Below, one piece after another: positions 1 through 64,000 of a stretch of 64,000 nt of DNA (the stretch's first letter is position 1; every line of letters starts with the position of its first letter). Location of the stretch: the NCBI GenBank assembly GCA_004143945.1, contig SEHB01000008.1:62001-126000 (forward strand), written 5' to 3'. The notes under the pieces are model-generated. The model had not been told where the DNA came from. It saw only the letters and a list, made by a program, of their open reading frames with translations, and made no database searches. The DNA comes from Lysobacteraceae bacterium (GTDB taxonomy: Bacteria > Pseudomonadota > Gammaproteobacteria > Xanthomonadales > Rhodanobacteraceae). Both the position numbers and the translations under genes were made by a program.

Positions 1-131
1 TGCGCGAGATCGCGCCCATGCAGATTGCGGCGCGCAACCCGTCTCACGCCCGGACCGTCCGCGGGGTGGGCGCCTGCAGGCAGCCTCGTTCACATGCGCC
101 TGCAGGAGCGCACCCTGGGCGCGACCTCGCC
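1..131. repeat. REP-like inverted pair at window edge
   Basis: The stretch at 96-126 contains AGGAGCGCACCCTGGGCG, closely resembling the extragenic element at 15945-15974. Positions 3-22 read like part of the same element in the opposite orientation, so the region looks like an inverted pair of repetitive extragenic palindromes. No coding sequence is apparent before 152. Confidence 0.5.
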
Positions 132-137
132 CCGCCC

Positions 138-155
138 CTGATGCCTTGGCATCAG
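138..155 (-). terminator. hairpin overlapping a stop codon
   Basis: CTGATGCC and GGCATCAG form a perfect 8-bp stem with a 2-base centre, overlapping the stop codon of the leftward gene that ends at 152. There is no long T tract, so this may stabilise the 3' end rather than act as an efficient intrinsic terminator. Confidence 0.4.
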
Positions 156-649
156 CGCAGCCGCGCACCCTTGAAATAGAGCACGCGCACGTCGAGGCCG
201 CGCGGGCTGCGACCGATGTAGGTGAAGCGCGGGTTCCACCATTGCGCCGCGCGCCCGCGCTCGCGGAAACGCGTGTTCTCGAGTTCGAGCAGCACGCCGA
301 TGCACGGGAAGTCGTGCGCGCGCGCATGCGCCTCGAGCAGGTGGCACGAATGCTTGAGCAACTGCATCACGAGCGGCGTCGAACGCCAGCGCGTGCCGAT
401 GAAGGTGCGCCAGTAGTACATCGGTTGCCCGAGTTGCGGCGGCGTCATCGCATGCGCGGTGCACACGCCGGCGACGCTGCCATCGGGCGCGAGCGCATGC
501 GCGACCAGTTGCGGCAGGCGCTGCTGCACCTGCGCGTGCTGGTCGAACGCGCCTTCGGCGAGCCAGAACGCCGACACCGCGGCGGCGGCTTCCGGACTCG
601 CGCCGGGCCAGTCGTCGACGATGCGGAACGCCGTGCCGGCATCGCTCAT
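152..649 (-). CDS. GNAT-like acyltransferase, putative
   Basis: A 165-residue soluble protein with no signal peptide. The C-terminal two thirds look like a degenerate GNAT fold: a segment containing YYWRTFIGT, a long helix with HSCHLLEAHAR, then LLELENTRFRERGRAAQWW and YIGRSPRG. I recognise no acyl-CoA P-loop with certainty, so the family is tentative. The start ATG at 647-649 overlaps the stop of the upstream TIGR03032-type gene (ATGA, 646-649), implying translational coupling and probably a shared pathway. The substrate is unknown. Confidence 0.7.
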   Translation of the reverse strand: MSDAGTAFRIVDDWPGASPEAAAAVSAFWLAEGAFDQHAQVQQRLPQLVAHALAPDGSVAGVCTAHAMTPPQLGQPMYYWRTFIGTRWRSTPLVMQLLKHSCHLLEAHARAHDFPCIGVLLELENTRFRERGRAAQWWNPRFTYIGRSPRGLDVRVLYFKGARLR

Positions 650-1842
650 GCGCCGCTCCCGGAATAGTCCGCCGATGTCGCCCCATCGGGCACCGCCTGC
701 GCCGCAGGCTGCGGCGAGTAGCCGACTTCGCGCAGCGCTTCGTCGGGCAATGCATACGACGTCGCGAGGTGTTCGCCTTCGTGGATGATCTCCGGAAACA
801 GCGTGCCCTTGAGTGCCTGCACCGCGAAGATTTCCTGCACGCCGCCGGTGAACTTCAGCAGTCCGATCGTGTTGCCGGTACCGATGTGGACGGCCCACAC
901 CCCGCTCTGGCGGTCGCGGTTGTCCTCGGTGATCTCGATGTCGGTGAATGCGTTGGTTTCGCGCAGCTGCGACAGTCCGATGAACGCGACGGGCCCGATG
1001 AAGTCGAGGCCGCGTGCGAAGCCGGGCACGTTCGCGACGTCGGTCTTCGCGCCGTTCTTCGGGTCGATCGTCACGAGCTTGCCGCGGCCCGACTCGAGCA
1101 CCCACAGCCGCTCGTCGTACCAGCGCGGGGAATGCGGCATCGAGAGTCCGCGCGCGATGACGCGATCGTTGGCCATGTCGATCAGCAGGCCGCCATCGCG
1201 CTTGTTCGCGCGCCAGCCCTGCGGCGTATTGGTTTCGCCGAGTGCGGTCAGGTAGCGCGGACGGCCGTCGCGCATGCCGAGGCCATTGAGGTGGCAGCGG
1301 TCCTCCGGCGCATAGTGGCTCACGAACTTCGGTCGCCAACGCGGCACGAAGCTCGACTTCGTGTCGAGCGTGCACAGGCACGAGAACAGCGTGTTGACGA
1401 ACCAGAGTTCGCCATGCCGGTCCCACGCCATCTCGTGGATGTCGATCGCGCCGGTGACGTGCGCGCGGCGCGCGAGGAACACCGCATCATGGCGCGGCGG
1501 ATCCTGCAACCGCTTCGCGACCGCGGGCATGTTGCGGAACTCCGCGATCTCCATGTAGGCGCCGAGCGCGATCCGTTCGCCGTCGGCGGCCATGCCCATC
1601 GGCCGGTTGAAACTGCGGAAATGCGTGTTGATGCTCGCGCCGTCCGGCCGCAGGATCACGAGCTTGCCGGCCTGGTAGGTGCTGACGACGAGGCAGCCGC
1701 CGAGCTGGCGCAGCAGGTCCGGGAAGTTGGTCGTGTGGACGCTGCCGAGGACTTCCTGCACCCTGGCGGCGGCGTCCGCCGGCGCAGCCTGCGCTTCGGC
1801 GGCTCCCTCCGCGGCACTTTCATCGGGCGGATTCGAATTCAT
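646..1842 (-). CDS. TIGR03032 family protein
   Basis: A 398-residue protein resembling the TIGR03032 family, whose members are of unknown function and probably fold as a beta-propeller. Supporting stretches are CLVVSTYQAGKLVIL, RSFNRPMGMA, IDIHEMAW, LWFVNTLFSCL, HLNGLGM and VWVLES-like blade strands. No signal peptide is seen; the first 40 residues are Ala/Glu-rich and low complexity. I chose the ATG at 1842 because GGAAG lies just upstream; an in-frame start further up would add 26 Arg-rich residues. It is coupled to the acyltransferase-like gene downstream. A role in glycan or peptide modification is only a guess from the pairing. Confidence 0.8.
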   Translation of the reverse strand: MNSNPPDESAAEGAAEAQAAPADAAARVQEVLGSVHTTNFPDLLRQLGGCLVVSTYQAGKLVILRPDGASINTHFRSFNRPMGMAADGERIALGAYMEIAEFRNMPAVAKRLQDPPRHDAVFLARRAHVTGAIDIHEMAWDRHGELWFVNTLFSCLCTLDTKSSFVPRWRPKFVSHYAPEDRCHLNGLGMRDGRPRYLTALGETNTPQGWRANKRDGGLLIDMANDRVIARGLSMPHSPRWYDERLWVLESGRGKLVTIDPKNGAKTDVANVPGFARGLDFIGPVAFIGLSQLRETNAFTDIEITEDNRDRQSGVWAVHIGTGNTIGLLKFTGGVQEIFAVQALKGTLFPEIIHEGEHLATSYALPDEALREVGYSPQPAAQAVPDGATSADYSGSGA

Positions 1843-1978
1843 CGAGGCTTCCGTTGCGTGTGTGGCAGGCGACCCGGTTCGCATCATAGTGCGGCGCGGT
1901 CGCATGCTGCGATCCCGCACCCGCCGCGCAGCGCCGCCGCGCGATGGGTGCGATCGAATCTTCCACCGATCGCGCCCG

Positions 1979-2000
1979 CAGCCCCCGCTTCCGGGGGCTG
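1979..2000 (-). terminator. GC-rich hairpin after secreted protein gene
   Basis: AGCCCCCG and CGGGGGCT pair around CTTC (1980-1999), 20 bases beyond the stop of the leftward gene at 2022. There is no T tract on the leftward strand, so it is either a 3'-end stabiliser or a weak terminator. Confidence 0.45.
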
Positions 2001-2021
2001 GGGCGTTCAGGCCGGATGGCG

Positions 2022-3500
2022 TCAGTCGTAGCCGTCGATGAACAGTGCGTCGGATTCGAACGCCCCGATGTCGACGTTGGCCCCCACCATCCGCGGTGAG
2101 CCCGGGCCGCGCTGGTCGTACTCCCCGCCGCCGGTCCCCGCGTTGAATGCGAGGCTCCCCGTCAACAAGGCCATCGTCGGCGTGGGTCCGCCATTGCTGC
2201 CGAGCGGGCCCAGGTGCGGATCGATCGCCAGCAGCGTATCTGCCGGCAGCGCAGGTTCGCTGACCCCGACGAGATTGTGCGAGCCGATGATCGCCGGCGG
2301 ATTCGACCCGCCCGACGACGCGATGTCGGAAGGAAAGTGCGTGCTTCCGTCGAAGAGCGAATTGCCCGACACGATGCTGCTCGTCAATTCGATCGTGGTG
2401 CCGTACTTCGCCGACAGGCCGCCGCCGTACTTGGTGTCGGTCGTGTTCGCCTCGACGTTGCCGGTGATCGTGCTGTTGATGACCCGCGCATTGCCGCCGA
2501 GATACACGGCGCCGCCGAAGGACGAGGCGGCGCCGTAGTTGTCGGTGATCGTGCTGGTGTCGATCAGGAGGTCGCCGGTCGCCGTCGCGCCCGTCAGTAC
2601 GAGGCCCCCCACGTGGTCCGCGCTGTTGCCCTGGACGGTCGAACGCGTGACGCTCGCGTCGCCGCCGACGAACGCGGCGCCGCCGAAAGCGCCGGCGCCG
2701 TCTGTGTAAGCGGAGTTGTTGCGGAAGATGCTGTACTTGGCGACCGTATCGGCGGGTGTATAGAGACCGCCTCCTGCGGCAAATCCCGTGGCCGAACTTG
2801 CCGAGCTGCCGCTGATCGTGCTCGCGATGAGCGCGGCGCCTCCGCGCGCGTAGACGGCGCCGCCGAGCGCATCGCCGCTGCCGTTCGCGCGCGCGGTGCA
2901 GTACTTCGCGCCTGCGTCGATCATCGCCACGGTTCCCTGCGAGTAGACGCAGGCGCCGGGCGCGGGGTCGGAACCATTGGAGTACTTGGCGCCTGCGGTG
3001 ACGGTCAGGCCGCTGAGCGTCAGTTGGCCGTCGCCGACGTGCACGATGACCGGCGTCGTGTTCGCGCCACTGACGGTGAGTGCATCGCGTCCCGGTCCGT
3101 TGAACGTGAGGTTGGCCGCCCCCGTGGCGAGTGCCCCCGTGGTCAGGGTGATCGAGCTGCAGGCCAGCGACGTCATGTCGATCGAGTCACCGTCCGCGGC
3201 GGCGGTCACCGCGTCGCGCAGGCTGCCCGCGCCGCCGTCGTTGCAGTTCGTGACCAGATGCGTGGTGGCGCCCTGCGGGTGCGGCCCAGGTGGTGGATGC
3301 AGCCGTTTCCACTCCTCGGCGCGCGCATTCACGCGCGGCGCAAGGGCGAAGCTCCTGGGTGCAGGTGCGCCCGCCGTCCAGCCCAGGGTGCCCGGCGACG
3401 GTGCCGCGATGCCCGTTCCGGCGGCAAGCGCCAGCGCGAGACTCGACGAAAGCAAGGTCTGCCGTACGCGACGGCGTTTGATCGATGCGTCGGTTTTCAT
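2022..3500 (-). CDS. secreted parallel beta-helix protein, choice-of-anchor Q type
   Basis: A 492-residue protein with a cleavable-looking signal (basic KRRRVRQ, hydrophobic LLSSSLALALAAGTGIA). VTNCNDGGAGSLRDAV near residues 82-97 and LGSNGGPTPTMALL near the end are hallmarks of right-handed beta-helix surface proteins of the pectin-lyase-like, choice-of-anchor Q class. Many short repeats of the type STISGNSA / TITDNYG / STITGNV lie between. The last residues are SDALFIDGYD, matching the C-terminal signature shared by six proteins here. Its start overlaps the stop of a 48-codon ORF upstream (ATGA). The role is probably extracellular or surface; no catalytic residues were identified. Confidence 0.88.
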   Translation of the reverse strand: MKTDASIKRRRVRQTLLSSSLALALAAGTGIAAPSPGTLGWTAGAPAPRSFALAPRVNARAEEWKRLHPPPGPHPQGATTHLVTNCNDGGAGSLRDAVTAAADGDSIDMTSLACSSITLTTGALATGAANLTFNGPGRDALTVSGANTTPVIVHVGDGQLTLSGLTVTAGAKYSNGSDPAPGACVYSQGTVAMIDAGAKYCTARANGSGDALGGAVYARGGAALIASTISGSSASSATGFAAGGGLYTPADTVAKYSIFRNNSAYTDGAGAFGGAAFVGGDASVTRSTVQGNSADHVGGLVLTGATATGDLLIDTSTITDNYGAASSFGGAVYLGGNARVINSTITGNVEANTTDTKYGGGLSAKYGTTIELTSSIVSGNSLFDGSTHFPSDIASSGGSNPPAIIGSHNLVGVSEPALPADTLLAIDPHLGPLGSNGGPTPTMALLTGSLAFNAGTGGGEYDQRGPGSPRMVGANVDIGAFESDALFIDGYD

Positions 3501-3643
3501 TCCGGCCTCCCGGTCGTGATCAATGCGAAATCCGCCGTTGAACTGCGTGTGGTATCCATGCTTCCGCCGATTCCCCGTTTCGGGGCCGCCAGCGCCGGCA
3601 CGTTACCGTGCAAGCGGCGACGGCGCCCTGCGTCCATCATCAT
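3497..3643 (-). CDS. small ORF translationally coupled to beta-helix gene
   Basis: A 48-codon ORF starting with three Met codons, preceded by a perfect GGAGGAG (3651-3657 on the leftward strand) with 7-base spacing. Its stop overlaps the ATG of the secreted beta-helix gene by the ATGA arrangement. The peptide is basic at first (DAGRRRRLHG) and has no membrane segment. I recognise no family. It could be a leader peptide that sets translation of the downstream gene, or it could mean transcription starts much further up than the gene start suggests. Confidence 0.5.
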   Translation of the reverse strand: MMMDAGRRRRLHGNVPALAAPKRGIGGSMDTTRSSTADFALITTGRPE

Positions 3644-3941
3644 GGGTGAGCTCCTCCTTCGAATGTGCCATTGCGGCCCCGATAGCCGGCGTCGGGTTGC
3701 GCGCGTGCCGCCACCGAACATACGGAAGAATGCGCGGATACCGACATGGCGCGTTGCATGGTCCGGGCGTCCGGCCCGCGCCGATTGTGGAGCATCGCGC
3801 GCGTCGGGTCTGCGGCAGGCTGTCACGGATGCAATGCGAACCCGTTGGCAGCGGTTCCGCCAATCGCATCCCGTTTGAAGCGCGCTGGATCGCCGGCGGG
3901 AGAGGGGGCATCCGCGCGCTTGGGCGCGTGGCCGCGTGCGC
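3644..3941. other. non-coding gap upstream of beta-helix gene
   Basis: No convincing coding sequence on either strand. It should hold the promoter of the leftward 3497-3643/2022-3500 unit. I see no clear -35/-10 pair and no repeat. Confidence 0.4.
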
Positions 3942-4400
3942 TCAGGCGCCGCGCTTGCGACGCACGTAGAGCTGCTTGCGCACGCGCGCGATGACCTCGC
4001 CCGAGGCGGTCGCGACCGTGGTCTCGCACCAGCGCAGATGCTTCGCGCCGCCTTCGGTCGCGGTGCGGATCTCGTCGAGCATCGCGTCGTCGACATGGAA
4101 CCGGGCGTAGACGTCTTCGCGTCCCGGCGCGACGAACTCGATCGAGGCGGCCTGGTCCCAGACGATGTAGTCCTCGCCGAGGCAGCGCAGCGTCAGCAGC
4201 ATCCAGAACGGGTCCGTCATCGCGAACAGGCTGCCGCCGAAATGCGTGCCGACATAGTTGCGATTGAACCAGCGTCGGCGCAGCACGACGCGCGCGTCGC
4301 GCCAGTCGTCGCCGATCTCGAGCACGCGCACGCCGGCGAAGCGCAACGGCGGATACCAGTCCAGCAGGCGGCGCACGGTGCGCGCCGAGGGTGCGCGCAT
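3942..4400 (-). CDS. DUF4442 hotdog-fold thioesterase-like protein
   Basis: A 152-residue cytoplasmic protein of the PaaI/DUF4442 hotdog superfamily. The central block RNYVGTHFGGSLFAMTDPFW (about residues 48-67) is the typical hotdog helix region, where a His/Gly-rich loop precedes the long helix. IEFVAPGREDVYARFHV and the C-terminal VIARVRKQLYVRRK are strands of the sheet. Members hydrolyse acyl-CoA thioesters, but the substrate here is unknown. It starts 8 bases after the stop of cnoX on the same strand, so the two are probably cotranscribed. Confidence 0.82.
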   Translation of the reverse strand: MRAPSARTVRRLLDWYPPLRFAGVRVLEIGDDWRDARVVLRRRWFNRNYVGTHFGGSLFAMTDPFWMLLTLRCLGEDYIVWDQAASIEFVAPGREDVYARFHVDDAMLDEIRTATEGGAKHLRWCETTVATASGEVIARVRKQLYVRRKRGA

Positions 4401-4408
4401 CGCGCGGC

Positions 4409-5275
4409 TCAGAACAGCAGCGAGGACATGCGACGCCGGTAGGTTCCGACCAGGTCCTCGTCGTCGATGACGCTGAAGGCGGCGATCAGGCGCTTCTTCG
4501 CGCGGCCGTCGTCCCAGTCGCGGTCGGCCGCGAGCACCTGCAGGAACTGCTCGAGCGCCTGGTCGGTCGCACCTGCGATCAGCAGGCGCACGCCGAGCAG
4601 GTCGCGCGCGGCGTGGTCGGACGCATCGCGCGCGAGCCGCGCGCGCAGCTCCGCCTCCGGCGGCGCGTCCTTGAGCGAGCGCGCGAAGTCGAGCTGGCCG
4701 CGCAGGCGTCGCGCGCGGTCGTCGGAGGCCAGGTTGGCCGGCAGCGCGTCGAGTTCGGCCTCGGCCGCGGCCGCATTGCCGACCTGCATCTGCGCGATCG
4801 CGAGGTCGAGTTTGAGTTCGGCGCGATCCGGCGTCGCGGCCATCTCCTGCTGGATGCGCGCAATCGCCTGTTCGGGCGTTTCCTGCACGAGCGGCGTGGC
4901 GGGCGCGGGCTCGGCCGCCTCGCGGGGTTGCACGTGGCGCTGCAGGAATTCGCGGATCGCGCCTTCGGGCAGCGCTCCGGTGAATGCGTCGACGAGCTGG
5001 CCCTCGCGCACGAGCACGACGGTCGGGATGCTGCGAACGCCGAACGAGGCCGCGAGCGCCTGTTCCTTGTCGCAATCGATCTTCGCGAGGCGCACCGCGC
5101 CGTTGAACGCGTCGACGACCTTCTCGAGCAGTGGGCCCAGCGTCTTGCACGGGCCGCACCAGGTCGCCCACAGGTCGACCAGCACCGGCTGCTCGAACGA
5201 GGCATTGATGACCTCGCTTTCGAAGTTCGCCTCGGTGGCGTCGAACACGTGCGGGGAGGGTGCGGCAGCGGACAT
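4409..5275 (-). CDS. cnoX: co-chaperone/thioredoxin CnoX (YbbN)
   Basis: A 288-residue protein with an N-terminal thioredoxin domain (LWATWCGPCKTLGPLL near residues 34-50, cis-Pro at GVRSIPTVV) followed by a helical TPR-like half from about residue 120. This is the CnoX/YbbN architecture: a holdase that passes clients to GroEL and forms mixed disulfides with them. The CGPC active site is intact, unlike E. coli CnoX (SXXC), so real oxidoreductase activity is plausible. The start at 5275 is favoured by GAAGGA upstream; a longer in-frame start would add a Cys-rich 18 residues without an RBS. Confidence 0.92.
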   Translation of the reverse strand: MSAAAPSPHVFDATEANFESEVINASFEQPVLVDLWATWCGPCKTLGPLLEKVVDAFNGAVRLAKIDCDKEQALAASFGVRSIPTVVLVREGQLVDAFTGALPEGAIREFLQRHVQPREAAEPAPATPLVQETPEQAIARIQQEMAATPDRAELKLDLAIAQMQVGNAAAAEAELDALPANLASDDRARRLRGQLDFARSLKDAPPEAELRARLARDASDHAARDLLGVRLLIAGATDQALEQFLQVLAADRDWDDGRAKKRLIAAFSVIDDEDLVGTYRRRMSSLLF

Positions 5276-5447
5276 GGCGAATTCCTTCGATGGACAGCAG
5301 CAGATTGTGCCAGTCCCGGGAGAACGCAAGGCAAATGCGCGCCCGACCGCCCCGGAGCGTCACGCCCGCTTCGTTGCGCGGCGTGGCGGGAACCTCGCGC
5401 TTTGCGCGTGACAGGAGGGACAGGACCGAGAACCGAGGAGAGTGGAC

Positions 5448-6241
5448 GTGCCGCACGCACTGGCGGGTTTCATCATGGCGCTGGCGGGAGCGAGCGCCGG
5501 CGTGGCGTCCGCAGGGGCCGGGGACGCATCGACGCCGCGCGGCGGCCTGGTCCCGGGCGAGCCGGTCCGGACCTGGTCGTTCCGGGAAGTGCGGGGCGAC
5601 GCGCTCGAGGAAGTCGAGCTCGCGTCGGACACGCGATCCGGCCTCGGTCCGCGCGTCGACGCCGTCCTCAAGATCCGCGACGACGATCCCGCTCCACCGT
5701 CGCCGAGCATGCTCGATGCGAGCTTCGGTGGCGATGGCAAGGCCACGTTCCGCGCATTCGGCGGCGACCGTTTCGCGATGGCGTTGCAGCCCGACGGCAA
5801 GATCATGATGGTCGGACACCTCCTGCCACCGCGACCCGATTCGCGGTCATGCGGCTCGAGGCCGATGGCGATGTCGACGCGGCATTCGGGGAGCAGGGCC
5901 TCGTGACCACCGCGCTGAGCGACAGCGGCGACATCGCGCTCGCGGTGGCGCTGCAGGGTGACGGCGGCATCGTCGTCGCGGGCGCGAGCTCGAGGCAGGT
6001 CACTCCGGACTTCACCGCCACGCGCTATTTCGCGGACGGCACCCTCGTCGAGGCCTTTGGTAGCAACGGCGTGCTCGAGGTCGATTTCTCCGGATTCGGG
6101 GACGCGGCCGAGAGCGTCGCGATCCAGCACGACGGTCGCATCGTGCTCGGCGGCCTCGCACGCGATGACGTCGAAGGCTTCGGCGCTGCGCGGCTCTGGC
6201 CGGGCCGCGACCGCCTGTTCGACGACGGATTCGAACCATGA
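5448..6241 (+). pseudogene. delta-60 repeat secreted protein, frameshifted
   Basis: The reading opens at GTG 5448 (GAGGAG at 5435-5440, 7-base spacing) with a signal-like PHALAGFIMALAGASAGVASA. It enters a delta-60 (DUF5122) repeat: LDASFGGDGKATF then RFAMALQPDGKIMMVGH. Near 5818-5828 the homology moves to the -1 frame, continuing as RFAVMRLEADGDVDAAFG, IALAVALQGDGGIVVAG and VAIQHDGRIVLGG to the stop at 6241. The second frame ends RDRLFDDGFEP, the C-terminal signature of this window. One missing base would restore a protein of about 264 residues. It is either a recent mutation or a sequencing error. Confidence 0.75.
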
Positions 6242-6297
6242 ATGTCCGCGCATGGCCGCGCCGGACGCAGGTCCCTCAACACCATCAGGAAGTGGAC

Positions 6298-7500
6298 ATG
6301 AAGAACAGCCGTCACGGTTTCATCCTCGCGAGCCTTCTCGCCTGTGCCCCGGTCTTCGCTGCCGACGTCGTCACGGTGGACGCCGGATTGGTCGGGCGCT
6401 ATTCGTCGATCGAGATCGGCCCGGACGGATTGCCCTCGATCGCGTACCACAACGGCGGAAGCGGCACCCTCGAGTTCGCGCGTTGCGAGGACGCCGGTTG
6501 CGCCAGTGCAGTCCGCGACACGATCGACGATGCCGGAGGCGCCGCAAGCGGTGAATACCTGTCGCTGGGTTTCTCGGCCAACGGCCATCCGCTGGTGGCG
6601 TTCTACGACACCGACGACGACGACCTCGCGATCGCGCGCTGCGCGAACGCCGATTGCTCGGGCGAGGAGATCCTGCGCACGCTGGACGCGTCGATCGAAG
6701 ACACCGGCCGCGAAGCGTCGATGGTGCTGGATGCATCCGGACGCCCGCTCGTCGCGTACGTCAACACCACCGATCATTCGTTGCAGCTGGCCCGTTGCGA
6801 CACGCCATCGTGCGTGACCGCCAGCGTGACCGAAGTGGACGCGAATTCTGGCAACTCGCGCGGAACGGGTGCGCAGCTCGTGCTCGGAGACGACGGATTC
6901 CCGGTCATCGCCTACCTCGATACGAGCGCCGACTCGGTGCGCCTGGCGCGATGCCTCGATGAAGCCTGTACCAGCGCCTTGCTGGCCCTCGTCGAGCCGC
7001 AGGTTCCGACCACCGTCGGGGGAGACCCGGCGATCGCGATCGCCGCAGACGGCAATCCGATCATCAGCTATTTCGACGAGGACGACCTCGCGCTGAAGGT
7101 CGCGCATTGCAACGACCCGGCCTGCGCCGGCCCGAAGACGATCAGTCTCATCGACGACCGGCCGAATGGCGACGCCGGTCGCTATTGCGCGATCGCGATC
7201 AGGCCGGACGGTACGCCCGTGATCAGCTACCAGCGGAGAGCGCTCGGCGGCGCGGGCGGATCCGCGTTGCGGGTGGCCGAGTGTTCGACCACGGATTGCA
7301 GCGGCGACGTGCGCGTGGTCGTCGTCGACGAACGCGCCGGGGAAATCACCGGCGTCGACACCGATATCGCGATCGGCAGCGACGGCGGCGCCGTGATCAG
7401 CTACTACGATGTCGACGAACAGAGCCTCAAGGTCGCCAAGTGCAGCCTCCAGGGTTGCGACGGGCCCGGCGATCGCGTGTTTGCGGACGGCTTCGACTAG
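6298..7500 (+). CDS. secreted propeller-like repeat protein with Cys pairs
   Basis: A 400-residue protein with signal peptide (KNSRHGFILASLLACAPVFA). The rest is about seven repeats of roughly 55 residues, each holding an I-x-x-x-P-D-G-x-P-x-I-x-Y strand and then LxxARC followed by a second Cys 4-6 residues on (for example LKVAHCNDPAC and LKVAKCSLQGC). This suggests a beta-propeller with one disulfide per blade. The C-terminus GDRVFADGFD carries the shared signature. ATG 6298 is preceded by AGGAAG at 6287-6292. It lies directly after the frameshifted delta-60 gene on the same strand, likely one transcript. I recognise no enzymatic motif. Confidence 0.85.
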   Translation: MKNSRHGFILASLLACAPVFAADVVTVDAGLVGRYSSIEIGPDGLPSIAYHNGGSGTLEFARCEDAGCASAVRDTIDDAGGAASGEYLSLGFSANGHPLVAFYDTDDDDLAIARCANADCSGEEILRTLDASIEDTGREASMVLDASGRPLVAYVNTTDHSLQLARCDTPSCVTASVTEVDANSGNSRGTGAQLVLGDDGFPVIAYLDTSADSVRLARCLDEACTSALLALVEPQVPTTVGGDPAIAIAADGNPIISYFDEDDLALKVAHCNDPACAGPKTISLIDDRPNGDAGRYCAIAIRPDGTPVISYQRRALGGAGGSALRVAECSTTDCSGDVRVVVVDERAGEITGVDTDIAIGSDGGAVISYYDVDEQSLKVAKCSLQGCDGPGDRVFADGFD

Positions 7501-7537
7501 CGACCCGGCAGGGACTGGATCGGCTTACCCGCAGGGC

Positions 7538-7565
7538 TTGACTCGGCCTCGGATCAATGTAATGT
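7538..7565 (+). promoter_or_regulatory. sigma-70-like promoter of membrane protein/XRE pair
   Basis: TTGACT (7538-7543), a 16-base spacer and TAATGT (7560-7565). The -10 box lies inside the palindrome at 7556-7577, an arrangement expected for repression by operator occlusion. Confidence 0.55.
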
Positions 7566-7577
7566 GTACATTACATT
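7556..7577. promoter_or_regulatory. perfect palindromic operator
   Basis: AATGTAATGT (7556-7565), two bases, then its exact reverse complement ACATTACATT (7568-7577): a 10-bp inverted repeat with a 2-base centre, AT-rich in otherwise GC-rich DNA. It sits 21 bases before the ATG of the membrane protein gene and overlaps the -10 box. The XRE regulator two genes downstream is the obvious candidate binder (inference). Confidence 0.75.
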
Positions 7578-7598
7578 TAGTCCGCTGGAGATGACGTC

Positions 7599-8228
7599 AT
7601 GCACGCAAGTCGCGGCGTATTCACAGGGTTGGTGGTGGTCGCTTCGGTAGCGCTCTGGCTGCTGCTGGCCGGACCCGCGAAAGTGCTCGGCATCGACACC
7701 GGCAACGCCGGCATCGTGTTGCTGCTGGCGGTCGCGTGGGTGTCGCTGTACGCGATCAGCCGCATGCCCGACGGAGGCATCGGCCACGCGGTCTCGCCGG
7801 GCGAATGGCGCGCGTGGCTCGCGTTCGGTTTCACCGCGGCGATCGCCGCGTATGCGGTCGCGCACGCAGGGGTGTTCCAGGGCCCGCCGCTGTCGCGCAA
7901 CCCGGACGCCGGGCGCGTCGGTCGCAACATCGCGATGCTCGCGATCGCGTGGATGGTCCTGTCGCGCCTGCTCGGCGCGCGTTGGCGCGCGAAGGTCGAG
8001 GCGGACGAGCGCGACCGCGCGATCGAGTCACGCGCGGCCTCGTGCGCGAGCACCAGCCTCGGCGTCTACGTGATCGGCCTCGCCGTGATGCTCGGGTTCA
8101 CTTCCGCGGAGAAGCTCGCATGGGCGCCGCCTCCGATGATCGCGCACCTGCTCGTCATCGGCCTGATACTCTCCTGCATGATCGCGTACGGCGTCACCGC
8201 TGTCGCCTACTGGCGCGACCGGCGCTGA
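7599..8228 (+). CDS. polytopic membrane protein, DUF2178-like
   Basis: A 209-residue protein with about six hydrophobic segments (roughly residues 8-26, 37-55, 72-92, 108-125, 150-172, 180-202) and a conserved-looking cytoplasmic stretch RAKVEADERDRAIESRA between the fourth and fifth. The ERDxxIExRA motif before a helix pair is characteristic of DUF2178-like proteins that are usually encoded next to a small XRE regulator. Its function is unknown. CTGGAG (7585-7590) is the ribosome binding site. The regulator gene follows after 3 bases. Confidence 0.75.
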   Translation: MHASRGVFTGLVVVASVALWLLLAGPAKVLGIDTGNAGIVLLLAVAWVSLYAISRMPDGGIGHAVSPGEWRAWLAFGFTAAIAAYAVAHAGVFQGPPLSRNPDAGRVGRNIAMLAIAWMVLSRLLGARWRAKVEADERDRAIESRAASCASTSLGVYVIGLAVMLGFTSAEKLAWAPPPMIAHLLVIGLILSCMIAYGVTAVAYWRDRR

Positions 8229-8231
8229 TCG

Positions 8232-8444
8232 ATGGTCGGTACAGCGATCCGCAACGACATCCGGCGCCTGCGCTTCGAGCATGGCGAGATGACGCAACAG
8301 GCGCTCGCCGACGCCTGCGGCATCACGCGCCAGACCGTGATCGCGCTCGAGGCGGGCAGGTACGCACCGTCGCTCGAACTGGCGTTCCGGATTGCGCATG
8401 CGTTCGGCGTCGGCGTCGAAGACGTGTTCCAGCGCGACGCGTAG
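8232..8444 (+). CDS. small XRE-family transcriptional regulator
   Basis: A 70-residue protein that is almost entirely one Cro/CI-type helix-turn-helix domain: IRRLRFEHGEMTQQALADA, then the recognition helix GITRQTVIALEAGRYAPS and the scaffold LAFRIAHAFGVGVEDVF. This is the compact type with no effector domain, usually encoded with a membrane partner and acting as a repressor. It starts 3 bases after the membrane protein gene. Autoregulation through the palindrome at 7556-7577 is likely but inferred. Confidence 0.92.
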   Translation: MVGTAIRNDIRRLRFEHGEMTQQALADACGITRQTVIALEAGRYAPSLELAFRIAHAFGVGVEDVFQRDA

Positions 8445-8505
8445 TTGATCCGCGGATGCCGCCGCGTCGTGACACGCCCGCGAGCCGCGTACCGCGGCGG
8501 ATGCA

Positions 8506-8757
8506 TCAGCCGTATCGCAGCTTGAGCACGAGGATCGTCGCCGCGAGCACGAACGTCACGGCATTGGAGACGATCATCGGCCACGACCCGAGCACGATGC
8601 CGTAGCCGAACCAGAACGCGATGCCGAGCGTGAACACCGCGTACATCACGAGCGAGATCCCGCGCGTCTCGCGGCTTCGGATCGCCTTGAGTGCCTGCGG
8701 CACGAACGCGATCGTGGTCAGCGTCGCGGCGACCGCGCCGAGCCAGTGGTCGCTCAT
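8506..8757 (-). CDS. SemiSWEET sugar transporter family protein
   Basis: An 83-residue protein with three transmembrane helices (about 4-21, 33-54, 60-81), the size and topology of bacterial SemiSWEETs. FVPQALKAIRSRETRGISL contains the PQ motif and the basic loop typical of PQ-loop/MtN3 half-transporters, which work as homodimers and move small sugars. The start overlaps the stop of the amidohydrolase gene (ATGA, 8754-8757), so the two are translationally coupled. The transported compound is unknown. Confidence 0.9.
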   Translation of the reverse strand: MSDHWLGAVAATLTTIAFVPQALKAIRSRETRGISLVMYAVFTLGIAFWFGYGIVLGSWPMIVSNAVTFVLAATILVLKLRYG

Positions 8758-10067
8758 TCGCCGACCGGGTGGCCGCCGTCGCGGAACACGACGCCTCCCT
8801 TCATGACGAAGCGCACCCGCCGCAGCGCAGCGATGTCCTGCAGCGGATCGCCGTCGACCGCGACGATGTCGGCGAGCTTGCCGGCCTCGAGGCTGCCGAT
8901 GTCCTTCGACCTGCGCAGCAGCTCCGCCGCATGCGTGGTGGCCGCCTGCAATGCGTAGGTGGCGGGTATGCCTGCCTCGACCATGTACCCGAACTCCTTC
9001 GCGTTGTCTCCGTGCGGGTAGACGCCCGCGTCCGTGCCGAACGCGAGGCGCACGCCGGCCTTGTACGCGCGCCCCGCGGTCTGCTGGATCAGCGGCCCGA
9101 CCTGCTTCGCCTTCTCGGCGATCCGCGCAGGGTAGTAGCCGGGCGTATTCGCCTTTTCCTCGACGAAGCGGCCCGCGATGATCGTCGGCACGTACCAGGT
9201 GCCGCGCTGCTTCATCAGGCGCATGCCTGCCTCGTCCATGAAGGTGCCGTGCTCGATCGAGTCGACGCCCGCGCGCACGGCGCGCCGGATCGCCTCGGCG
9301 CCGTGCGCGTGCGCGGCGACGCTGAAGCCGTAGTCGTGCGCGGCCGCGATCACCGCGGCGATCTCGGCATCGGTCATCTGCGCATTGTCGACGCTCGCGC
9401 TCTCGTCGAGCACGCCGCCGGACGGCATGATCTTGAGCAGGTCGACGTGGTCCTTGTAGTGCTGGCGGACCGCCTTCCACGCATCGTCCTCGCCATTGAT
9501 GATGCCGACCTCGGGGCCGGGGTCGCCGGCCAGATCCTTGCGATAGCCATCGCTGCCGTCGGCGTGACCGCCGGTCGATCCGATCGCGGTGCCCGCGGTG
9601 TAGATGCGGGGTCCCTCCACCACGCCCGCGTTGATCGCATCACGCAGCGCGACCGACTCTCCGACGTTGTCGCCGAGATTGCGCACCGTCGTGAACCCGG
9701 CCTGCAGCGTGCGGCGCGCGTAGACGGTGGAGCGGATCGCGTAATCGGCGACGTTCCAGCGAAACTGGTCGGTGAATCCGGTCGGGCTGGTCTCGCCGGT
9801 CAGGTGCACGTGCGTGTCGATGAGGCCGGGCAGGCACGTTGCATCGCCGAGATCCACCACGCGCGCGCCCGGCACCTGCACCGCGGCGCCATCGATCCTG
9901 CGGATCCGATCGCCTTCGACCACGATCGTCGAGGCCCCGAGCAACTCGCCGGCCACGCTGTCGAACAGGCGGCCGCACTGCAACACGGTGGTTTCGGGGG
10001 CAGCCGTGGAGGCGGTAGCTGCGACCGCACCGAATGCGAACGCAACGGCAGTGGGCACGAGCGGCAT
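8754..10067 (-). CDS. secreted metal-dependent amidohydrolase, imidazolonepropionase-like
   Basis: A 437-residue protein with signal peptide (PLVPTAVAFAFGAVAATAST). It shows the amidohydrolase-superfamily metal site: GLIDTHVHL (HxH), the Lys region in VDLLKIMPSGG, HAHG and EHGTF (later His ligands), and FGTDAG (catalytic Asp). The sequence is closest in style to the imidazolonepropionase-like/Xaa-Pro dipeptidase group that hydrolyses N-acyl amino acids and dipeptides. The start at 10067 has AGGAGA upstream. It lies divergent from leuS and is coupled to the SemiSWEET gene. Periplasmic scavenging of a dipeptide or N-acyl amino acid is plausible; the substrate is not determined. Confidence 0.87.
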   Translation of the reverse strand: MPLVPTAVAFAFGAVAATASTAAPETTVLQCGRLFDSVAGELLGASTIVVEGDRIRRIDGAAVQVPGARVVDLGDATCLPGLIDTHVHLTGETSPTGFTDQFRWNVADYAIRSTVYARRTLQAGFTTVRNLGDNVGESVALRDAINAGVVEGPRIYTAGTAIGSTGGHADGSDGYRKDLAGDPGPEVGIINGEDDAWKAVRQHYKDHVDLLKIMPSGGVLDESASVDNAQMTDAEIAAVIAAAHDYGFSVAAHAHGAEAIRRAVRAGVDSIEHGTFMDEAGMRLMKQRGTWYVPTIIAGRFVEEKANTPGYYPARIAEKAKQVGPLIQQTAGRAYKAGVRLAFGTDAGVYPHGDNAKEFGYMVEAGIPATYALQAATTHAAELLRRSKDIGSLEAGKLADIVAVDGDPLQDIAALRRVRFVMKGGVVFRDGGHPVGE

Positions 10068-10210
10068 CGGCGATCTCCTGTCGGAAAAGCGCGATCTTAC
10101 GGGAAGCCGTGGCGGGCGCAGGCGCAGGCAGGCGGCTGGCGAGCGATGTTGCACTGCGTTAGGCTCGCTCTCCCATCCGATCCACGGAAGCGCGCTGCGC
10201 GACGCCACCC

Positions 10211-12925
10211 ATGCAGGAATCCCACGAACCGCAGGCGCTCGAAGCCGCCGCGCACGCCTACTGGAACCGGACGCGCGCGTTCGAGGTCGACGAGGCCTCG
10301 CCGAAGCCGAAGTTCTTCTGCCTGTCCATGCTGCCGTACCCCTCGGGTGCGCTGCACATGGGGCATGTGCGCAACTACACGATCGGCGACGTGATCAGCC
10401 GCTTCCAGCGCATGCAGGGCAGGAATGTCCTGCAGCCGATGGGCTGGGACGCCTTCGGGCTGCCGGCCGAGAACGCGGCGATCAAGAACCACACCGCGCC
10501 CGCGAAGTGGACCTACGCGAACATCGAGCACATGCGCGCGCAGCTGCAGTCGATGGGCTACGCGATCGACTGGTCGCGCGAATTCGCCACCTGCCGCCCG
10601 GAGTACTACGTGCACGAGCAGCGCATGTTCGTGCGCCTGTTCGGGAAGGGACTCGCGTATCGCAAGCAGTCGGTCGTGAACTGGGACCCGGTCGACCAGA
10701 CCGTGCTCGCGAACGAGCAGGTCATCGACGGACGCGGCTGGCGCACCGGCGCGATCGTCGAGAAGCGCGAAATCCCGCAGTGGTTCCTCAAGATCACCGA
10801 CTACGCGCAGGAACTGCTCGACGGACTCGATCGCCTGCCGGGCTGGCCCGACGCGGTCAAGACGATGCAGCGCAACTGGATCGGCCGTTCGGAAGGCCTC
10901 GAGATCGCGTTCGCGGTCGAGGGCGAATCCGTGCCGTTGACCGTGTTCACGACGCGTCCGGACACGCTGATGGGCGTGACCTACCTCGCGATCGCCGCCG
11001 AACATCCGCTCGCGCAGAAGGCGGCCGCCACGCGTCCGCTGGTCGCCGCGTTCATCGAGGAATGCCGCCATGGTGGCACTGCGCAGGCCGAGATCGAAAC
11101 CGCCGAGAAGAAGGGCATCGACACCGGCCTCAGCGCGATCCATCCGGTCACGGGCGAGCGCATCCCGGTGTGGATCGCGAATTTCGTGCTGATGGGTTAC
11201 GGGACCGGCGCGGTGATGGCCGTGCCCGCGCACGACCAGCGCGACTGGGAGTTCGCGACGCGCTACGACCTGTTCATCAAGATGGTCATCGTCAGCGACG
11301 CGGTCCGCGACGCGATCGCCGAACTCGGCCGCGATGCGGCGCGCAATCCCGACCCGATGTCGGCCGCGCTCGGCGAGAGCCGCGCGATCGATCCGTACGA
11401 GCCGACCGCGGCGCTCGGCATCCTCGAGCAGTTCGAGCGCGACATCGTCGAGAAGGGTGCCTACACCGAATACGGCACGCTCGTGAACTCGGGCGAATAC
11501 GACGGCCTCGACTTCCGCGGCGCGTTCGATGCACTCGCCGCGCGCTTCGAGCGCGACCGCAGCGGAGCGCGTCGCGTGAACTGGCGCCTGCGTGACTGGG
11601 GCGTCTCGCGCCAGCGCTACTGGGGCTGTCCGATCCCGATCATCTATTGCGCGGCCTGCGGCGCGGTGCCGGTGCCCGAAGACCAGTTGCCGGTGCTGCT
11701 GCCCGAGGACGTCGCGTTCACCGGCGTGAAGTCGCCGATCAAGGCCGATCCGGACTGGCGCAGGACGAACTGCCCGCAGTGCGGCGGCCCGGCCGAGCGC
11801 GAGACCGACACCTTCGATACCTTCATGGAATCGAGCTGGTACTACGCACGCTACACCTCGCCCGGCGCGACCGACATGGTCGACGCGCGCGCGAACCATT
11901 GGCTGCCGGTCGACCAGTACATCGGCGGCATCGAGCACGCGATCCTGCACCTGCTGTACTTCCGCTTCTTCCACAAGCTGATGCGCGACGCGGGGCTCGT
12001 CGCGAGCGACGAGCCGGCGACCAACCTGCTGTGCCAGGGCATGGTGATCGCGGACACGTTCTACCGCGAGTCGGCGACCGGCAATCGCGAATGGTTCAAC
12101 CCCGCCGACGTGGAAGTGCGCCGCGACGAGAAGGGTCGCGGCATCGGCGCGGTCCTGAAGGCCGATGGCCAGCCGGTCGAGATCGGCGGCACCGAGAAGA
12201 TGTCGAAGTCCAAGAACAACGGCGTCGACCCGCAGACGATGGTGGCGCGGTACGGTGCCGACACCGTGCGGCTGTTCTCGATGTTCGCGGCGCCGCCCGA
12301 GCAGTCGCTGGAATGGAACGAGGCCGGCGTCGAGGGCATGGCGCGTTTCCTGCGGCGTTTCTGGCGCGAGGTCACCACGCATGCGTCGGGACCGGACCAC
12401 GAAGTGGTCGATCCCGCGCGCCTCGACGCAGGCCAGAAGGCGCTGCGCCGCCAGGTGCACGAGACGATCCAGAAGGTGTCCGACGACCTCGGTCGGCGCT
12501 ACGCGTTCAATACCGCGATCGCGGCGCTGATGGAACTGCTGAATGCGGTCGGCCGCTTCGACGATCGCAGCGAGCAGGGTCGCGCGGTGCGCCACGAGGC
12601 ACTCGAGACGATGGTGCTGCTGCTGAACCCGGTCACGCCGCATGCGTGCCACGCGCTCTGGCAGGTGCTCGGCCACGCCGAGACGCTCGTCGATGACGTG
12701 CCGTGGCCGAAGGTCGATGCGGCCGCGCTCGAGCGCGACGCGCTCAAGCTCGCGGTGCAGGTCAACGGCAAGCTGCGCGCGACGATCGAGGTTCCGGTCG
12801 GTGCGGATCGCGAGCAGGTCGAGCGCCAGGCGCTGTCGGAACCGAAGGTCGCCGAGTTCATCGGCGCCCAGGTGCCGAAGAAGATCATCGTCGTGCCCGG
12901 CAAGATCGTGAACGTCGTGCTCTGA
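10211..12925 (+). CDS. leuS: leucyl-tRNA synthetase
   Basis: A 904-residue class I synthetase charging tRNA-Leu in the cytoplasm. It has the HIGH-type motif HMGH (residues 49-52), the editing CP1 insert with [14 protein letters not shown] and the [18 protein letters not shown] stretch, a Cys4 zinc-binding-like CAACG...CPQCGG region near 480-525, and KMSKSKNNG from residue 663. The C-terminal domain ends with [12 protein letters not shown] and [13 protein letters not shown]. Length is normal for the family. It heads the conserved leuS-lptE-holA-nadD group, here with a GST gene inserted before lptE. Confidence 0.98.
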
Positions 12926-13075
12926 GCCCATGCGTCGTCCGCGCGGGGGCGCCGGACGGCGCGGTGCCGTTGCGCGGCACCTTGGCGACCGCGGTGTCGC
13001 ATGCGCGCGCTGCGGCGTGACGGTTGGTCGCTGCGGCCGACGCGATCTCGCAGCCGGATTGATTACACTTCGCCG

Positions 13076-13726
13076 ATGCCCCAGGTCCCGATCCTCTACT
13101 GCAACCGCGAATCCGGCCACAGCTACAAGGTCGCGCTCGCTCTGCGACTGATGGCGGTGCCGTTCGAGCAGCGGGCGGTCGACCTCAACCTGCCACGCGC
13201 CGAACGCGACGCGGATTTCCGTGCGGCCTCGCTGTTCGGCGAGGTGCCGGCGCTGGTCGACGAGGACGGGCTCGCGGTCTGCCAGTCGAACGTGATCCTC
13301 GATCATCTTGCGCGCCGCTACGGCAAGCTCGACGGGCGCACGCCGGCCGAGCGCACGCGCGTGCGCGAATGGCTCGCATGGGAGGCGAACCGGCTCGCGA
13401 TGAGCTTCCCGCACCTGCGGTTCTCGCGGCGCTTCACGCCGGCCGGCAGCGCACTCGAGGCCTGGTGGACCGCGCGCATGCAGGCCGACTTCGATCGCCT
13501 CGACCAGCACCTGCGAACGCATGCGTTCATGCTCGGCGAACGCGTGACGATCGCCGATGCGAGTTGCTGCGGCTACCTGTTCTGGCTCGACCAGGGCGAA
13601 GTGGATCCTGCGCCTTGGCCCGCGATTACGGCCTGGCTCGACCGCATCCGCTCGCTGCCGGGGTGGAAGGCCCCGTATGATCTGCTGGTCGAGACGCCCC
13701 CGATCGCGAGCGGAACCCGCACATGA
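13076..13726 (+). CDS. glutathione S-transferase family protein
   Basis: A 216-residue cytosolic GST-like protein. The N-terminal thioredoxin-like domain runs through YCNRESGHSYKVALAL and the cis-Pro loop GEVPALVDEDG, with QSNVILDHLARRYG as the glutathione gamma-Glu binding turn. The all-helical C-terminal domain contains LGERVTIADASCCGYLFWLDQ, the usual ADxxLxxxL-type helix. Substrate is unknown. The gene overlaps the start of lptE by 4 bases (ATGA), an unusual coupling of a GST to LPS assembly. TTACACT at 13063-13069 ends 6 bases before the ATG, hinting at a possible leaderless transcript. Confidence 0.88.
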   Translation: MPQVPILYCNRESGHSYKVALALRLMAVPFEQRAVDLNLPRAERDADFRAASLFGEVPALVDEDGLAVCQSNVILDHLARRYGKLDGRTPAERTRVREWLAWEANRLAMSFPHLRFSRRFTPAGSALEAWWTARMQADFDRLDQHLRTHAFMLGERVTIADASCCGYLFWLDQGEVDPAPWPAITAWLDRIRSLPGWKAPYDLLVETPPIASGTRT

Positions 13727-14226
13727 CCTTGCACCGATTCCTCCCTGTCCTCGCCCTTGCCGCGCTGGTCGCAGGCTGCGGCTTCCACCCGCGTCGCGAA
13801 GCGAGCCTGCCGGCTTCGATGCAACGGCTGCATATCGAGATCGGCGATCGCGCGGGCGCGCTCGCGCGCGATCTCGCGGCCGCGATCGAGCGCTCCGGCG
13901 CGGAGGTGGTGCCGACGCCGGGTCCCGGCATCGCGGTCATGAAGGTCCCGGCCAATCGCGTGACCTCCGACGTGCTGTCGGTCGGTGGCAACGCGCGCGC
14001 GACCGAATACACGCTGCGCCACCATGTCGAGTTCGAGGTGCGCGACGACGCCGGCGCCGTGCTGATGCCGATCCAGGTGATCGAACTCACGCGCGAGTTC
14101 ACGTTCGACGCGAGCCAGGCGCTCGGCGTCGCGTCCGAAACCGACCTGCTGACGAAGGAACTCGAACGCGACATGGTGCAGGCGATCATGCGCAGGCTCG
14201 AGGCGATCGGCGGCACGCAGCCGTAG
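13723..14226 (+). CDS. lptE: LPS assembly lipoprotein LptE
   Basis: A 167-residue outer membrane lipoprotein: signal peptide with lipobox LVAGC (Cys near residue 19), followed by the typical GFHPRR start. LptE plugs the LptD barrel and helps deliver lipopolysaccharide to the outer leaflet. Similarity in this family is weak, but the stretch SVGGNARATEYTLRHHVEFEV, the C-terminal helix KELERDMVQAIMRRLEAI and the position between leuS and holA fit well. It is translationally coupled to the upstream GST gene and sits 6 bases before holA. Confidence 0.93.
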   Translation: MTLHRFLPVLALAALVAGCGFHPRREASLPASMQRLHIEIGDRAGALARDLAAAIERSGAEVVPTPGPGIAVMKVPANRVTSDVLSVGGNARATEYTLRHHVEFEVRDDAGAVLMPIQVIELTREFTFDASQALGVASETDLLTKELERDMVQAIMRRLEAIGGTQP

Positions 14227-14232
14227 CGCGCG

Positions 14233-15252
14233 ATGGCGACCGGTCTGCCGGCCTTCCGCAAGCAGCTCGCCGCACCGGGGCTCGCGCCCGCGTGGCTGCT
14301 TGCGGGCGCCGAGCACCTGCTCGTGATCGAAGCCGCGGATGCACTGCGCGCGCGTGCGCGCGAACTCGGTTACGACGAGCGCATCGTGTTCGACGTCGAT
14401 GCGCATTTCGACTGGAACCAGCTCGCCGACGCGAGCCGTTCGATGTCGTTGTTCGCGAGTCGCAAGCTGATCGACCTGCGCCTGCCGACGGGCCGTCCCG
14501 GCAAGGACGGCAGCGCGGCGCTGGTCGCGTGGTGCGAGTCGCCGCCGCCGGACACCGTACTGCTGGTCACCGCGAATGACTGGAGCCGCAAGCACGAGGG
14601 CGCGTGGTCGAATGCGATCGAACGTGCAGGCTCCGTCGTCGTGCTGTGGCCGATGAAACCGGAGGACCTGCCGGTCTGGATCGGCGCGCGCATGGCCAGC
14701 CGCGGGCTCGAGGCGACGCCGGACGCGATCGCGCTGCTCGCCGCGCGCGTCGAGGGCAACCTGCTCGCCGCGGCGCAGGAAGTGGACAAGCTCGCGTTGC
14801 TGCATGCAGGCGAGCGGCTCGATGCCGAGGCGCTCGAAGCCAGCGTCGCCGACGACGCACGCTACGACGTGTTCCGCCTCACCGACTCGGCGCTCGGCGG
14901 CGATGCCGCGCGCGCGTTGCACATCGTCTCCGGCCTGCGTGCGGAAGGCGAGGAACTGATCCCGATGCTCGGCTGGCTGCTGCTGCAGCTGCGCATGCTC
15001 GCGCGGATCGCATCCGCGCCGAACCCGGATGCGGCCCTGCGCAGCGAACGCATCTGGCCCGCGGGGCGCGAATCGTTGATCCGGCGTGCGCTCAAGGGCG
15101 GGGACCGTGCGCACTGGGAACGCTGCGTGCAGCAGGCCGGATGCATCGACCGCATCGTGAAGGGACGCGCGGACGGCGACGCCTGGCGCGAACTCGAGCG
15201 GCTGATCGCGGCGATCTCGGCGCCGCGGCGCGCCGCGGCGCTGATCGCATGA
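14233..15252 (+). CDS. holA: DNA polymerase III subunit delta
   Basis: A 339-residue clamp-loader subunit that opens the beta sliding clamp. Recognisable parts are the N-terminal AWLLAGAEHLLVIEAADALR, the strand/loop SRSMSLFASRKLIDLRLP, VLLVTANDWSRK, the domain III entry ARVEGNLLAAAQEVDKLALL and the C-terminal collar with GEELIPMLGWLLLQLRML. Length matches the family. It lies between lptE and nadD as in most gammaproteobacteria. Confidence 0.96.
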   Translation: MATGLPAFRKQLAAPGLAPAWLLAGAEHLLVIEAADALRARARELGYDERIVFDVDAHFDWNQLADASRSMSLFASRKLIDLRLPTGRPGKDGSAALVAWCESPPPDTVLLVTANDWSRKHEGAWSNAIERAGSVVVLWPMKPEDLPVWIGARMASRGLEATPDAIALLAARVEGNLLAAAQEVDKLALLHAGERLDAEALEASVADDARYDVFRLTDSALGGDAARALHIVSGLRAEGEELIPMLGWLLLQLRMLARIASAPNPDAALRSERIWPAGRESLIRRALKGGDRAHWERCVQQAGCIDRIVKGRADGDAWRELERLIAAISAPRRAAALIA

Positions 15253-15295
15253 CGCGCGCGCGTCTCGATCGATGGGCGGCGGCGAAGGCGCGGCA

Positions 15296-15949
15296 ATGAG
15301 CCGGCCGCTCGCGATCTTCGGCGGCACCTTCGACCCGATCCACAATGCGCATCTGCGCGTCGCGTGGGAGGCCGCCGAGGCGCTCGACGCCGACGTGCGC
15401 CTGCTGCCCGCGAGCGTTCCGCCGCATCGCGACCAGCCGCGTGCGAGCGCACGCCAGCGTGCCGCACTCGTGCGCGCTGCGCTGGTCGGGCAGGAGAGGC
15501 TGGTGCTCGATACGCGCGAACTGCAGCGCGAGGGTCCGTCCTACACGATCGACACGCTGCTCGAACTGCGCGAGGAAATCGGCGCAGCGCGCGCACTCGT
15601 GCTGCTGGTCGGCGCGGATGCATTCGCGGGGTTGCCCGAATGGCACCGCTGGCGCGAACTGTTCGATCTCGCGCACGTCGGGGTGCTGACGCGCCCTGGA
15701 CATGACGTCGTCGCCCTGCCGACCGAACTGCGCACGAAGATCGCCTCGCGCCGTTGCCGCGACGCGACCGCGATCCGCGAGTCGCCGTGCGGGCGCGTGC
15801 TGCAGATCGAAGTGACGCCGCTCGAGATCTCGGCCAGCCAGGTCCGCGCACTGCTCGCCGCCGGTCGCGACCCGCGCTGGCTCGTTCCCGACGCGCTGTT
15901 CGGCAGCGAATCGCTGCTCGCTCCCTACCGCGCGCAGCCCGCGTCGTAG
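15296..15949 (+). CDS. nadD: nicotinate-nucleotide adenylyltransferase
   Basis: A 217-residue enzyme converting nicotinate mononucleotide and ATP to deamido-NAD in NAD biosynthesis. It has the nucleotidyltransferase signature GGTFDPIHNAHL (residues 7-18) and the late motif EISASQVRALLAAGRDPRWLVP. I chose ATG 15296, which makes the protein begin SRPLAIFGGTFDP; a start 24 bases up would add Gly/Ala-rich residues. A REP-like element overlaps its stop codon, and the usual next gene, rsfS, is displaced 7.7 kb downstream. Confidence 0.96.
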   Translation: MSRPLAIFGGTFDPIHNAHLRVAWEAAEALDADVRLLPASVPPHRDQPRASARQRAALVRAALVGQERLVLDTRELQREGPSYTIDTLLELREEIGAARALVLLVGADAFAGLPEWHRWRELFDLAHVGVLTRPGHDVVALPTELRTKIASRRCRDATAIRESPCGRVLQIEVTPLEISASQVRALLAAGRDPRWLVPDALFGSESLLAPYRAQPAS

Positions 15950-16077
15950 GAGCGCATCCTGTGGGCGATGCGCGGCAATGTGGGTGCCCACGCGCAATCG
16001 ATTTCCTGCGCGGATCGCCCACAGGGTGGGCTCCTGCGGCGCGGATTCGCAGGAGCGGGCACCCGTGCACGCTCGCC
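15945..16077. repeat. REP-like element cluster (BIME-type)
   Basis: One copy at 15945-15974 contains AGGAGCGCATCCTGTGGGCG. An inverted copy at 16008-16038 contains CGCCCACAGGGTGGGCTCCT, and a shorter direct copy starts at 16049 (CAGGAGCGGGCACCC). The inverted pair can fold into a long hairpin just after nadD and between convergent genes. A related element lies at 96-126. No REP-associated transposase is seen in the window. Confidence 0.65.
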
Positions 16078-16139
16078 TGATGGCGGAAGGCCGGGGCAAG
16101 CGTGTCGGATTGCCCCGGCGGTCCCGATGGCTTGCAAGG

Positions 16140-17366
16140 CTACAGTGCGCAGCCCTCGGGTATCGGTCCGACACGCGACAGCGCGAGTTCGCCGGTCGTG
16201 CCTGCCTGTGCGCCACTCGTGAAGGTGTAGCTCATCGTCGCTGCGCCGCAGCTCTGGAACTCGATGTCGGCGGTGCCGACCTGCGCAGTCGTCGTGTCGG
16301 CACCCTGGTCGAACACGCCGCCCGTGCTGTCGAAGATCCCGACGTCGTCGAGGCGCGTGAAGCCGGGCGTCAGCGCGGCCTGCAGCGTGTACCAGTGCTG
16401 TCCCGGCGGACCTGCGTTCGGTGCCGCGTCGCCGAGGAAGGTGTACCACGCGGCGAAGAACACGTTCTGGACCGTGTTCGCGTCGAACACGAAACCCTGG
16501 CCGCTGTTGCCCGCGTCCGCCCACGCGCCGGAGAGCAGGTGGCGGCCCGTCGCGCCGTTGCCGCCTTCGGGCGTGCAACTGATGTTCGCGAGCAGGCGCG
16601 ACAGTTCGATCGTGCCGCTGCGGCCGTCATCGAAGTCGTACTGCAGCGTGCCCGCATTGCAGTTCTCGATGTGCAGCACGGCTTCGCCGACCGTGCGGGT
16701 GTCGGTGGCCTGGCTGCTGTCGAACGCGCCGCCCTGCGTGAGGTAGATCGGCATCGACGCGGTGTCGTCGTCGTCGGTCACCGTGCCCTGGATCGTGTAC
16801 CAGCGCTGGCCTCCCGGCGCGGTCACGTCGAACGTGAACCAGCCTCCGAACAGCAGGCCCAGGCCCTCGCCGTAGGCGTCCGGAAACAGCTCCATCACGA
16901 AGCCCTGGCTGTCCGTCGTCGTGTCGGCCCATGAGCCGCTGATGCCGTGCTGGTCGAGGTTGAATGCCGCGGCCTGCGAACTTTCCACGACGATGGTGCC
17001 GCGCATGCCCATGCCCGCGTGCGCCTGGCAGACGTAACCGAAGCTGCCGGCCGCATCGAACGTGACGGTCGAGGACCACAGCTCGCCGCTCGGCGCGCCA
17101 TTGCCGCCGTCGGCGTCGCATCCGCGCGCGCACCGGAACGATCCGTCATCGGCGTACACGTTGTGCACGCCGCCCTTGTTCACGAACGTGACCGTGTCGC
17201 CGATTGCGATCGTGAGCTGCGCCGGGCTGAAACTCATCACGGGATACTCGTATTCCCCGCCGCCGGTGGTGCCACCGACCTCGACGCGATGATCCGCTGC
17301 CCACGCCCCCGCCGCCAACGGCAGGAGCAGGAGGGCAGGCCATGTGCTGACTGCATTCGTTCGCAT
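16140..17366 (-). CDS. secreted cupredoxin-domain protein with duplicated C-terminal domain
   Basis: A 408-residue protein with signal peptide (ALLLLPLAAGAWA). Residues 27-130 form a plastocyanin-like domain with candidate type I copper ligands His68 (GGVHNVY), Cys113 and His116 (YVCQAH) and Met119 or Met121 (GMGM). Two copies of a domain of about 125 residues follow (about 143-264 and 278-407), each containing GxWAD, SGQGF/DSQGF, a Phe/Trp-rich strand, a QRWYT/QHWYT turn and a closing Cys. The C-terminus lacks the DGF signature. GGAGA precedes ATG 17366. Electron transfer or copper binding outside the cytoplasm is likely; the repeated domain is unknown to me. Confidence 0.85.
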   Translation of the reverse strand: MRTNAVSTWPALLLLPLAAGAWAADHRVEVGGTTGGGEYEYPVMSFSPAQLTIAIGDTVTFVNKGGVHNVYADDGSFRCARGCDADGGNGAPSGELWSSTVTFDAAGSFGYVCQAHAGMGMRGTIVVESSQAAAFNLDQHGISGSWADTTTDSQGFVMELFPDAYGEGLGLLFGGWFTFDVTAPGGQRWYTIQGTVTDDDDTASMPIYLTQGGAFDSSQATDTRTVGEAVLHIENCNAGTLQYDFDDGRSGTIELSRLLANISCTPEGGNGATGRHLLSGAWADAGNSGQGFVFDANTVQNVFFAAWYTFLGDAAPNAGPPGQHWYTLQAALTPGFTRLDDVGIFDSTGGVFDQGADTTTAQVGTADIEFQSCGAATMSYTFTSGAQAGTTGELALSRVGPIPEGCAL

Positions 17367-17760
17367 GTTCGTCTCCGGTCGGCTTGTCGCGTACGCCGCA
17401 TGCGACGGGCGCGACGCGGGCCGGTGGCGGCGCGCGCCTGCATGCATCGACGTACTCGTGACATGGGTGCCGCCAGCGTGCGCGAAGGTTGCGCGCGGCG
17501 AGCACCGATCGACTTTCCGTTCGCGCTGAGCGCAGCACCCGCAGGGTGCGAAGTCGAAGCGCCGGTGTGCGCCTTCGCTGAGGACTGGCCCTTCGACTCC
17601 GGCCGTCGGCCTTCGCTCAGGGCGAACGGAGGCGGGAGGGGCCCTTCGCGACGAGCGCAGCGCTGCGTGCCAATTTTCCGTCCGCGCCGAGCGCTGCACC
17701 CGCAAATGCGAAGTCAGAAGCGCCGCGCGTCGGCGGCGCGGGAGGGAAGCCGCTACGGGT
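17367..17760. repeat. intergenic region with diverged direct repeat
   Basis: A segment of about 58 bases occurs twice in direct orientation, at 17511-17569 and 17673-17730; both copies share the order TTCCG(T/C)(T/C)CGCGC, GAGCGC(A/T)GCACCCGC and TGCGAAGTC. Between them 17590-17632 reads CCCTTCGACTCC...CTCAGGGCGAACGG, a variant of a widespread extragenic palindrome. No coding sequence is seen. The stretch must also hold the promoter of the leftward cupredoxin gene near 17367-17450. Confidence 0.55.
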
Positions 17761-19824
17761 TCAGCGGCTTGGCTTGCCCGGCGGACGCCGACGCGGACGA
17801 TCGAGGCCTGCGCGATCGCCGCCGACACGGTCTGCACCACCGCGATCATCGCGACCAGGGCGACCGCCACCGCGATCGAACGACGGTGGCTTGCCGCTCT
17901 TGCGCGGCTTGCCGCCCTCGTGGGCTTCGCTGCCGCGCGTGATGCGCAACTGCTGGCCCGAGACCCAGACCTTCTTGAGGTGCCGGAAGATCTCGGCCGG
18001 CATGCCTTCGGGCAGGTCGACGAGGCTGTGGTCGTCGCGGATGTCGACGCGGCCGATGTGCTTGCTGTCGAGGCCCGCCTCGTTCGCGATCGCGCCGACG
18101 ATGTTGCCGGGCTTCACGCCGTGCGCGCTGCCGACTTCGACGCGGAAGGTTTCGAACCCCGCATCGGGCTGGTGCGGACCCTCGTCGCGGCGCGGACGAC
18201 GCTCGCGCTCCTCGGCGTGGTGCGAGCGCGGCGGGCGCGTTTCGGTGCGTGCGGCCGGGTGTTCGTGGCCGCGCGCATCGCGCCGCTCGTCGTCGTGGCG
18301 CATGCCCGCAGCGGGATGCTGCGACTGCGTCGGCGAGTCGACGGGTCCAGGCGCGTGTCGGGCGGGCGGCATCCCGGCCGGCCGCTCGTCACGCATCGGG
18401 CGCTGGAACGCGGGCTTCTCGCGCGCGGGACGCTCGAAGCGCGCGTCGCGCGGAGCACGCGCCGCATCCGCCGGGCGCACGAACCGTTCGGGTGCCTGCA
18501 GCAGCAGGGGCTGCTCGCCCTGCACCAGCTTCGCGAGCGCGGCCGCGATCTCGACCGCCGGCGCGTTGCTCTCGCGTTCGAACTGTTCGACCAGCTGGCG
18601 GAACGGACCGAGGTCGTCGGCCGCGAGCGCGTCCGCGATGCGCTGCTTGAACTTCGTGATGCGCTGGTCGTTGACCGCCTCGACGCTCGGCAACTGCATC
18701 TCGGCGATCGGCTGGCGCGTCGCGCGCTCGATCGCCTGCAGCATGCGCTTCTCGCGCGGCGCGACGAACAGGATCGCCTCGCCGCTGCGACCGGCGCGGC
18801 CGGTGCGCCCGATCCGGTGCACGTAGGCCTCGGTGTCGGTCGGGATGTCGTAGTTCAGCACGTGGCTGATGCGCTCGACGTCGAGTCCGCGCGCGGCGAC
18901 GTCGGTCGCGACGAGGATGTCGAGCTTGCCGTCGCGCAACTGCTGGATCAGGCGTTCGCGCTGCGCCTGTTGCACGTCGCCGTTGATCGCGGCCGCGCCG
19001 AACCCGCGTGCCTGCAGCTTCTGCGCGAGCTCCTCGGTCGCGGACTTGGTCCGCGCGAACACGATCATCGCCTCGAACGGCTCGGCCTCGAGGATGCGCG
19101 TCAGCGCATCGAGCTTCTGCATCCCGCTCACGTACCAGTAGCGCTGCCGGATGTTCGCCGCGGTGGTGGTCTTGGTGCGGATCGCGATCTCGACCGGGTC
19201 GCGCAGGTAGGTCTGCGCGATGCGCTTGATCTGGCTCGGCATCGTCGCGGAGAACAACGCGATCTGGCGCGATGCCGGCGTCTTCTTGAGCACCGCCTCG
19301 ACATCGTCGATGAAACCCATGCGCAGCATCTCGTCCGCTTCGTCGAGCACCAGCGTGGAGAGCTGCGAGAGGTCGAGCGATCCGCGATCGAGATGGTCGA
19401 TCACGCGACCCGGCGTGCCGACGACGACGTGCACGCCGCGCTTGAGCCCGCCGAGCTGCGGGCCGTAGCTCTGTCCGCCGTAGATCGGCAGCACGTGGAA
19501 GCCCGGCAGCTTGACGGCGTAGCGCTGGAACGCTTCGGCGACCTGAATCGCGAGTTCTCGCGTCGGCGCGAGCACGAGCGCCTGCGGCTTGGTCCGGGAA
19601 AGGTCGAGGCGCGACAGCACCGGCAGCGCGAACGCCGCGGTCTTGCCGGTGCCGGTCTGCGCCTGGCCGAGCACGTCGCGGCCCGCGAGCAGCGGCGGGA
19701 TCGTCGCGGCCTGGATCGGCGAGGGTGTTTCGTAGCCGACATCGGCGAGTGCGAGCAGCAACGGTTCGGCCAACCCGAGTTGGCTGAACGGGAGGGATTC
19801 GGGTGCAACGTCTGACGGAGGCAT
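17761..19824 (-). CDS. deaD: DEAD-box ATP-dependent RNA helicase, DeaD/CsdA type
   Basis: A 687-residue helicase acting in ribosome assembly and RNA decay, especially in the cold. It has the Q motif region (FSQLGLAEPLLLALADVGYETPSPIQ split over residues 13-38), motif I AQTGTGKT, PTRELA, TPGR, DEAD (VLDEADEM), SAT, and motif VI HRIGRTGRAG. A proline- and arginine-rich linker (about 440-545) precedes a DbpA-type RNA-binding domain (FETFRVEVGSAHGVKPGNIV onward) and an RGG-like basic tail. This layout matches DeaD/CsdA rather than RhlE. A hairpin lies in the divergent region upstream. Confidence 0.95.
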   Translation of the reverse strand: MPPSDVAPESLPFSQLGLAEPLLLALADVGYETPSPIQAATIPPLLAGRDVLGQAQTGTGKTAAFALPVLSRLDLSRTKPQALVLAPTRELAIQVAEAFQRYAVKLPGFHVLPIYGGQSYGPQLGGLKRGVHVVVGTPGRVIDHLDRGSLDLSQLSTLVLDEADEMLRMGFIDDVEAVLKKTPASRQIALFSATMPSQIKRIAQTYLRDPVEIAIRTKTTTAANIRQRYWYVSGMQKLDALTRILEAEPFEAMIVFARTKSATEELAQKLQARGFGAAAINGDVQQAQRERLIQQLRDGKLDILVATDVAARGLDVERISHVLNYDIPTDTEAYVHRIGRTGRAGRSGEAILFVAPREKRMLQAIERATRQPIAEMQLPSVEAVNDQRITKFKQRIADALAADDLGPFRQLVEQFERESNAPAVEIAAALAKLVQGEQPLLLQAPERFVRPADAARAPRDARFERPAREKPAFQRPMRDERPAGMPPARHAPGPVDSPTQSQHPAAGMRHDDERRDARGHEHPAARTETRPPRSHHAEERERRPRRDEGPHQPDAGFETFRVEVGSAHGVKPGNIVGAIANEAGLDSKHIGRVDIRDDHSLVDLPEGMPAEIFRHLKKVWVSGQQLRITRGSEAHEGGKPRKSGKPPSFDRGGGRPGRDDRGGADRVGGDRAGLDRPRRRPPGKPSR

Positions 19825-19941
19825 GCGCGGGAGGCGGCGATGCCGCGGAAGGAGGGCTGCCCAGTCTAACAGGCGCCCGCCGACGCGACGCCGGACTGAC
19901 GTGGCCCGCGTGAGTGCGTCCTGCCGTTCGTAGGGCCATCA

Positions 19942-19958
19942 GCCGGGATTTTCCCGGC
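19942..19958. promoter_or_regulatory. short perfect hairpin in divergent intergenic region
   Basis: GCCGGGA and TCCCGGC pair around TTT. It lies between the leftward helicase gene and the rightward 91-residue protein gene and could be a leader hairpin of either. No terminator T tract follows. Confidence 0.35.
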
Positions 19959-19980
19959 GAGCCCTTGATCCGAGGTGGCC

Positions 19981-20256
19981 ATGCGTCGTTCCCCCGTGCG
20001 TGCACGATGGCTGCTGGCGCTCGCGCTCTGCGCGGCGGCGCTCGACGCGCAGTCCGGCGGCGGCTTTGCGATCCGGCGCAGTACGGTCGATGCAGGCGGT
20101 GGTCCGTCTGCATCCGGCGCTTACGCCGTGACGGGCACGGTGGGCCAGCCGGACGCGCACTACAGCGAGGGCGGCGCGTACGCCGTCAGGGGCGGGTTCT
20201 GGGGCGCCGGCGGGAATCTCCCGTCCGACGCGATCTTCGCGGACGGTTTCGAATGA
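19981..20256 (+). CDS. small secreted beta protein with C-terminal DGFE signature
   Basis: A 91-residue protein: signal peptide (RARWLLALALCAAALDAQS), then about 50 residues with SGGGFAIRRSTVDAGGG, YAVTGTVGQPDAHYSEGG and YAVRGGFWG. The S-T-[IV]-D-G-G-G / G-T-[IV]-G-Q-P-D-A / GGFW pattern is a short beta module I know from secreted proteins of Planctomycetes and other phyla. The end SDAIFADGFE is the shared signature, making up the last nine residues. ATG 19981 with GAGG at 19972-19975 is preferred over GTG 19975. The next gene starts 12 bases downstream. Confidence 0.8.
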   Translation: MRRSPVRARWLLALALCAAALDAQSGGGFAIRRSTVDAGGGPSASGAYAVTGTVGQPDAHYSEGGAYAVRGGFWGAGGNLPSDAIFADGFE

Positions 20257-20267
20257 GGAGCGATCGC

Positions 20268-21605
20268 ATGCAACGCCTGGCCTGGATGGTCCTGCTGGCA
20301 CTCGCCGTGACGATCGCCGCGCCCGCGGCACGCGCGGGCTCGTCGTTCACCTACCAGGGCGAACTGACGAACAACCAGGTTCCCGCAAACGGGGACTTCG
20401 ATTTCCGCTTCATCCTGTACACGTCCGACGTCGGCGGTTCGCAGGTCGGGCCACTGGTCGTGATTCCGGGTGTCGAGGTTGCGCAAGGCGTGTTCACCGT
20501 GCCGCTGGACTTCGGGTCCGTGTTCGGCACGTTCGACGCATGGCTCGAGATTTCGGTCAAGCCGGCCGGCGGGCCCACCTACACCGTGCTGTCGCCGCGC
20601 CAGCCGGTGACGCCCGCACCGAAGGCGATGGCGCTGAGCCTCCCGTACATGGACACCGTGCAGCTCACGTCGCAGTACGCGCTGAGCATCGACAACGACG
20701 GCGGACCCGCCGCGCACTTTGGAACGTCGGGCGACCAGAACTGGAGCGCGGTCGAAGTGTCCTCGAGTGGAATCGGTGGCGGATTGCGCAGCATCGTGCA
20801 GTCTCAGAGCGAGGGCACCGCCGTGTCGGGTACCACCTATGGGTCCGAGCGCGGTGCGGGAAGTTTCGAAATCTACAACCCCGCCAACGAGCGCTCGGCC
20901 CTGTTCGTGCGGACAAATGGCGACGGGATGGCGTTGCAGGTCGAGGTGAACACCGTGGATTCCACCGCGACCTCGCTCTATGCGCGGACGTCCAGTACCG
21001 ATCCGCAGGCACTCGCCGGCTTCTTCGAAGGCCCGGTCGCGATGCGCTGCCAGGCGCCGAACTGCCCGGTCACGCACGCGCTGCGCGTGTACGGCAACAC
21101 GCAGGTCGTCGGCACGCTGTCCAAGTCGGCCGGATCGTTCCGCATCGACCATCCGCTCGATCCCGAGAACAAGACCCTGTCGCACTCGTTCGTCGAGTCG
21201 CCGGACATGAAGAACCTCTACGACGGCGTGGTCACGCTCGACGCGTCCGGCTCGGCGCGCATCGAGATGCCGGCCTGGTTCGAGGCACTCAACATGGCGT
21301 TCCGCTACCAGCTCACAGCGATCGGCGCACCGTCGCCGGGCCTGTACGTGAGCGAGGAAATCGCGGGCAACCGCTTCGCGATCGCGGGCGGCGCGCCGGG
21401 CGCGCGCGTGTCCTGGCAGGTGACCGGCAGTCGTCACGATGCCTATGCGAAGGCGTTCCCGATCCCGGTGGAAGAAGACAAGGCCGGCGACGAGCGCGGA
21501 CGCTACCTGGTGCCCGAGGCCTACGGCCAGCCGGCGGAACGGGCGATCGGCTGGCGCGAGCAGCCCGCGATCCAGCCGACCGAAGTGGCGCCGTCCTCGC
21601 GCTGA
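20268..21605 (+). CDS. secreted protein with conserved FRIDHPLDPENKTLSHSFVESP domain region
   Basis: A 445-residue protein with signal peptide (AWMVLLALAVTIAAPAARA). The N-terminal part (FTYQGELTNNQVPANGDFDF, SPRQPVTPAPKAMALS) is the beginning seen in many bacterial surface proteins with tail-fibre-like repeats. The C-terminal half carries SGSFRIDHPLDPE-like and SFVESPDMKNLYDG motifs, then IPVEEDKAGDERGRYLVPEAYGQP, a domain I associate with proteins from Planctomycetes and Acidobacteria. There is no DGF signature. Its AGGAG ribosome binding site (20256-20260) abuts the stop of the 91-residue gene, so the pair is coupled. Function unknown. Confidence 0.82.
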   Translation: MQRLAWMVLLALAVTIAAPAARAGSSFTYQGELTNNQVPANGDFDFRFILYTSDVGGSQVGPLVVIPGVEVAQGVFTVPLDFGSVFGTFDAWLEISVKPAGGPTYTVLSPRQPVTPAPKAMALSLPYMDTVQLTSQYALSIDNDGGPAAHFGTSGDQNWSAVEVSSSGIGGGLRSIVQSQSEGTAVSGTTYGSERGAGSFEIYNPANERSALFVRTNGDGMALQVEVNTVDSTATSLYARTSSTDPQALAGFFEGPVAMRCQAPNCPVTHALRVYGNTQVVGTLSKSAGSFRIDHPLDPENKTLSHSFVESPDMKNLYDGVVTLDASGSARIEMPAWFEALNMAFRYQLTAIGAPSPGLYVSEEIAGNRFAIAGGAPGARVSWQVTGSRHDAYAKAFPIPVEEDKAGDERGRYLVPEAYGQPAERAIGWREQPAIQPTEVAPSSR

Positions 21606-21723
21606 GATCGCGGACGGACGCATGCCGCGCAGCCCGTGCTGCAGGCGGCCGAGGCCTGCGTCCGCGCCGCGCCGCGCGCCGCGCGTCCGGATGCGCGAAC
21701 GCCGGTGAACCGCCTGGCGCTGC

Positions 21724-23388
21724 TCAGCCTCCCCCGTCGAAACCGTCGGCGAACACGATGTCCGATCCCCACGGCAGCGTGAAGGAACCGCTCGCCGACG
21801 TGCTGCCCGCGAACGCGCTGTCGACCGCGCGCACGGTCCAGGCATACGCGCCGTCCGGAAGCTGCGCGATGCTCCAGCTCGTCGCGGTCGCGACGCTGCC
21901 CGGTTGCGGCAGGCGTTCGGGCAGCGTGAGCGGCACGCCGTCGCGCCAGAGCTCGAGATCGTAGGTGAGCTGCGCGGGCGGCGTGTGGTCGTCGCCGGCG
22001 CCGCTCCAGCCCATCGTCACGACGTCGCCGACGAGTTCGGCATGCAGGCCGGTCGGCGCCGCGGGCGCCGCGTTGATCGCCGGCGTGGTGTTGCGGAACA
22101 GATGCACCTGGGCTTCGACGAGGCCGTTGCCGCCCGGCACGTAGAAACCGCCCGCGACGAGGTAATCGAGGTCGCCGTCGCCATCGAGGTCGAACCAGTT
22201 GAACGCGCCGCCGCGACCGAGCGAACCGATCGGCGCCGGCAACTGCACGCCGAGCGACGTGAAGGCGCCGCCGTCGTTGCCGTAGATCTCGGACTTGCCG
22301 ACGATTTCCGCATTGCCGACATACGAGCCGGTCAGCAGCAGGTCGACGTCGCCATCGGAATCGTAGTCGGCCCAGGTGGCGGCGTTGAAGTCGAGCCAGT
22401 CGGCGTCCGGTGCCTGCACCAGCGTCTCGGGCACGTAGCTGCCGCCATCGTTGCGGTAGATGCGCAGCACCGTCTTGTAGGTGTCGTCGGTGTCGAGGAT
22501 GTTGCCCGCGACGAGGATGTCCGAATCGCCATCGGCATCGGGATCCCCGATGTCGGCGAGGCCATGCTCGATGCGGATCCCGAGCGGGTCGACCGGCGTG
22601 AAGGTGCCGGCATCGTTGTCATACAGCTTGACGCCGCCGGTCTTCATCAGCGGATCGACATTCGCGACGAACAGATCGAGGTCGCCGTCGGCGTCGTCGT
22701 CGATCCATGCGCTTTGCGCGTTGGTGGTCGGGTCGAGCGCGATCGCGCTGTCCGCGAACAGCCAGCCACCTGCACCGTCACTGCCGTCGTTGCGCACGAG
22801 CACGGTGCGGAACTCGAATGCGGCTTCGTCGTAGACCGAAGGCAGCAGCAGGTCGGGATCGCCATCGTTGTCGTAGTCGGCCCAGGTCGCCGAGCGCAGG
22901 TCGTAGGTGTCCTCGTAACCGGAATCCTCCCAGTAGGACGGCAGCGGCGTGTCGGTCCCGACGAGCGTGCCCGCGTCGTTGCGGTAGAGCACGGCCGCGC
23001 CTTCCGAAGCAACCAGCAGGTCGTGGTCGCCATCGCGGTCGTAGTCGGCCCAGGACAGGTCGGTCGCTCCCGCGAACACGCCGCCGAGCGGAACTTCCAC
23101 CGGCGTGAACGACCACCGCCCGCCCGCGCCTTCGCCCTCGTTGAGCAACAGCAGCAGCGTGTCGGTCACGCTCTCGTTGTAGACGACGTAGAAGCCCATG
23201 ACCGCGAGGTCGAGGTCGCCGTCGCCATCGACGTCGGCCGGCGCGATCGAGTTGATCCAGAAGTCGTCGGTATCGGGCGTGACGAACCACGGCCCTTCGG
23301 TCGGCGTCACCTCCTCGAACACCGGTTGCGCGGCGGCCGGCACGGCCAGCGCCGCGAGCAGCGCGAACAGCATCGCATTCGTCTTCAT
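21724..23388 (-). CDS. secreted FG-GAP/VCBS repeat protein with Fn3-like domain
   Basis: A 554-residue protein with signal peptide ([17 protein letters not shown]). From about residue 45 to 430 it has FG-GAP/VCBS repeats with Ca-binding loops of the type [40 protein letters not shown] and [10 protein letters not shown], implying an integrin-like beta-propeller. Residues about 440-540 resemble a fibronectin type III domain ([12 protein letters not shown], then WTVRAVDSA). It ends [15 protein letters not shown]: the shared signature plus three Gly-rich residues. ATG 23388 is chosen because the signal peptide begins there. Function is likely extracellular adhesion or binding, not an enzyme. Confidence 0.87.
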
Positions 23389-23602
23389 GGCAGTCTTCCC
23401 GCGGGCATCGCCCGGCATGCGTGCCGGCCATCGTGCCGGCCCCCGTATTGGCTACCTCGCGCGGGTGCCGGGCAAGTGCGGCGTGGGGGAAACCGCCCAG
23501 TCCGCTTCAGTCGGCGGCAAGCTTCACGCGTGCGTGGACGAGCGCGAGGTGCGGCGACCGCGCCGTGGGCGGCGTTCAGTCCGCCGCCGCGGCGGCCGGC
23601 GC

Positions 23603-23608
23603 TATACT
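23603..23608 (+). promoter_or_regulatory. -10 box upstream of rsfS
   Basis: TATACT stands out in GC-rich DNA 47 bases before the rsfS start. No good -35 element is seen at 16-18 bases. An own promoter here would fit rsfS being separated from nadD. Confidence 0.4.
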
Positions 23609-23654
23609 GCCGGCGCGCCATTCCGGCGTCTTCCGATCCAGAGGTCGTTTCCAC

Positions 23655-24299
23655 TTGGCTACGACGCAGAAGCGCGCTCCCGCGCGCAAGTCCGCAATGC
23701 CCAAGGCCGCCAAGGCCCCCGCCCGTGCGGCGAGCACCGCGGGCAAGCCCGCGTCGAAGGCGACGACCGCGGCGAAACGGCCGCCATCCCGCGCAGTCGT
23801 CAAGAAGGCGGCGCCGATGAAAAAGGCCGCCGCGGCAAAGAAGGCGGCTCCGGCGAAGAAGGTGGTCCAGCGCAGCGGCAAGGCCGTCGCGAAGGCCGGA
23901 CCCGCGAAATCGCCACGCGCCGCGCGTCCGAAAGTCGCGAAGGTGCTCGATGCAGCCGCGCGCCTGCACCAGCTCGTGCGCAACGCGCTCGAAGACCTCA
24001 AGGCGAAGGACATCAGCGAGATCGACGTGCGCGGCAAGAGCGGCGTGACCGACCTGCTCGTGATCGCGAGTGGCACCTCGTCGCGCCACGTGAAATCGAT
24101 CGCCGACGAGGTCGTGAAGAAGGCCAAGCAGGCCGGCATGCCGCCGATCGGCGTCGAAGGCCAGCGCGAAGCCGAATGGGTGCTGGTCGACCTCGGCGAC
24201 GTGATCGTGCACGTGATGCTGCCGCGCACGCGCGAGTTCTACGGCCTCGAACGCCTCTGGACCGTCGGCGACAGCGAACCGGAAATGCTCGCGGGCTGA
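23655..24299 (+). CDS. rsfS: ribosome silencing factor RsfS with Lys/Ala-rich N-terminal extension
   Basis: RsfS binds ribosomal protein L14 and blocks subunit joining under starvation. The conserved domain occupies about residues 98-212: [63 protein letters not shown] and [10 protein letters not shown]. Before it lie about 95 residues rich in Lys, Ala and Pro ([19 protein letters not shown]), like histone H1 tails, absent from ordinary RsfS (about 110-130 residues). The best start is TTG 23655 with GAGG 10 bases upstream; ATG 23697 would remove 14 residues and keep the tail. rlmH follows as in most genomes. Confidence 0.93.
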
Positions 24300-24440
24300 G
24301 GCTCCAGCGTCGCGGCGTGGCCGTTCGCCTGCGCAGCGGCCGCAGCCCAATCATCTGTGGCGCAGCGGGACTGGGTCGAAGACCGCAAGGGGGCCGCTCC
24401 TGATCGTGCTCTTGATCCTGACGCTTCGACGCGCCCGCGC

Positions 24441-24911
24441 ATGAAGACACGCCTGATCTCCGTCGGCGAACGCATGCCCGCCTGGGTGGCCGACGGCTTC
24501 GCCGAGTACGTGAAGCGCCTCTCGCGGGAACTGCCCCTCGACCTCGTCGAAATCCCGCTCGGCGCACGCGGCAAGGGCCGCGATCCCGCGCGCGCGATCG
24601 CCGAAGAAGGCAGCGCGGTGCTCGCCGCGATCCCGAAGGACAGCCACGTCGTCGCACTCGACGGCCATGGCAAGCCCTGGTCCAGCGAGCAGCTCGCCGA
24701 AGAACTCGCGCGCTGGCGCATGCAGGGCCGCGATCTCGCGATCCTCGTCGGTGGTCCCGACGGTCACTCGCCCGATGTCCTCGCGCGCGCCGGCCAGCGC
24801 TGGTCGCTCGGTCCGCTGACCTTGCCGCACATGCTCGTGCGACTCGTCGTCGCCGAGCAGCTCTATCGCGCGGTCTCGATCAATGCGGGGCATCCCTACC
24901 ATCGCGCGTGA
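24441..24911 (+). CDS. rlmH: 23S rRNA pseudouridine-1915 N3-methyltransferase RlmH
   Basis: A 156-residue SPOUT methyltransferase that modifies pseudouridine 1915 in helix 69 of 23S rRNA. It starts KTRLISVGERMPAWV and ends with the trefoil-knot SAM site: ILVGGPDGHSPDVL, WSLGPLTLPHMLVRLVVAEQLYRA split over residues about 120-144, and GHPYHR at the C-terminus. Length is exactly that of the family. It follows rsfS with a 141-base gap. Confidence 0.97.
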   Translation: MKTRLISVGERMPAWVADGFAEYVKRLSRELPLDLVEIPLGARGKGRDPARAIAEEGSAVLAAIPKDSHVVALDGHGKPWSSEQLAEELARWRMQGRDLAILVGGPDGHSPDVLARAGQRWSLGPLTLPHMLVRLVVAEQLYRAVSINAGHPYHRA

Positions 24912-25012
24912 TGGCGCCTGCGCGCAGGCGTGCACCTGCTGCAGGTCGAAGGCGACATGTCGATCTCGTGCACGGACGATCGTCGGTCCGATATCCACCC
25001 CGGAGCCCGCCC

Positions 25013-25438
25013 ATGTCCCGCATGCTGTTCGCCAGCCTCCCCGTGACCGACCTCAAGGCCTCGATCGCGTTCTACGAGGGGCTCGGATTCACCAACAACG
25101 CGCAGTTCACCGACGAGACCGCGACCTGCATGGTCTGGAGCGAGTCGGTGTTCGTGATGGTGCTGACGCACGAGAAGTGGCGCAGCTTCACGACGCGCCC
25201 GATTCCGCCGCCGACCTCGAGCGAGCTGATGCTTGCGCTGACGTTCGACAGCCGCGCGGAGGTGGACGCATTCCACGATGCCGCGGTGCGAGGCGGCGGC
25301 ACGCCCGACGTGAACCCGATCGGCGACTACGGTTTCATGTACAGCCGCTCGACGACCGACCTCGACGGCCACCTCTGGGAAGCGGTCTGGATGGACATGG
25401 AAGCGATGGCCGCGCAGCAGCCGCCCGCAGCGGCGTAG
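25013..25438 (+). CDS. VOC (glyoxalase/bleomycin resistance-like) family protein
   Basis: A 141-residue single VOC-fold protein: FASLPVTDLKASIAFYEGLG at the N-terminus (first beta-alpha-beta unit), then MVWSESVFVMVLTHEKW, the second unit LALTFDSRAEVDAFHDAAV and a C-terminal DLDGHLWEAVWMDM, which supplies the usual late metal ligand. These resemble uncharacterised lactoylglutathione lyase-like proteins. Substrate is unknown. It stands alone, convergent with the HAF gene, and both end at a shared hairpin. Confidence 0.9.
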   Translation: MSRMLFASLPVTDLKASIAFYEGLGFTNNAQFTDETATCMVWSESVFVMVLTHEKWRSFTTRPIPPPTSSELMLALTFDSRAEVDAFHDAAVRGGGTPDVNPIGDYGFMYSRSTTDLDGHLWEAVWMDMEAMAAQQPPAAA

Positions 25439-25457
25439 CCGCGTGCGCGCAGCCCGC

Positions 25458-25490
25458 TCGCGGCGCGCGAGGCGATTCCGCGCGCCGCGA
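25458..25490. terminator. bidirectional hairpin between convergent genes
   Basis: TCGCGGCGCGCG (25458-25469) and CGCGCGCCGCGA (25479-25490) form a perfect 12-bp stem with a 9-base loop, centred between the rightward VOC gene and the leftward HAF gene. There is no T run on either side. Confidence 0.5.
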
Positions 25491-25495
25491 ATGGG

Positions 25496-26569
25496 TCACG
25501 GCGTGCCGTCGAATCCGTCGATGAAGACCACGTCGACGACCTCGGGTTCGAGGCGGATCACGTACGACTGCATCGCGGAGGGACCGAACGCCCAGCCGAC
25601 CAGCGTATTGCCGTCGGCCGAGATGCCCGTGAGGCCGCCGCTCATGTCCCAGCCCGCGGGGATCTCGATCGCGTGCTCGGCGAGGAAGTCGGAGAGCTTC
25701 ACGCTGCCGATGCCCTTGCGCCAGACCATCGGCGCGCGCGGCGGCACGTCGAAGAAGCCGGTGCTGCCGACCACGATATTGCCGTCGGCGCTGACGCCGA
25801 ACGCGAACGGCATGCCGGGCACGAGCTGCACGCCTTCGCCGGCGCTCCAGCGCCAGGCGCCCGATTCCTCCGGCGAAATGTAGTAGCTCGAGCCGACCAC
25901 GAACGCTCCGTCGGCACTGATGGCGCTCGCTTCGCCGACCGCGATGCCGTTGGCGTCCTGCACGTCCATCGGCACGCCGTCGATCCAGATCACGGCGGTG
26001 CGACCCCCGTCGTCCTGGTCGTTCCAGCCCGCGATGACGCGCCCATCCGCGCTGATCGCGTTCGCGCGCGAGTAGTTCGCGGGGCGGTTGACCGGCAGCG
26101 CGGTCATGCCCGCTGCGGCGGTCCACTGGTAGGCGATCGCGTCGCCCGCGAAGTCGTCCTCGAACGAGAGGCCGACCACGGTGTTGCCGTCGGATACGCC
26201 GTAGCCGGTCGCGTTGGTGTGCAGGGTTTGCGTCAGCAGCACCGGGTCGGCGCTGACCGGCGCGTAGGCGCCGAGGTCGCGCCCACCCTCGATCGTACCG
26301 CCATCCTCGGGGACGGATCCCGCGATCGTGCCCGCGTCGTTGATGCCCTGCGCGGAGTTGAGTGCGGTGAGCAGGTCTTCCGCGCCGGTCGCCGCGGTCC
26401 AGCGGAACGCCGCGGTGTAGGGGATCGAGCCGACCGCGTACTCGCCGTTCGGCGAAACGCCCGTCAGCTGCACGTTCGGCGTCTCGATCGGGATGAACAG
26501 CCCCGCGGCCTCGGCGGACGCGAGCGGGAACAGCGTGGAAACGGCAACGCAGAGCATCAGGCGACGCAT
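25496..26569 (-). CDS. secreted HAF-repeat protein
   Basis: A 357-residue protein with signal peptide (RRLMLCVAVSTLFPLASAEAA). The body has repeats of the HAF type: GVSPNGEYAVGS..AFRW, GINDAGTIAGS, AISADGRVIAGW, AISADGAFVVGS, GVSADGNIVVGS and GISADGNTLVGWAFG, alternating with aromatic strand ends (AFRW, AYQW, AWRW). This predicts a beta-propeller. It ends VVDVVFIDGFDGTP, the shared signature with three trailing residues. The role is unknown but extracellular. The upstream region to 26896 is non-coding. Confidence 0.87.
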   Translation of the reverse strand: MRRLMLCVAVSTLFPLASAEAAGLFIPIETPNVQLTGVSPNGEYAVGSIPYTAAFRWTAATGAEDLLTALNSAQGINDAGTIAGSVPEDGGTIEGGRDLGAYAPVSADPVLLTQTLHTNATGYGVSDGNTVVGLSFEDDFAGDAIAYQWTAAAGMTALPVNRPANYSRANAISADGRVIAGWNDQDDGGRTAVIWIDGVPMDVQDANGIAVGEASAISADGAFVVGSSYYISPEESGAWRWSAGEGVQLVPGMPFAFGVSADGNIVVGSTGFFDVPPRAPMVWRKGIGSVKLSDFLAEHAIEIPAGWDMSGGLTGISADGNTLVGWAFGPSAMQSYVIRLEPEVVDVVFIDGFDGTP

Positions 26570-26896
26570 GGAAAACCCCCGGCAGCAAGACGATGGACAC
26601 CCGTGGCCGCAGCGACGGCGCGCAGGTGCCGCAAGCGTGGTGCATCGGCCGCGCGCGCGGGCTCGCGCAGCGATCGCGGCGCATTCGCGCTGCATTCGCG
26701 CGCGCTGCAGGTGATTGATCCGCAAGGGCATGTGCCGGAGTGATCGAAATGGTATGCGCGTGCGTCGCGGACAGGCACGCGCGCCTGCAGGCGCGCCTCG
26801 AATGGGGCGCAGGCAGACGCTCGGCGACCCGCGGATTCGAATCTGTCGTCGAAGATCGCATCGCCGCACGAAGCATCTCGCCGCGGTTGCGCAGGT
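26570..26896. other. non-coding gap with one palindrome
   Basis: No credible gene on either strand. GCGCGCC (26779-26785), TGCA and GGCGCGC (26790-26796) form a perfect palindrome that could end the leftward M23/pyrC/yidD transcript. The promoter of the HAF gene should lie in 26570-26700; no clear boxes are seen. Confidence 0.4.
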
Positions 26897-27742
26897 TCAG
26901 TCGCGGGCGAGCAGCAGCAGCGGATCGAGCCGCGTGTCGAACCAGTTGAGGCCCCAGTGCAGGTGCGGGCCGCTCGCGCGCCCGGTCTTGCCGACCGCGC
27001 CGATGACCTCGCCCTGTTCGACGCGATCGCCGGCCTTCACGTCGATGCGCAAGAGGTGCAGGAAGTTCGAGCTGACGCCGTGCCCGTGGTCGATCAGCAG
27101 CGTGCCACCGGTGAGGTAGAGGTCGGCGTCGACGAAGGTGACGATGCCGCCGGCCGGCGCCTTGACCGGCGTGCCTTCGGGGGCCGCGATGTCCATGCCC
27201 GAATGCGGCGACTTCGGTACGTCGTGGCCGTCGACGACATACACGCGCTGGTTGCCGAAGCGGCCGCTGATGCGCCCCTGCAGCGGCCACGTGAAGCGCG
27301 CGAGGAAGTCGCTGCGCGCGTCGTCGCGCGCGCGCGCGGCCACCACCCGTGCCTGTTCGCGCCTGATCCGCTCCGCGACCTCCGGCGGAGGCTCGACCGT
27401 CTTCGGCGGCACGCCGACGACGCGTTCGGTCGGCCACTCGCGCGCGACCACCTCGATCGCGATGCGCTCGGGCGTGCCGTCGGCATGCCGCACGTCGACC
27501 TCGGCCGGGCCACGCGCGTCGCGGCCGATGCCGAACACGACCTCGCCGCGTGCGGTGACGCGCAGGTCGCGGCCGCCGAACGTCACGCGACTGCCGGGTT
27601 CGACATGCGCGACGACGAGGCTGCCCTGCGGCACCGCGCGCGGCCAGGCGGGGACCGATGGCGCGGGTGCGGCGATCGCGGATGCGGCAAGCAGGAGTGC
27701 AGCGGCGAGGACGGGCGCGAGGCGCGGGCGCCGCGTCGTCAT
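26897..27742 (-). CDS. M23 family metallopeptidase
   Basis: A 281-residue exported peptidase: signal peptide (APVLAAALLLAASAIAAPA), then a beta-rich N-terminal region and the LytM/M23 domain from about residue 150. The zinc ligands are visible: HSGMD (His180, Asp184) and HLH (260-262, in SGPHLHWGLNWF). All active-site residues are present, so it probably cleaves peptidoglycan cross-bridges or stem peptides in the periplasm. Its ATG overlaps the stop of pyrC (27739-27742), so it is coupled to a pyrimidine gene, an arrangement also known in Xanthomonas relatives. Confidence 0.93.
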   Translation of the reverse strand: MTTRRPRLAPVLAAALLLAASAIAAPAPSVPAWPRAVPQGSLVVAHVEPGSRVTFGGRDLRVTARGEVVFGIGRDARGPAEVDVRHADGTPERIAIEVVAREWPTERVVGVPPKTVEPPPEVAERIRREQARVVAARARDDARSDFLARFTWPLQGRISGRFGNQRVYVVDGHDVPKSPHSGMDIAAPEGTPVKAPAGGIVTFVDADLYLTGGTLLIDHGHGVSSNFLHLLRIDVKAGDRVEQGEVIGAVGKTGRASGPHLHWGLNWFDTRLDPLLLLARD

Positions 27743-29073
27743 CGCGCGAACTCGAGCCGCTGGCCGCGCACGCCGTCGTCGATCGTGCCGTCGCGGTAAG
27801 CGAGCTCGCCGTTGACGAACGTGGCCGCGATCGTCGATCGGAACGTGTAGCCGTCGAACGGCGTCCAGCCGCATTTCGACAGCACCTCGGATGCGCGCGC
27901 AACGTGCGGCGTGTGCGGATCGACGAGCACGAGGTCGGCGTGGTAACCCTCGCGCAGGAATCCGCGCTCGCGCACGTCGAACAGCGTCGCCGGCGCGTGC
28001 ATGGCGGCCTCGACCACGCGCTCCAGCCGCAACTCGCCGTCGAACACGCGTTCGAGCGCGCACTGCAGCGCGTACTGCACGAGCGGCAGGCCCGAGGGCG
28101 CGCGCGTGTACGGCTGCGCCTTCTCCTCGGCGAGGTGCGGGGCGTGGTCGGTCGCGAGCACGTCGAGGCGGCCTTCGGCGAGCGCGCGCGTGATCGCGAC
28201 GCGATCGGCCTCGGTCTTGATCGCGGGATTGCACTTGATCAGGTGGCCGAGGCGTTCGTAGTCGGCATCGTTGAAGTGCAGGAAATGCACGCAGGTCTCG
28301 GCCGTGATGCGCTTGCCCGCGAGCGGGCCCGGTTCGAACAGCTCGCATTCGTCGGCGGTGGAGACGTGCAGCACGTGCAGGCGCGTGCCATGGCGCCGCG
28401 CGAGCGAAATCGCGAGCTGCGTCGACTTGATGCAGGCTTCGCGCGAGCGGATCAGCGGGTGCTGCGCTGCCGGGATGTCGTCGCCCCAGCGCGCACGCGC
28501 GGCCTCCTCGGCGGCGAGGATCATCGGCGTGTCTTCGCAGTGCGTGATGATCGGCACCGGCGTGTCGCGGAAGATCGCATCGAGCGTCGCCGGATCGTCG
28601 ACCAGCATGTTGCCGGTCGACGCGCCCATGAACACCTTGATGCCGGGCGCCGCCTTCGGGTCGAGCGTGCGGATCGCCTCGAGGTTGTCGTTCGTCGCGC
28701 CGAGGTAGAACGCGTAATTGACGCGCGACACTTCCGCGGCGCGCGCGTACTTCGCCTCGAGCGCGGCATGATCGGTCGCGGGCGGCTTCGTGTTCGGCAT
28801 CTCCATGAAGCTCGTGATGCCGCCCGCGAGGCAGGCGCGCGATTCGCTCTCGATGTCGGCCTTGTGCGTGAGGCCGGGTTCGCGGAAGTGCACCTGGTCG
28901 TCGATCATGCCGGGCAGCAGCCACAGCCCGGAGGCGTCGAACTCGCGTTCGCCATCGCGCGCCTGCAGTGCTTCGCCGATCTCGACGATGCGGCCATCGC
29001 GGACGCGCAGGTCCGCGCTGCGGCGCCGTCCCTCGTTGACGAGTTCGGCGTGCGTGATCAGCCAGTCAGTCAT
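27739..29073 (-). CDS. pyrC: dihydroorotase
   Basis: A 444-residue amidohydrolase of de novo pyrimidine synthesis (carbamoyl-aspartate to dihydroorotate). Typical stretches are LLPGMIDDQVHFREPGLTHK, FMEMPNTKPPATD, KVFMGASTGNMLV (the Lys region), PIITHCEDTP, LHVLHVST and LATDHAPH. In the first metal motif the usual D-x-H-x-H reads DDQVH, with Gln in place of the first His; this variant is typical of this long DHOase subgroup. ATG 29073 has GAAGAAG upstream and overlaps the end of yidD by 8 bases. Confidence 0.95.
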   Translation of the reverse strand: MTDWLITHAELVNEGRRRSADLRVRDGRIVEIGEALQARDGEREFDASGLWLLPGMIDDQVHFREPGLTHKADIESESRACLAGGITSFMEMPNTKPPATDHAALEAKYARAAEVSRVNYAFYLGATNDNLEAIRTLDPKAAPGIKVFMGASTGNMLVDDPATLDAIFRDTPVPIITHCEDTPMILAAEEAARARWGDDIPAAQHPLIRSREACIKSTQLAISLARRHGTRLHVLHVSTADECELFEPGPLAGKRITAETCVHFLHFNDADYERLGHLIKCNPAIKTEADRVAITRALAEGRLDVLATDHAPHLAEEKAQPYTRAPSGLPLVQYALQCALERVFDGELRLERVVEAAMHAPATLFDVRERGFLREGYHADLVLVDPHTPHVARASEVLSKCGWTPFDGYTFRSTIAATFVNGELAYRDGTIDDGVRGQRLEFAR

Positions 29074-29335
29074 CGGCGTCTTCTTCGGAGTGGGGGTGGC
29101 AGCGTTGCGGACGCAGGCTGAATTGGAACGGTACCGGATCGAGTCCGCCCGCGCACAGCGGCTGGCAACGCAGGATGCGCCAGAACCCGAGCCAGCTCCC
29201 GCGCGCGCCGCCGAACCGCGCGATCGCGATGCGCGCATACTCCGAGCAGCTCGGATGGAAACGGCAGCGGTTGCCCAGCAACGGGCTCAGCATGCGCTGG
29301 TAACAATGGATCAGGAAGATCAGCGGACTGGCCAT
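29066..29335 (-). CDS. yidD: membrane protein insertion efficiency factor YidD
   Basis: An 89-residue protein with the YidD signature LIHCYQRMLSPLLGNRCRFH followed by PSCSEYA, an amphipathic helix and further Cys (RCQPLCAGG). It assists YidC-dependent insertion of inner membrane proteins. It usually sits in rpmH-rnpA-yidD-yidC. Here it heads a leftward unit with pyrC and an M23 peptidase and overlaps pyrC. Divergent from dksA. Confidence 0.95.
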   Translation of the reverse strand: MASPLIFLIHCYQRMLSPLLGNRCRFHPSCSEYARIAIARFGGARGSWLGFWRILRCQPLCAGGLDPVPFQFSLRPQRCHPHSEEDADD

Positions 29336-29390
29336 CGTGCGGTCGCGGCGACCGCGTGCAAGCGCGCGCCACGACGAGGCTTTTCGGCGG

Positions 29391-29419
29391 TTGCCGGGGT
29401 TCGGGACTTAGGCTATAAC
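29391..29419 (+). promoter_or_regulatory. sigma-70 promoter of dksA
   Basis: TTGCCG (29391-29396), a 17-base spacer and TATAAC (29414-29419). The predicted transcription start is near 29426, leaving a short leader before the dksA start. Confidence 0.7.
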
Positions 29420-29452
29420 ACGCGACCGCCGCGTCACAAGATGGATTTCGGA

Positions 29453-30367
29453 ATGGCGAAGAGCAAACCGGTTGCAGCCACTCGCGCGAAGGCGTCGAAG
29501 GCGCCAGCGCGCCCCGCCGCAGTCAGCGCGCGCAAGGCGACGTCGAAATCCGCTGCGTCGGCGAAGCCGGCGAAGAAGCCGGTCGCGCCGAAGAAGGCCG
29601 CGGCGAAGGCCACGCGTCCTGCACCCGTGAAGAAGGCCGCGCCTGCGAAGAAGCCGGCCGCGAAGCCCGTGCCTGCGAAGAAGGCCGTGCCGGTGAAGAA
29701 GCCGGCACCGGCGAAGAAGGCGGCGCCCGCGAAGGCCGCAGCCGCGAAGAAGCCGGCGCCCGTGAAGGCGGCGCCGCAGAAGACACCGGCGCCGAGCGCG
29801 GCGCCATCGGCAAGAAGTGCACCATCAGTCGGGAATTCAGTGACCACGAGCAAGCCGCAAACCACCGCCAGGGCCGAGAAATCGTCCCGGACGCCCCCCG
29901 CGATCGAAGCGGGCGTGACGATGCAGGATGGCCGCTACGCGCTGCCGCCGACCGTCACGATCGACCTGCCCGACGGCTACAAGCCGTTGGCGAAAGAGGA
30001 GTACATGAGCCCGCGCCAGCTCCAGTACTTCCGCAACAAGCTGTCCGGCTGGCGCGCCGACCTCGTCGAGGAAAGTCGCCAGACGATCGAGAGCCTGCGC
30101 GACGAAGTGCGTGACGTCGGCGACGAAGCCGAGCGTGCCACGCGCGAGACCGAGAACTCGCTCGAGCTGCGCACGCGCGACCGCTACCGCAAGCTCATCG
30201 CGAAGATCGACAAGGCGCTCAAGCGCATCGAGGAAGGCCGCTACGGCTTCTGCGAGGAAACCGACGAGGAGATCGGCATCGATCGCCTCGAAGCACGCCC
30301 GATCGCGACGCTGAGCCTCGACGCCCAGGAACGCTGGGAACATCGCCAGAAGCAGATGGGCGATTGA
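29453..30367 (+). CDS. dksA: RNA polymerase-binding protein DksA with H1-like N-terminal extension
   Basis: A 304-residue protein; the DksA domain is the last 150 residues. The coiled coil ([20 protein letters not shown], then [19 protein letters not shown] with an acidic tip) enters the RNA polymerase secondary channel and works with ppGpp on rRNA promoters. The zinc-finger region reads [25 protein letters not shown], keeping one of four Cys (C-T-S-A type). About 110 N-terminal residues are Lys/Ala/Pro repeats ([13 protein letters not shown]), like histone H1. ATG 29453 or 29441 could be the start. The promoter is at 29391-29419. Confidence 0.93.
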
Positions 30368-30370
30368 GGC

Positions 30371-30497
30371 AGGGAATAGGGAATGGGGATCAGGGAATCG
30401 AAGAAGCGGGCGGCACGCGGCACGCGCGTATCACCCCTGCGCCGGGGCCACGACGCGCCCGCTTTTCGACCATTCCCGATTCCCCATTCCCCGTTCC
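30371..30497. repeat. GGGAAT-rich long inverted repeat, copy 1
   Basis: The left arm (about 30371-30412) begins GGGAATAGGGAATGGGGA and ends AAGCGGGCG. The right arm (about 30455-30497) reads CGCCCGCTTTTCGACC and ends in ATTCCCCATTCCCCGTTCCC. The arms pair imperfectly over about 40 bases with a loop of about 45. The right arm ends directly at the glmM start codon. Related copies lie at 39349-39489 and 56668-56792. Confidence 0.8.
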
Positions 30498-30498
30498 C

Positions 30499-31857
30499 AT
30501 GAGCGCGAAGCGCTACTTCGGCACCGACGGCATTCGCGGCCGTGTCGGCGAGTGGCCGATCACGGCCGAGTTCATGTTGCGCCTCGGGCGTGCGGTGGGC
30601 AGCGTGCTCGCGGCGCGCGGCGGGCCGGTGAACGTCGTGATCGGCAAGGACACGCGCGTGTCCGGCTACATGTTCGAATCCGCGCTCGAAGCCGGACTCG
30701 TCGCGGCGGGGGCGGGCGTGAGCCTGCTGGGACCCATGCCCACGCCTGCGGTGGCCTACCTCACGCGCTCGCTGCGCGCGAGCGCGGGCATCGTGATCAG
30801 CGCATCGCACAATCCGCACCAGGACAACGGCGTCAAGTTCTTCTCGGCCGATGGCGAGAAGCTCGACGACGCGCTCGAACTCGCGTTCGAAGCCGAACTC
30901 GAGGCGCCGTTCACGACGGTCGCCTCGGAGCAGATCGGCAAGGTCGTGCGCGTGCGCGACGCCGCCGCGCGCTACGCCGAGTTCTGCAAGTCGACGGTGC
31001 CGGCCACGCTCGACCTGCGTGGCCTCACGCTGGTGCTCGACTGCGCGCATGGCGCGACCTACCAGATCGCGCCGTCGGTGTTCGCCGAACTCGGCGCGCG
31101 CGTCAGCGCGATCGGCAACCAGCCGGACGGCCTCAACATCAACCGTGACGTCGGGTCGACGCATCCGCAGGCGCTCGCGCGCGCGGTGGTCGAGGCGCGC
31201 GCAGATCTCGGCATCGCGTTCGACGGCGACGGCGACCGCGTGCAGATGGTCGATCGCGACGGTGCGCTCGTCGACGGCGACCAGATCCTCTACCTGCTCG
31301 CGAGCGATTGGCACGCGAGCGGTCGCCTGCGCGGTCCGCTGGTCGGCACGCTGATGAGCAACTTCGGCCTCGAGCGCGCGATGGGGGAGCTCGGCGTCCC
31401 GTTCCAGCGCGCCAATGTCGGCGACCGCTACGTGCTGCAGCAGCTCAAGCAGGCGGCCGGCGTTCTCGGCGGCGAAACGTCGGGCCACATCCTGACGCTC
31501 GATCGCGCGAGCACCGGCGACGCGATCGTCAGCGCGCTGCAGGTGCTCGACGTGCTCGTGCGCAGCGGGCGCCCGCTCGACGAAGCGGTCGCGGGCATGC
31601 GCAAGGTCGCGCAGACCACGGTCAACGTGCGCGTCGAGGGACGCGCCGCCGACCTCGTGGCCGATCCCGACGTGCAGCGCGTGCTGCAGGACGTGCGCGG
31701 CGAACTCGAAGGGCAGGGACGCGTCGTCCTGCGCCCGTCGGGCACCGAGCCGCTCGTGCGCGTGACGATCGAGGCCGGCGACGAGGCGCTGGTGGCGAAG
31801 CTCGCGGCGCGCCTTGCGGACGCCGTAAGATCGGTCGCCTCCCGAGCGGACGCCTGA
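30499..31857 (+). CDS. glmM: phosphoglucosamine mutase
   Basis: A 452-residue alpha-D-phosphohexomutase converting glucosamine-6-phosphate to glucosamine-1-phosphate for UDP-GlcNAc, hence for peptidoglycan and LPS. It shows [10 protein letters not shown] at the start, the phosphoserine loop [16 protein letters not shown], the Mg-binding DGDGDR, the sugar loop GETSGH and the phosphate-binding [11 protein letters not shown]. Length is normal. The ATG abuts an inverted repeat and has no evident Shine-Dalgarno sequence; the next gene starts 3 bases after its stop. Confidence 0.97.
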
Positions 31858-31860
31858 GCC

Positions 31861-32814
31861 ATGAGCACGCGCATCCCGACCCTCGACATCCGCCGCTACG
31901 ACGATCCGGCCAGCGCCGGCGATCGCGACGGGTTCGTCGCCGAACTCGGCGCGGCCTATCGCGAATGGGGATTTGCGGGGATCCGCGGGCACGGCATCCC
32001 GTCGTCGCTGATCGACGCGGCCTACGAAGCGTTTCGCGCGTTCTTCGCATTGCCCGACGAGGTCAAGCGCAGGTATCACGTCGCCGGTGGCGGGGGCGCG
32101 CGCGGCTACACGCCATTCGGGATCGAGACCGCGAAGGATTCGCGCTATCCGGACCTCAAGGAGTTCTGGCACATCGGGCGCGAGATCCCGCGCGATTCAC
32201 GCCATGCGGGCGTGATGCCGCCGAACATCTGGCCGTCCGAAGTGCCCTCGTTCCGCGAGCATGGCTACGGCCTGTACCAGGCGCTCGACGGGCTCGGTTC
32301 GCGCGTGCTCGCCGCGCTCGCCCTGCACATCGGCCTGCCCGGGGACTGGTTCGCCGACAAGACCGATTCCGGCAATTCGATCCTGCGACCGATCCACTAC
32401 CCGCCGATCACCACGCCCGACGTGCCGAACGTGCGCGCGGGCGCGCACGAGGACATCAACCTGATCACCTTGCTGGTCGGCGCGAGTGCGCAGGGCCTGG
32501 AAGTGAAATCGCGCAAGGGCGAGTGGGTGCCGTTTACGGCCGACGCCGACACCATCGTCGTCAACATCGGCGACATGCTGCAACGCCTGACCAACCACGT
32601 GTATCCGTCGACGACGCACCGCGTCGTGAATCCGCCCGGCGACGATGCGCGCAAGCCGCGCTATTCGGTGCCGTTCTTCCTGCATCCCAATCCCGATTTC
32701 CTCATCGACGTGCTGCCCTCCTGCATCGATGCAGGCCATCTGAACCGCTATCCGCAAGCGATCACCGCGCACGACTACCTGCTCGAGCGCCTGCGCGAGA
32801 TCAAGCTGGCCTGA
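31861..32814 (+). CDS. isopenicillin N synthase-like 2OG-Fe(II) oxygenase
   Basis: A 317-residue non-haem iron oxygenase. The N-terminal DIOX-N-type region (FVAELGAAYREWGFAGIRGH) is followed by the jelly-roll with iron ligands H-x-D (HEDINL, His196/Asp198) and a distal His (THRVVNPP, near 252). The 2-oxoglutarate-binding RxS is at PRYSVPFFLHPN. Bacterial relatives act on small molecules; the substrate here is unknown. It starts 3 bases after glmM, so the two are probably cotranscribed. Confidence 0.92.
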   Translation: MSTRIPTLDIRRYDDPASAGDRDGFVAELGAAYREWGFAGIRGHGIPSSLIDAAYEAFRAFFALPDEVKRRYHVAGGGGARGYTPFGIETAKDSRYPDLKEFWHIGREIPRDSRHAGVMPPNIWPSEVPSFREHGYGLYQALDGLGSRVLAALALHIGLPGDWFADKTDSGNSILRPIHYPPITTPDVPNVRAGAHEDINLITLLVGASAQGLEVKSRKGEWVPFTADADTIVVNIGDMLQRLTNHVYPSTTHRVVNPPGDDARKPRYSVPFFLHPNPDFLIDVLPSCIDAGHLNRYPQAITAHDYLLERLREIKLA

Positions 32815-32905
32815 GCGCGGGATGCGCGGCGCGCGCCGCCGCGGCTTCGCCACGCGCAGCGCGAGCGCGCAACACGGGACGACCTTGCCGCCTTTGCCGC
32901 CCGAC

Positions 32906-34588
32906 ATGACGCCTGCCTTGACCACGCATCGGCGCGCGACCGCGGTTGCCGCCGTCCTGATCGCGCTGGTCATCGCGGCCGCGTACTGGCCGGGCCTCGC
33001 AGGCGACTGGGGCCGCGACGATTACTTCCAGCTCGCATTCGCGCGCCTGCTCGATTCTCCGTGGCCGCTGTTCGTGCGCGACCACTTCCCGGTGCCGGGG
33101 TCGGTGTTCCGTCCACTCGGCGTCGCGTCGATGTGGCTCGGCGCCGCGCTGTTCGGCAGCGACTACACCGCGCATGCAGCGTCCGACCTCGCGCTGCACG
33201 TCGCGGTCGCGCTCGCATTGCTCGCCTGGCTCGTGCGATCGGGACTCGCGGTCGTGCCGGCGGCGCTCGCGAGCCTGCTGTTCGGACTGCATCCGCTCGC
33301 GATCGGCACCGCGCTCTGGTGGTCGGCGCGCTTCGACCTGCTCGCGACGCTGTTCGGCCTGCTCGCGCTGTGGGCGGCGACCCGCCATCGCGAATGCCCG
33401 CGCACGCTCATGCTCGCGTGCACGGTGGCCGCGTCGCTCGCGGCGCTGCTCTCGAAGGAGACCGGCGTCGCGGTGGTCGCTGCGGTCATCGTGCTGTGGT
33501 CGCAGCGCACAGCGTCCGTGCGCGCGTGGCGCGCGACGGGCGTTCGCGGCGTCGCATGGCTGATCGCGTGCGTCCTCGCGTGGTTCGCGTGGCGCGCGGC
33601 CGTGCTCGGCACGGCAACGACGGGACTCACCGGTTCCACCGCGCTCGCGACGACGTTCGTGCACGGAACACTCGAAGGGCTCCGCAACGCGGCCGGCTTC
33701 TTCTCCTACTGGCCCCGGCTTGCGCTGCCGACGCGCCTCGCCTCGCTCGCGGGCGTTCTCGTGCTCGCCTTCGCCATCTTGATGCGCGTGCGCGCGGGCG
33801 GCCCTGCGCGACGCGACACCGGCTGGATCGCGTGCGCGTCCTGCCTCGTGCTGGTGCCGATGCTGCTGCAGGCGCCGGTCGCCGCGCTGAACGCGGCGCC
33901 GCTGTCGGCGTCGGAGTCCGCGGTGCAGTCGGCGATGCAGTCGCGCCTGTACTACCTCGGCCTGGTCGGCCTCGCCGCCCTCGGCGGCGCCTTGCTCGAC
34001 TGGATCTGGCGCGCGCGGGCGAACCATGCACGCGTGCTCGCGCTCGGCGCGGCGGTGCCGCTGCTCGCGGCCTGGGCGGTCGCATCGCACGTGCAGGCCG
34101 ATTCGTTCGCGCGCAGGAGCGTGGAGATCGCGCGCGTCGCGCACGCGGCGAGCGAGCGTGTCGCGGCGCTCGACCTGCGCTCGGAACATTGCCACGTGAT
34201 CGTGCACGGTCTCGGCCAGCCGCCCGAGTGGGGCGGCTACGTGTCGGTCGATTCGGTGCTGAAGGCGCTCGCGCCAGAACCGGGGCGCATCGCGCATTGC
34301 TGGTTCCATGGCGGGCAGCCCACCTGGTTCCATCTGCTCGCCGCACCCGTCGACGATCGTGATGCGAAACCCTTCGAGCCGCTCACGCTCGATGGCGTGC
34401 GGCTGCCATGGCGCGAAGTCGGCGGCGTCGTGATCGCCTATCTCGACGCGCGCCAGCCGATCGACGATGCCATGCTGCAACAGATGCGCGTGCTGCGCCT
34501 CGACGATGCGCGCGTCGTGGAGCCGGCGCCGACGCCCGTCGCGGGCGATGCGCCAGCGCCTGCGCGTGGCGAGGTGCCGCGACGCTGA
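32906..34588 (+). CDS. polytopic membrane protein, GT-C glycosyltransferase-like
   Basis: A 560-residue inner membrane protein with about ten hydrophobic segments in the first 400 residues and a soluble C-terminal part. WGRDDYFQLAFARLL after the first helix resembles the acidic first-loop motif of GT-C (PMT/ArnT-like) enzymes, and SLLFGLHPLAIGTALWWSAR and SKETGVAVVAAV are typical of this group. These use polyprenyl-phosphate sugars. No closer family is evident. The start at 32906 gives a short N-tail before helix 1; an upstream in-frame start would add 28 Arg-rich residues. tpiA follows with its own promoter. Confidence 0.75.
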   Translation: MTPALTTHRRATAVAAVLIALVIAAAYWPGLAGDWGRDDYFQLAFARLLDSPWPLFVRDHFPVPGSVFRPLGVASMWLGAALFGSDYTAHAASDLALHVAVALALLAWLVRSGLAVVPAALASLLFGLHPLAIGTALWWSARFDLLATLFGLLALWAATRHRECPRTLMLACTVAASLAALLSKETGVAVVAAVIVLWSQRTASVRAWRATGVRGVAWLIACVLAWFAWRAAVLGTATTGLTGSTALATTFVHGTLEGLRNAAGFFSYWPRLALPTRLASLAGVLVLAFAILMRVRAGGPARRDTGWIACASCLVLVPMLLQAPVAALNAAPLSASESAVQSAMQSRLYYLGLVGLAALGGALLDWIWRARANHARVLALGAAVPLLAAWAVASHVQADSFARRSVEIARVAHAASERVAALDLRSEHCHVIVHGLGQPPEWGGYVSVDSVLKALAPEPGRIAHCWFHGGQPTWFHLLAAPVDDRDAKPFEPLTLDGVRLPWREVGGVVIAYLDARQPIDDAMLQQMRVLRLDDARVVEPAPTPVAGDAPAPARGEVPRR

Positions 34589-34614
34589 GCCGCGGGCGGT
34601 CGCGTCTGCGGCGG

Positions 34615-34643
34615 TTGTCCACCCGCGCGGGCGCGGCTATCCT
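34615..34643 (+). promoter_or_regulatory. sigma-70-like promoter of tpiA
   Basis: TTGTCC (34615-34620), a 17-base spacer and TATCCT (34638-34643), ending 30 bases before the tpiA start codon. Confidence 0.6.
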
Positions 34644-34673
34644 TGCGCGCCTTTTCGAACGAACGGGATCGCG

Positions 34674-35423
34674 ATGCGTCGCCCGCTGGTCGCAGGAAAC
34701 TGGAAGATGCACGGTTCACGCGCGATCGCGCGCGAGCTCGTCGCGGGCGTGGCCGCGGGCCTGCCGTCCGGCGTCGACGTGGTCGTGCTGCCTCCGTTTC
34801 CGTATCTCGATGCGCTGGCCGGCGCGCACGCGGCGGCGCCGCTCGCATTCGGCGCGCAGGACCTCAGCGAGCACGCGCAAGGCGCATACACGGGCGAGGT
34901 CTCGGGCGCGATGCTCAAGGACATCGGCTGCGGCTACGTGCTGGTCGGCCATTCCGAGCGGCGCCAGTACCACGGCGAATCCGATGCGCAGGTCGCGGCG
35001 AAGTTCGTCGCGGCGCAGGCCGCCGGGCTGGTGCCGATCCTGTGCATCGGCGAAACGCTGGCCGAACGCGAGGACGGCGCGACCGAGAGCGTGATCGCGC
35101 GCCAACTCGGCGTGGTGATCGAGCGCGCGGGCGTCGCTGCGTTCGCGAGCGCGGTGGTGGCGTATGAACCGGTCTGGGCGATCGGAACCGGCCGCACCGC
35201 GTCGCCGGAACAGGCGCAGGACGTGCACGCGTTCATGCGTGGCATATTCGCGGGACGGGATGCTACAATCGCCAGCTCGCTGCGGCTGTTGTACGGCGGC
35301 AGCGTCAAACCCGCCAACGCGGCCGAACTGTTCGGCCGGCCCGACGTGGATGGCGGATTGATCGGTGGCGCATCGCTGGTGGCCGGGGATTTCCTCGCCA
35401 TCTGTGCAGCCGCCGGAACCTGA
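34674..35423 (+). CDS. tpiA: triose-phosphate isomerase
   Basis: A 249-residue TIM barrel enzyme of glycolysis and gluconeogenesis (dihydroxyacetone phosphate to glyceraldehyde-3-phosphate). Active-site parts are GNWKMHG (Asn/Lys), GHSERR (catalytic His), AYEPVWAIGTG (catalytic Glu and loop 6) and LYGGSVKPANA, GGLIGGASL for phosphate binding. Length is standard. An extended -10 box for secG lies inside its 3' part. Confidence 0.98.
   Translation: MRRPLVAGNWKMHGSRAIARELVAGVAAGLPSGVDVVVLPPFPYLDALAGAHAAAPLAFGAQDLSEHAQGAYTGEVSGAMLKDIGCGYVLVGHSERRQYHGESDAQVAAKFVAAQAAGLVPILCIGETLAEREDGATESVIARQLGVVIERAGVAAFASAVVAYEPVWAIGTGRTASPEQAQDVHAFMRGIFAGRDATIASSLRLLYGGSVKPANAAELFGRPDVDGGLIGGASLVAGDFLAICAAAGT
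35261..35269 (+). promoter_or_regulatory. extended -10 promoter inside tpiA for secG
   Basis: TGCTACAAT is an extended -10 element in GC-rich coding sequence, 165 bases before the secG start. The -35 region is poor. It would let secG and the tRNA be transcribed independently of tpiA. Confidence 0.45.
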
Positions 35424-35433
35424 AGAGTCAACC

Positions 35434-35913
35434 ATGCTGTCCATTGTCGCCAACGTCTTCTACATCCTGATCGCGATCGCCATGGTGGTCCTGATCCTGC
35501 TTCAGCGCGGTGCAGGCGCGAATGCGGGTTCGGGCTTCGGTGGCGGCGCGTCGGCGACCGTCTTCGGTGCGCGCGGCTCGGCCAATTTCCTGTCGCGCAG
35601 CACGGCGGTCCTCGCTGGTTTGTTCTTCCTGCTCAGCCTCGGCATGGGCATGTTCCTGTCTCGACCTGGCGTCAGCACGGCGCCGGTCGACGACCTTGGC
35701 GTGATGTCCGGCGTTGCGGTTCCGGCCGCGGCTCCTGCATCGGTGGACGGGGTTCCGCAGCCAGCGGCGTCGGCGGATACGCCGGCACCGGCGGTCGCGC
35801 CCGCAGCCGATCCGGCCGCACCGGCGACGAACGCGGCCGATCAGCCTGCCGCGCAGTCGACCGCGCCGGAGGCGGCGACCGGGTCGACGGAAGAGGGGAA
35901 GGACGGAAAGTAA
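35434..35913 (+). CDS. secG: preprotein translocase subunit SecG
   Basis: A 159-residue inner membrane protein, part of SecYEG. Two helices (about 4-23 and 53-74) flank the conserved LLQRGAGANAGSGFGGGASATVFGARG loop (residues about 24-50 in pieces). The Ala/Pro-rich C-terminal tail of about 70 residues is longer than in E. coli (110 aa) but common in this order. It is followed after 5 bases by tRNA-Leu(GAG), the secG-leuU arrangement also found in E. coli. Confidence 0.96.
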   Translation: MLSIVANVFYILIAIAMVVLILLQRGAGANAGSGFGGGASATVFGARGSANFLSRSTAVLAGLFFLLSLGMGMFLSRPGVSTAPVDDLGVMSGVAVPAAAPASVDGVPQPAASADTPAPAVAPAADPAAPATNAADQPAAQSTAPEAATGSTEEGKDGK

Positions 35914-35918
35914 GCTGT

Positions 35919-36003
35919 GCCCAGGTGGCGGAATTGGTAGACGCACTACCTTGAGGTGGTAGCGGGGAAACCCGTGGAGGTTCGAGTCCTCTCTTGGGCA
36001 CCA
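35919..36003 (+). tRNA. leuU: tRNA-Leu (anticodon GAG)
   Basis: An 85-nt cloverleaf: acceptor GCCCAGG pairs with CTTGGGC, and the anticodon stem CTACC/GGTAG holds the loop TTGAGGT (anticodon GAG). It has a long variable arm (class II), T-loop TTCGAGT and an encoded CCA end. It directly follows secG. Confidence 0.97.
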
Positions 36004-36020
36004 TTCGATTCGGCGGAACG

Positions 36021-36041
36021 CCCCGGGCAACGTGCCCGGGG
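36021..36041 (+). terminator. strong hairpin after tRNA-Leu
   Basis: CCCCGGGCA and TGCCCGGGG pair perfectly around ACG, 18 bases after the tRNA. There is no adjacent T run; a TTCTTT lies about 16 bases further. It may trim or partly terminate the secG-leuU transcript before the nuo operon. Confidence 0.5.
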
Positions 36042-36123
36042 CCGGACGCAGGATCGTTCTTTACCGTCGTCGCGCCGGCTGCGCCGCCGCGACCGCTGAT
36101 GCGCCTTCGGCGCGGAGGTGTCT

Positions 36124-36480
36124 GTGCTGGCCGAGTATTTCCCGGTCCTGCTGTTCATCGTGGTCTCCGCCGTGGTCGGGATCGGCTTGATGGTGGCCGG
36201 CAACCTGCTCGGACCGCGCCGACCGACGCCCGAAAAGTCCTCGCCCTACGAATGCGGATTCGAAGCGTTCGAGGACACGCGCATGCGCTTCGACGTGCGC
36301 TACTACCTGATCGCGATCCTGTTCATCATCTTCGACCTGGAAATCGCGTTCGTCTTCCCGTGGGCGACGGTGTTCGACTCGCTCGGACTGCTCGGGCTGG
36401 TCGAGATGGGCCTCTTCCTCGGCATGCTCGTGCTCGGCTTCGTCTACATCTGGAAGAAGGGCGCGCTGGAATGGGAATGA
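36124..36480 (+). CDS. nuoA: NADH-quinone oxidoreductase subunit A
   Basis: A 118-residue three-helix membrane subunit of complex [21 protein letters not shown] is the conserved loop with the quinone-side Cys, followed by [23 protein letters not shown] 36124 is taken as the start because GGAGG (36114-36118) is 5 bases upstream; GTG 36118 overlaps that sequence. First gene of nuoA-N. Confidence 0.96.
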
Positions 36481-36538
36481 CGAGCGCCCACGCCGGTTCG
36501 CGGCCGTTCGATCCTGCCACCTGCACGGGAATCGCAGC

Positions 36539-37093
36539 ATGAGCCTGGTCACCCGCATCGCCGACACGATGCACAACCCGGCGCCGGTCAACGTCGTCGA
36601 CGACATCCTGCGGCCCGGCGACGACAACCCGCTGATGCAGCGCGGCTTCGCGACCGCCAGCCTCGACAGCCTCGTCAACTGGGCGCGCACCGGGTCGATG
36701 TGGCCGATGACGTTCGGCCTCGCCTGCTGCGCGGTCGAGATGATGCACGCGGGCATGTCGCGCCTGGACCTCGATCGTTACGGCGTGATCTTCCGCCCGA
36801 GCCCGCGCCAGTCCGACGTGATGATCGTCGCGGGCACGCTCGTCAACAAGATGGCGCCGGCGCTGCGCAAGGTCTACGACCAGATGCCCGATCCGAAGTG
36901 GGTCATCTCGATGGGCTCGTGCGCGAACGGGGGTGGCTACTACCACTATTCGTACGCGGTTGTGCGCGGCTGCGATCGCATCGTGCCGGTCGACATCTAC
37001 GTGCCGGGCTGCCCGCCGACGGCGGAAGCCCTGATCCACGGGATCCTGCAGCTGCAGAAGAAGATCCGCCGCACCAACACGATCGCGCGCTGA
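36539..37093 (+). CDS. nuoB: NADH-quinone oxidoreductase subunit B
   Basis: A 184-residue peripheral subunit holding the terminal 4Fe-4S cluster N2, which donates to quinone. Cys ligands are visible in [10 protein letters not shown] (adjacent Cys pair), [16 protein letters not shown] and YVPGCPP. Length is typical for the B subunit. There are 58 non-coding bases after nuoA and 136 before nuoC. Confidence 0.97.
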
Positions 37094-37179
37094 GTACGAC
37101 GATGACGCACGGCGCCGCTCCATTGCTTTCCCTCGTCCGCGCCAGCGCCCGGACCCGGCGCGTTCGCGTGCGACCGGCG

Positions 37180-37208
37180 CTGGATGCCGGCAATCGCCGG
37201 AATGACCG
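37180..37208. repeat. short extragenic palindrome between nuoB and nuoC
   Basis: CTGGATGCCGGCAATCGCCG followed by GAATGACCG resembles the common extragenic repeat of this order whose other strand reads CATTCCGGCGATTGCCGG. It lies in the 136-base gap inside the nuo operon. Confidence 0.5.
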
Positions 37209-37229
37209 ATTCCCGGAGACGATCGCAGA

Positions 37230-37955
37230 ATGAGCGCCCACGGCACGTTCGCGCAGTTGCTCGAAGCCAGGCTCGGCCAGAAGCTCGCGCGCTTCCACGA
37301 TTCCCTCGGCGAGTCGACGATCGAGGTGTTGCCGGAGAACTGGCTCGCGGTCGCGGCGATCCTGCGCGACGACCCTGACTTGCGCTTCGAGCAGCTGATG
37401 GACCTCTGCGGCGTCGACTACCTGTCCTGGGGCGACAGCGAATGGGACACCACCGACGTGTCGTCGGAGGGTTTCTCGCGCGGCGTCGAGGGCGCCGGCC
37501 CGGGGCGTTTCAGCTGGGCCGGCCGCCCGCGCAACGTCGACAAGCCGCATCGCTTCGCGGTTGCCGTGCACCTGCTCTCGGTCACCCACAACCGGCGCCT
37601 GCGCGTGCGCGCCTGGTGCAGCGACGACGATCTGCCGATCCTGCCGTCGCTGATCGGGACCTGGCCGGTCGCGGACTGGTTCGAGCGCGAGGCGTTCGAC
37701 CTCTACGGCATCGTGTTCGAAGGCCATCCGGACCTGCGCAGGATCCTCACCGACTACGGCTTCGTCGGCCATCCGTTCCGCAAGGACTTCCCGCTGATCG
37801 GCAACGTGGAGGTGCGCTACGACCCCGACAAGAAGCGCGTCGTGTACGAACCCGTCACCTCGGTCGAGCCACGCGTGCTGGTCCCGCGCACGATCCGCGA
37901 CGACTCGCGCTACGAACAGGCCGAGGCCGAAGCGGCGTCGGAGCGCAAGGCATGA
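37230..37955 (+). CDS. nuoC: NADH-quinone oxidoreductase subunit C
   Basis: A 241-residue peripheral-arm subunit with the 30-kDa subunit signature around ERAF-type [20 protein letters not shown] and [20 protein letters not shown]. The family contacts NuoD near the quinone pocket. It is a separate gene here, not fused to nuoD as in E. coli. The 135-base gap to nuoD contains a coupled 40-codon ORF of doubtful reality (37952-38074). Confidence 0.97.
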
Positions 37956-38090
37956 GCATCCAGGCAGAAGCTTCTGGCACGGGGTCCATGGAGCACACGC
38001 AGACGAACATGGATTGCAACAGTCCTTCCTCCGCGTGCCCGGTGTGCCCGGTGTTCCAATCCTTGACGCTGTAGTCCGGATCCCTACGCC

Positions 38091-39344
<1,254 letters not shown>

Positions 39345-39348
39345 GCAC

Positions 39349-39489
39349 GGGAATGGGGAATGGGGAATCGGGAATGGTCCGGATTGCCCACTCTCGGGTT
39401 TCCCCGCACGCATCGGTGCGGCGTGCGCGCGCACGTGCGATGGGTGGCTGCTTTTCCCGATTCCCGATTCCCCATTCCCCATTCCCGGC
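39349..39489. repeat. GGGAAT-rich long inverted repeat, copy 2
   Basis: The left arm at about 39349-39379 carries GGGAATGGGGAATGGGGA and GGGAATGG. The right arm at about 39451-39489 carries TTCCCGATTCCCGATTCCCC and ends CATTCCCGG. It lies within the nuoD-nuoE gap, ending about 10 bases before the nuoE start. The arms match those of copies at 30371-30497 and 56668-56792; the central loops differ. Confidence 0.8.
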
Positions 39490-39498
39490 TTCAAGTCC

Positions 39499-40026
39499 AT
39501 GAAAGCAACAGGCACCTACGAAGCAGTCCGCGACGTGGACCCGATGACGGCGCTCACGGATCCGACGCGCCACCACATCGACCATTGGGTCGCGAAGTTC
39601 CCGCCGGATCGCAAGCGCTCGGCGCTGATCCAGGGGCTGTGGGCGGCGCAGGAGCAGAACGGCGGACACCTGACCGACGAGCTGATCACCGCGGTGACCC
39701 GCTACCTCGGCCTGCCGCAGGTGTGGGGCTACGAGGTCGCGACGTTCTACTCGATGTTCGAGACGCACCCCGTCGGTCGCCACAATGTCGCGATCTGCAC
39801 CAACATCTCGTGCTGGCTCAATGGCGCCGAGGACATCGTGCGCCACTGCGAGCAGAAGTACGGGATCAAGCTCGGCGAGACCAGCGCGGACGGCCGCATC
39901 TACCTCAAGAAGGAAGAGGAATGCCTGGCTGCCTGCTGCGGCGCGCCGATGATGGTCGTCAACGGCCATTACCACGAGAAGCTCGACATCACGCGGGTCG
40001 ACCACATCCTCGACGCCCTGGAATAG
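39499..40026 (+). CDS. nuoE: NADH-quinone oxidoreductase subunit E
   Basis: A 175-residue 24-kDa-type subunit with a thioredoxin-like fold and 2Fe-2S cluster N1a. The ligands appear as the first Cys pair in CTNISCWLNGAEDIV and the second in ECLAACCGAPMM. It works with NuoF at the NADH end. Starts right after an inverted repeat. Confidence 0.97.
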   Translation: MKATGTYEAVRDVDPMTALTDPTRHHIDHWVAKFPPDRKRSALIQGLWAAQEQNGGHLTDELITAVTRYLGLPQVWGYEVATFYSMFETHPVGRHNVAICTNISCWLNGAEDIVRHCEQKYGIKLGETSADGRIYLKKEEECLAACCGAPMMVVNGHYHEKLDITRVDHILDALE

Positions 40027-40104
40027 CGGCTCTCCTTGAACGGTGCGGCCATGGACGGCCGCAATTTGATCCTCGCGATCACGAGGATCGCAAAGGTACA
40101 GGCA

Positions 40105-41415
40105 ATGGCATACGGCGCACCCCCACAGGCACACCAGGTCGTCTACACCACGCTGCACAACGAGCAGCCGTGGACGCTCGACAATTACCTGAAGGCCGAC
40201 GGCTGGAAGGCGTGGAAGAAGATCCTCGCCGAGAAGCCCGACCCCGCCTCGATCATCGAGGAGGTCAAGAAGTCGGGCCTGCGCGGGCGTGGCGGCGCGG
40301 GCTTCCCGACCGGGCTCAAGTGGTCGTTCATGCCCAAGGGCACGATGCAGAAGTACATCCTCTGCAATTCGGACGAATCCGAGCCGGGCACCTGCAAGGA
40401 CCGTGACATCCTGCGCTTCAATCCGCACGCGGTGCTCGAAGGCCTCGCGATCGCGTGCTACGCGACCGGTTCCACCGTCGCCTACAACTACATGCGCGGC
40501 GAGTTCCACCACGAGCCGTTCGAGCACATCGAGCAGGCGCTGCGCGATGCGTATGCTGCCGGCCTGCTCGGCACCAACATCCAGGGCAGCGGCATCGACG
40601 TCGACATCCACAACGCGCTCGGCGCGGGTGCCTACATCTGCGGCGAGGAAACCGCGCTGATGGAGTCGCTCGAGGGCAAGAAGGGGCAGCCGCGCTTCAA
40701 GCCGCCGTTCCCGGCCAATTTCGGCCTCTACGGCAGGCCCACCACGATCAACAACACCGAGACCTACGCCTCGGTGCCCGCGATCCTCAACAAGGGCGCG
40801 GAATGGTTCCTCGACCAGGGCAAGCCGAACAACGGCGGCCCGAAGATCTTCTCGGTCTCCGGCCACGTCAATCGCCCCGGCAACTACGAGGTCCGACTCG
40901 GCACGCCATTCGCCGAACTGCTCGAAATGGCCGGTGGCGTCCGCAACGGCCACAGGCTCAAGGCGGTGATCCCCGGTGGATCCTCGATGCCGGTGCTGCC
41001 CGCCGAGACCATGCTCGGGCTCACGATGGATTACGACGCGATCCAGAAGGCCGGTTCGGGCCTCGGTTCCGGCGCCGTCATCGTCATGGATGAGACCACC
41101 TGCATGGTGCGCGCATGCCAGCGCATCGCGCGCTTCTACTACGCCGAATCCTGCGGCCAGTGCACGCCGTGCCGCGAAGGCACCGGCTGGATGTATCGCA
41201 TGCTCACGCGCATCGTCGAAGGCAACGCCGAGCTCGCCGACCTCGAGATCCTGCGCCAGGCGGCGGGCCAGATCGAAGGCCACACGATCTGCGCGTTCGG
41301 CGAGGCGGCCGCGTGGCCCGTGCAGGGCTTCCTGCGCCACTACTGGAACGAATTCGAATACTTCATCACGAACCGGCGTTCGATGGTGGACGCACGCGTG
41401 GAGGTGGCGGCATGA
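40105..41415 (+). CDS. nuoF: NADH-quinone oxidoreductase subunit F
   Basis: A 436-residue subunit that binds NADH and FMN and holds 4Fe-4S cluster N3. [16 protein letters not shown] is the nucleotide site, [16 protein letters not shown] the FMN region, and [15 protein letters not shown] supplies three cluster Cys, with a fourth in [16 protein letters not shown] 40105 gives an N-terminus like that of relatives; earlier in-frame starts exist at 40036 and 40051. The stop overlaps the nuoG start. Confidence 0.97.
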
Positions 41416-43766
41416 GCGCGCAACCCGCGGCTCCCGGCGTGCCGTCGGACCACGTCACGATCGAACTCGACGGCCGCTCGATGGTCGTGCCGAAGAATTC
41501 GATGATCATCCAGGCGGCCGACACGGCCGGCATCGCGATCCCGCGCTTCTGCTACCACGAGAAGCTGCCGATCGCCGCGAACTGCCGCATGTGCATGGTC
41601 GAGGTCGAGATGGGCGGTCGGCCGATGGCGAAGCCGCAGCCGGCTTGCGCGACGCCGGTCGCCGACGGCATGAAGATCCAGACGCAGTCGGCCAAGGCGC
41701 TGTCCGCACAGCGCAACGTGATGGAGTTCCTGCTGATCAACCACCCGCTCGATTGCCCGATCTGCGACCAGGGCGGCGAGTGCGAGCTGCAGGACCTGTC
41801 GATGGGCTATGGCCGCTCGGTCAGCCGCTTCGTCGAGCGCAAGCGCACGATCCCGGACGAGGACCTCGGTCCGCTGGTCGCGACCGAGATGACGCGCTGC
41901 ATCCAGTGCACGCGATGCGTGCGCGTGATGGCGGAAGTCGCGGGCACCTACGAGCTCGGCGGCATGGAGCGCGGCGAGCGCCTGCAGATCGGCACCTACG
42001 TCGGCAAACCGCTGATGAGCGAGCTGTCCGGCAACGTGATCGACGTGTGCCCGGTCGGCGCGCTGACCAACAAGCCGTTCCGCTTCCGCGCGCGCGCCTG
42101 GGAACTGATCGCGCGCGAATCGATCGGCTACCACGATGCGCTCGGCTCGAACCTGTGGCTGCACGTGCGCCGCGGCGAAGTGCTGCGCGCCGTGCCGCGC
42201 GACAACGAAGCGATCAACGAATGCTGGCTGTCCGATCGCGACCGCTACAGCCATGAAGGCCTGTACGCCGACGATCGCGCGCGCCGGCCGATGATCCGCA
42301 AGGGCAGCGAGCTGGTCGAAGTCGACTGGAACGAGGCGCTCGCATTCGTCGCGGATGGCCTGCGTCGCGCCGGTGGCGACATCGGCGCGCTGGTCGCGCC
42401 GCTCGCTTCGAACGAGGAAGGCTTCCTGCTCGCGCAGTTGCTGCGCGGCCTCGGCAGCGACCACATCGACCACCGCTTGCGCGTGCAGGACTTCTCCGAC
42501 CAGCCGGCCGCGCCGATGTTCCAGATGCCGGTGGCCGAAGTCGAGCGCGCGGACCTGATCGTGCTCGTGGGCTGCAATCCGCGCCACGAAATGCCGTTGC
42601 TGCACCAGCGCATCCGCAAGGCATGGAAGGCCGGCGCGCAGGTGCACGTGATCAATCCGCTCGATTTCGACCTCGCGTTCGAGCCCGCCAGCAGGACGAT
42701 CGTGCCGCCGGGTGCGCTCGCGGCGACCGTGCTCGCGCTCGCGAAGGCCGCGAACGACCTCGGCCACCTACCGCAGTCGGCGTCGCTCGCGCGCGCGATC
42801 GCGGGCCGCGACGCAGGCAGTGCCGCGCGCTCGCTCGTCGACGCGCTCGCAGCCGCGGGGAACGCCGTACTGGTCCTCGGCGAGACCGCGGTCAACGCGC
42901 GCGACGCGTCGAGCCTGCGCGCGGCCGCGCGATTCGTCGCGCTTGCGACCGGTTCGGCGTGCAACGAGATCCCGTCCGGCGCGAATGCGATCGGGCTCGC
43001 GCGCGCGGGTGCACTGCCGCGCAGGGGCGGCCGCGATGCCGCCGCGATGCTCGCCGATCCGCCCGCGGCGTTGCTGACCTGGCACGCGGGATCCCAGGAC
43101 ATGCATGCGCCGGCCGCCTACGACCGCGCGCGCAGCGGCGCCGCATTCCACGTCTACGCGGGTGCGTATGCGTGCAGCGGCGTGCGGCGCACCGCACATG
43201 CGGTGCTGCCGATCGGCTTGCCACCCGAAATCGAGGGCACCTACACCAATGTCGACGGCATTGAGCAGCGACTCGCGCCCGCGGCGAAGTTGCCGGGCGA
43301 CGCGAAGTCGGGCTGGAAGGTGCTGCGTTCGCTGGGCGCCGCGTTGTCGCTGCCGGGATTCGAGTTCATGAGCTTCGACGAGCTGCGCGAGCTGTGCGCG
43401 CGCGCCGAGGCGGTGGACCCGCTTGCCGCGCATGGGTCGGCATCGACCGATGCGCCTGCGGCGGCCGGACCGGGTCGTTTCGACCGCATCACGACCACGG
43501 CGATCTATCGCGCGGATGCGGTGCTGCGACGCTCGCCTGCACTGCAGGCCCATCCGCTCAACCGCGCGGCCAGCGTGACGTTGAACCCCGAAGACGCGCT
43601 CGCGCTCGGGCTCGGCCACGGATCGGCGGCGCGCGTGGACGGCGTCGAACTGCCGGTGGAACTCTCGCGGCGCGTGCCGCGTGGCGCCGCCTGGATCGAA
43701 GCCGGCCATTCCGCGGCTTCGGCCCTGCCGGCGCATGGCGCCTCCCTCGAGATCGTGAAGGCGTGA
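41412..43766 (+). CDS. nuoG: NADH-quinone oxidoreductase subunit G
   Basis: A 784-residue subunit with the chain of Fe-S clusters. N-terminal 2Fe-2S ligands lie in [20 protein letters not shown] and PACATP; the His/Cys cluster N5 in [18 protein letters not shown]; a further 4Fe-4S in [10 protein letters not shown]...VCPVGAL. The C-terminal two thirds resemble molybdopterin oxidoreductases but without a working cofactor site, as usual. It overlaps nuoF by 4 bases. Confidence 0.97.
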
Positions 43767-43773
43767 CGTCGAC

Positions 43774-44823
43774 ATGAGCCAGATCATTGCCGCCTACGAG
43801 TGGTTCGTCGCGACGTTCCCGACGCTGTCGATGGCGATCGGCCTGTTCCTGTTCCCGCTGCTGCCGCTGATCATCGCGGTCGCGATGTACGTGTGGTGGG
43901 AACGCAAGGTGATCGGCTGGATGCACGTGCGCATGGGGCCGAACAGCGTCGGGCCGTTCGGACTCGCGCAGACCTTCGCCGACGTGTTCAAGCTGCTCCT
44001 GAAGGAAGTGGTCTATCCGGCCAAGGCCAACCGCGGCCTGTTCCTGCTCGCGCCGCTGTGGGCGCTGCTGCCTGCGTTCGCCGCGTGGGCGGTGGTGCCG
44101 TTCGGACCGCACAAGGCGTGGTCGGACGCGAACGCGGGCCTGCTGTTCCTGCTCGCGATGACCTCGATGGGCGTGTACGGCATCATCATCGCGGGCTGGG
44201 CCTCGAACTCGCGCTACGCGATGCTCGGCGCGATGCGCTCGGCGGCGCAGGTGGTCAGCTACGAGATCGCGATGGGCTTCTCGCTGGTCGGGGTGCTGAT
44301 CCTCGCGGGCAGCCTCAATCTTTCCGACATCGTTGCCGCGCAGTCCGGTTCCAAGGGCCTGCTCGACTGGTTCTGGCTGCCGCTGCTGCCGATGTTCGTG
44401 ATCTATTTCGTCTCCGGCGTGGCCGAGACCAACCGTTCGCCGTTCGACGTCGCCGAAGGCGAGTCGGAGATCGTCGCGGGCTTCCACGTCGAGTATTCGG
44501 GCGCGCCGTTCGCAGTGTTCTTCCTGACCGAATACGCGAACATGATCCTCGTCTCGTTCCTGGTGCCGCTGCTGTTCCTCGGCGGCTGGCTGTCGCCGTT
44601 CCCCGCGAGCTGGAGCGTGCTCGGCGCGCCGGGCTGGTGGTGGTTCGTCGCCAAGGCGTTCTTCTTCGCAACCGCGTTCGTCTGGTTCCGCGCGACGTTC
44701 CCGCGCTATCGCTACGACCAGATCATGCGCCTCGGCTGGAAGGTCTTCATCCCGATCACGATCGCGTGGGTGTTCGTGGCCGGCTGCATGAAGTACTTCG
44801 GCTGGGTCACGGCGGGCGCCTGA
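43774..44823 (+). CDS. nuoH: NADH-quinone oxidoreductase subunit H
   Basis: A 349-residue eight-helix membrane subunit at the foot of the quinone chamber. Conserved parts: [40 protein letters not shown]-type [17 protein letters not shown], the charged loop [20 protein letters not shown] and [19 protein letters not shown]. Complete; nuoI follows after 10 bases. Confidence 0.98.
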
Positions 44824-44833
44824 GGCCATCGGA

Positions 44834-45322
44834 ATGAAACGAATCGCGAACTATCTCGAAAGCCTGCTCCTGCTCGAACTGATCGGGGGGCTCAAGCTCA
44901 CGTTCAAGTACCTGTGGAAGCCCAAGTACACGATGCGCTACCCGATGGAGCATATCCCGAAGTCGAACCGCTTCCGCGGGCTGCACGCGCTGCGCCGCTA
45001 CCCGAACGGCGAGGAACGCTGCATCGCGTGCAAGCTGTGCGAGGCGGTGTGCCCGGCGCTCGCGATCACGATCGATTCGGCGCCGCGCGAGGACGGTACG
45101 CGCCGCACCACGCGCTACGACATCGACCTGTTCAAGTGCATCTTCTGCGGCTTCTGCGAAGAGAGCTGCCCGGTCGACTCGATCGTCGAGACCTCGATCC
45201 ACGAATATCACTTCGAGCAGCGCGGCGAAAACGTCGTGACCAAGCTGCAGCTGCTCGCGATCGGCGATCGTTTCGAGGCGGAGATCGCCGCTGCACGCAC
45301 CCAGGACGCGGCCTACCGATGA
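44834..45322 (+). CDS. nuoI: NADH-quinone oxidoreductase subunit I
   Basis: A 162-residue ferredoxin-like subunit with two 4Fe-4S clusters (N6a, N6b): [16 protein letters not shown] and [16 protein letters not shown]. It relays electrons to NuoB. The amphipathic N-terminal region anchors it to the membrane arm. Normal length. Confidence 0.98.
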
Positions 45323-45395
45323 TGCACACCAACCAGACATGGCAGCCGGCCCCGGCGCGCGGACGCGCCAGCCGGCACGGCGGAGCGGGGCGCGC

Positions 45396-46022
45396 ATGAC
45401 TTTCGAGCTGATCTGCTTCTACGCATTCGCGACGGTCTCCGTGCTGGCGGCGCTCGCGGTGATGGGACTTCGCAGTCCCGTGCACGCCGCGCTCTGCCTC
45501 GTGCTCACATTCTTCTCCACCGCCTGCAGCTGGCTGCTCGCCGATGCCGAGTTCCTCGCGATCGTGCTGGTGCTGGTCTACGTCGGCGCGGTGATGGTGC
45601 TGTTCCTGTTCGTCGTGATGATGCTCGACCTCGACCTCGACCCTCTGCGCGAGGGCTTCGTCCGCGCGTTGCCGCTCGGGCTCGTGGTCGCCGTGGTCAT
45701 GCTGCTCGAGATGCTCGCGCTGATCGGCGTGCGCGCGATGCAGGTGCCCGCGATCGCCGATCCCGCGGTCGCGGCGGGCATGTCGAACACCGAATGGCTC
45801 GCGACCGCGCTGTTCAGCCGGTTCCTGCTGCCGTTCGAAGTCGCGGCGCTGATCCTGACCGTCGCGATCATCGCCGCGATCCCGCTGACCCTGCGCCACC
45901 GCGTCGGCGTGCGCACGCAGAATCCTGCCCGGCAGGTGCTGGTGCAGCCGCGCGATCGCATCCGCATCGTCAAGATGGCCGCGCACAAGCCCGCCGCCAA
46001 GCCCGAGGCACCCGCGCCATGA
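45396..46022 (+). CDS. nuoJ: NADH-quinone oxidoreductase subunit J
   Basis: A 208-residue five-helix membrane subunit. [20 protein letters not shown] is the conserved helix with the pi-bulge used in proton coupling. The hydrophilic tail after the last helix ends with a Lys/Pro/Ala-rich stretch. Its stop overlaps the nuoK start (ATGA). Confidence 0.96.
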
Positions 46023-46324
46023 TCACGCTGGCCCACTTCCTCACCCTCGGCGCGGCACTGTTCTGCATCGCGGTGGCCGGCATCTTCATCAACCGCAAGA
46101 ACGTCATCACGCTGCTGATGGCGATCGAACTGATGCTGCTCGCGGTCAACACCAACTTCGTCGCGTTCTCGCGCTGGCTCGGTGATCCAGGCGGCCAGGT
46201 GTTCGTGTTCTTCATCCTGACCGTCGCAGCGGCGGAAGCCGCGATCGGCCTCGCGATCCTGGTGGTGCTGTTCCGCAACCGCGCGACGATCAACGTGACC
46301 GAAATCGATTCGATGAAGGGCTGA
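46019..46324 (+). CDS. nuoK: NADH-quinone oxidoreductase subunit K
   Basis: A 101-residue three-helix subunit homologous to MrpC. It contains the two buried Glu of the proton path, in [13 protein letters not shown] and [13 protein letters not shown]. Exact family length. Coupled to nuoJ; 3 bases before nuoL. Confidence 0.98.
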
Positions 46325-46327
46325 TCG

Positions 46328-48376
<2,049 letters not shown>

Positions 48377-48397
48377 TCGACAGGACAGAACACGACC

Positions 48398-49906
48398 ATG
48401 CAAGTCCCGCATCTCCTGAGCGTCCTGATCTGGCTGCCGATCCTCGGCGCGGTCGCCGTGCTCGCGTTCGGCCGCGAGGCGAACTCGGCGCGCTGGCTCG
48501 CGCTCGCGACGGCGCTGGCGACCTTCCTGCTCTCGATCCCGCTGTGGACGGGCTACGACCCGACCGGTGCGGTGATGCAGTTCGCGGAATCGCTCGCATG
48601 GATCCCGGCGATCCGCTCCAACTACGCGCTCGCGGCCGACGGCATCTCGGTCGCGATGATCGTGCTGACCTCGTTCACGAGCGTGCTCGTAGTGATCGGC
48701 TCGTGGGGGCCGATCCAGCAGCGCGTCTCGCAGTACATGGCCGCGATGCTGGTGCTCGAGGGCATGCTGATCGGCGTGTTCGCGGCGACCGATGCGCTGC
48801 TGTTCTACGTGTTCTTCGAGGCGATGCTGATCCCGATGTTCATCATCATCGGCATCTGGGGTGGGCCGCGCCGCGTGTATGCGACGCTGAAGTTCTTCAT
48901 CTACACCTTCCTCGGCTCGATCTTCATGCTGGTCGGCCTGATCTACCTGCACATGAAGACCGGCGAGTTCTCTCTCGCCGCGTTCTCGGCCGCGAACCTC
49001 GGGTCGCGCGAGCAGGCGTGGCTGTTCTTCGCGTTCCTGCTCGGCTTCGCGATCAAGGTGCCGATGTGGCCGGTGCACACCTGGCTGCCGGACGCGCACG
49101 TCGAGGCGCCGACCGGCGGTTCGGTGATCCTGGCCGCGATCATGCTGAAGGTCGGCGGCTACGGCTTCGTCCGCTTCTCGCTGCCGATCACGCCGGACGC
49201 GTCGCAGGAATTCGCGTGGCTCGTGATCGCGGTGTCGCTGGTCGCGATCATCTACATCGGCTATGTGGCGTTGGTGCAGGAGGACATGAAGAAGCTGATC
49301 GCGTACTCCTCGATCGCGCACATGGGCTTCGTTACCCTCGGCATCTTCATCGCGCTGGCGCTGGTGCGCGAGAACGCGAACCCGCTCGGCGCGCGCCTGG
49401 GCATCCAGGGCGCGATGGTGCAGATGGTCTCGCACGGCTTCGTGTCCGGCGCGATGTTCTCGTGCATCGGCGTCATGTACGACCGGCTGCACTCGCGCAT
49501 GATCAAGGACTACGGCGGTGTCGCGAACGTGATGCCCTGGTTCGCCGCGTTCATGGTGCTGTTCGCGATGGCGAACTCCGGCCTGCCCGGCACGTCCGGC
49601 TTCGTCGGCGAGTTCATGGTCGTGCTCGCGGCATTCCAGCAGAGTCCGCTGGTCGCGCTGTTCGCGACCTTCACGCTGATCATCAGCGCCGCCTACACGC
49701 TGTGGCTGGTCAAGCGCGTCGTTTTCGGCGAAGTCGCCAATGCCGAGGTCGCGAAGATGAAGGATCTCGATGCGCGCGAATGGATCGTGCTCGGCTCGTT
49801 CGCGGCCGCGGTGATCGCATTCGGCGTGTACCCGAAGCCGTTGATCGACCTGATGGAACCTGCGGTGCTGCAGCTCGTGCAGCAAATCGGCCTGGCCAAG
49901 CTGTGA
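48398..49906 (+). CDS. nuoM: NADH-quinone oxidoreductase subunit M
   Basis: A 502-residue antiporter-like proton-pumping subunit with about 14 helices. The essential Glu lies in LLFYVFFEAMLIPMFIIIG and the Lys in FAIKVPMWPVHTWLPDAHVEAPTGGS. Also AHMGFVTLGI and GLPGTSGFVGEFMV. Normal length and complete. Confidence 0.98.
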   Translation: MQVPHLLSVLIWLPILGAVAVLAFGREANSARWLALATALATFLLSIPLWTGYDPTGAVMQFAESLAWIPAIRSNYALAADGISVAMIVLTSFTSVLVVIGSWGPIQQRVSQYMAAMLVLEGMLIGVFAATDALLFYVFFEAMLIPMFIIIGIWGGPRRVYATLKFFIYTFLGSIFMLVGLIYLHMKTGEFSLAAFSAANLGSREQAWLFFAFLLGFAIKVPMWPVHTWLPDAHVEAPTGGSVILAAIMLKVGGYGFVRFSLPITPDASQEFAWLVIAVSLVAIIYIGYVALVQEDMKKLIAYSSIAHMGFVTLGIFIALALVRENANPLGARLGIQGAMVQMVSHGFVSGAMFSCIGVMYDRLHSRMIKDYGGVANVMPWFAAFMVLFAMANSGLPGTSGFVGEFMVVLAAFQQSPLVALFATFTLIISAAYTLWLVKRVVFGEVANAEVAKMKDLDAREWIVLGSFAAAVIAFGVYPKPLIDLMEPAVLQLVQQIGLAKL

Positions 49907-49916
49907 GCAGCACGAC

Positions 49917-51389
49917 ATGATCCAGTTCAATCCCGACGACCTGACCACGCTGTTGCCCGAGATCTTCCTGCTCGGCGCGACCTTCGCGATCCTGCTGGTC
50001 GACCTGTTCATCAAGCCCGATCGGCGCGACCTCACGCACTGGCTCTCGCTGGCCGCGATCGCGGTCACCGCATGGTTCGTGTGGCAGGGCGCGCCCGCCG
50101 CCGGTGCCAGCGTGCCAGCGTTCGACGGCATGTTCCTGCGCGATGGCGTCTCCACCGTGCTCAAGCTGTTCGTGCTGCTGACGACCGCGCTCGTGTTCGC
50201 CTACAGCCGCGACTACCTGCGCCAGCGCAAGCTGTTCGTCGGCGAGTTCTACCTGCTGCTGCTGTTCGCGACGCTCGGCACGATGCTGCTGGTCTCGGCG
50301 GGAAACCTCGTTACGATCTTCCTCGGCCTCGAGCTGCTGACGCTGAGTTCGTATGCGCTGGTCGCGCTGAATCGCGATTCGCCGATATCGGCCGAGGCCG
50401 CGATCAAGTACTTCGTGCTCGGCTCGCTCGCTTCGGGCATGTTGTTGTACGGCATGTCGATGATCTACGGCGCGACCGGCTCGCTCGACCTCGCGACGAT
50501 CCAGTCGGCCGCGACGTCGGCGAGCCCGCATCGCACGCTGCTCGCGTTCGGGCTCGTGTTCCTCGTGATCGGCGCAACCTTCAAGCTCGGCGCGGCGCCG
50601 TTCCACATGTGGCTGCCCGACGTCTACCAGGGCGCACCGACCTCGGTCACGCTGTTCATCGGCTCGGTGTCCAAGCTCGGTGCGTTCGCACTCGCATGGC
50701 GCCTGCTCGAGGGCGCGATGGGCGGCATGAGCGAGCACTGGACGCAGATGCTCGCGCTGCTCGCGGTGGTGTCGCTCGCGGTCGGCAACCTGTTCGCGAT
50801 CGCGCAGACCAACCTCAAGCGCATGCTCGCGTACTCGACGATTTCGCACGTCGGCTTCCTGCTGCTCGGCTTCGTCGGCGGCACGCCCGACGGGTACGCG
50901 GCGGCGATGTTCTACATGATCAGCTACGCGCTGATGGCGGCGGTCGCATTCGGCATGATCATGCTGCTCGCGCGAGCGGGCTTCGAAGCCGAGGAGATCG
51001 ACGATTTCAAGGGCCTCAATCGCCGCAACCCGTGGTACGCCGGCGTGATGGCGGCCGCGATGTTCTCGCTCGCCGGCGTGCCGCCGCTGATCGGCTTCTT
51101 CGCCAAGCTCATGGTGCTGAAGGCCGCGATCGACGCGGGCCAATTGTGGCTCGCGATCGTCGCGATCGTGTTCGCGATCGTCGGCCTCTACTACTACCTG
51201 CGCGTGGTCAAGGTCATGTACTTCGACGCCCCCGACGACGACGCGCCGCTGGCGTTGCCGCGCGACCGCGGCTTCCGCTGGACCCTGTCCCTGAACGGCA
51301 TCGCGCTTCTGGCGCTCGGACTTGCCTGGGGTCCGCTGCTCGACTGGTGCAACGAGGCGATGCGCGTCGGCAGCTCGATCGCGCCGTGA
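49917..51389 (+). CDS. nuoN: NADH-quinone oxidoreductase subunit N
   Basis: A 490-residue antiporter-like subunit closing the nuo operon, about 14 helices. FLGLELLTLSSYALVAL carries the Glu, FKLGAAPFHMWLPDVYQGAP the Lys and SHVGFLLLGF a conserved helix. Ten bases after nuoM. The metY promoter begins 13 bases after its stop. Confidence 0.97.
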   Translation: MIQFNPDDLTTLLPEIFLLGATFAILLVDLFIKPDRRDLTHWLSLAAIAVTAWFVWQGAPAAGASVPAFDGMFLRDGVSTVLKLFVLLTTALVFAYSRDYLRQRKLFVGEFYLLLLFATLGTMLLVSAGNLVTIFLGLELLTLSSYALVALNRDSPISAEAAIKYFVLGSLASGMLLYGMSMIYGATGSLDLATIQSAATSASPHRTLLAFGLVFLVIGATFKLGAAPFHMWLPDVYQGAPTSVTLFIGSVSKLGAFALAWRLLEGAMGGMSEHWTQMLALLAVVSLAVGNLFAIAQTNLKRMLAYSTISHVGFLLLGFVGGTPDGYAAAMFYMISYALMAAVAFGMIMLLARAGFEAEEIDDFKGLNRRNPWYAGVMAAAMFSLAGVPPLIGFFAKLMVLKAAIDAGQLWLAIVAIVFAIVGLYYYLRVVKVMYFDAPDDDAPLALPRDRGFRWTLSLNGIALLALGLAWGPLLDWCNEAMRVGSSIAP

Positions 51390-51402
51390 GGCATCGCCGG
51401 GC

Positions 51403-51431
51403 TTGCCTGCCGGCGCGCTTCCCGCTATCCT
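51403..51431 (+). promoter_or_regulatory. sigma-70-like promoter of initiator tRNA
   Basis: TTGCCT (51403-51408), a 17-base spacer and TATCCT (51426-51431), ending 11 bases before the tRNA. The GC-rich stretch between the -10 box and the tRNA could serve as a stringent discriminator. Confidence 0.65.
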
Positions 51432-51442
51432 GCGCAGCTCGG

Positions 51443-51519
51443 TGCGGGGTGGAGCAGTCTGGCAGCTCGTCGGGCTCATAACCCGAAGGTCGCAGGTTCA
51501 AATCCTGCCCCCGCTACCA
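51443..51519 (+). tRNA. metY: initiator tRNA-fMet (anticodon CAT)
   Basis: A 77-nt tRNA with anticodon CAT in CGGGCTCATAACCCG, where three G-C pairs sit at the end of the anticodon stem, the initiator hallmark. The first base pair is unpaired (T1 against T72), another initiator feature. CCA is encoded. It lies upstream of rimP-nusA-infB, as metY does in E. coli. Confidence 0.97.
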
Positions 51520-51538
51520 GCTTCGAGTCCAAGGGATG

Positions 51539-51560
51539 GGCCGCCTCTGGCGGCCTTTTT
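51539..51560 (+). terminator. intrinsic terminator after metY
   Basis: GGCCGCC, TCT and GGCGGCC form a perfect 7-bp hairpin followed by TTTTT (51556-51560). It should end most metY transcripts and set the amount that continues into rimP-pnp. Confidence 0.8.
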
Positions 51561-51657
51561 CTTGGGTCTTGAACGCTGCCGAGATCAGGCGCAGGATGCG
51601 CCGGCTGCCCGCGGGCAGTGCCGCCGATGTGGGATGCATACAACGGCGAACTACGGA

Positions 51658-51679
51658 ATGGGCCTCGTGCCCATTTTTT
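51658..51679 (+). promoter_or_regulatory. rimP leader attenuator-like hairpin
   Basis: ATGGGC, CTCGT and GCCCAT are followed by six T in total: a second terminator-like hairpin, 60 bases before rimP. Such an element upstream of the rimP-nusA-infB operon is known in gammaproteobacteria as the rimP leader, a predicted attenuator. Here NusA made from the same operon could tune read-through (inference). Confidence 0.6.
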
Positions 51680-51738
51680 GTTTGTGTTTCCAGGACATTC
51701 GGGCCGCGGGATCTGGTATTCGCGCGGCCGGCCCATAC

Positions 51739-52260
51739 ATGACGAACGACGAACTCAGCCAGCTGCTCGAGCCCGCGATCGCCGATCTCGGCCTCGAACT
51801 CGTGGGCATCGAGTTCAGCGCGAACAGCGGCAGCAGCCTGCTGCGCGTCTACATCGACGAGCCCGAGCGCGGCATCACGATCGACGACTGCGAGCGCGCG
51901 AGCCGCGAGATCTCGGCGCTGCTCGACGTGAACGATCCGGTCGCGGGTCGCTACACGCTCGAGGTGTCCTCGCCAGGACTCGAGCGGCCGCTGTTCACGC
52001 CGGCGCATTTCGAGCGCTTCCTCGGCGAGCAGGCGAAGATCAACGTGAACCTGCCGATCGACGGACGTCGCCGCTTCCAGGGCCGCATCGAAGCCGTCGA
52101 CGACGAGCGCGTGACGATCGACCAGGACGGCAAGCCGGTGCAGGTCGCGCACGCGAACATCGCGAAGGCGCGGCTGGTGCCGGATTACGCGGCACTCGGA
52201 CTCGCCCCCGCGAAGGCGGGCGATCCGGCGCCGGGCAAGCGCAAGCGTGGTGTTCAGTAG
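51739..52260 (+). CDS. rimP: ribosome maturation factor RimP
   Basis: A 173-residue protein needed for 30S maturation. N-terminal alpha/beta domain: LEPAIADLGLELVGIEF and LLRVYIDEPERGITIDDCER; then the conserved YTLEVSSPGLERPLFTPAHFERF and a C-terminal SH3-like barrel, with a basic tail KRKRG. Length is normal. First protein gene of the rimP-nusA-infB-rbfA-truB-rpsO-pnp cluster. Confidence 0.97.
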   Translation: MTNDELSQLLEPAIADLGLELVGIEFSANSGSSLLRVYIDEPERGITIDDCERASREISALLDVNDPVAGRYTLEVSSPGLERPLFTPAHFERFLGEQAKINVNLPIDGRRRFQGRIEAVDDERVTIDQDGKPVQVAHANIAKARLVPDYAALGLAPAKAGDPAPGKRKRGVQ

Positions 52261-52410
52261 CGGGATCGCGGCCGCGGCAGAACATGCGCGGCGCGCGGAA
52301 GGCGTCATCACCCATGGAACGCGGCGGCCAGAGGCCGGCGCGGTCAACCGGAAGCCGGGTTCACCGGATCATCGTTCGGGCCCCCGTCGGGCGGACCGAA
52401 GGAGCATGAA

Positions 52411-53904
52411 ATGAGCAAGGATCTGTTGCTGGTCGTCGATGCGGTGGCCAACGAAAAAGGCGTCCCGAAGGGTGTGATCTTCGAGGCGATGGAAGCCGCG
52501 CTCGCGTCGGCGGCCAAGAAGCGCTATCCCGAGCAGGATGTCGCCGTGCGCGTGTCGATCGACCGCGACAGCGGCGAGTACGAGACCTTCCGTCGCTGGG
52601 AAGTCGTCGCCGACGACGTCGTGATGGAATCGCCCGATCGCCAGCTGCGCCTTATGGACGCGGTCGACGACGTGCCCGAGATCGAAGTCGGCGCGTACAT
52701 CGAGGAACCGATCGAGAACCCGGATTTCGGGCGCATCTCGGCGCAGGCCGCCAAGCAGGTCATCGTGCAGCGCGTGCGCGAGGCAGAGCGCGCGCTGGTC
52801 GTGGACGCCTACAAGGACCGCATCGGCGAATTGATCACCGGCATCGTCAAGCGCGTCGAGCGTGGCAGCGTCTACCTCGACCTCGGCGGCAACGCCGAGG
52901 CGTTCGTGCCGCGCGATCGCTGCATCCCGCGCGAGGCCGTGCGCGTCGGCGACCGCCTGCGTGGCTATCTCTACGAAGTGCGTTCTGAACTGCGCGGCCC
53001 GCAGCTGTTCGTGTCGCGCACCGCGCCCGAGCTGATGATGGAACTGTTCAAGCTCGAAGTGCCCGAAGTCGGCCAGGGCCTGGTCGAGATCAAGGCCTGC
53101 GCGCGCGATCCGGGCGACCGCGCCAAGATCGCGGTGCTCGCGCACGACCATCGCACCGATCCGATCGGCGCCTGCATCGGCATGCGCGGTTCGCGCGTGC
53201 AGGCGGTGTCGAACGAGCTCAACGGCGAGCGCATCGACATCGTGCTGTGGAACGACAACCCGGCCCAGTTCGTCATCAACGCGATGGCGCCGGCGGAAGT
53301 GCAGTCGATCATCGTCGACGAGGAAAAGCACTCGATGGACATCGCGGTGGCCGAGGACAAGCTGTCCCAGGCGATCGGTCGCGGTGGCCAGAACGTGCGC
53401 CTCGCGAGCAAGCTCTCGGGCTGGCAGCTCAACGTGATGACCGCCGACCAGGTGCGCCAGAAGAGCGAGGCCGAGCAGGCCTCGGCGCGCGACCTGTTCA
53501 TCGCCAAGCTCGAGGTCGACGGCGAGATCGCGCAGATCCTCGTGCAGGAAGGCTTCTCGACCGTCGAGGAAATCGCCTACGTGCCGACCGCCGAACTGCT
53601 CGGCATCGAGGGCTTCGACGAGGACATCGTGGAGGAACTGCGTGCGCGCGCGCGTGACGCGCTGCTGACCGAAGCACTCGCGCTCGAGGAAGGCATCGAC
53701 GAGCACCAGCCCGCGCAGGACCTGCTCGCGGTCGAGGGCATGGACGAGGCGCTCGCGTTCGAACTCGCCTCGCACGGCATCGCGACGCGCGAGAATCTCG
53801 CCGATCTCGCCACCGACGAGTTCATGGAACTCGGCATCGAGGGCATCGACGAGGACACGGCGGCAGGATTGATCATGGCGGCACGCGCGGCGGAAGCCGC
53901 GTAA
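52411..53904 (+). CDS. nusA: transcription termination/antitermination factor NusA
   Basis: A 497-residue RNA polymerase-associated factor affecting pausing, termination and antitermination. Layout: N-terminal RNAP-binding domain (to about 130), S1 domain ([23 protein letters not shown]), two KH domains ([41 protein letters not shown]), and two C-terminal acidic helix-hairpin-helix repeats (about 365-497), the gammaproteobacterial form. Complete. Confidence 0.98.
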
Positions 53905-54046
53905 CCGCCGAACCCGCGATGCGGGACGGGTGGGTGCCGGGATCGGCGCGCCACCCGAGGTGTCGAGGCACGACGGGCGCCCTGCGGGGCGGAGCCTGAT
54001 CGGCGACAACCGTACGTGCAGGACGGACCTTAGGAGTACCAAATCG

Positions 54047-56665
54047 ATGTCGGACGTCACGATCAAGCAACTGGCCAAGGTCCTCGGCACCCCGGTCGAC
54101 AAGCTGCTGTCGCAGCTCGGCGAAGCCGGCATGAAGTTTTCGGATCCCGAGCAGGTAATCAGCAGCACCGAGAAGGTGAAGCTGCTCGGATTCCTGCGCC
54201 GCACCCACGGCAAGAAGGAAGAAGCGCCGGCCGAAGCCGCTGCGTCGCCGCGCCAGATCACGTTGAAGCGCCGCACCGTCAGCGAGATCACCGTGGCCCC
54301 GGGCCAGCGTGGCGCGGCGGCCAAGACCGTCAACGTCGAAGTGCGCCAGAAGCGCACCTACGTCAAGCGCAGCGTGGTCGAGGAAGGCCAGCAGGTCGAT
54401 CCCGAGCGCGAGGACGCGTTGCGCAAGCTCGGCGAATCGCAGCTCAAGCGCGAAGCCGAGGACCAGGCGCGCGCCGAAGCCGACCGTCGCCGGCAGGACG
54501 AGGACGCGAAGATGCGCGCGGCCGAGGAAGCGCGCCGCAGCGCCGCCGAAGAAGAAGCGCGCAAGCGCAGCGAGGAGAGCCGCGTCGATACCGCCGCTGC
54601 CCCCGCCGGCGCGCCCGCCGATCCCGCGGCCGCCGCAGTCAAGGAGGGCGAGCGCCCGCGCGTCGAGCGTCCGCGCGAACCCGCCGCCGAACCCGATGGC
54701 CACGGCCGCCACAAGCCGCGCCACGGCTCGCACCGCATGCGCGAGGAAGGCACCAGCGAGGAAGGCGGCGCCGCGCGCTACTTCGGCAACGAACTGCACC
54801 TATCGCGCGAAGGCGCGGCGCGCCGCACCGGTCGCAAGCGTCCGAAGACGCGTTCGGCCGAACAGTCGCGCAGCGGTCCCGCGCATGCGTTCTCGCGCCC
54901 GACCGCGCCGGTCGTGCGCGAGATCGCGGTCGGCGAGACGATCACCGTGGCCGACCTCGCAGGAAAGCTCGCGGTCAAGGGCGCCGACGTGGTCAAGGCG
55001 CTGTTCAAGATGGGAGTCATGGTGACAATCAACCAGTCGATCGACCACGATACCGCAGTGCTCGTCGCCGAGGAGCTCGGCCACAAGGTCGTCGCGGCCG
55101 AAGACACCAGCGCCGAAACCACGCTGCTCGCGCAGCAGGTCGAGGGCGATCGCGCCCCGCGTCCGCCGGTGGTCACGATCATGGGCCACGTCGACCATGG
55201 CAAGACCTCGCTGCTCGACTACATCCGCCGCACCAAGGTCGCGTCGGGCGAAGCCGGCGGCATCACGCAGCACATCGGCGCGTACCACGTCGACACGCCG
55301 AAGGGCGTCATCACGTTCCTCGACACGCCGGGCCATGCGGCGTTCTCGTCGATGCGCGCGCGTGGCGCGCAGTCGACCGACATCGTGGTGCTGGTGGTCG
55401 CCGCCGACGACGGCGTGATGCCGCAGACCGCCGAAGCGATCCAGCACGCGCGCGCCGCGAAGGTCCCGCTGATCGTCGCGATGAACAAGATGGACAAGCC
55501 GGAAGCCAATCCGGACCACGTCAAGCAGGGCCTCGTGCAGCACGAAGTCGTGCCCGAGGAATGGGGCGGCGACGTGCAGTTCGTGCCGGTGTCGGCCAAG
55601 ACCGGCGAGGGCGTGGACAACCTGCTCGACGCGATCTCGGTGCAGGCCGAGGTGATGGACCTGCAGGCGGTGCCGGATGGCCGCGCGAGTGGCGCGGTGA
55701 TCGAATCGAGCCTCGACAAGGGCCGCGGCCCGGTCGCGACCGTGCTGGTGCAGCAGGGCCTGCTCTCGCGCGGCGACTTCCTCGTGTGCGGCGTCGAATA
55801 CGGGCGCGTGCGCGCGCTGTTCGACGAGACCGGCCAGCAGGTCGAATCGGCCGGCCCGTCGATCCCGGTGCAGGTCCTCGGGCTCTCGGGCGTGCCGCAG
55901 GCGGGCGACGATTTCGTCGTGGTCGCGGACGAGCGCCTGGCCAAGGACGTCGCGCAGCAGCGCCACCAGAAGCGCCGCGAGTCGCGCCTGGTCAAGCAGG
56001 CGGGCAACCGCATGGAAGACATCATGGCGCAGATGGGCGAGGGCCAGGGCCAGTTGACCCTGAACCTCGTGGTCAAGGCCGACGTGCAGGGTTCCGCCGA
56101 AGCACTGCGCGAATCGCTGAGCGCGATCACCACCGATGCGATCCGCGTCAACGTGATCGCGTCGGGCGTCGGCGGCATCACCGAATCCGACGCGACGCTG
56201 GCCGCGGCGTCCAAGGCCGTGATCATCGGGTTCAACGTGCGCGCGGACGCCTCCGCGCGCCGCATCATCGAGTCGAACGGGCTCGACCTGCGCTACTTCT
56301 CGATCATCTACGACGTGATCGACCAGGTGAAGCAGGTCGCCACCGGCCTGCTCGGCAACGAAGTGCGCGAGGAGATCATCGGCATCGCGCAGGTGCGCGA
56401 CGTGTTCCGCAGCTCGAAGTTCGGCGCGATCGCCGGCTGCATGGTCATCGAGGGTACGGTCAAGCGCAACAAGCCGATCCGCGTGCTGCGCGACAACACG
56501 GTGATCTTCCAGGGTGAACTCGAATCGCTGCGCCGCTTCAAGGAAAACGTCGACGAAGTGCGCAACGGCACCGAATGCGGCATCGGCGTGAAGCAGTACA
56601 ACGACATCAAGCCCGGCGACCAGATCGAATGCTTCGAACGCATCGAAGTCGCTCGCACGCTTTGA
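54047..56665 (+). CDS. infB: translation initiation factor IF-2
   Basis: An 872-residue GTPase that places initiator tRNA on the 30S subunit. The N-terminal IF2-associated domain ([20 protein letters not shown]) and a charged Lys/Glu/Arg linker rich in EE/RR precede the G domain: G1 GHVDHGKT from residue 380, [21 protein letters not shown]1/C2 barrels follow, ending [18 protein letters not shown]. Start at 54047 with TAGGAG upstream. Confidence 0.98.
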
Positions 56666-56667
56666 GC

Positions 56668-56792
56668 CGGGAATAGGGAATGGGGAGTCGGGAATGGTTG
56701 AAGCAGTTCCCGCCTCGTTCCCTCTCCGCGTCCCCTCCAGTTGGCGCGCGAACCCTGCTTGACCATTCCCCATTCCCCATTCCCCATTCCCG
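56668..56792. repeat. GGGAAT-rich long inverted repeat, copy 3
   Basis: The left arm (about 56668-56698) reads CCGGGAATAGGGAATGGGGA then GTCGGGAATGG. The right arm (about 56762-56792) is a run of CCATTCCCCATTCCCCATTC type units. It spans almost the whole infB-rbfA gap and ends 15 bases before the rbfA start. The right arm contains a tandem 7-base ATTCCCC repeat. Confidence 0.8.
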
Positions 56793-56807
56793 AACCCCGG
56801 CTCCACG

Positions 56808-57170
56808 ATGCCCGCCAAATCCTTCACCCGCTCCGACCGCGTCTCCGCCGAACTCCGGCGCGAGATCGCGTTGCTCGTGCATGCGGCGGTGCGCGACCAT
56901 GCGTTGCCATCGGTGAGCGTGTCCGATGTCGAGGTCACGAGGGATCTCGACAGCGCCGCGGTCTACGTGACCGCCCTGGTCGGCGACGAGGGACCTGCCG
57001 CGACCAAGGCGCTGAACGAACTCGCGAAGGAATTCCGGCGCGAGCTGTCTCGCTCGATGAAGTTGCGGCGCGTGCCCGAGCTGCGTTTCCGCTACGACGA
57101 TTCGGTCGACAAGGGCGAGCGCATCGAGAACCTGCTGCGCGCGGATCGCGATCCGGGCACGCCGGACTAG
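56808..57170 (+). CDS. rbfA: 30S ribosome-binding factor RbfA
   Basis: A 120-residue KH-like protein for late 16S rRNA 5'-end maturation and cold growth. Typical: FTRSDRVSAELRREIALLVH, VSVSDVEVTRDLDSAAVYVT and the C-terminal LRRVPELRFRYDDSVDKGER. Normal length. Preceded by inverted repeat copy 3; truB follows. Confidence 0.97.
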   Translation: MPAKSFTRSDRVSAELRREIALLVHAAVRDHALPSVSVSDVEVTRDLDSAAVYVTALVGDEGPAATKALNELAKEFRRELSRSMKLRRVPELRFRYDDSVDKGERIENLLRADRDPGTPD

Positions 57171-57235
57171 GCCGCTCCCGCCCGCGCCGTTGCGTCATGA
57201 CGCGGGTGGCTGCAGGTTCCGCGGATCTCACCGCC

Positions 57236-58165
57236 ATGCGCTCGCGCAAGTCCCGAAACCCGCATCCCGGAGCCCGGCTCTCGGGCATCGTGCTGCTCGA
57301 CAAACCGCGCGGCATCAGTTCGAACCAGGCGCTGCAGCAGGCGCGTCGCCTGTTCGGCGCCGACAAGGGCGGACATACCGGCAGCCTCGATCCGCTCGCG
57401 ACCGGCCTGCTGCCGATCTGCCTCGGCGAGGCGACCAAGATCGCGGGCCTGCTGCTCGGATCGCGCAAGGCCTATGAAACCGAAGCCTTGCTCGGCGTCA
57501 CCACGAGCACCGACGATGCCGAGGGCGAGGTGCTGCAGCGAAGGCCGGTGCCCGCGCTCGACGATGCACGCATCCGCGTGGAACTCGCCGCCCTGGTCGG
57601 CCGGATCCGCCAGGTCGCGCCGGTGTACTCGGCGATCAAGCGTGGCGGCGAGCGCCTGTACGAGCGCGTGCGGCGCGGCGAGACCGTGGAGGCGCCCGAG
57701 CGCGAGGTCGACGTGCAGCGCTTCGACCTGCTCGAAGTCGACGGCGCGCGCGTGCGCCTGCACGTCGAATGCGGCTCGGGCACCTATGTGCGCAGCCTCG
57801 TGCGCGACCTCGGGGAGCGGCTCGGCTGCGGCGCCCACGTAGTGGCACTGCGCCGGCTCTGGGTGGAGCCGTTCATGTCACCGACGATGCATACGCTCGA
57901 CGAGCTCGCCGCGCGCGCGGCGCAGGGTGCGGAAGCGCTCGCCGACGTGCTGCTGCCGCTGGAGCAGGGCCTCGCGGGCCGTGCCCGGGTCGCCGTCGAC
58001 GCGGCCGGCGCGCGCAAGCTGCGCCAGGGCCAGGCGCTCGAGTGCGCGGAGGCGGACGGACCCTGCGTGGCGCTCGACGAACAAGGCCGCGCGGTCGCGC
58101 TGGCCGAAATCGTGGAGGGGCGCCTGCGCGCGGTGCGCGTGTTCAGCGATCCGGATCCTGCCTGA
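57236..58165 (+). CDS. truB: tRNA pseudouridine-55 synthase TruB
   Basis: A 309-residue pseudouridine synthase for U55 in the T loop. Motifs: [20 protein letters not shown], the catalytic Asp in [40 protein letters not shown], and [35 protein letters not shown]. The PUA-like C-terminus is present. ATG 57236 gives a family-like N-terminus; ATG 57197 would add 13 residues, and neither has a clear RBS. Confidence 0.96.
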
Positions 58166-58269
58166 GCCCCGGCACTGCGGGGCCGGTGCCGTTGCCCCGG
58201 ACGGGGCCACGCCCGACCATTCTCCTGGCGCGAGGCCCGAATGCGTCCACCGCGGGCGGAGAAACCGGT

Positions 58270-58275
58270 TACAAT
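58270..58275 (+). promoter_or_regulatory. -10 box upstream of rpsO
   Basis: TACAAT (within GGTTACAATGCG) lies 87 bases before the rpsO start, consistent with a separate rpsO-pnp promoter as in E. coli. The -35 region is poor. Confidence 0.4.
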
Positions 58276-58362
58276 GCGCGGCTTCCCGAGGCAACTCCCT
58301 TGACGCGGATCGCGCTCCGACAGGCCGAACCGCGCCGTACGTTCCATCAAGAGGTCATTCCC

Positions 58363-58632
58363 ATGTCGCTTCCCGTAGAACAGACGTCCAAGATCATCGC
58401 CGACTTCGGTCGTGGCACCAACGACACCGGTTCGCCCGAAGTGCAGGTCGCGTTGCTGTCCGCGCGCATCGAGCACCTGTCCAAGCATTTCGCGCACCAC
58501 GACAAGGACCACCACTCGCGCCGCGGCCTGCTGAAGATGGTCAACCAGCGCCGCAGCCTGCTGGGTTACCTCAAGAAGAAGGACGGCGAGCGCTACAAGA
58601 CGCTGATCGAGCGCCTGGGCCTGCGTCGCTGA
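58363..58632 (+). CDS. rpsO: 30S ribosomal protein S15
   Basis: An 89-residue primary 16S rRNA-binding protein. Clear S15 signature: [55 protein letters not shown]. Exact family length, GAGGT at 58351-58355 as RBS. Precedes pnp as in other gammaproteobacteria. Confidence 0.99.
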
Positions 58633-58760
58633 GCGCGTGCAACGGCTGCGCGAGTGCGTGCGTTCGTGATCGAAGCCGCTCGCGCACCGTCGTACTGCCT
58701 GCTCCGCGCTGCACCGAACACCACGGCGGCCCGCATGGCCGCATATTCTGAATGATGCAC

Positions 58761-58787
58761 AAGGCGCGTCCGTCGCGGTCGCGCCTT
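58761..58787 (+). promoter_or_regulatory. pnp leader hairpin
   Basis: AAGGCGCG (58761-58768) and CGCGCCTT (58780-58787) pair perfectly around an 11-base loop, 19 bases before the pnp start. In E. coli a pnp leader stem cut by RNase III mediates autoregulation by PNPase; this hairpin is a candidate equivalent. TATTCT at 58744-58749 just upstream could be a -10 box. Confidence 0.45.
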
Positions 58788-58806
58788 CCAAGACAGGAAC
58801 ACTAAC

Positions 58807-60909
58807 GTGGCGAAAGTAACCAAGTCGTTCCAGTACGGCAGCCATACGGTCACGCTGGAGACGGGCGAAATCGCCCGCCAGGCTTCCGGCGCTGTCGTGG
58901 TCAGCATGGGCGGTACCGTCGTGCTGGTCACCGCGGTCGCGGCCCCGAAGGCGCGCGAAGGGCAGGACTTCTTCCCGCTCACCGTCGACTACGTCGAGAA
59001 GTTCTATTCCGCCGGCCGCATCCCGGGCGGGTTCTTCAAGCGCGAAGGCCGCCCGACCGAAAAGGAAACGCTGACCTCGCGCCTGATCGATCGTCCGGTG
59101 CGTCCGCTGTTCCCGGAAGAGTTCCGCAACGAAGTGCAGGTCATCGCGCAGGTGTTGTCGCTGAACCCCGAAGTCGACGGCGACATCCCGGCGCTGATCG
59201 GCGCGTCCGCGGCGCTGAGCCTCGCGGGCATTCCGTTCAAGGGCCCGATCGGCGCGGCGCGCGTCGGTTACGCGAACGGCCAGTACCTGCTGAATCCGAG
59301 CGCGACCGAACTCAAGACCTCCGACCTCGACCTCGTCGTCGCGGGCACCGCGGGTGCGGTGCTGATGGTCGAATCCGAGGCGAAGCTGCTCAGCGAAGAG
59401 ATCATGCTGGGTGCCGTGATGTTCGGACACAAGCAGTTGCAGGCGGTGGTCCGCGCGATCGCGGAACTCGCGTCCGAAGCGGCCAAGCGGTCGTGGGACT
59501 GGCAGGCACCCGCGCGCGACGCGGCGATGGTCGATGCGCTCAAGGGTGCGATCGGCAGCCGCCTGTCCGAGGCGTTCCAGGTGCGCGACAAGCTGCAGCG
59601 CCGCGACGCGATCGCGTCGATCAAGGCCGACGTGCTGGAGTCGCTCAAGGCGACCGCCGAGCAGAAGGGCTGGTTGCCGGGCGACCTCGGCAAGGAGTTC
59701 GCCGAACTCGAATACCGCACGATGCGCGACAGCGTGCTGACCACCAAGGTGCGTATCGACGGCCGCAACCTCGACGACGTGCGTCCGATCAGCGTGCGCG
59801 TCGGCGTGCTGCCGCGCACGCACGGCTCGGCGCTGTTCACGCGTGGCGAGACGCAGGCGATCGTCGTCTGCACGCTCGGCACCACGCGTGACGCGCAGAT
59901 CATCGACGCGCCCGAAGGCGAGTCGAAGGATCCGTTCCTGTTCCACTACAACTTCCCGCCGTTCTCGGTCGGCGAAGCGGGCCGCTTCGGCGCGCCCAAG
60001 CGTCGCGAAATCGGCCACGGCCGCCTCGCCAAGCGCGGCGTGCAGGCGGTGAAGCCGCCGATCGAGGAATTCCCGTACGTGCTGCGCGTGGTCTCGGAGA
60101 TCACCGAGTCGAACGGTTCGTCCTCGATGGCGTCGGTCTGCGGTTCCTCGCTCGCGATGATGGATGCGGGCGTTCCGCTGAAGGCGCCGGTCGCGGGCAT
60201 CGCGATGGGCCTCGTGAAGGAAGACGCCAACTATGTCGTGCTGAGCGACATCCTCGGCGACGAGGATCACCTCGGCGACATGGACTTCAAGGTGGCCGGC
60301 AGTGCCGACGGCATCTCCGCGCTGCAGATGGACATCAAGATCGACGGCATCACCGAAGAGATCATGAAGGTCGCGCTCGAGCAGGCCAAGCGCGGCCGCC
60401 TGCACATCCTCGGCGAGATGAACAAGGTCATCAGCACGCCGCGCTCGGAAATGAGCGAGTACGCGCCGCGCCTGATCACGATGAAGATCCACCCGGACAA
60501 GATCCGCGAAGTGATCGGCAAGGGCGGCACCACGATCCGCTCGATCACCGAGGAAACCGGCGCGACGATCGACATCAGCGACGACGGCACCGTGATCATC
60601 GCCTCGGTCAACCGCGAAGCGGGCGACGCGGCGAAGAAGCGCATCGAGCAGATCACCTCGGACGTCGAGCCGGGCCGCATCTACGAGGGCAAGGTCGCCA
60701 AGCTGATGGACTTCGGCGCGTTCGTCACGATCATGCCGGGCAAGGACGGCCTCGTGCACGTCTCGCAGATCTCCTCCGAGCGCGTCGAGAAGGTGTCGGA
60801 CAAGCTCAAGGAAGGCGACATCGTGAAGGTCAAAGTGCTCGAGGTCGACAAGCAGGGCCGCATCCGCCTGTCGATGAAGGCGGTCACCGAGGACGAAGGC
60901 GCCGCCTGA
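58807..60909 (+). CDS. pnp: polyribonucleotide nucleotidyltransferase
   Basis: A 700-residue phosphorolytic 3'-5' exoribonuclease of the degradosome. Two RNase PH domains ([39 protein letters not shown]) flank a helical domain; a KH domain ([20 protein letters not shown]) and S1 domain ([20 protein letters not shown]) close the protein. GTG start at 58807. Last gene of the rimP cluster, followed by a strong terminator. Confidence 0.98.
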
Positions 60910-60935
60910 ACGCGGTTGCCTGCAGCACACGAAAA

Positions 60936-60963
60936 GGCGGGCCTCGGGCCCGCCTTTTTTTTT
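60936..60963 (+). terminator. strong intrinsic terminator after pnp
   Basis: GGCGGGCC, TCG and GGCCCGCC form a perfect 8-bp stem followed by nine T (60955-60963), with AAAA before the stem. The clearest terminator in the window; it marks the end of the rimP-pnp operon. Confidence 0.93.
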
Positions 60964-61001
60964 CCGCCCGGGTCGGCTGCTAGAATCACGGGCCACGAAC
61001 G

Positions 61002-61325
61002 ATGGTATCGATGATGGCCGACGCGTTGCGCTACGAGGAGTTCCGCGCCCGGCTGGCGAGCGAATGCAGCGTGCGGTACGGCGACGCCGATGCGACCGGG
61101 CCGAGCCTTCCCGCGGTCCTCGCGGAAGTCGGGGAGCGCCGCGAGCAGCAGGGCTTCGAGTCGTTCGCGTTGCTGTTCCACGTCGAGAACGTCGAGGCGC
61201 CGCAGCAGGGCAGCCACGTCGTGCGCTTCGCCGACGGAACGGAGCTGGACGTGTTCCTGGTGCCGATCGCGCGCGATGGCGCGCGCCTTGTCTACGAAGC
61301 GGTCTTCAATCGCGCGACGAGCTGA
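61002..61325 (+). CDS. DUF6916-like protein
   Basis: A 107-residue soluble protein. FALLFHVENVEAPQQGSHVV, FADGTELDVFLVPIARDG and the ending YEAVFNR match the DUF6916 pattern known from small proteins near phage-tail-collar genes; function unknown. The first Met is at 61002, but 61011 and 61014 are in frame and possible. TAGAAT at 60981-60986 may be a -10 box. It converges with the related leftward gene at 61348. Confidence 0.75.
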   Translation: MVSMMADALRYEEFRARLASECSVRYGDADATGPSLPAVLAEVGERREQQGFESFALLFHVENVEAPQQGSHVVRFADGTELDVFLVPIARDGARLVYEAVFNRATS

Positions 61326-61347
61326 TCGGCGACTGACGACGTGGCGA

Positions 61348-61752
61348 TCAGGTGCGGTTGAACACGACCTGGTAGCGCCCGGCATCCCCGAACGGCGACA
61401 CCAGGGCTTCGAACGATTCGACATCGACCGCGCCGAGCGTGTAGATCGCTTCCGGCAACGACGTGCCCGCGTCGCATTCGAACACGAGCGTGAAGCTGTG
61501 CTCGCGCGCCATCGCGGGATCGCGTTGCGCCGACAGCGCGCGCGCGCGGCTGACCTTGGCCAGCGTGAGGACGGTGGTCGATCCCGAGGCGTCGGTCGCA
61601 GTGAAGCGACGGCCGACCTGCGAGGCGAACGTCGCATATCCCATTTGCGCAGCGGCCGTCGTGGCTGCCTGCGCGAGCGGCGCGCGCACGATCGCGAGCG
61701 CTGCGGTCGCCAGCGCGAACTGTTGCAGGAAGCGGCGACGAGGCTGCGACAT
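61348..61752 (-). CDS. Tat-exported DUF6916-like protein
   Basis: A 134-residue protein beginning SQPRRRFLQQFALATAALAI, a twin-arginine signal (RRRFLQ plus hydrophobic stretch). The mature part ends with FTLVFECDAGTSLPEAIYTL and a final YQVVFNRT, the same strand pattern as the neighbour at 61002-61325. So two related domains, one cytoplasmic and one exported, lie end to end. Divergent from the collar operon; a regulatory or structural partnership with it is inferred. Confidence 0.75.
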   Translation of the reverse strand: MSQPRRRFLQQFALATAALAIVRAPLAQAATTAAAQMGYATFASQVGRRFTATDASGSTTVLTLAKVSRARALSAQRDPAMAREHSFTLVFECDAGTSLPEAIYTLGAVDVESFEALVSPFGDAGRYQVVFNRT

Positions 61753-61834
61753 GGTATCGTTCCGGCGGCGGGAGCGCCGAGTCTAGCAGCAAGCGAAGTC
61801 GCCGCGCAGCGGCGCCAGCGCGCGCGATTCCGCT

Positions 61835-61864
61835 TGTACCGTGCAACTTTGCATGACTATCATG
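61835..61864 (+). promoter_or_regulatory. promoter of collar-protein operon
   Basis: TTGTAC (61835-61840), an 18-base spacer and TATCAT (61859-61864), about 50 bases before the first collar gene. Confidence 0.55.
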
Positions 61865-61913
61865 GCGGTACTTCGTCGACGCAATGTCGGCGGCGCTCCA
61901 GGGGGATTCACCA

Positions 61914-62435
61914 ATGGCGACGCCATACCTCGGCGAGATCCGGATGTTCGGATTCGATTTCCCGCCGCGCGGCTGGGCGGTCTGCGCGGGGCAGTTGCTC
62001 GCGATCAGCCAGAACCAGGCACTGTTTTCGCTGCTCGGCACGACCTACGGCGGCAATGGCCAGACCACGTTCGCGTTGCCTGACCTGCGCGGTCGCGCAC
62101 CGATCCACGCCGGACAGGGACCGGGCCTCAGCGCGCGCGTGCTGGGTGAGTCGAGTGGCGCGGAGCAGCACACGCTGCTCGCGTCCGAACTGCCGCAGCA
62201 TACGCACCTCGCTCAGGTGGCAGGCGCGCCGACGACCGGTACGCCCGCGGGCGACGTCGTGCTTGCCGCGCCGTCCGGCAGCCCGTTGTTCCGCAGCGGG
62301 ACCGCACCTTCGGCCACCCTTGCGCCAGCGTCGGTCGGGTTGTCGGGCGGCACCCAGCCGCATCCGAACATGCAGCCGTACGCCGTGATGAACATCTCGA
62401 TCGCCCTGCAGGGCGTTTTCCCGTCGCGCAACTGA
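61914..62435 (+). CDS. phage tail collar domain protein 1 (MdpB-like)
   Basis: A 173-residue protein of the tail-fibre collar family (PF07484), also called microcystin-dependent protein-like. The hallmark is GEIRMFGFDFPPRGWAVCAG, QNQALFSLLGTTYGGNG, TFALPDLRGRAP at the N-terminus, then ELPQHTH and a closing PHPNMQPYAVMNISIALQG. No signal peptide. GGGGGA (61899-61904) precedes ATG 61914. First of three tandem paralogues. Confidence 0.92.
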   Translation: MATPYLGEIRMFGFDFPPRGWAVCAGQLLAISQNQALFSLLGTTYGGNGQTTFALPDLRGRAPIHAGQGPGLSARVLGESSGAEQHTLLASELPQHTHLAQVAGAPTTGTPAGDVVLAAPSGSPLFRSGTAPSATLAPASVGLSGGTQPHPNMQPYAVMNISIALQGVFPSRN

Positions 62436-62446
62436 GGGATTCGATC

Positions 62447-62965
62447 GTGTCGGAACCGTTTCTCGGCGAGATCCAGATGGTGGGCTTCAACTTCGCTCCG
62501 CGCGGCTGGGCATTCTGCCATGGCAGCTTGCTCAGCATCGCGCAGAACGACGCGCTCTACGCGCTGCTCGGGACCACCTACGGCGGCGACGGCCAGGTCA
62601 CGTTCGCACTACCCGACCTGCGCGGCCGCATACCGATCGCCCAGGGCCAGGGGCCGGGCTTGACCAACCGCGTCGTCGGCCAGCTCGGCGGTACTGAAAC
62701 CGTGACGCTGGGTGCGCAGCAGATGCCCGCTCACCAGCACCAGATGGCCGTGGCGGCGATCGGTACGCGAACGCCTGCGCCTGGCGGAAACCTGCTCGCG
62801 AGCGGGGAGGCCGACATCTATTCGCGCAACGCCGGGCCGACCGTCGGTCTCGCGGCGACCCAGCTCTCGGCGGCCGGATCCTCGTTGCCGCACGAAAACA
62901 TGCAACCCGTCCTCGCGGTGAACTTCATCATCGCGCTGGAGGGGATCTTCCCTTCGCGGAACTGA
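62447..62965 (+). CDS. phage tail collar domain protein 2 (MdpB-like)
   Basis: A 172-residue paralogue of its neighbours: GEIQMVGFNFAPRGWAFCHG, NDALYALLGTTYGGDGQVTF, LPDLRGRIPI, QMPAHQHQMAV and a final LAVNFIIALEGIFPSRN. GTG start with GAGGGA overlapping the upstream stop region. The central variable part differs from the other two, which suggests different binding partners. Confidence 0.92.
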   Translation: MSEPFLGEIQMVGFNFAPRGWAFCHGSLLSIAQNDALYALLGTTYGGDGQVTFALPDLRGRIPIAQGQGPGLTNRVVGQLGGTETVTLGAQQMPAHQHQMAVAAIGTRTPAPGGNLLASGEADIYSRNAGPTVGLAATQLSAAGSSLPHENMQPVLAVNFIIALEGIFPSRN

Positions 62966-62973
62966 GCCTCGCC

Positions 62974-63489
62974 ATGTCCGAACCCTTCCTCGGCCAGATC
63001 TCCATCGCCGGTTTCAACTTCGCCCCGCGCGGCTGGGCGCAGTGCAACGGCCAGTTGATCCCGATCCAGCAGAACACCGCGCTGTTCGCGTTGCTCGGCA
63101 CGACGTACGGCGGCAACGGCCAGAGCAACTACGCGCTGCCGGACCTGCGCGGCCGTGCGCCGATGTCACCCGGAAACGGCCCCGGCCTCACGCCGCGCAC
63201 GCTCGGGGAAGCCACCGGCGTCGAACGTGTCACGCTGCTGCCGACCGAGATGCCGATGCACACGCATGCGGTGAACGCGCAGACGTCGCGAGCCGATCGT
63301 GGCAATGCAGGCGGAGCCCAACTCGCGGCGAGCGCCGACGCGATCTACTCGAACGCGCCGCCCTCCTCGGTGCTGGCGCCCACCACCGTGTTCGCGTCGG
63401 GGGGCAACCTCTCGCACAACAACATGCAGCCGTACCTGGCGCTCAACTTCATCATCGCGCTGGAAGGCATCTTCCCGGCGCGCAACTGA
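62974..63489 (+). CDS. phage tail collar domain protein 3 (MdpB-like)
   Basis: A 171-residue third paralogue: GQISIAGFNFAPRGWAQCNG, QQNTALFALLGTTYGGNGQS, LPDLRGRAPM, EMPMHTHAV and LALNFIIALEGIFPARN. Starts 8 bases after gene 2 and ends 8 bases before a GNAT gene. Free-standing collar proteins without other phage genes are known in many bacteria but have no settled function. Confidence 0.92.
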   Translation: MSEPFLGQISIAGFNFAPRGWAQCNGQLIPIQQNTALFALLGTTYGGNGQSNYALPDLRGRAPMSPGNGPGLTPRTLGEATGVERVTLLPTEMPMHTHAVNAQTSRADRGNAGGAQLAASADAIYSNAPPSSVLAPTTVFASGGNLSHNNMQPYLALNFIIALEGIFPARN

Positions 63490-63497
63490 GGGTTGCA

Positions 63498-64000
63498 ATG
63501 GCCGCGACACCTCACCCTGGCAGCGACTCGCCGATCGGCCTGCGCGATATCCGCGCGTCCGATCGCGGATTCCTCCGCGAGGTGTACGCGCAGACGCGCC
63601 TGGAAGAACTCGCGCCGCTCGGCTGGAGCCCGCAGCAGGTCGATGCCTTCATCGACATGCAGTTCGAGGCGCAGCAACGCGACTACTGGAGCCACTACGA
63701 CACCGCGCGCTTCCAGGTCGTCACCTGCGGGGGCGTGGATGCGGGCAGGCTCTACGTCGAGCGTCGCGAAGATGAATTGCGCGTCATCGACATCGCGCTG
63801 TTGCCGCGATTCCGCGACCGCGGGATCGCGACTGCACTGTTCCACCCGCTGTTCGACGAGGCGGACGCGCAAGGGCTCGCGGTGCGCATCCACGTCGAGC
63901 TCGCGAATCGCGCACAACGACTCTATCTTCGACTCGGCTTCGCCTTCACCGGCGAATCGGGACCGGTCTATCGCTTGATGGAACGCCTGCCGCACGCACC
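63498..64000 (+). CDS. GNAT family N-acetyltransferase (3' end outside window)
   Basis: Translating from ATG 63498 gives at least 167 residues in an open frame to the window end. The GNAT core is clear: IGLRDIRASDRGFLREVYAQ at the start, RLYVERREDELRVIDIALLP, then the acyl-CoA loop RFRDRGIATALFHPLFDEA (R/Q-x-x-G-x-G/A form) and NRAQRLYLRLGFAFTGESGP. It follows the third collar gene after 8 bases, so it is likely in the same operon. Substrate unknown. Confidence 0.85.
   Translation, partial: MAATPHPGSDSPIGLRDIRASDRGFLREVYAQTRLEELAPLGWSPQQVDAFIDMQFEAQQRDYWSHYDTARFQVVTCGGVDAGRLYVERREDELRVIDIALLPRFRDRGIATALFHPLFDEADAQGLAVRIHVELANRAQRLYLRLGFAFTGESGPVYRLMERLPHA

Follow-up and report, generated by a model that had tools for sequence, protein, structure and literature searches.

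The RsfS and DksA proteins encoded in the DNA analysed here each carry a long N-terminal tail rich in lysine, alanine and proline ahead of a conserved core. These tails are probably disordered polycation arms with separate histories in the two proteins, for which a role as a non-specific electrostatic tether is the most likely explanation. The window, meaning the whole analysed stretch of 64,000 nucleotides, lies on contig SEHB01000008.1 of a Lysobacteraceae bacterium and contains the following features.

23641..23644, + strand: Shine-Dalgarno-like GAGG ahead of the RsfS TTG, recognised from the sequence.
23655-24299, + strand: RsfS gene, TTG start to stop, 214 aa.
23655..23951, + strand: K/A/P-rich N-terminal tail of RsfS, 99 codons from the TTG start, net charge +27; unstructured and of low confidence in the structure model.
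23952..24299, + strand: RsfS core with stop codon, placed by PF02410/TIGR00090 and by alignment to solved RsfS chains.
29453-30367, + strand: DksA gene, ATG start to stop, 304 aa.
29453..29983, + strand: DksA N-terminal extension of 177 codons, consisting of K/A/P-rich tail and linker; 153 residues lie beyond the 1tjl chain, and confidence in the model is low.
29632..29793, + strand: imperfect 33-bp tandem repeat within the DksA tail.
29984..30367, + strand: DksA core with stop codon, placed by PF21157, TIGR02420 and alignment to 1tjl.
30251..30325, + strand: degenerate zinc-finger part of DksA, with Cys, Thr, Ser and Ala at the positions of the four Cys of the 1tjl chain.

The window RsfS matches PF02410 over residues 108-202 with 114.7 bits (cut-off 21.6) and TIGR00090 over model positions 2-99 of 99 with 123.6 bits (curated cut-off 56.9), and is accordingly assigned to RsfS. 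The window DksA is assigned to DksA by a score of 143.7 bits against TIGR02420 (curated cut-off 115.5); its score of 120.8 bits against the E. coli-type DksA model NF008045 is under the curated cut-off of 289. Residue 174 of the window DksA pairs with residue 21 of the 1tjl chain, which we take to be E. coli DksA, so that the extension amounts to 153 aa. The lysine-rich segment of this protein spans 149 aa with 30 lysines, and the 177 residues ahead of its core have a net charge of +34. In RsfS, 20 lysines and 8 arginines against a single acidic residue account for the charge of the tail, and the core has a net charge of −3. The initial annotation had described N-terminal tails of about 95 residues on RsfS and about 110 on DksA; both tails are real and the first length is close to the 99 found, whereas the second is too short.

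The RsfS tail is unlikely to be an artefact of start-codon choice, given the recurrence of the TTG codon: in each of the 17 family genomes that have the tail, including the window's, it begins with TTG, the candidates having been chosen by eye among the possible starts. Upstream of this codon GAGG is found in 13 of the 17 and a shorter purine match in the other 4. TTG also heads the extension in three short-tailed genomes (genera g2 and g17), and across these 20 genomes the distance from TTG to the core ranges from 18 to 133 codons. When RsfS is read from the TTG, M1 and T3 are invariant among 20 aligned sequences. The recurrence in all 17 tailed genomes makes it very likely that the tail is translated, and since its start and the core are both fixed, the tail lies between two constant points. 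For DksA, a MAK start heads most, not all, of the 26 genus examples in the family, and in an alignment of 22 sequences M1 and K3 are invariant and A2 nearly so.

Structure prediction is suggestive of intrinsic disorder in both tails. In AlphaFold models with family alignments of 22 (DksA) and 20 (RsfS) sequences as inputs, neither tail has secondary structure; mean pLDDT in 10-residue blocks is 32-49 over residues 1-160 of DksA and 39-47 over residues 1-90 of RsfS, compared with 94 and 89 in the best core blocks, respectively. Prediction is good for the RsfS core and for the coiled coil of DksA, but poor for the zinc-finger end of DksA (pLDDT 51-70). Since confidence in the whole models is modest (DksA mean pLDDT 55, pTM 0.24; RsfS 62 and 0.45), the low tail pLDDT suggests disorder rather than proving it. 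The earlier proposal that the tails lie outside the core fold agrees with this predicted disorder and with the existence of untailed orthologues.

The composition of the tails compared with that of the cores is far from chance. In the family, 76 DksA tails average 22.9% K, 29.4% A, 13.5% P and about 1% D+E, and the corresponding cores 4.8% K and 24.9% D+E; the 17 RsfS tails average 22.2% K, 30.0% A, 12.7% P and about 0.8% D+E, and the cores 5.4% K and 16.3% D+E. The histone H1-like character originally attributed to both tails is thus borne out as a K/A/P-rich composition in which acidic residues are scarce. The HC2 histone H1-like model PF07382 scores 14.0 bits on DksA against a gathering cut-off of 40, with no match listed for RsfS, and the Burkholderia-type histone H1-like model NF038053 scores 17.6 bits on DksA against a curated cut-off of 80.

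Composition is kept while sequence drifts, as indicated by tail identities of 28-76% within RsfS pairs having core identities of 66-98%. Length varies from 53 to 126 aa in RsfS tails of the family and from 53 to 266 aa in DksA tails, the DksA minimum being clipped by a contig end. Of the conservation in length and charge expected among close relatives, charge and the scarcity of acidic residues are therefore retained and length is not. Such length variation, together with the tandem DNA repeat in part of the DksA tail, by which slippage expansion may shape that tail, would be expected if the tails were near-neutral by-products, namely the outcome of in-frame slippage in repetitive DNA, which the ends of proteins tolerate, with only mild selection against acidic residues. 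We regard this explanation as unlikely, in part because of the pattern of lysine replacement. Single-base lysine differences number 137 for K/R and 20 for K/E among 102 within-genus DksA pairs, and 19 and 2, respectively, among 28 within-genus RsfS pairs; the pairs overlap in ancestry and the repeat alignments are ambiguous, and the counts thus indicate a direction and not a rate. K/R and K/E differences alike need one A-G change, yet K/R dominates, and this excess points to selection for positive charge.

The distribution of the tails differs between the two proteins. In the named-locus, family and class counts a tail was scored where the best segment had at least 10 K, at least 40 residues and at least 12% K. 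In a family sample of 78 genomes from 26 genera, all 76 readable DksA genes encode a tail (in the remaining two genomes DksA is broken between contigs, G055, or has no match over the cut-off, G077), whereas RsfS, found in 77 genomes, is tailed in 17 and untailed in 60. The RsfS tail occurs in all sampled members of four genera. In a tree of the RsfS and DksA cores from 75 genomes, the 17 tailed genomes and one short-tailed genome (g17) form a single clade with support of 100/98, so that 17 of the clade's 18 sampled genomes have the tail. Among 80 named RsfS loci, 21 have a tail by the criterion, and L048 additionally has an extension with 9 lysines; the tailed loci include Dokdonella (3/3), Rudaea (3/3) and one of 17 from Rhodanobacter (L007, a MAG). 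DksA was not found within the sequence stretches of these 80 loci. The 60 untailed family genomes indicate that the tail is dispensable for RsfS in general, as near-neutral by-products would be; the nearly complete retention of the RsfS tail within its clade and the presence of the DksA tail in every readable family genome argue against such an origin.

Beyond the family, tails within the order were judged from sequences in the genes read and the remaining DksA genes of the order by open frames only. A DksA tail is present in all 16 genes read from three further families, f2 (7), f3 (3) and f4 (6), and absent from the three that were read in f5 and f8. Genome G082 (f6) encodes a DksA with a long extension containing 32 lysines plus 22 acidic residues, and G097 (f12) has an RsfS tail but a short, mixed-charge DksA N-terminus. 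In a class sample of 114 genomes, 106 have a DksA match and 47 an open frame of at least 200 aa; 35 of the 46 frames read are tailed, which with the window gives at least 36 of 106 genomes, a lower bound given that the other 59 genes have frames under 200 aa (one not listed). The best segments of these 35 tails comprise 54-296 residues. GC content of the tailed DksA stretches read in the class sample ranges from 0.34 to 0.67, the window's being about 0.69, and the occurrence of DksA tails in low-GC stretches (0.34-0.45) is a further point against a by-product of repeat expansion. Beyond the family, RsfS was found 79 times and read in 28 cases, of which 7 are tailed (5 of the 7 read in f4, G097 in f12, and G146); this count too is a lower bound, the 51 unread genes having frames of 112-161 aa.

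The initial annotation had proposed that the similar tails pair RsfS and DksA as two growth-arrest factors through a shared tag that takes them to a common condensate or target. The two proteins are indeed alike in composition in 17 family genomes, and both are tailed in the four f4 genomes in which both were read (G080, G091, G100 and G114) and in G146. This proposal is nevertheless not supported in view of the differing distributions, with a DksA tail in 76/76 family genomes against an RsfS tail in 17/77 confined to one clade. Outside the order, RsfS could be judged in 31 of 34 DksA-tailed genomes (24 from the sequence read and 7 from the shortness of the open frame, 112-158 aa) and is tailed in only one, indicating that a DksA tail does not predict an RsfS tail; G097 is the reverse case. 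RsfS tails were found in none of 30 class genomes with a DksA frame under 200 aa, these DksA genes being taken as untailed from frame length, and RsfS tails are too rare in the class and order samples to reveal a weak association. With like tails also present on other proteins of the genome, as described below, and the two genes not in one operon, we consider a shared tag highly improbable.

Gene linkage as the cause of the shared tails is likewise unsupported. The genes are 6 kb apart in the window; in 48 relatives with both genes on one contig they are separated by 17-75 kb in 34 and lie further apart in 14. These figures come from a table of 50 genomes out of the 75 that have both genes; since the genomes were chosen mainly for one-contig location, the one-contig share is meaningless. 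A genome-wide enrichment of tails in the RsfS-tailed genera was not seen with the KKxxxKK pattern, whose counts, unscaled for genome size, are 22-45 in 9 genomes of these genera versus 18-94 in 22 others. Counts from a reversed-pattern control approach the real ones in several genomes; because the lysine-pair motif is nearly its own reverse, this control is not independent.

Pattern searches of the window's genome, followed by reading of the frames and a Pfam scan, revealed C-terminal tails on TopA (C25:551370) and MetJ (C22:77014), an N-terminal tail on a GNAT acetyltransferase (C17:414659), and four mostly tail-like, stand-alone H1-like proteins (C13:287830, C13:288236, C18:28307 and C25:264298). 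One of the four passes the HC2 cut-off; the PF07382 match of L102 in this genome reaches 41.0 bits against a cut-off of 40. As the pattern searches need dense lysine pairs, the list of tailed proteins is a minimum. Not counted as tails were a contig 28 match in a 20-codon frame, uS19 (C19), a small K/E-rich frame (C17:30845) and a match in C27. The survey of the genome envisaged at the outset largely counts against a shared tag, in that tails do occur on unrelated proteins, which would also suit near-neutral by-products, though not obviously at random. Like arms on TopA, MetJ and stand-alone H1-like proteins argue for a generic accessory and not for a growth-arrest label. Two of the three tailed proteins with a known partner domain handle DNA, and the GNAT protein does not obviously do so. 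The GNAT tail misfits a rule of nucleic-acid association, an observation that runs against a tether.

The RsfS core docks on the 50S subunit, and the DksA core in the RNA polymerase secondary channel. With a non-specific electrostatic tether as the preferred explanation, a flexible chain with a charge of +27 to +34 would interact weakly, and in a salt-sensitive way, with rRNA, DNA or nascent RNA. The RsfS arm would add rRNA contacts close to where RsfS docks on the large subunit, and the DksA arm would reach DNA or nascent RNA in the vicinity of the secondary channel or keep DksA on the nucleoid, each raising local concentration and residence time with core activity unchanged. Within the family the RsfS arm was probably gained once, close to the origin of the clade that the four tailed genera form, and it also occurs in a few lineages elsewhere; the DksA arm is shared by four families of the order and has a patchy distribution over the class, consistent with repeated gain or repeated loss. 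From the charge of the tails and from precedents we infer that the tails may bind nucleic acid (or polyphosphate), as well as the targets and effect of such binding. The precedents are the KPAA tails of AlgP/PhaF, which bind DNA and organise granules according to the accessible part of PMC9239181, the lysine repeats to which TopA processivity is linked in the available text of PMC7398561, and the eukaryotic-like tail of mycobacterial HupB as presented in the available section of PMC5676037.

Alternatively, the tails might be polyphosphate-responsive arms, such that polyphosphate accumulating in starvation would move or release RsfS and DksA and thereby tune growth arrest, a possibility that we judge to be rather unlikely. 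The window genome contains ppk1 (TIGR03705, 947 bits), although ppk1 is also present in 7 of 14 control genomes and its presence therefore says little. The accessible part of PMC9239181 places KPAA-tailed AlgP on polyphosphate granules, which it spaces in nitrogen-starved cells; the portion of PMC12077175 available describes polyphosphate binding by the lysine-rich ends of EngA and SrmB, and that of PMC12345225 new E. coli binders linked to translation and ribosome assembly. However, DksA and RsfS are unmentioned in the main text of the latter. The maximum lysine count per 20 residues is 7 in DksA and 8 in RsfS, compared with 9 in two binders and 5 and 7 in non-binders, in a published comparison of four proteins (PMC12077175, accessible portion).

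DksA has been studied mainly as a short E. coli zinc-finger protein. By the four-cysteine test the window DksA is not of this type (C, T, S and A), and every one of the 76 family DksA sequences retains only one or two of the four zinc cysteines. X. citri DksA is said to have a zinc-finger domain in the available part of PMC6804348. Besides the window DksA, no further match to the DksA model was found in the window genome; some relatives have additional weak matches that stay below the cut-off. A DksA bearing a polycationic arm, having a degenerate zinc finger in the family and being the only DksA found in the window genome, might constitute a distinct functional form that is held on nascent RNA or the nucleoid, is released by polyphosphate when cells starve and does not respond to zinc or to thiol oxidation, a speculation that we consider decidedly doubtful. 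If it were true, the textbook free-diffusing E. coli DksA would not be the rule. If about one third of gammaproteobacterial lineages have a long cationic DksA arm, models of the arrival of DksA at RNA polymerase and its departure may not transfer to them. The RsfS tail, present in one clade and absent from close relatives, provides a clean natural experiment.

Cationic tails are well known, but the placement on RsfS and the frequency on DksA look undescribed in the literature searched, in which no description of either tail was found and from which most subscription papers were out of reach. A close parallel may be drawn with histone H1-like AlgP/PhaF of Pseudomonas, which, in the accessible text of PMC9239181, likewise join a separate domain to a long, disordered tail of low complexity that is rich in K/A/P; those tails are C-terminal with a stricter KPAA repeat and another partner domain, whereas the RsfS and DksA tails are N-terminal. 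Actinobacterial TopA lysine repeats and mycobacterial HupB, as far as the accessible portions of their sources extend, similarly place a lysine-rich terminal arm on a conserved nucleic-acid-binding core, but in other hosts and on other cores, and function has been studied there. Solved RsfS structures (PDB 7bl2-7bl5, 9q40 and others) align with the whole window core, and the two best-matching chains, of 105 and 118 aa, are too short for such a tail. The core of E. coli DksA (1tjl) aligns over 130 residues with the window DksA, which differs in its 153 extra N-terminal residues and in the replacement of three of the four zinc cysteines. The 4ijj chain ('Putative C4-type zinc finger protein') is presumably P. 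aeruginosa DksA2. This DksA2 is a zinc-independent paralogue; the accessible part of PMC8456098 describes it as having a CxxT...CxxA motif and as able to substitute for DksA under zinc starvation, and in the alignment to 4ijj CxxT and xxA replace the CxxC pairs in both DksA2 and the window DksA. The window DksA is nonetheless nearer to the E. coli chain (108.8 bits) than to 4ijj (72.0 bits) and, unlike DksA2, has a tail and is accompanied by no second DksA-model match in its genome.

The rsfS and dksA genes lie 6 kb apart in the window, and the gap between them is at most 75 kb in 35 of the 49 genomes, a hand-picked set, tabulated for the family Rhodanobacteraceae with both genes on one contig. 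Their spacing is variable among the tabulated family genomes, and the two genes do not form an operon. The apparent start codon of RsfS, at window position 23655, is TTG, and it recurs in all six genera examined (g1, g2, g5, g9, g15 and g17 of the family sample). Two proteins are encoded in the window at these positions:

21724-23418, minus strand, apparently exported protein (signal-like start, by eye)
25496-26869, minus strand, second, different apparently exported protein (signal-like start, by eye)

Their C-terminal motifs, one of 10 residues and the other VFIDGFDGTP, are near-identical, and the common motif is possibly a sorting signal.

Lysine-rich tails like those of RsfS and DksA occur on other contigs of the genome: a K/A tail of ~70 residues (length by eye) at the C-terminus of the MetJ repressor (L098:1210-1680, contig 22), and a long N-terminal K/T/A/P tail on a GNAT acetyltransferase (L004:1126-2298, contig 17), which is no obvious nucleic-acid binder. 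An adjacent pair of H1-like proteins (L086 and L085, contig 13) is mostly tail-like, one having a short N-terminal part that resembles, by eye, a phasin-type helix. In genomes G175 (locus L354) and G082 (L279), the N-terminal DksA extensions combine many lysines with many acidic residues and may represent a version of the tail with mixed charge.

Counted against the four zinc-finger cysteines of E. coli DksA (PDB 1tjl), three are gone from the DksA of the window (30251-30325, residues 267-291), which is the single match to the DksA model in its genome, and at least two are missing from every one of the 76 family DksA sequences printed. These losses suggest that the main DksA of the whole family is a zinc-independent form.
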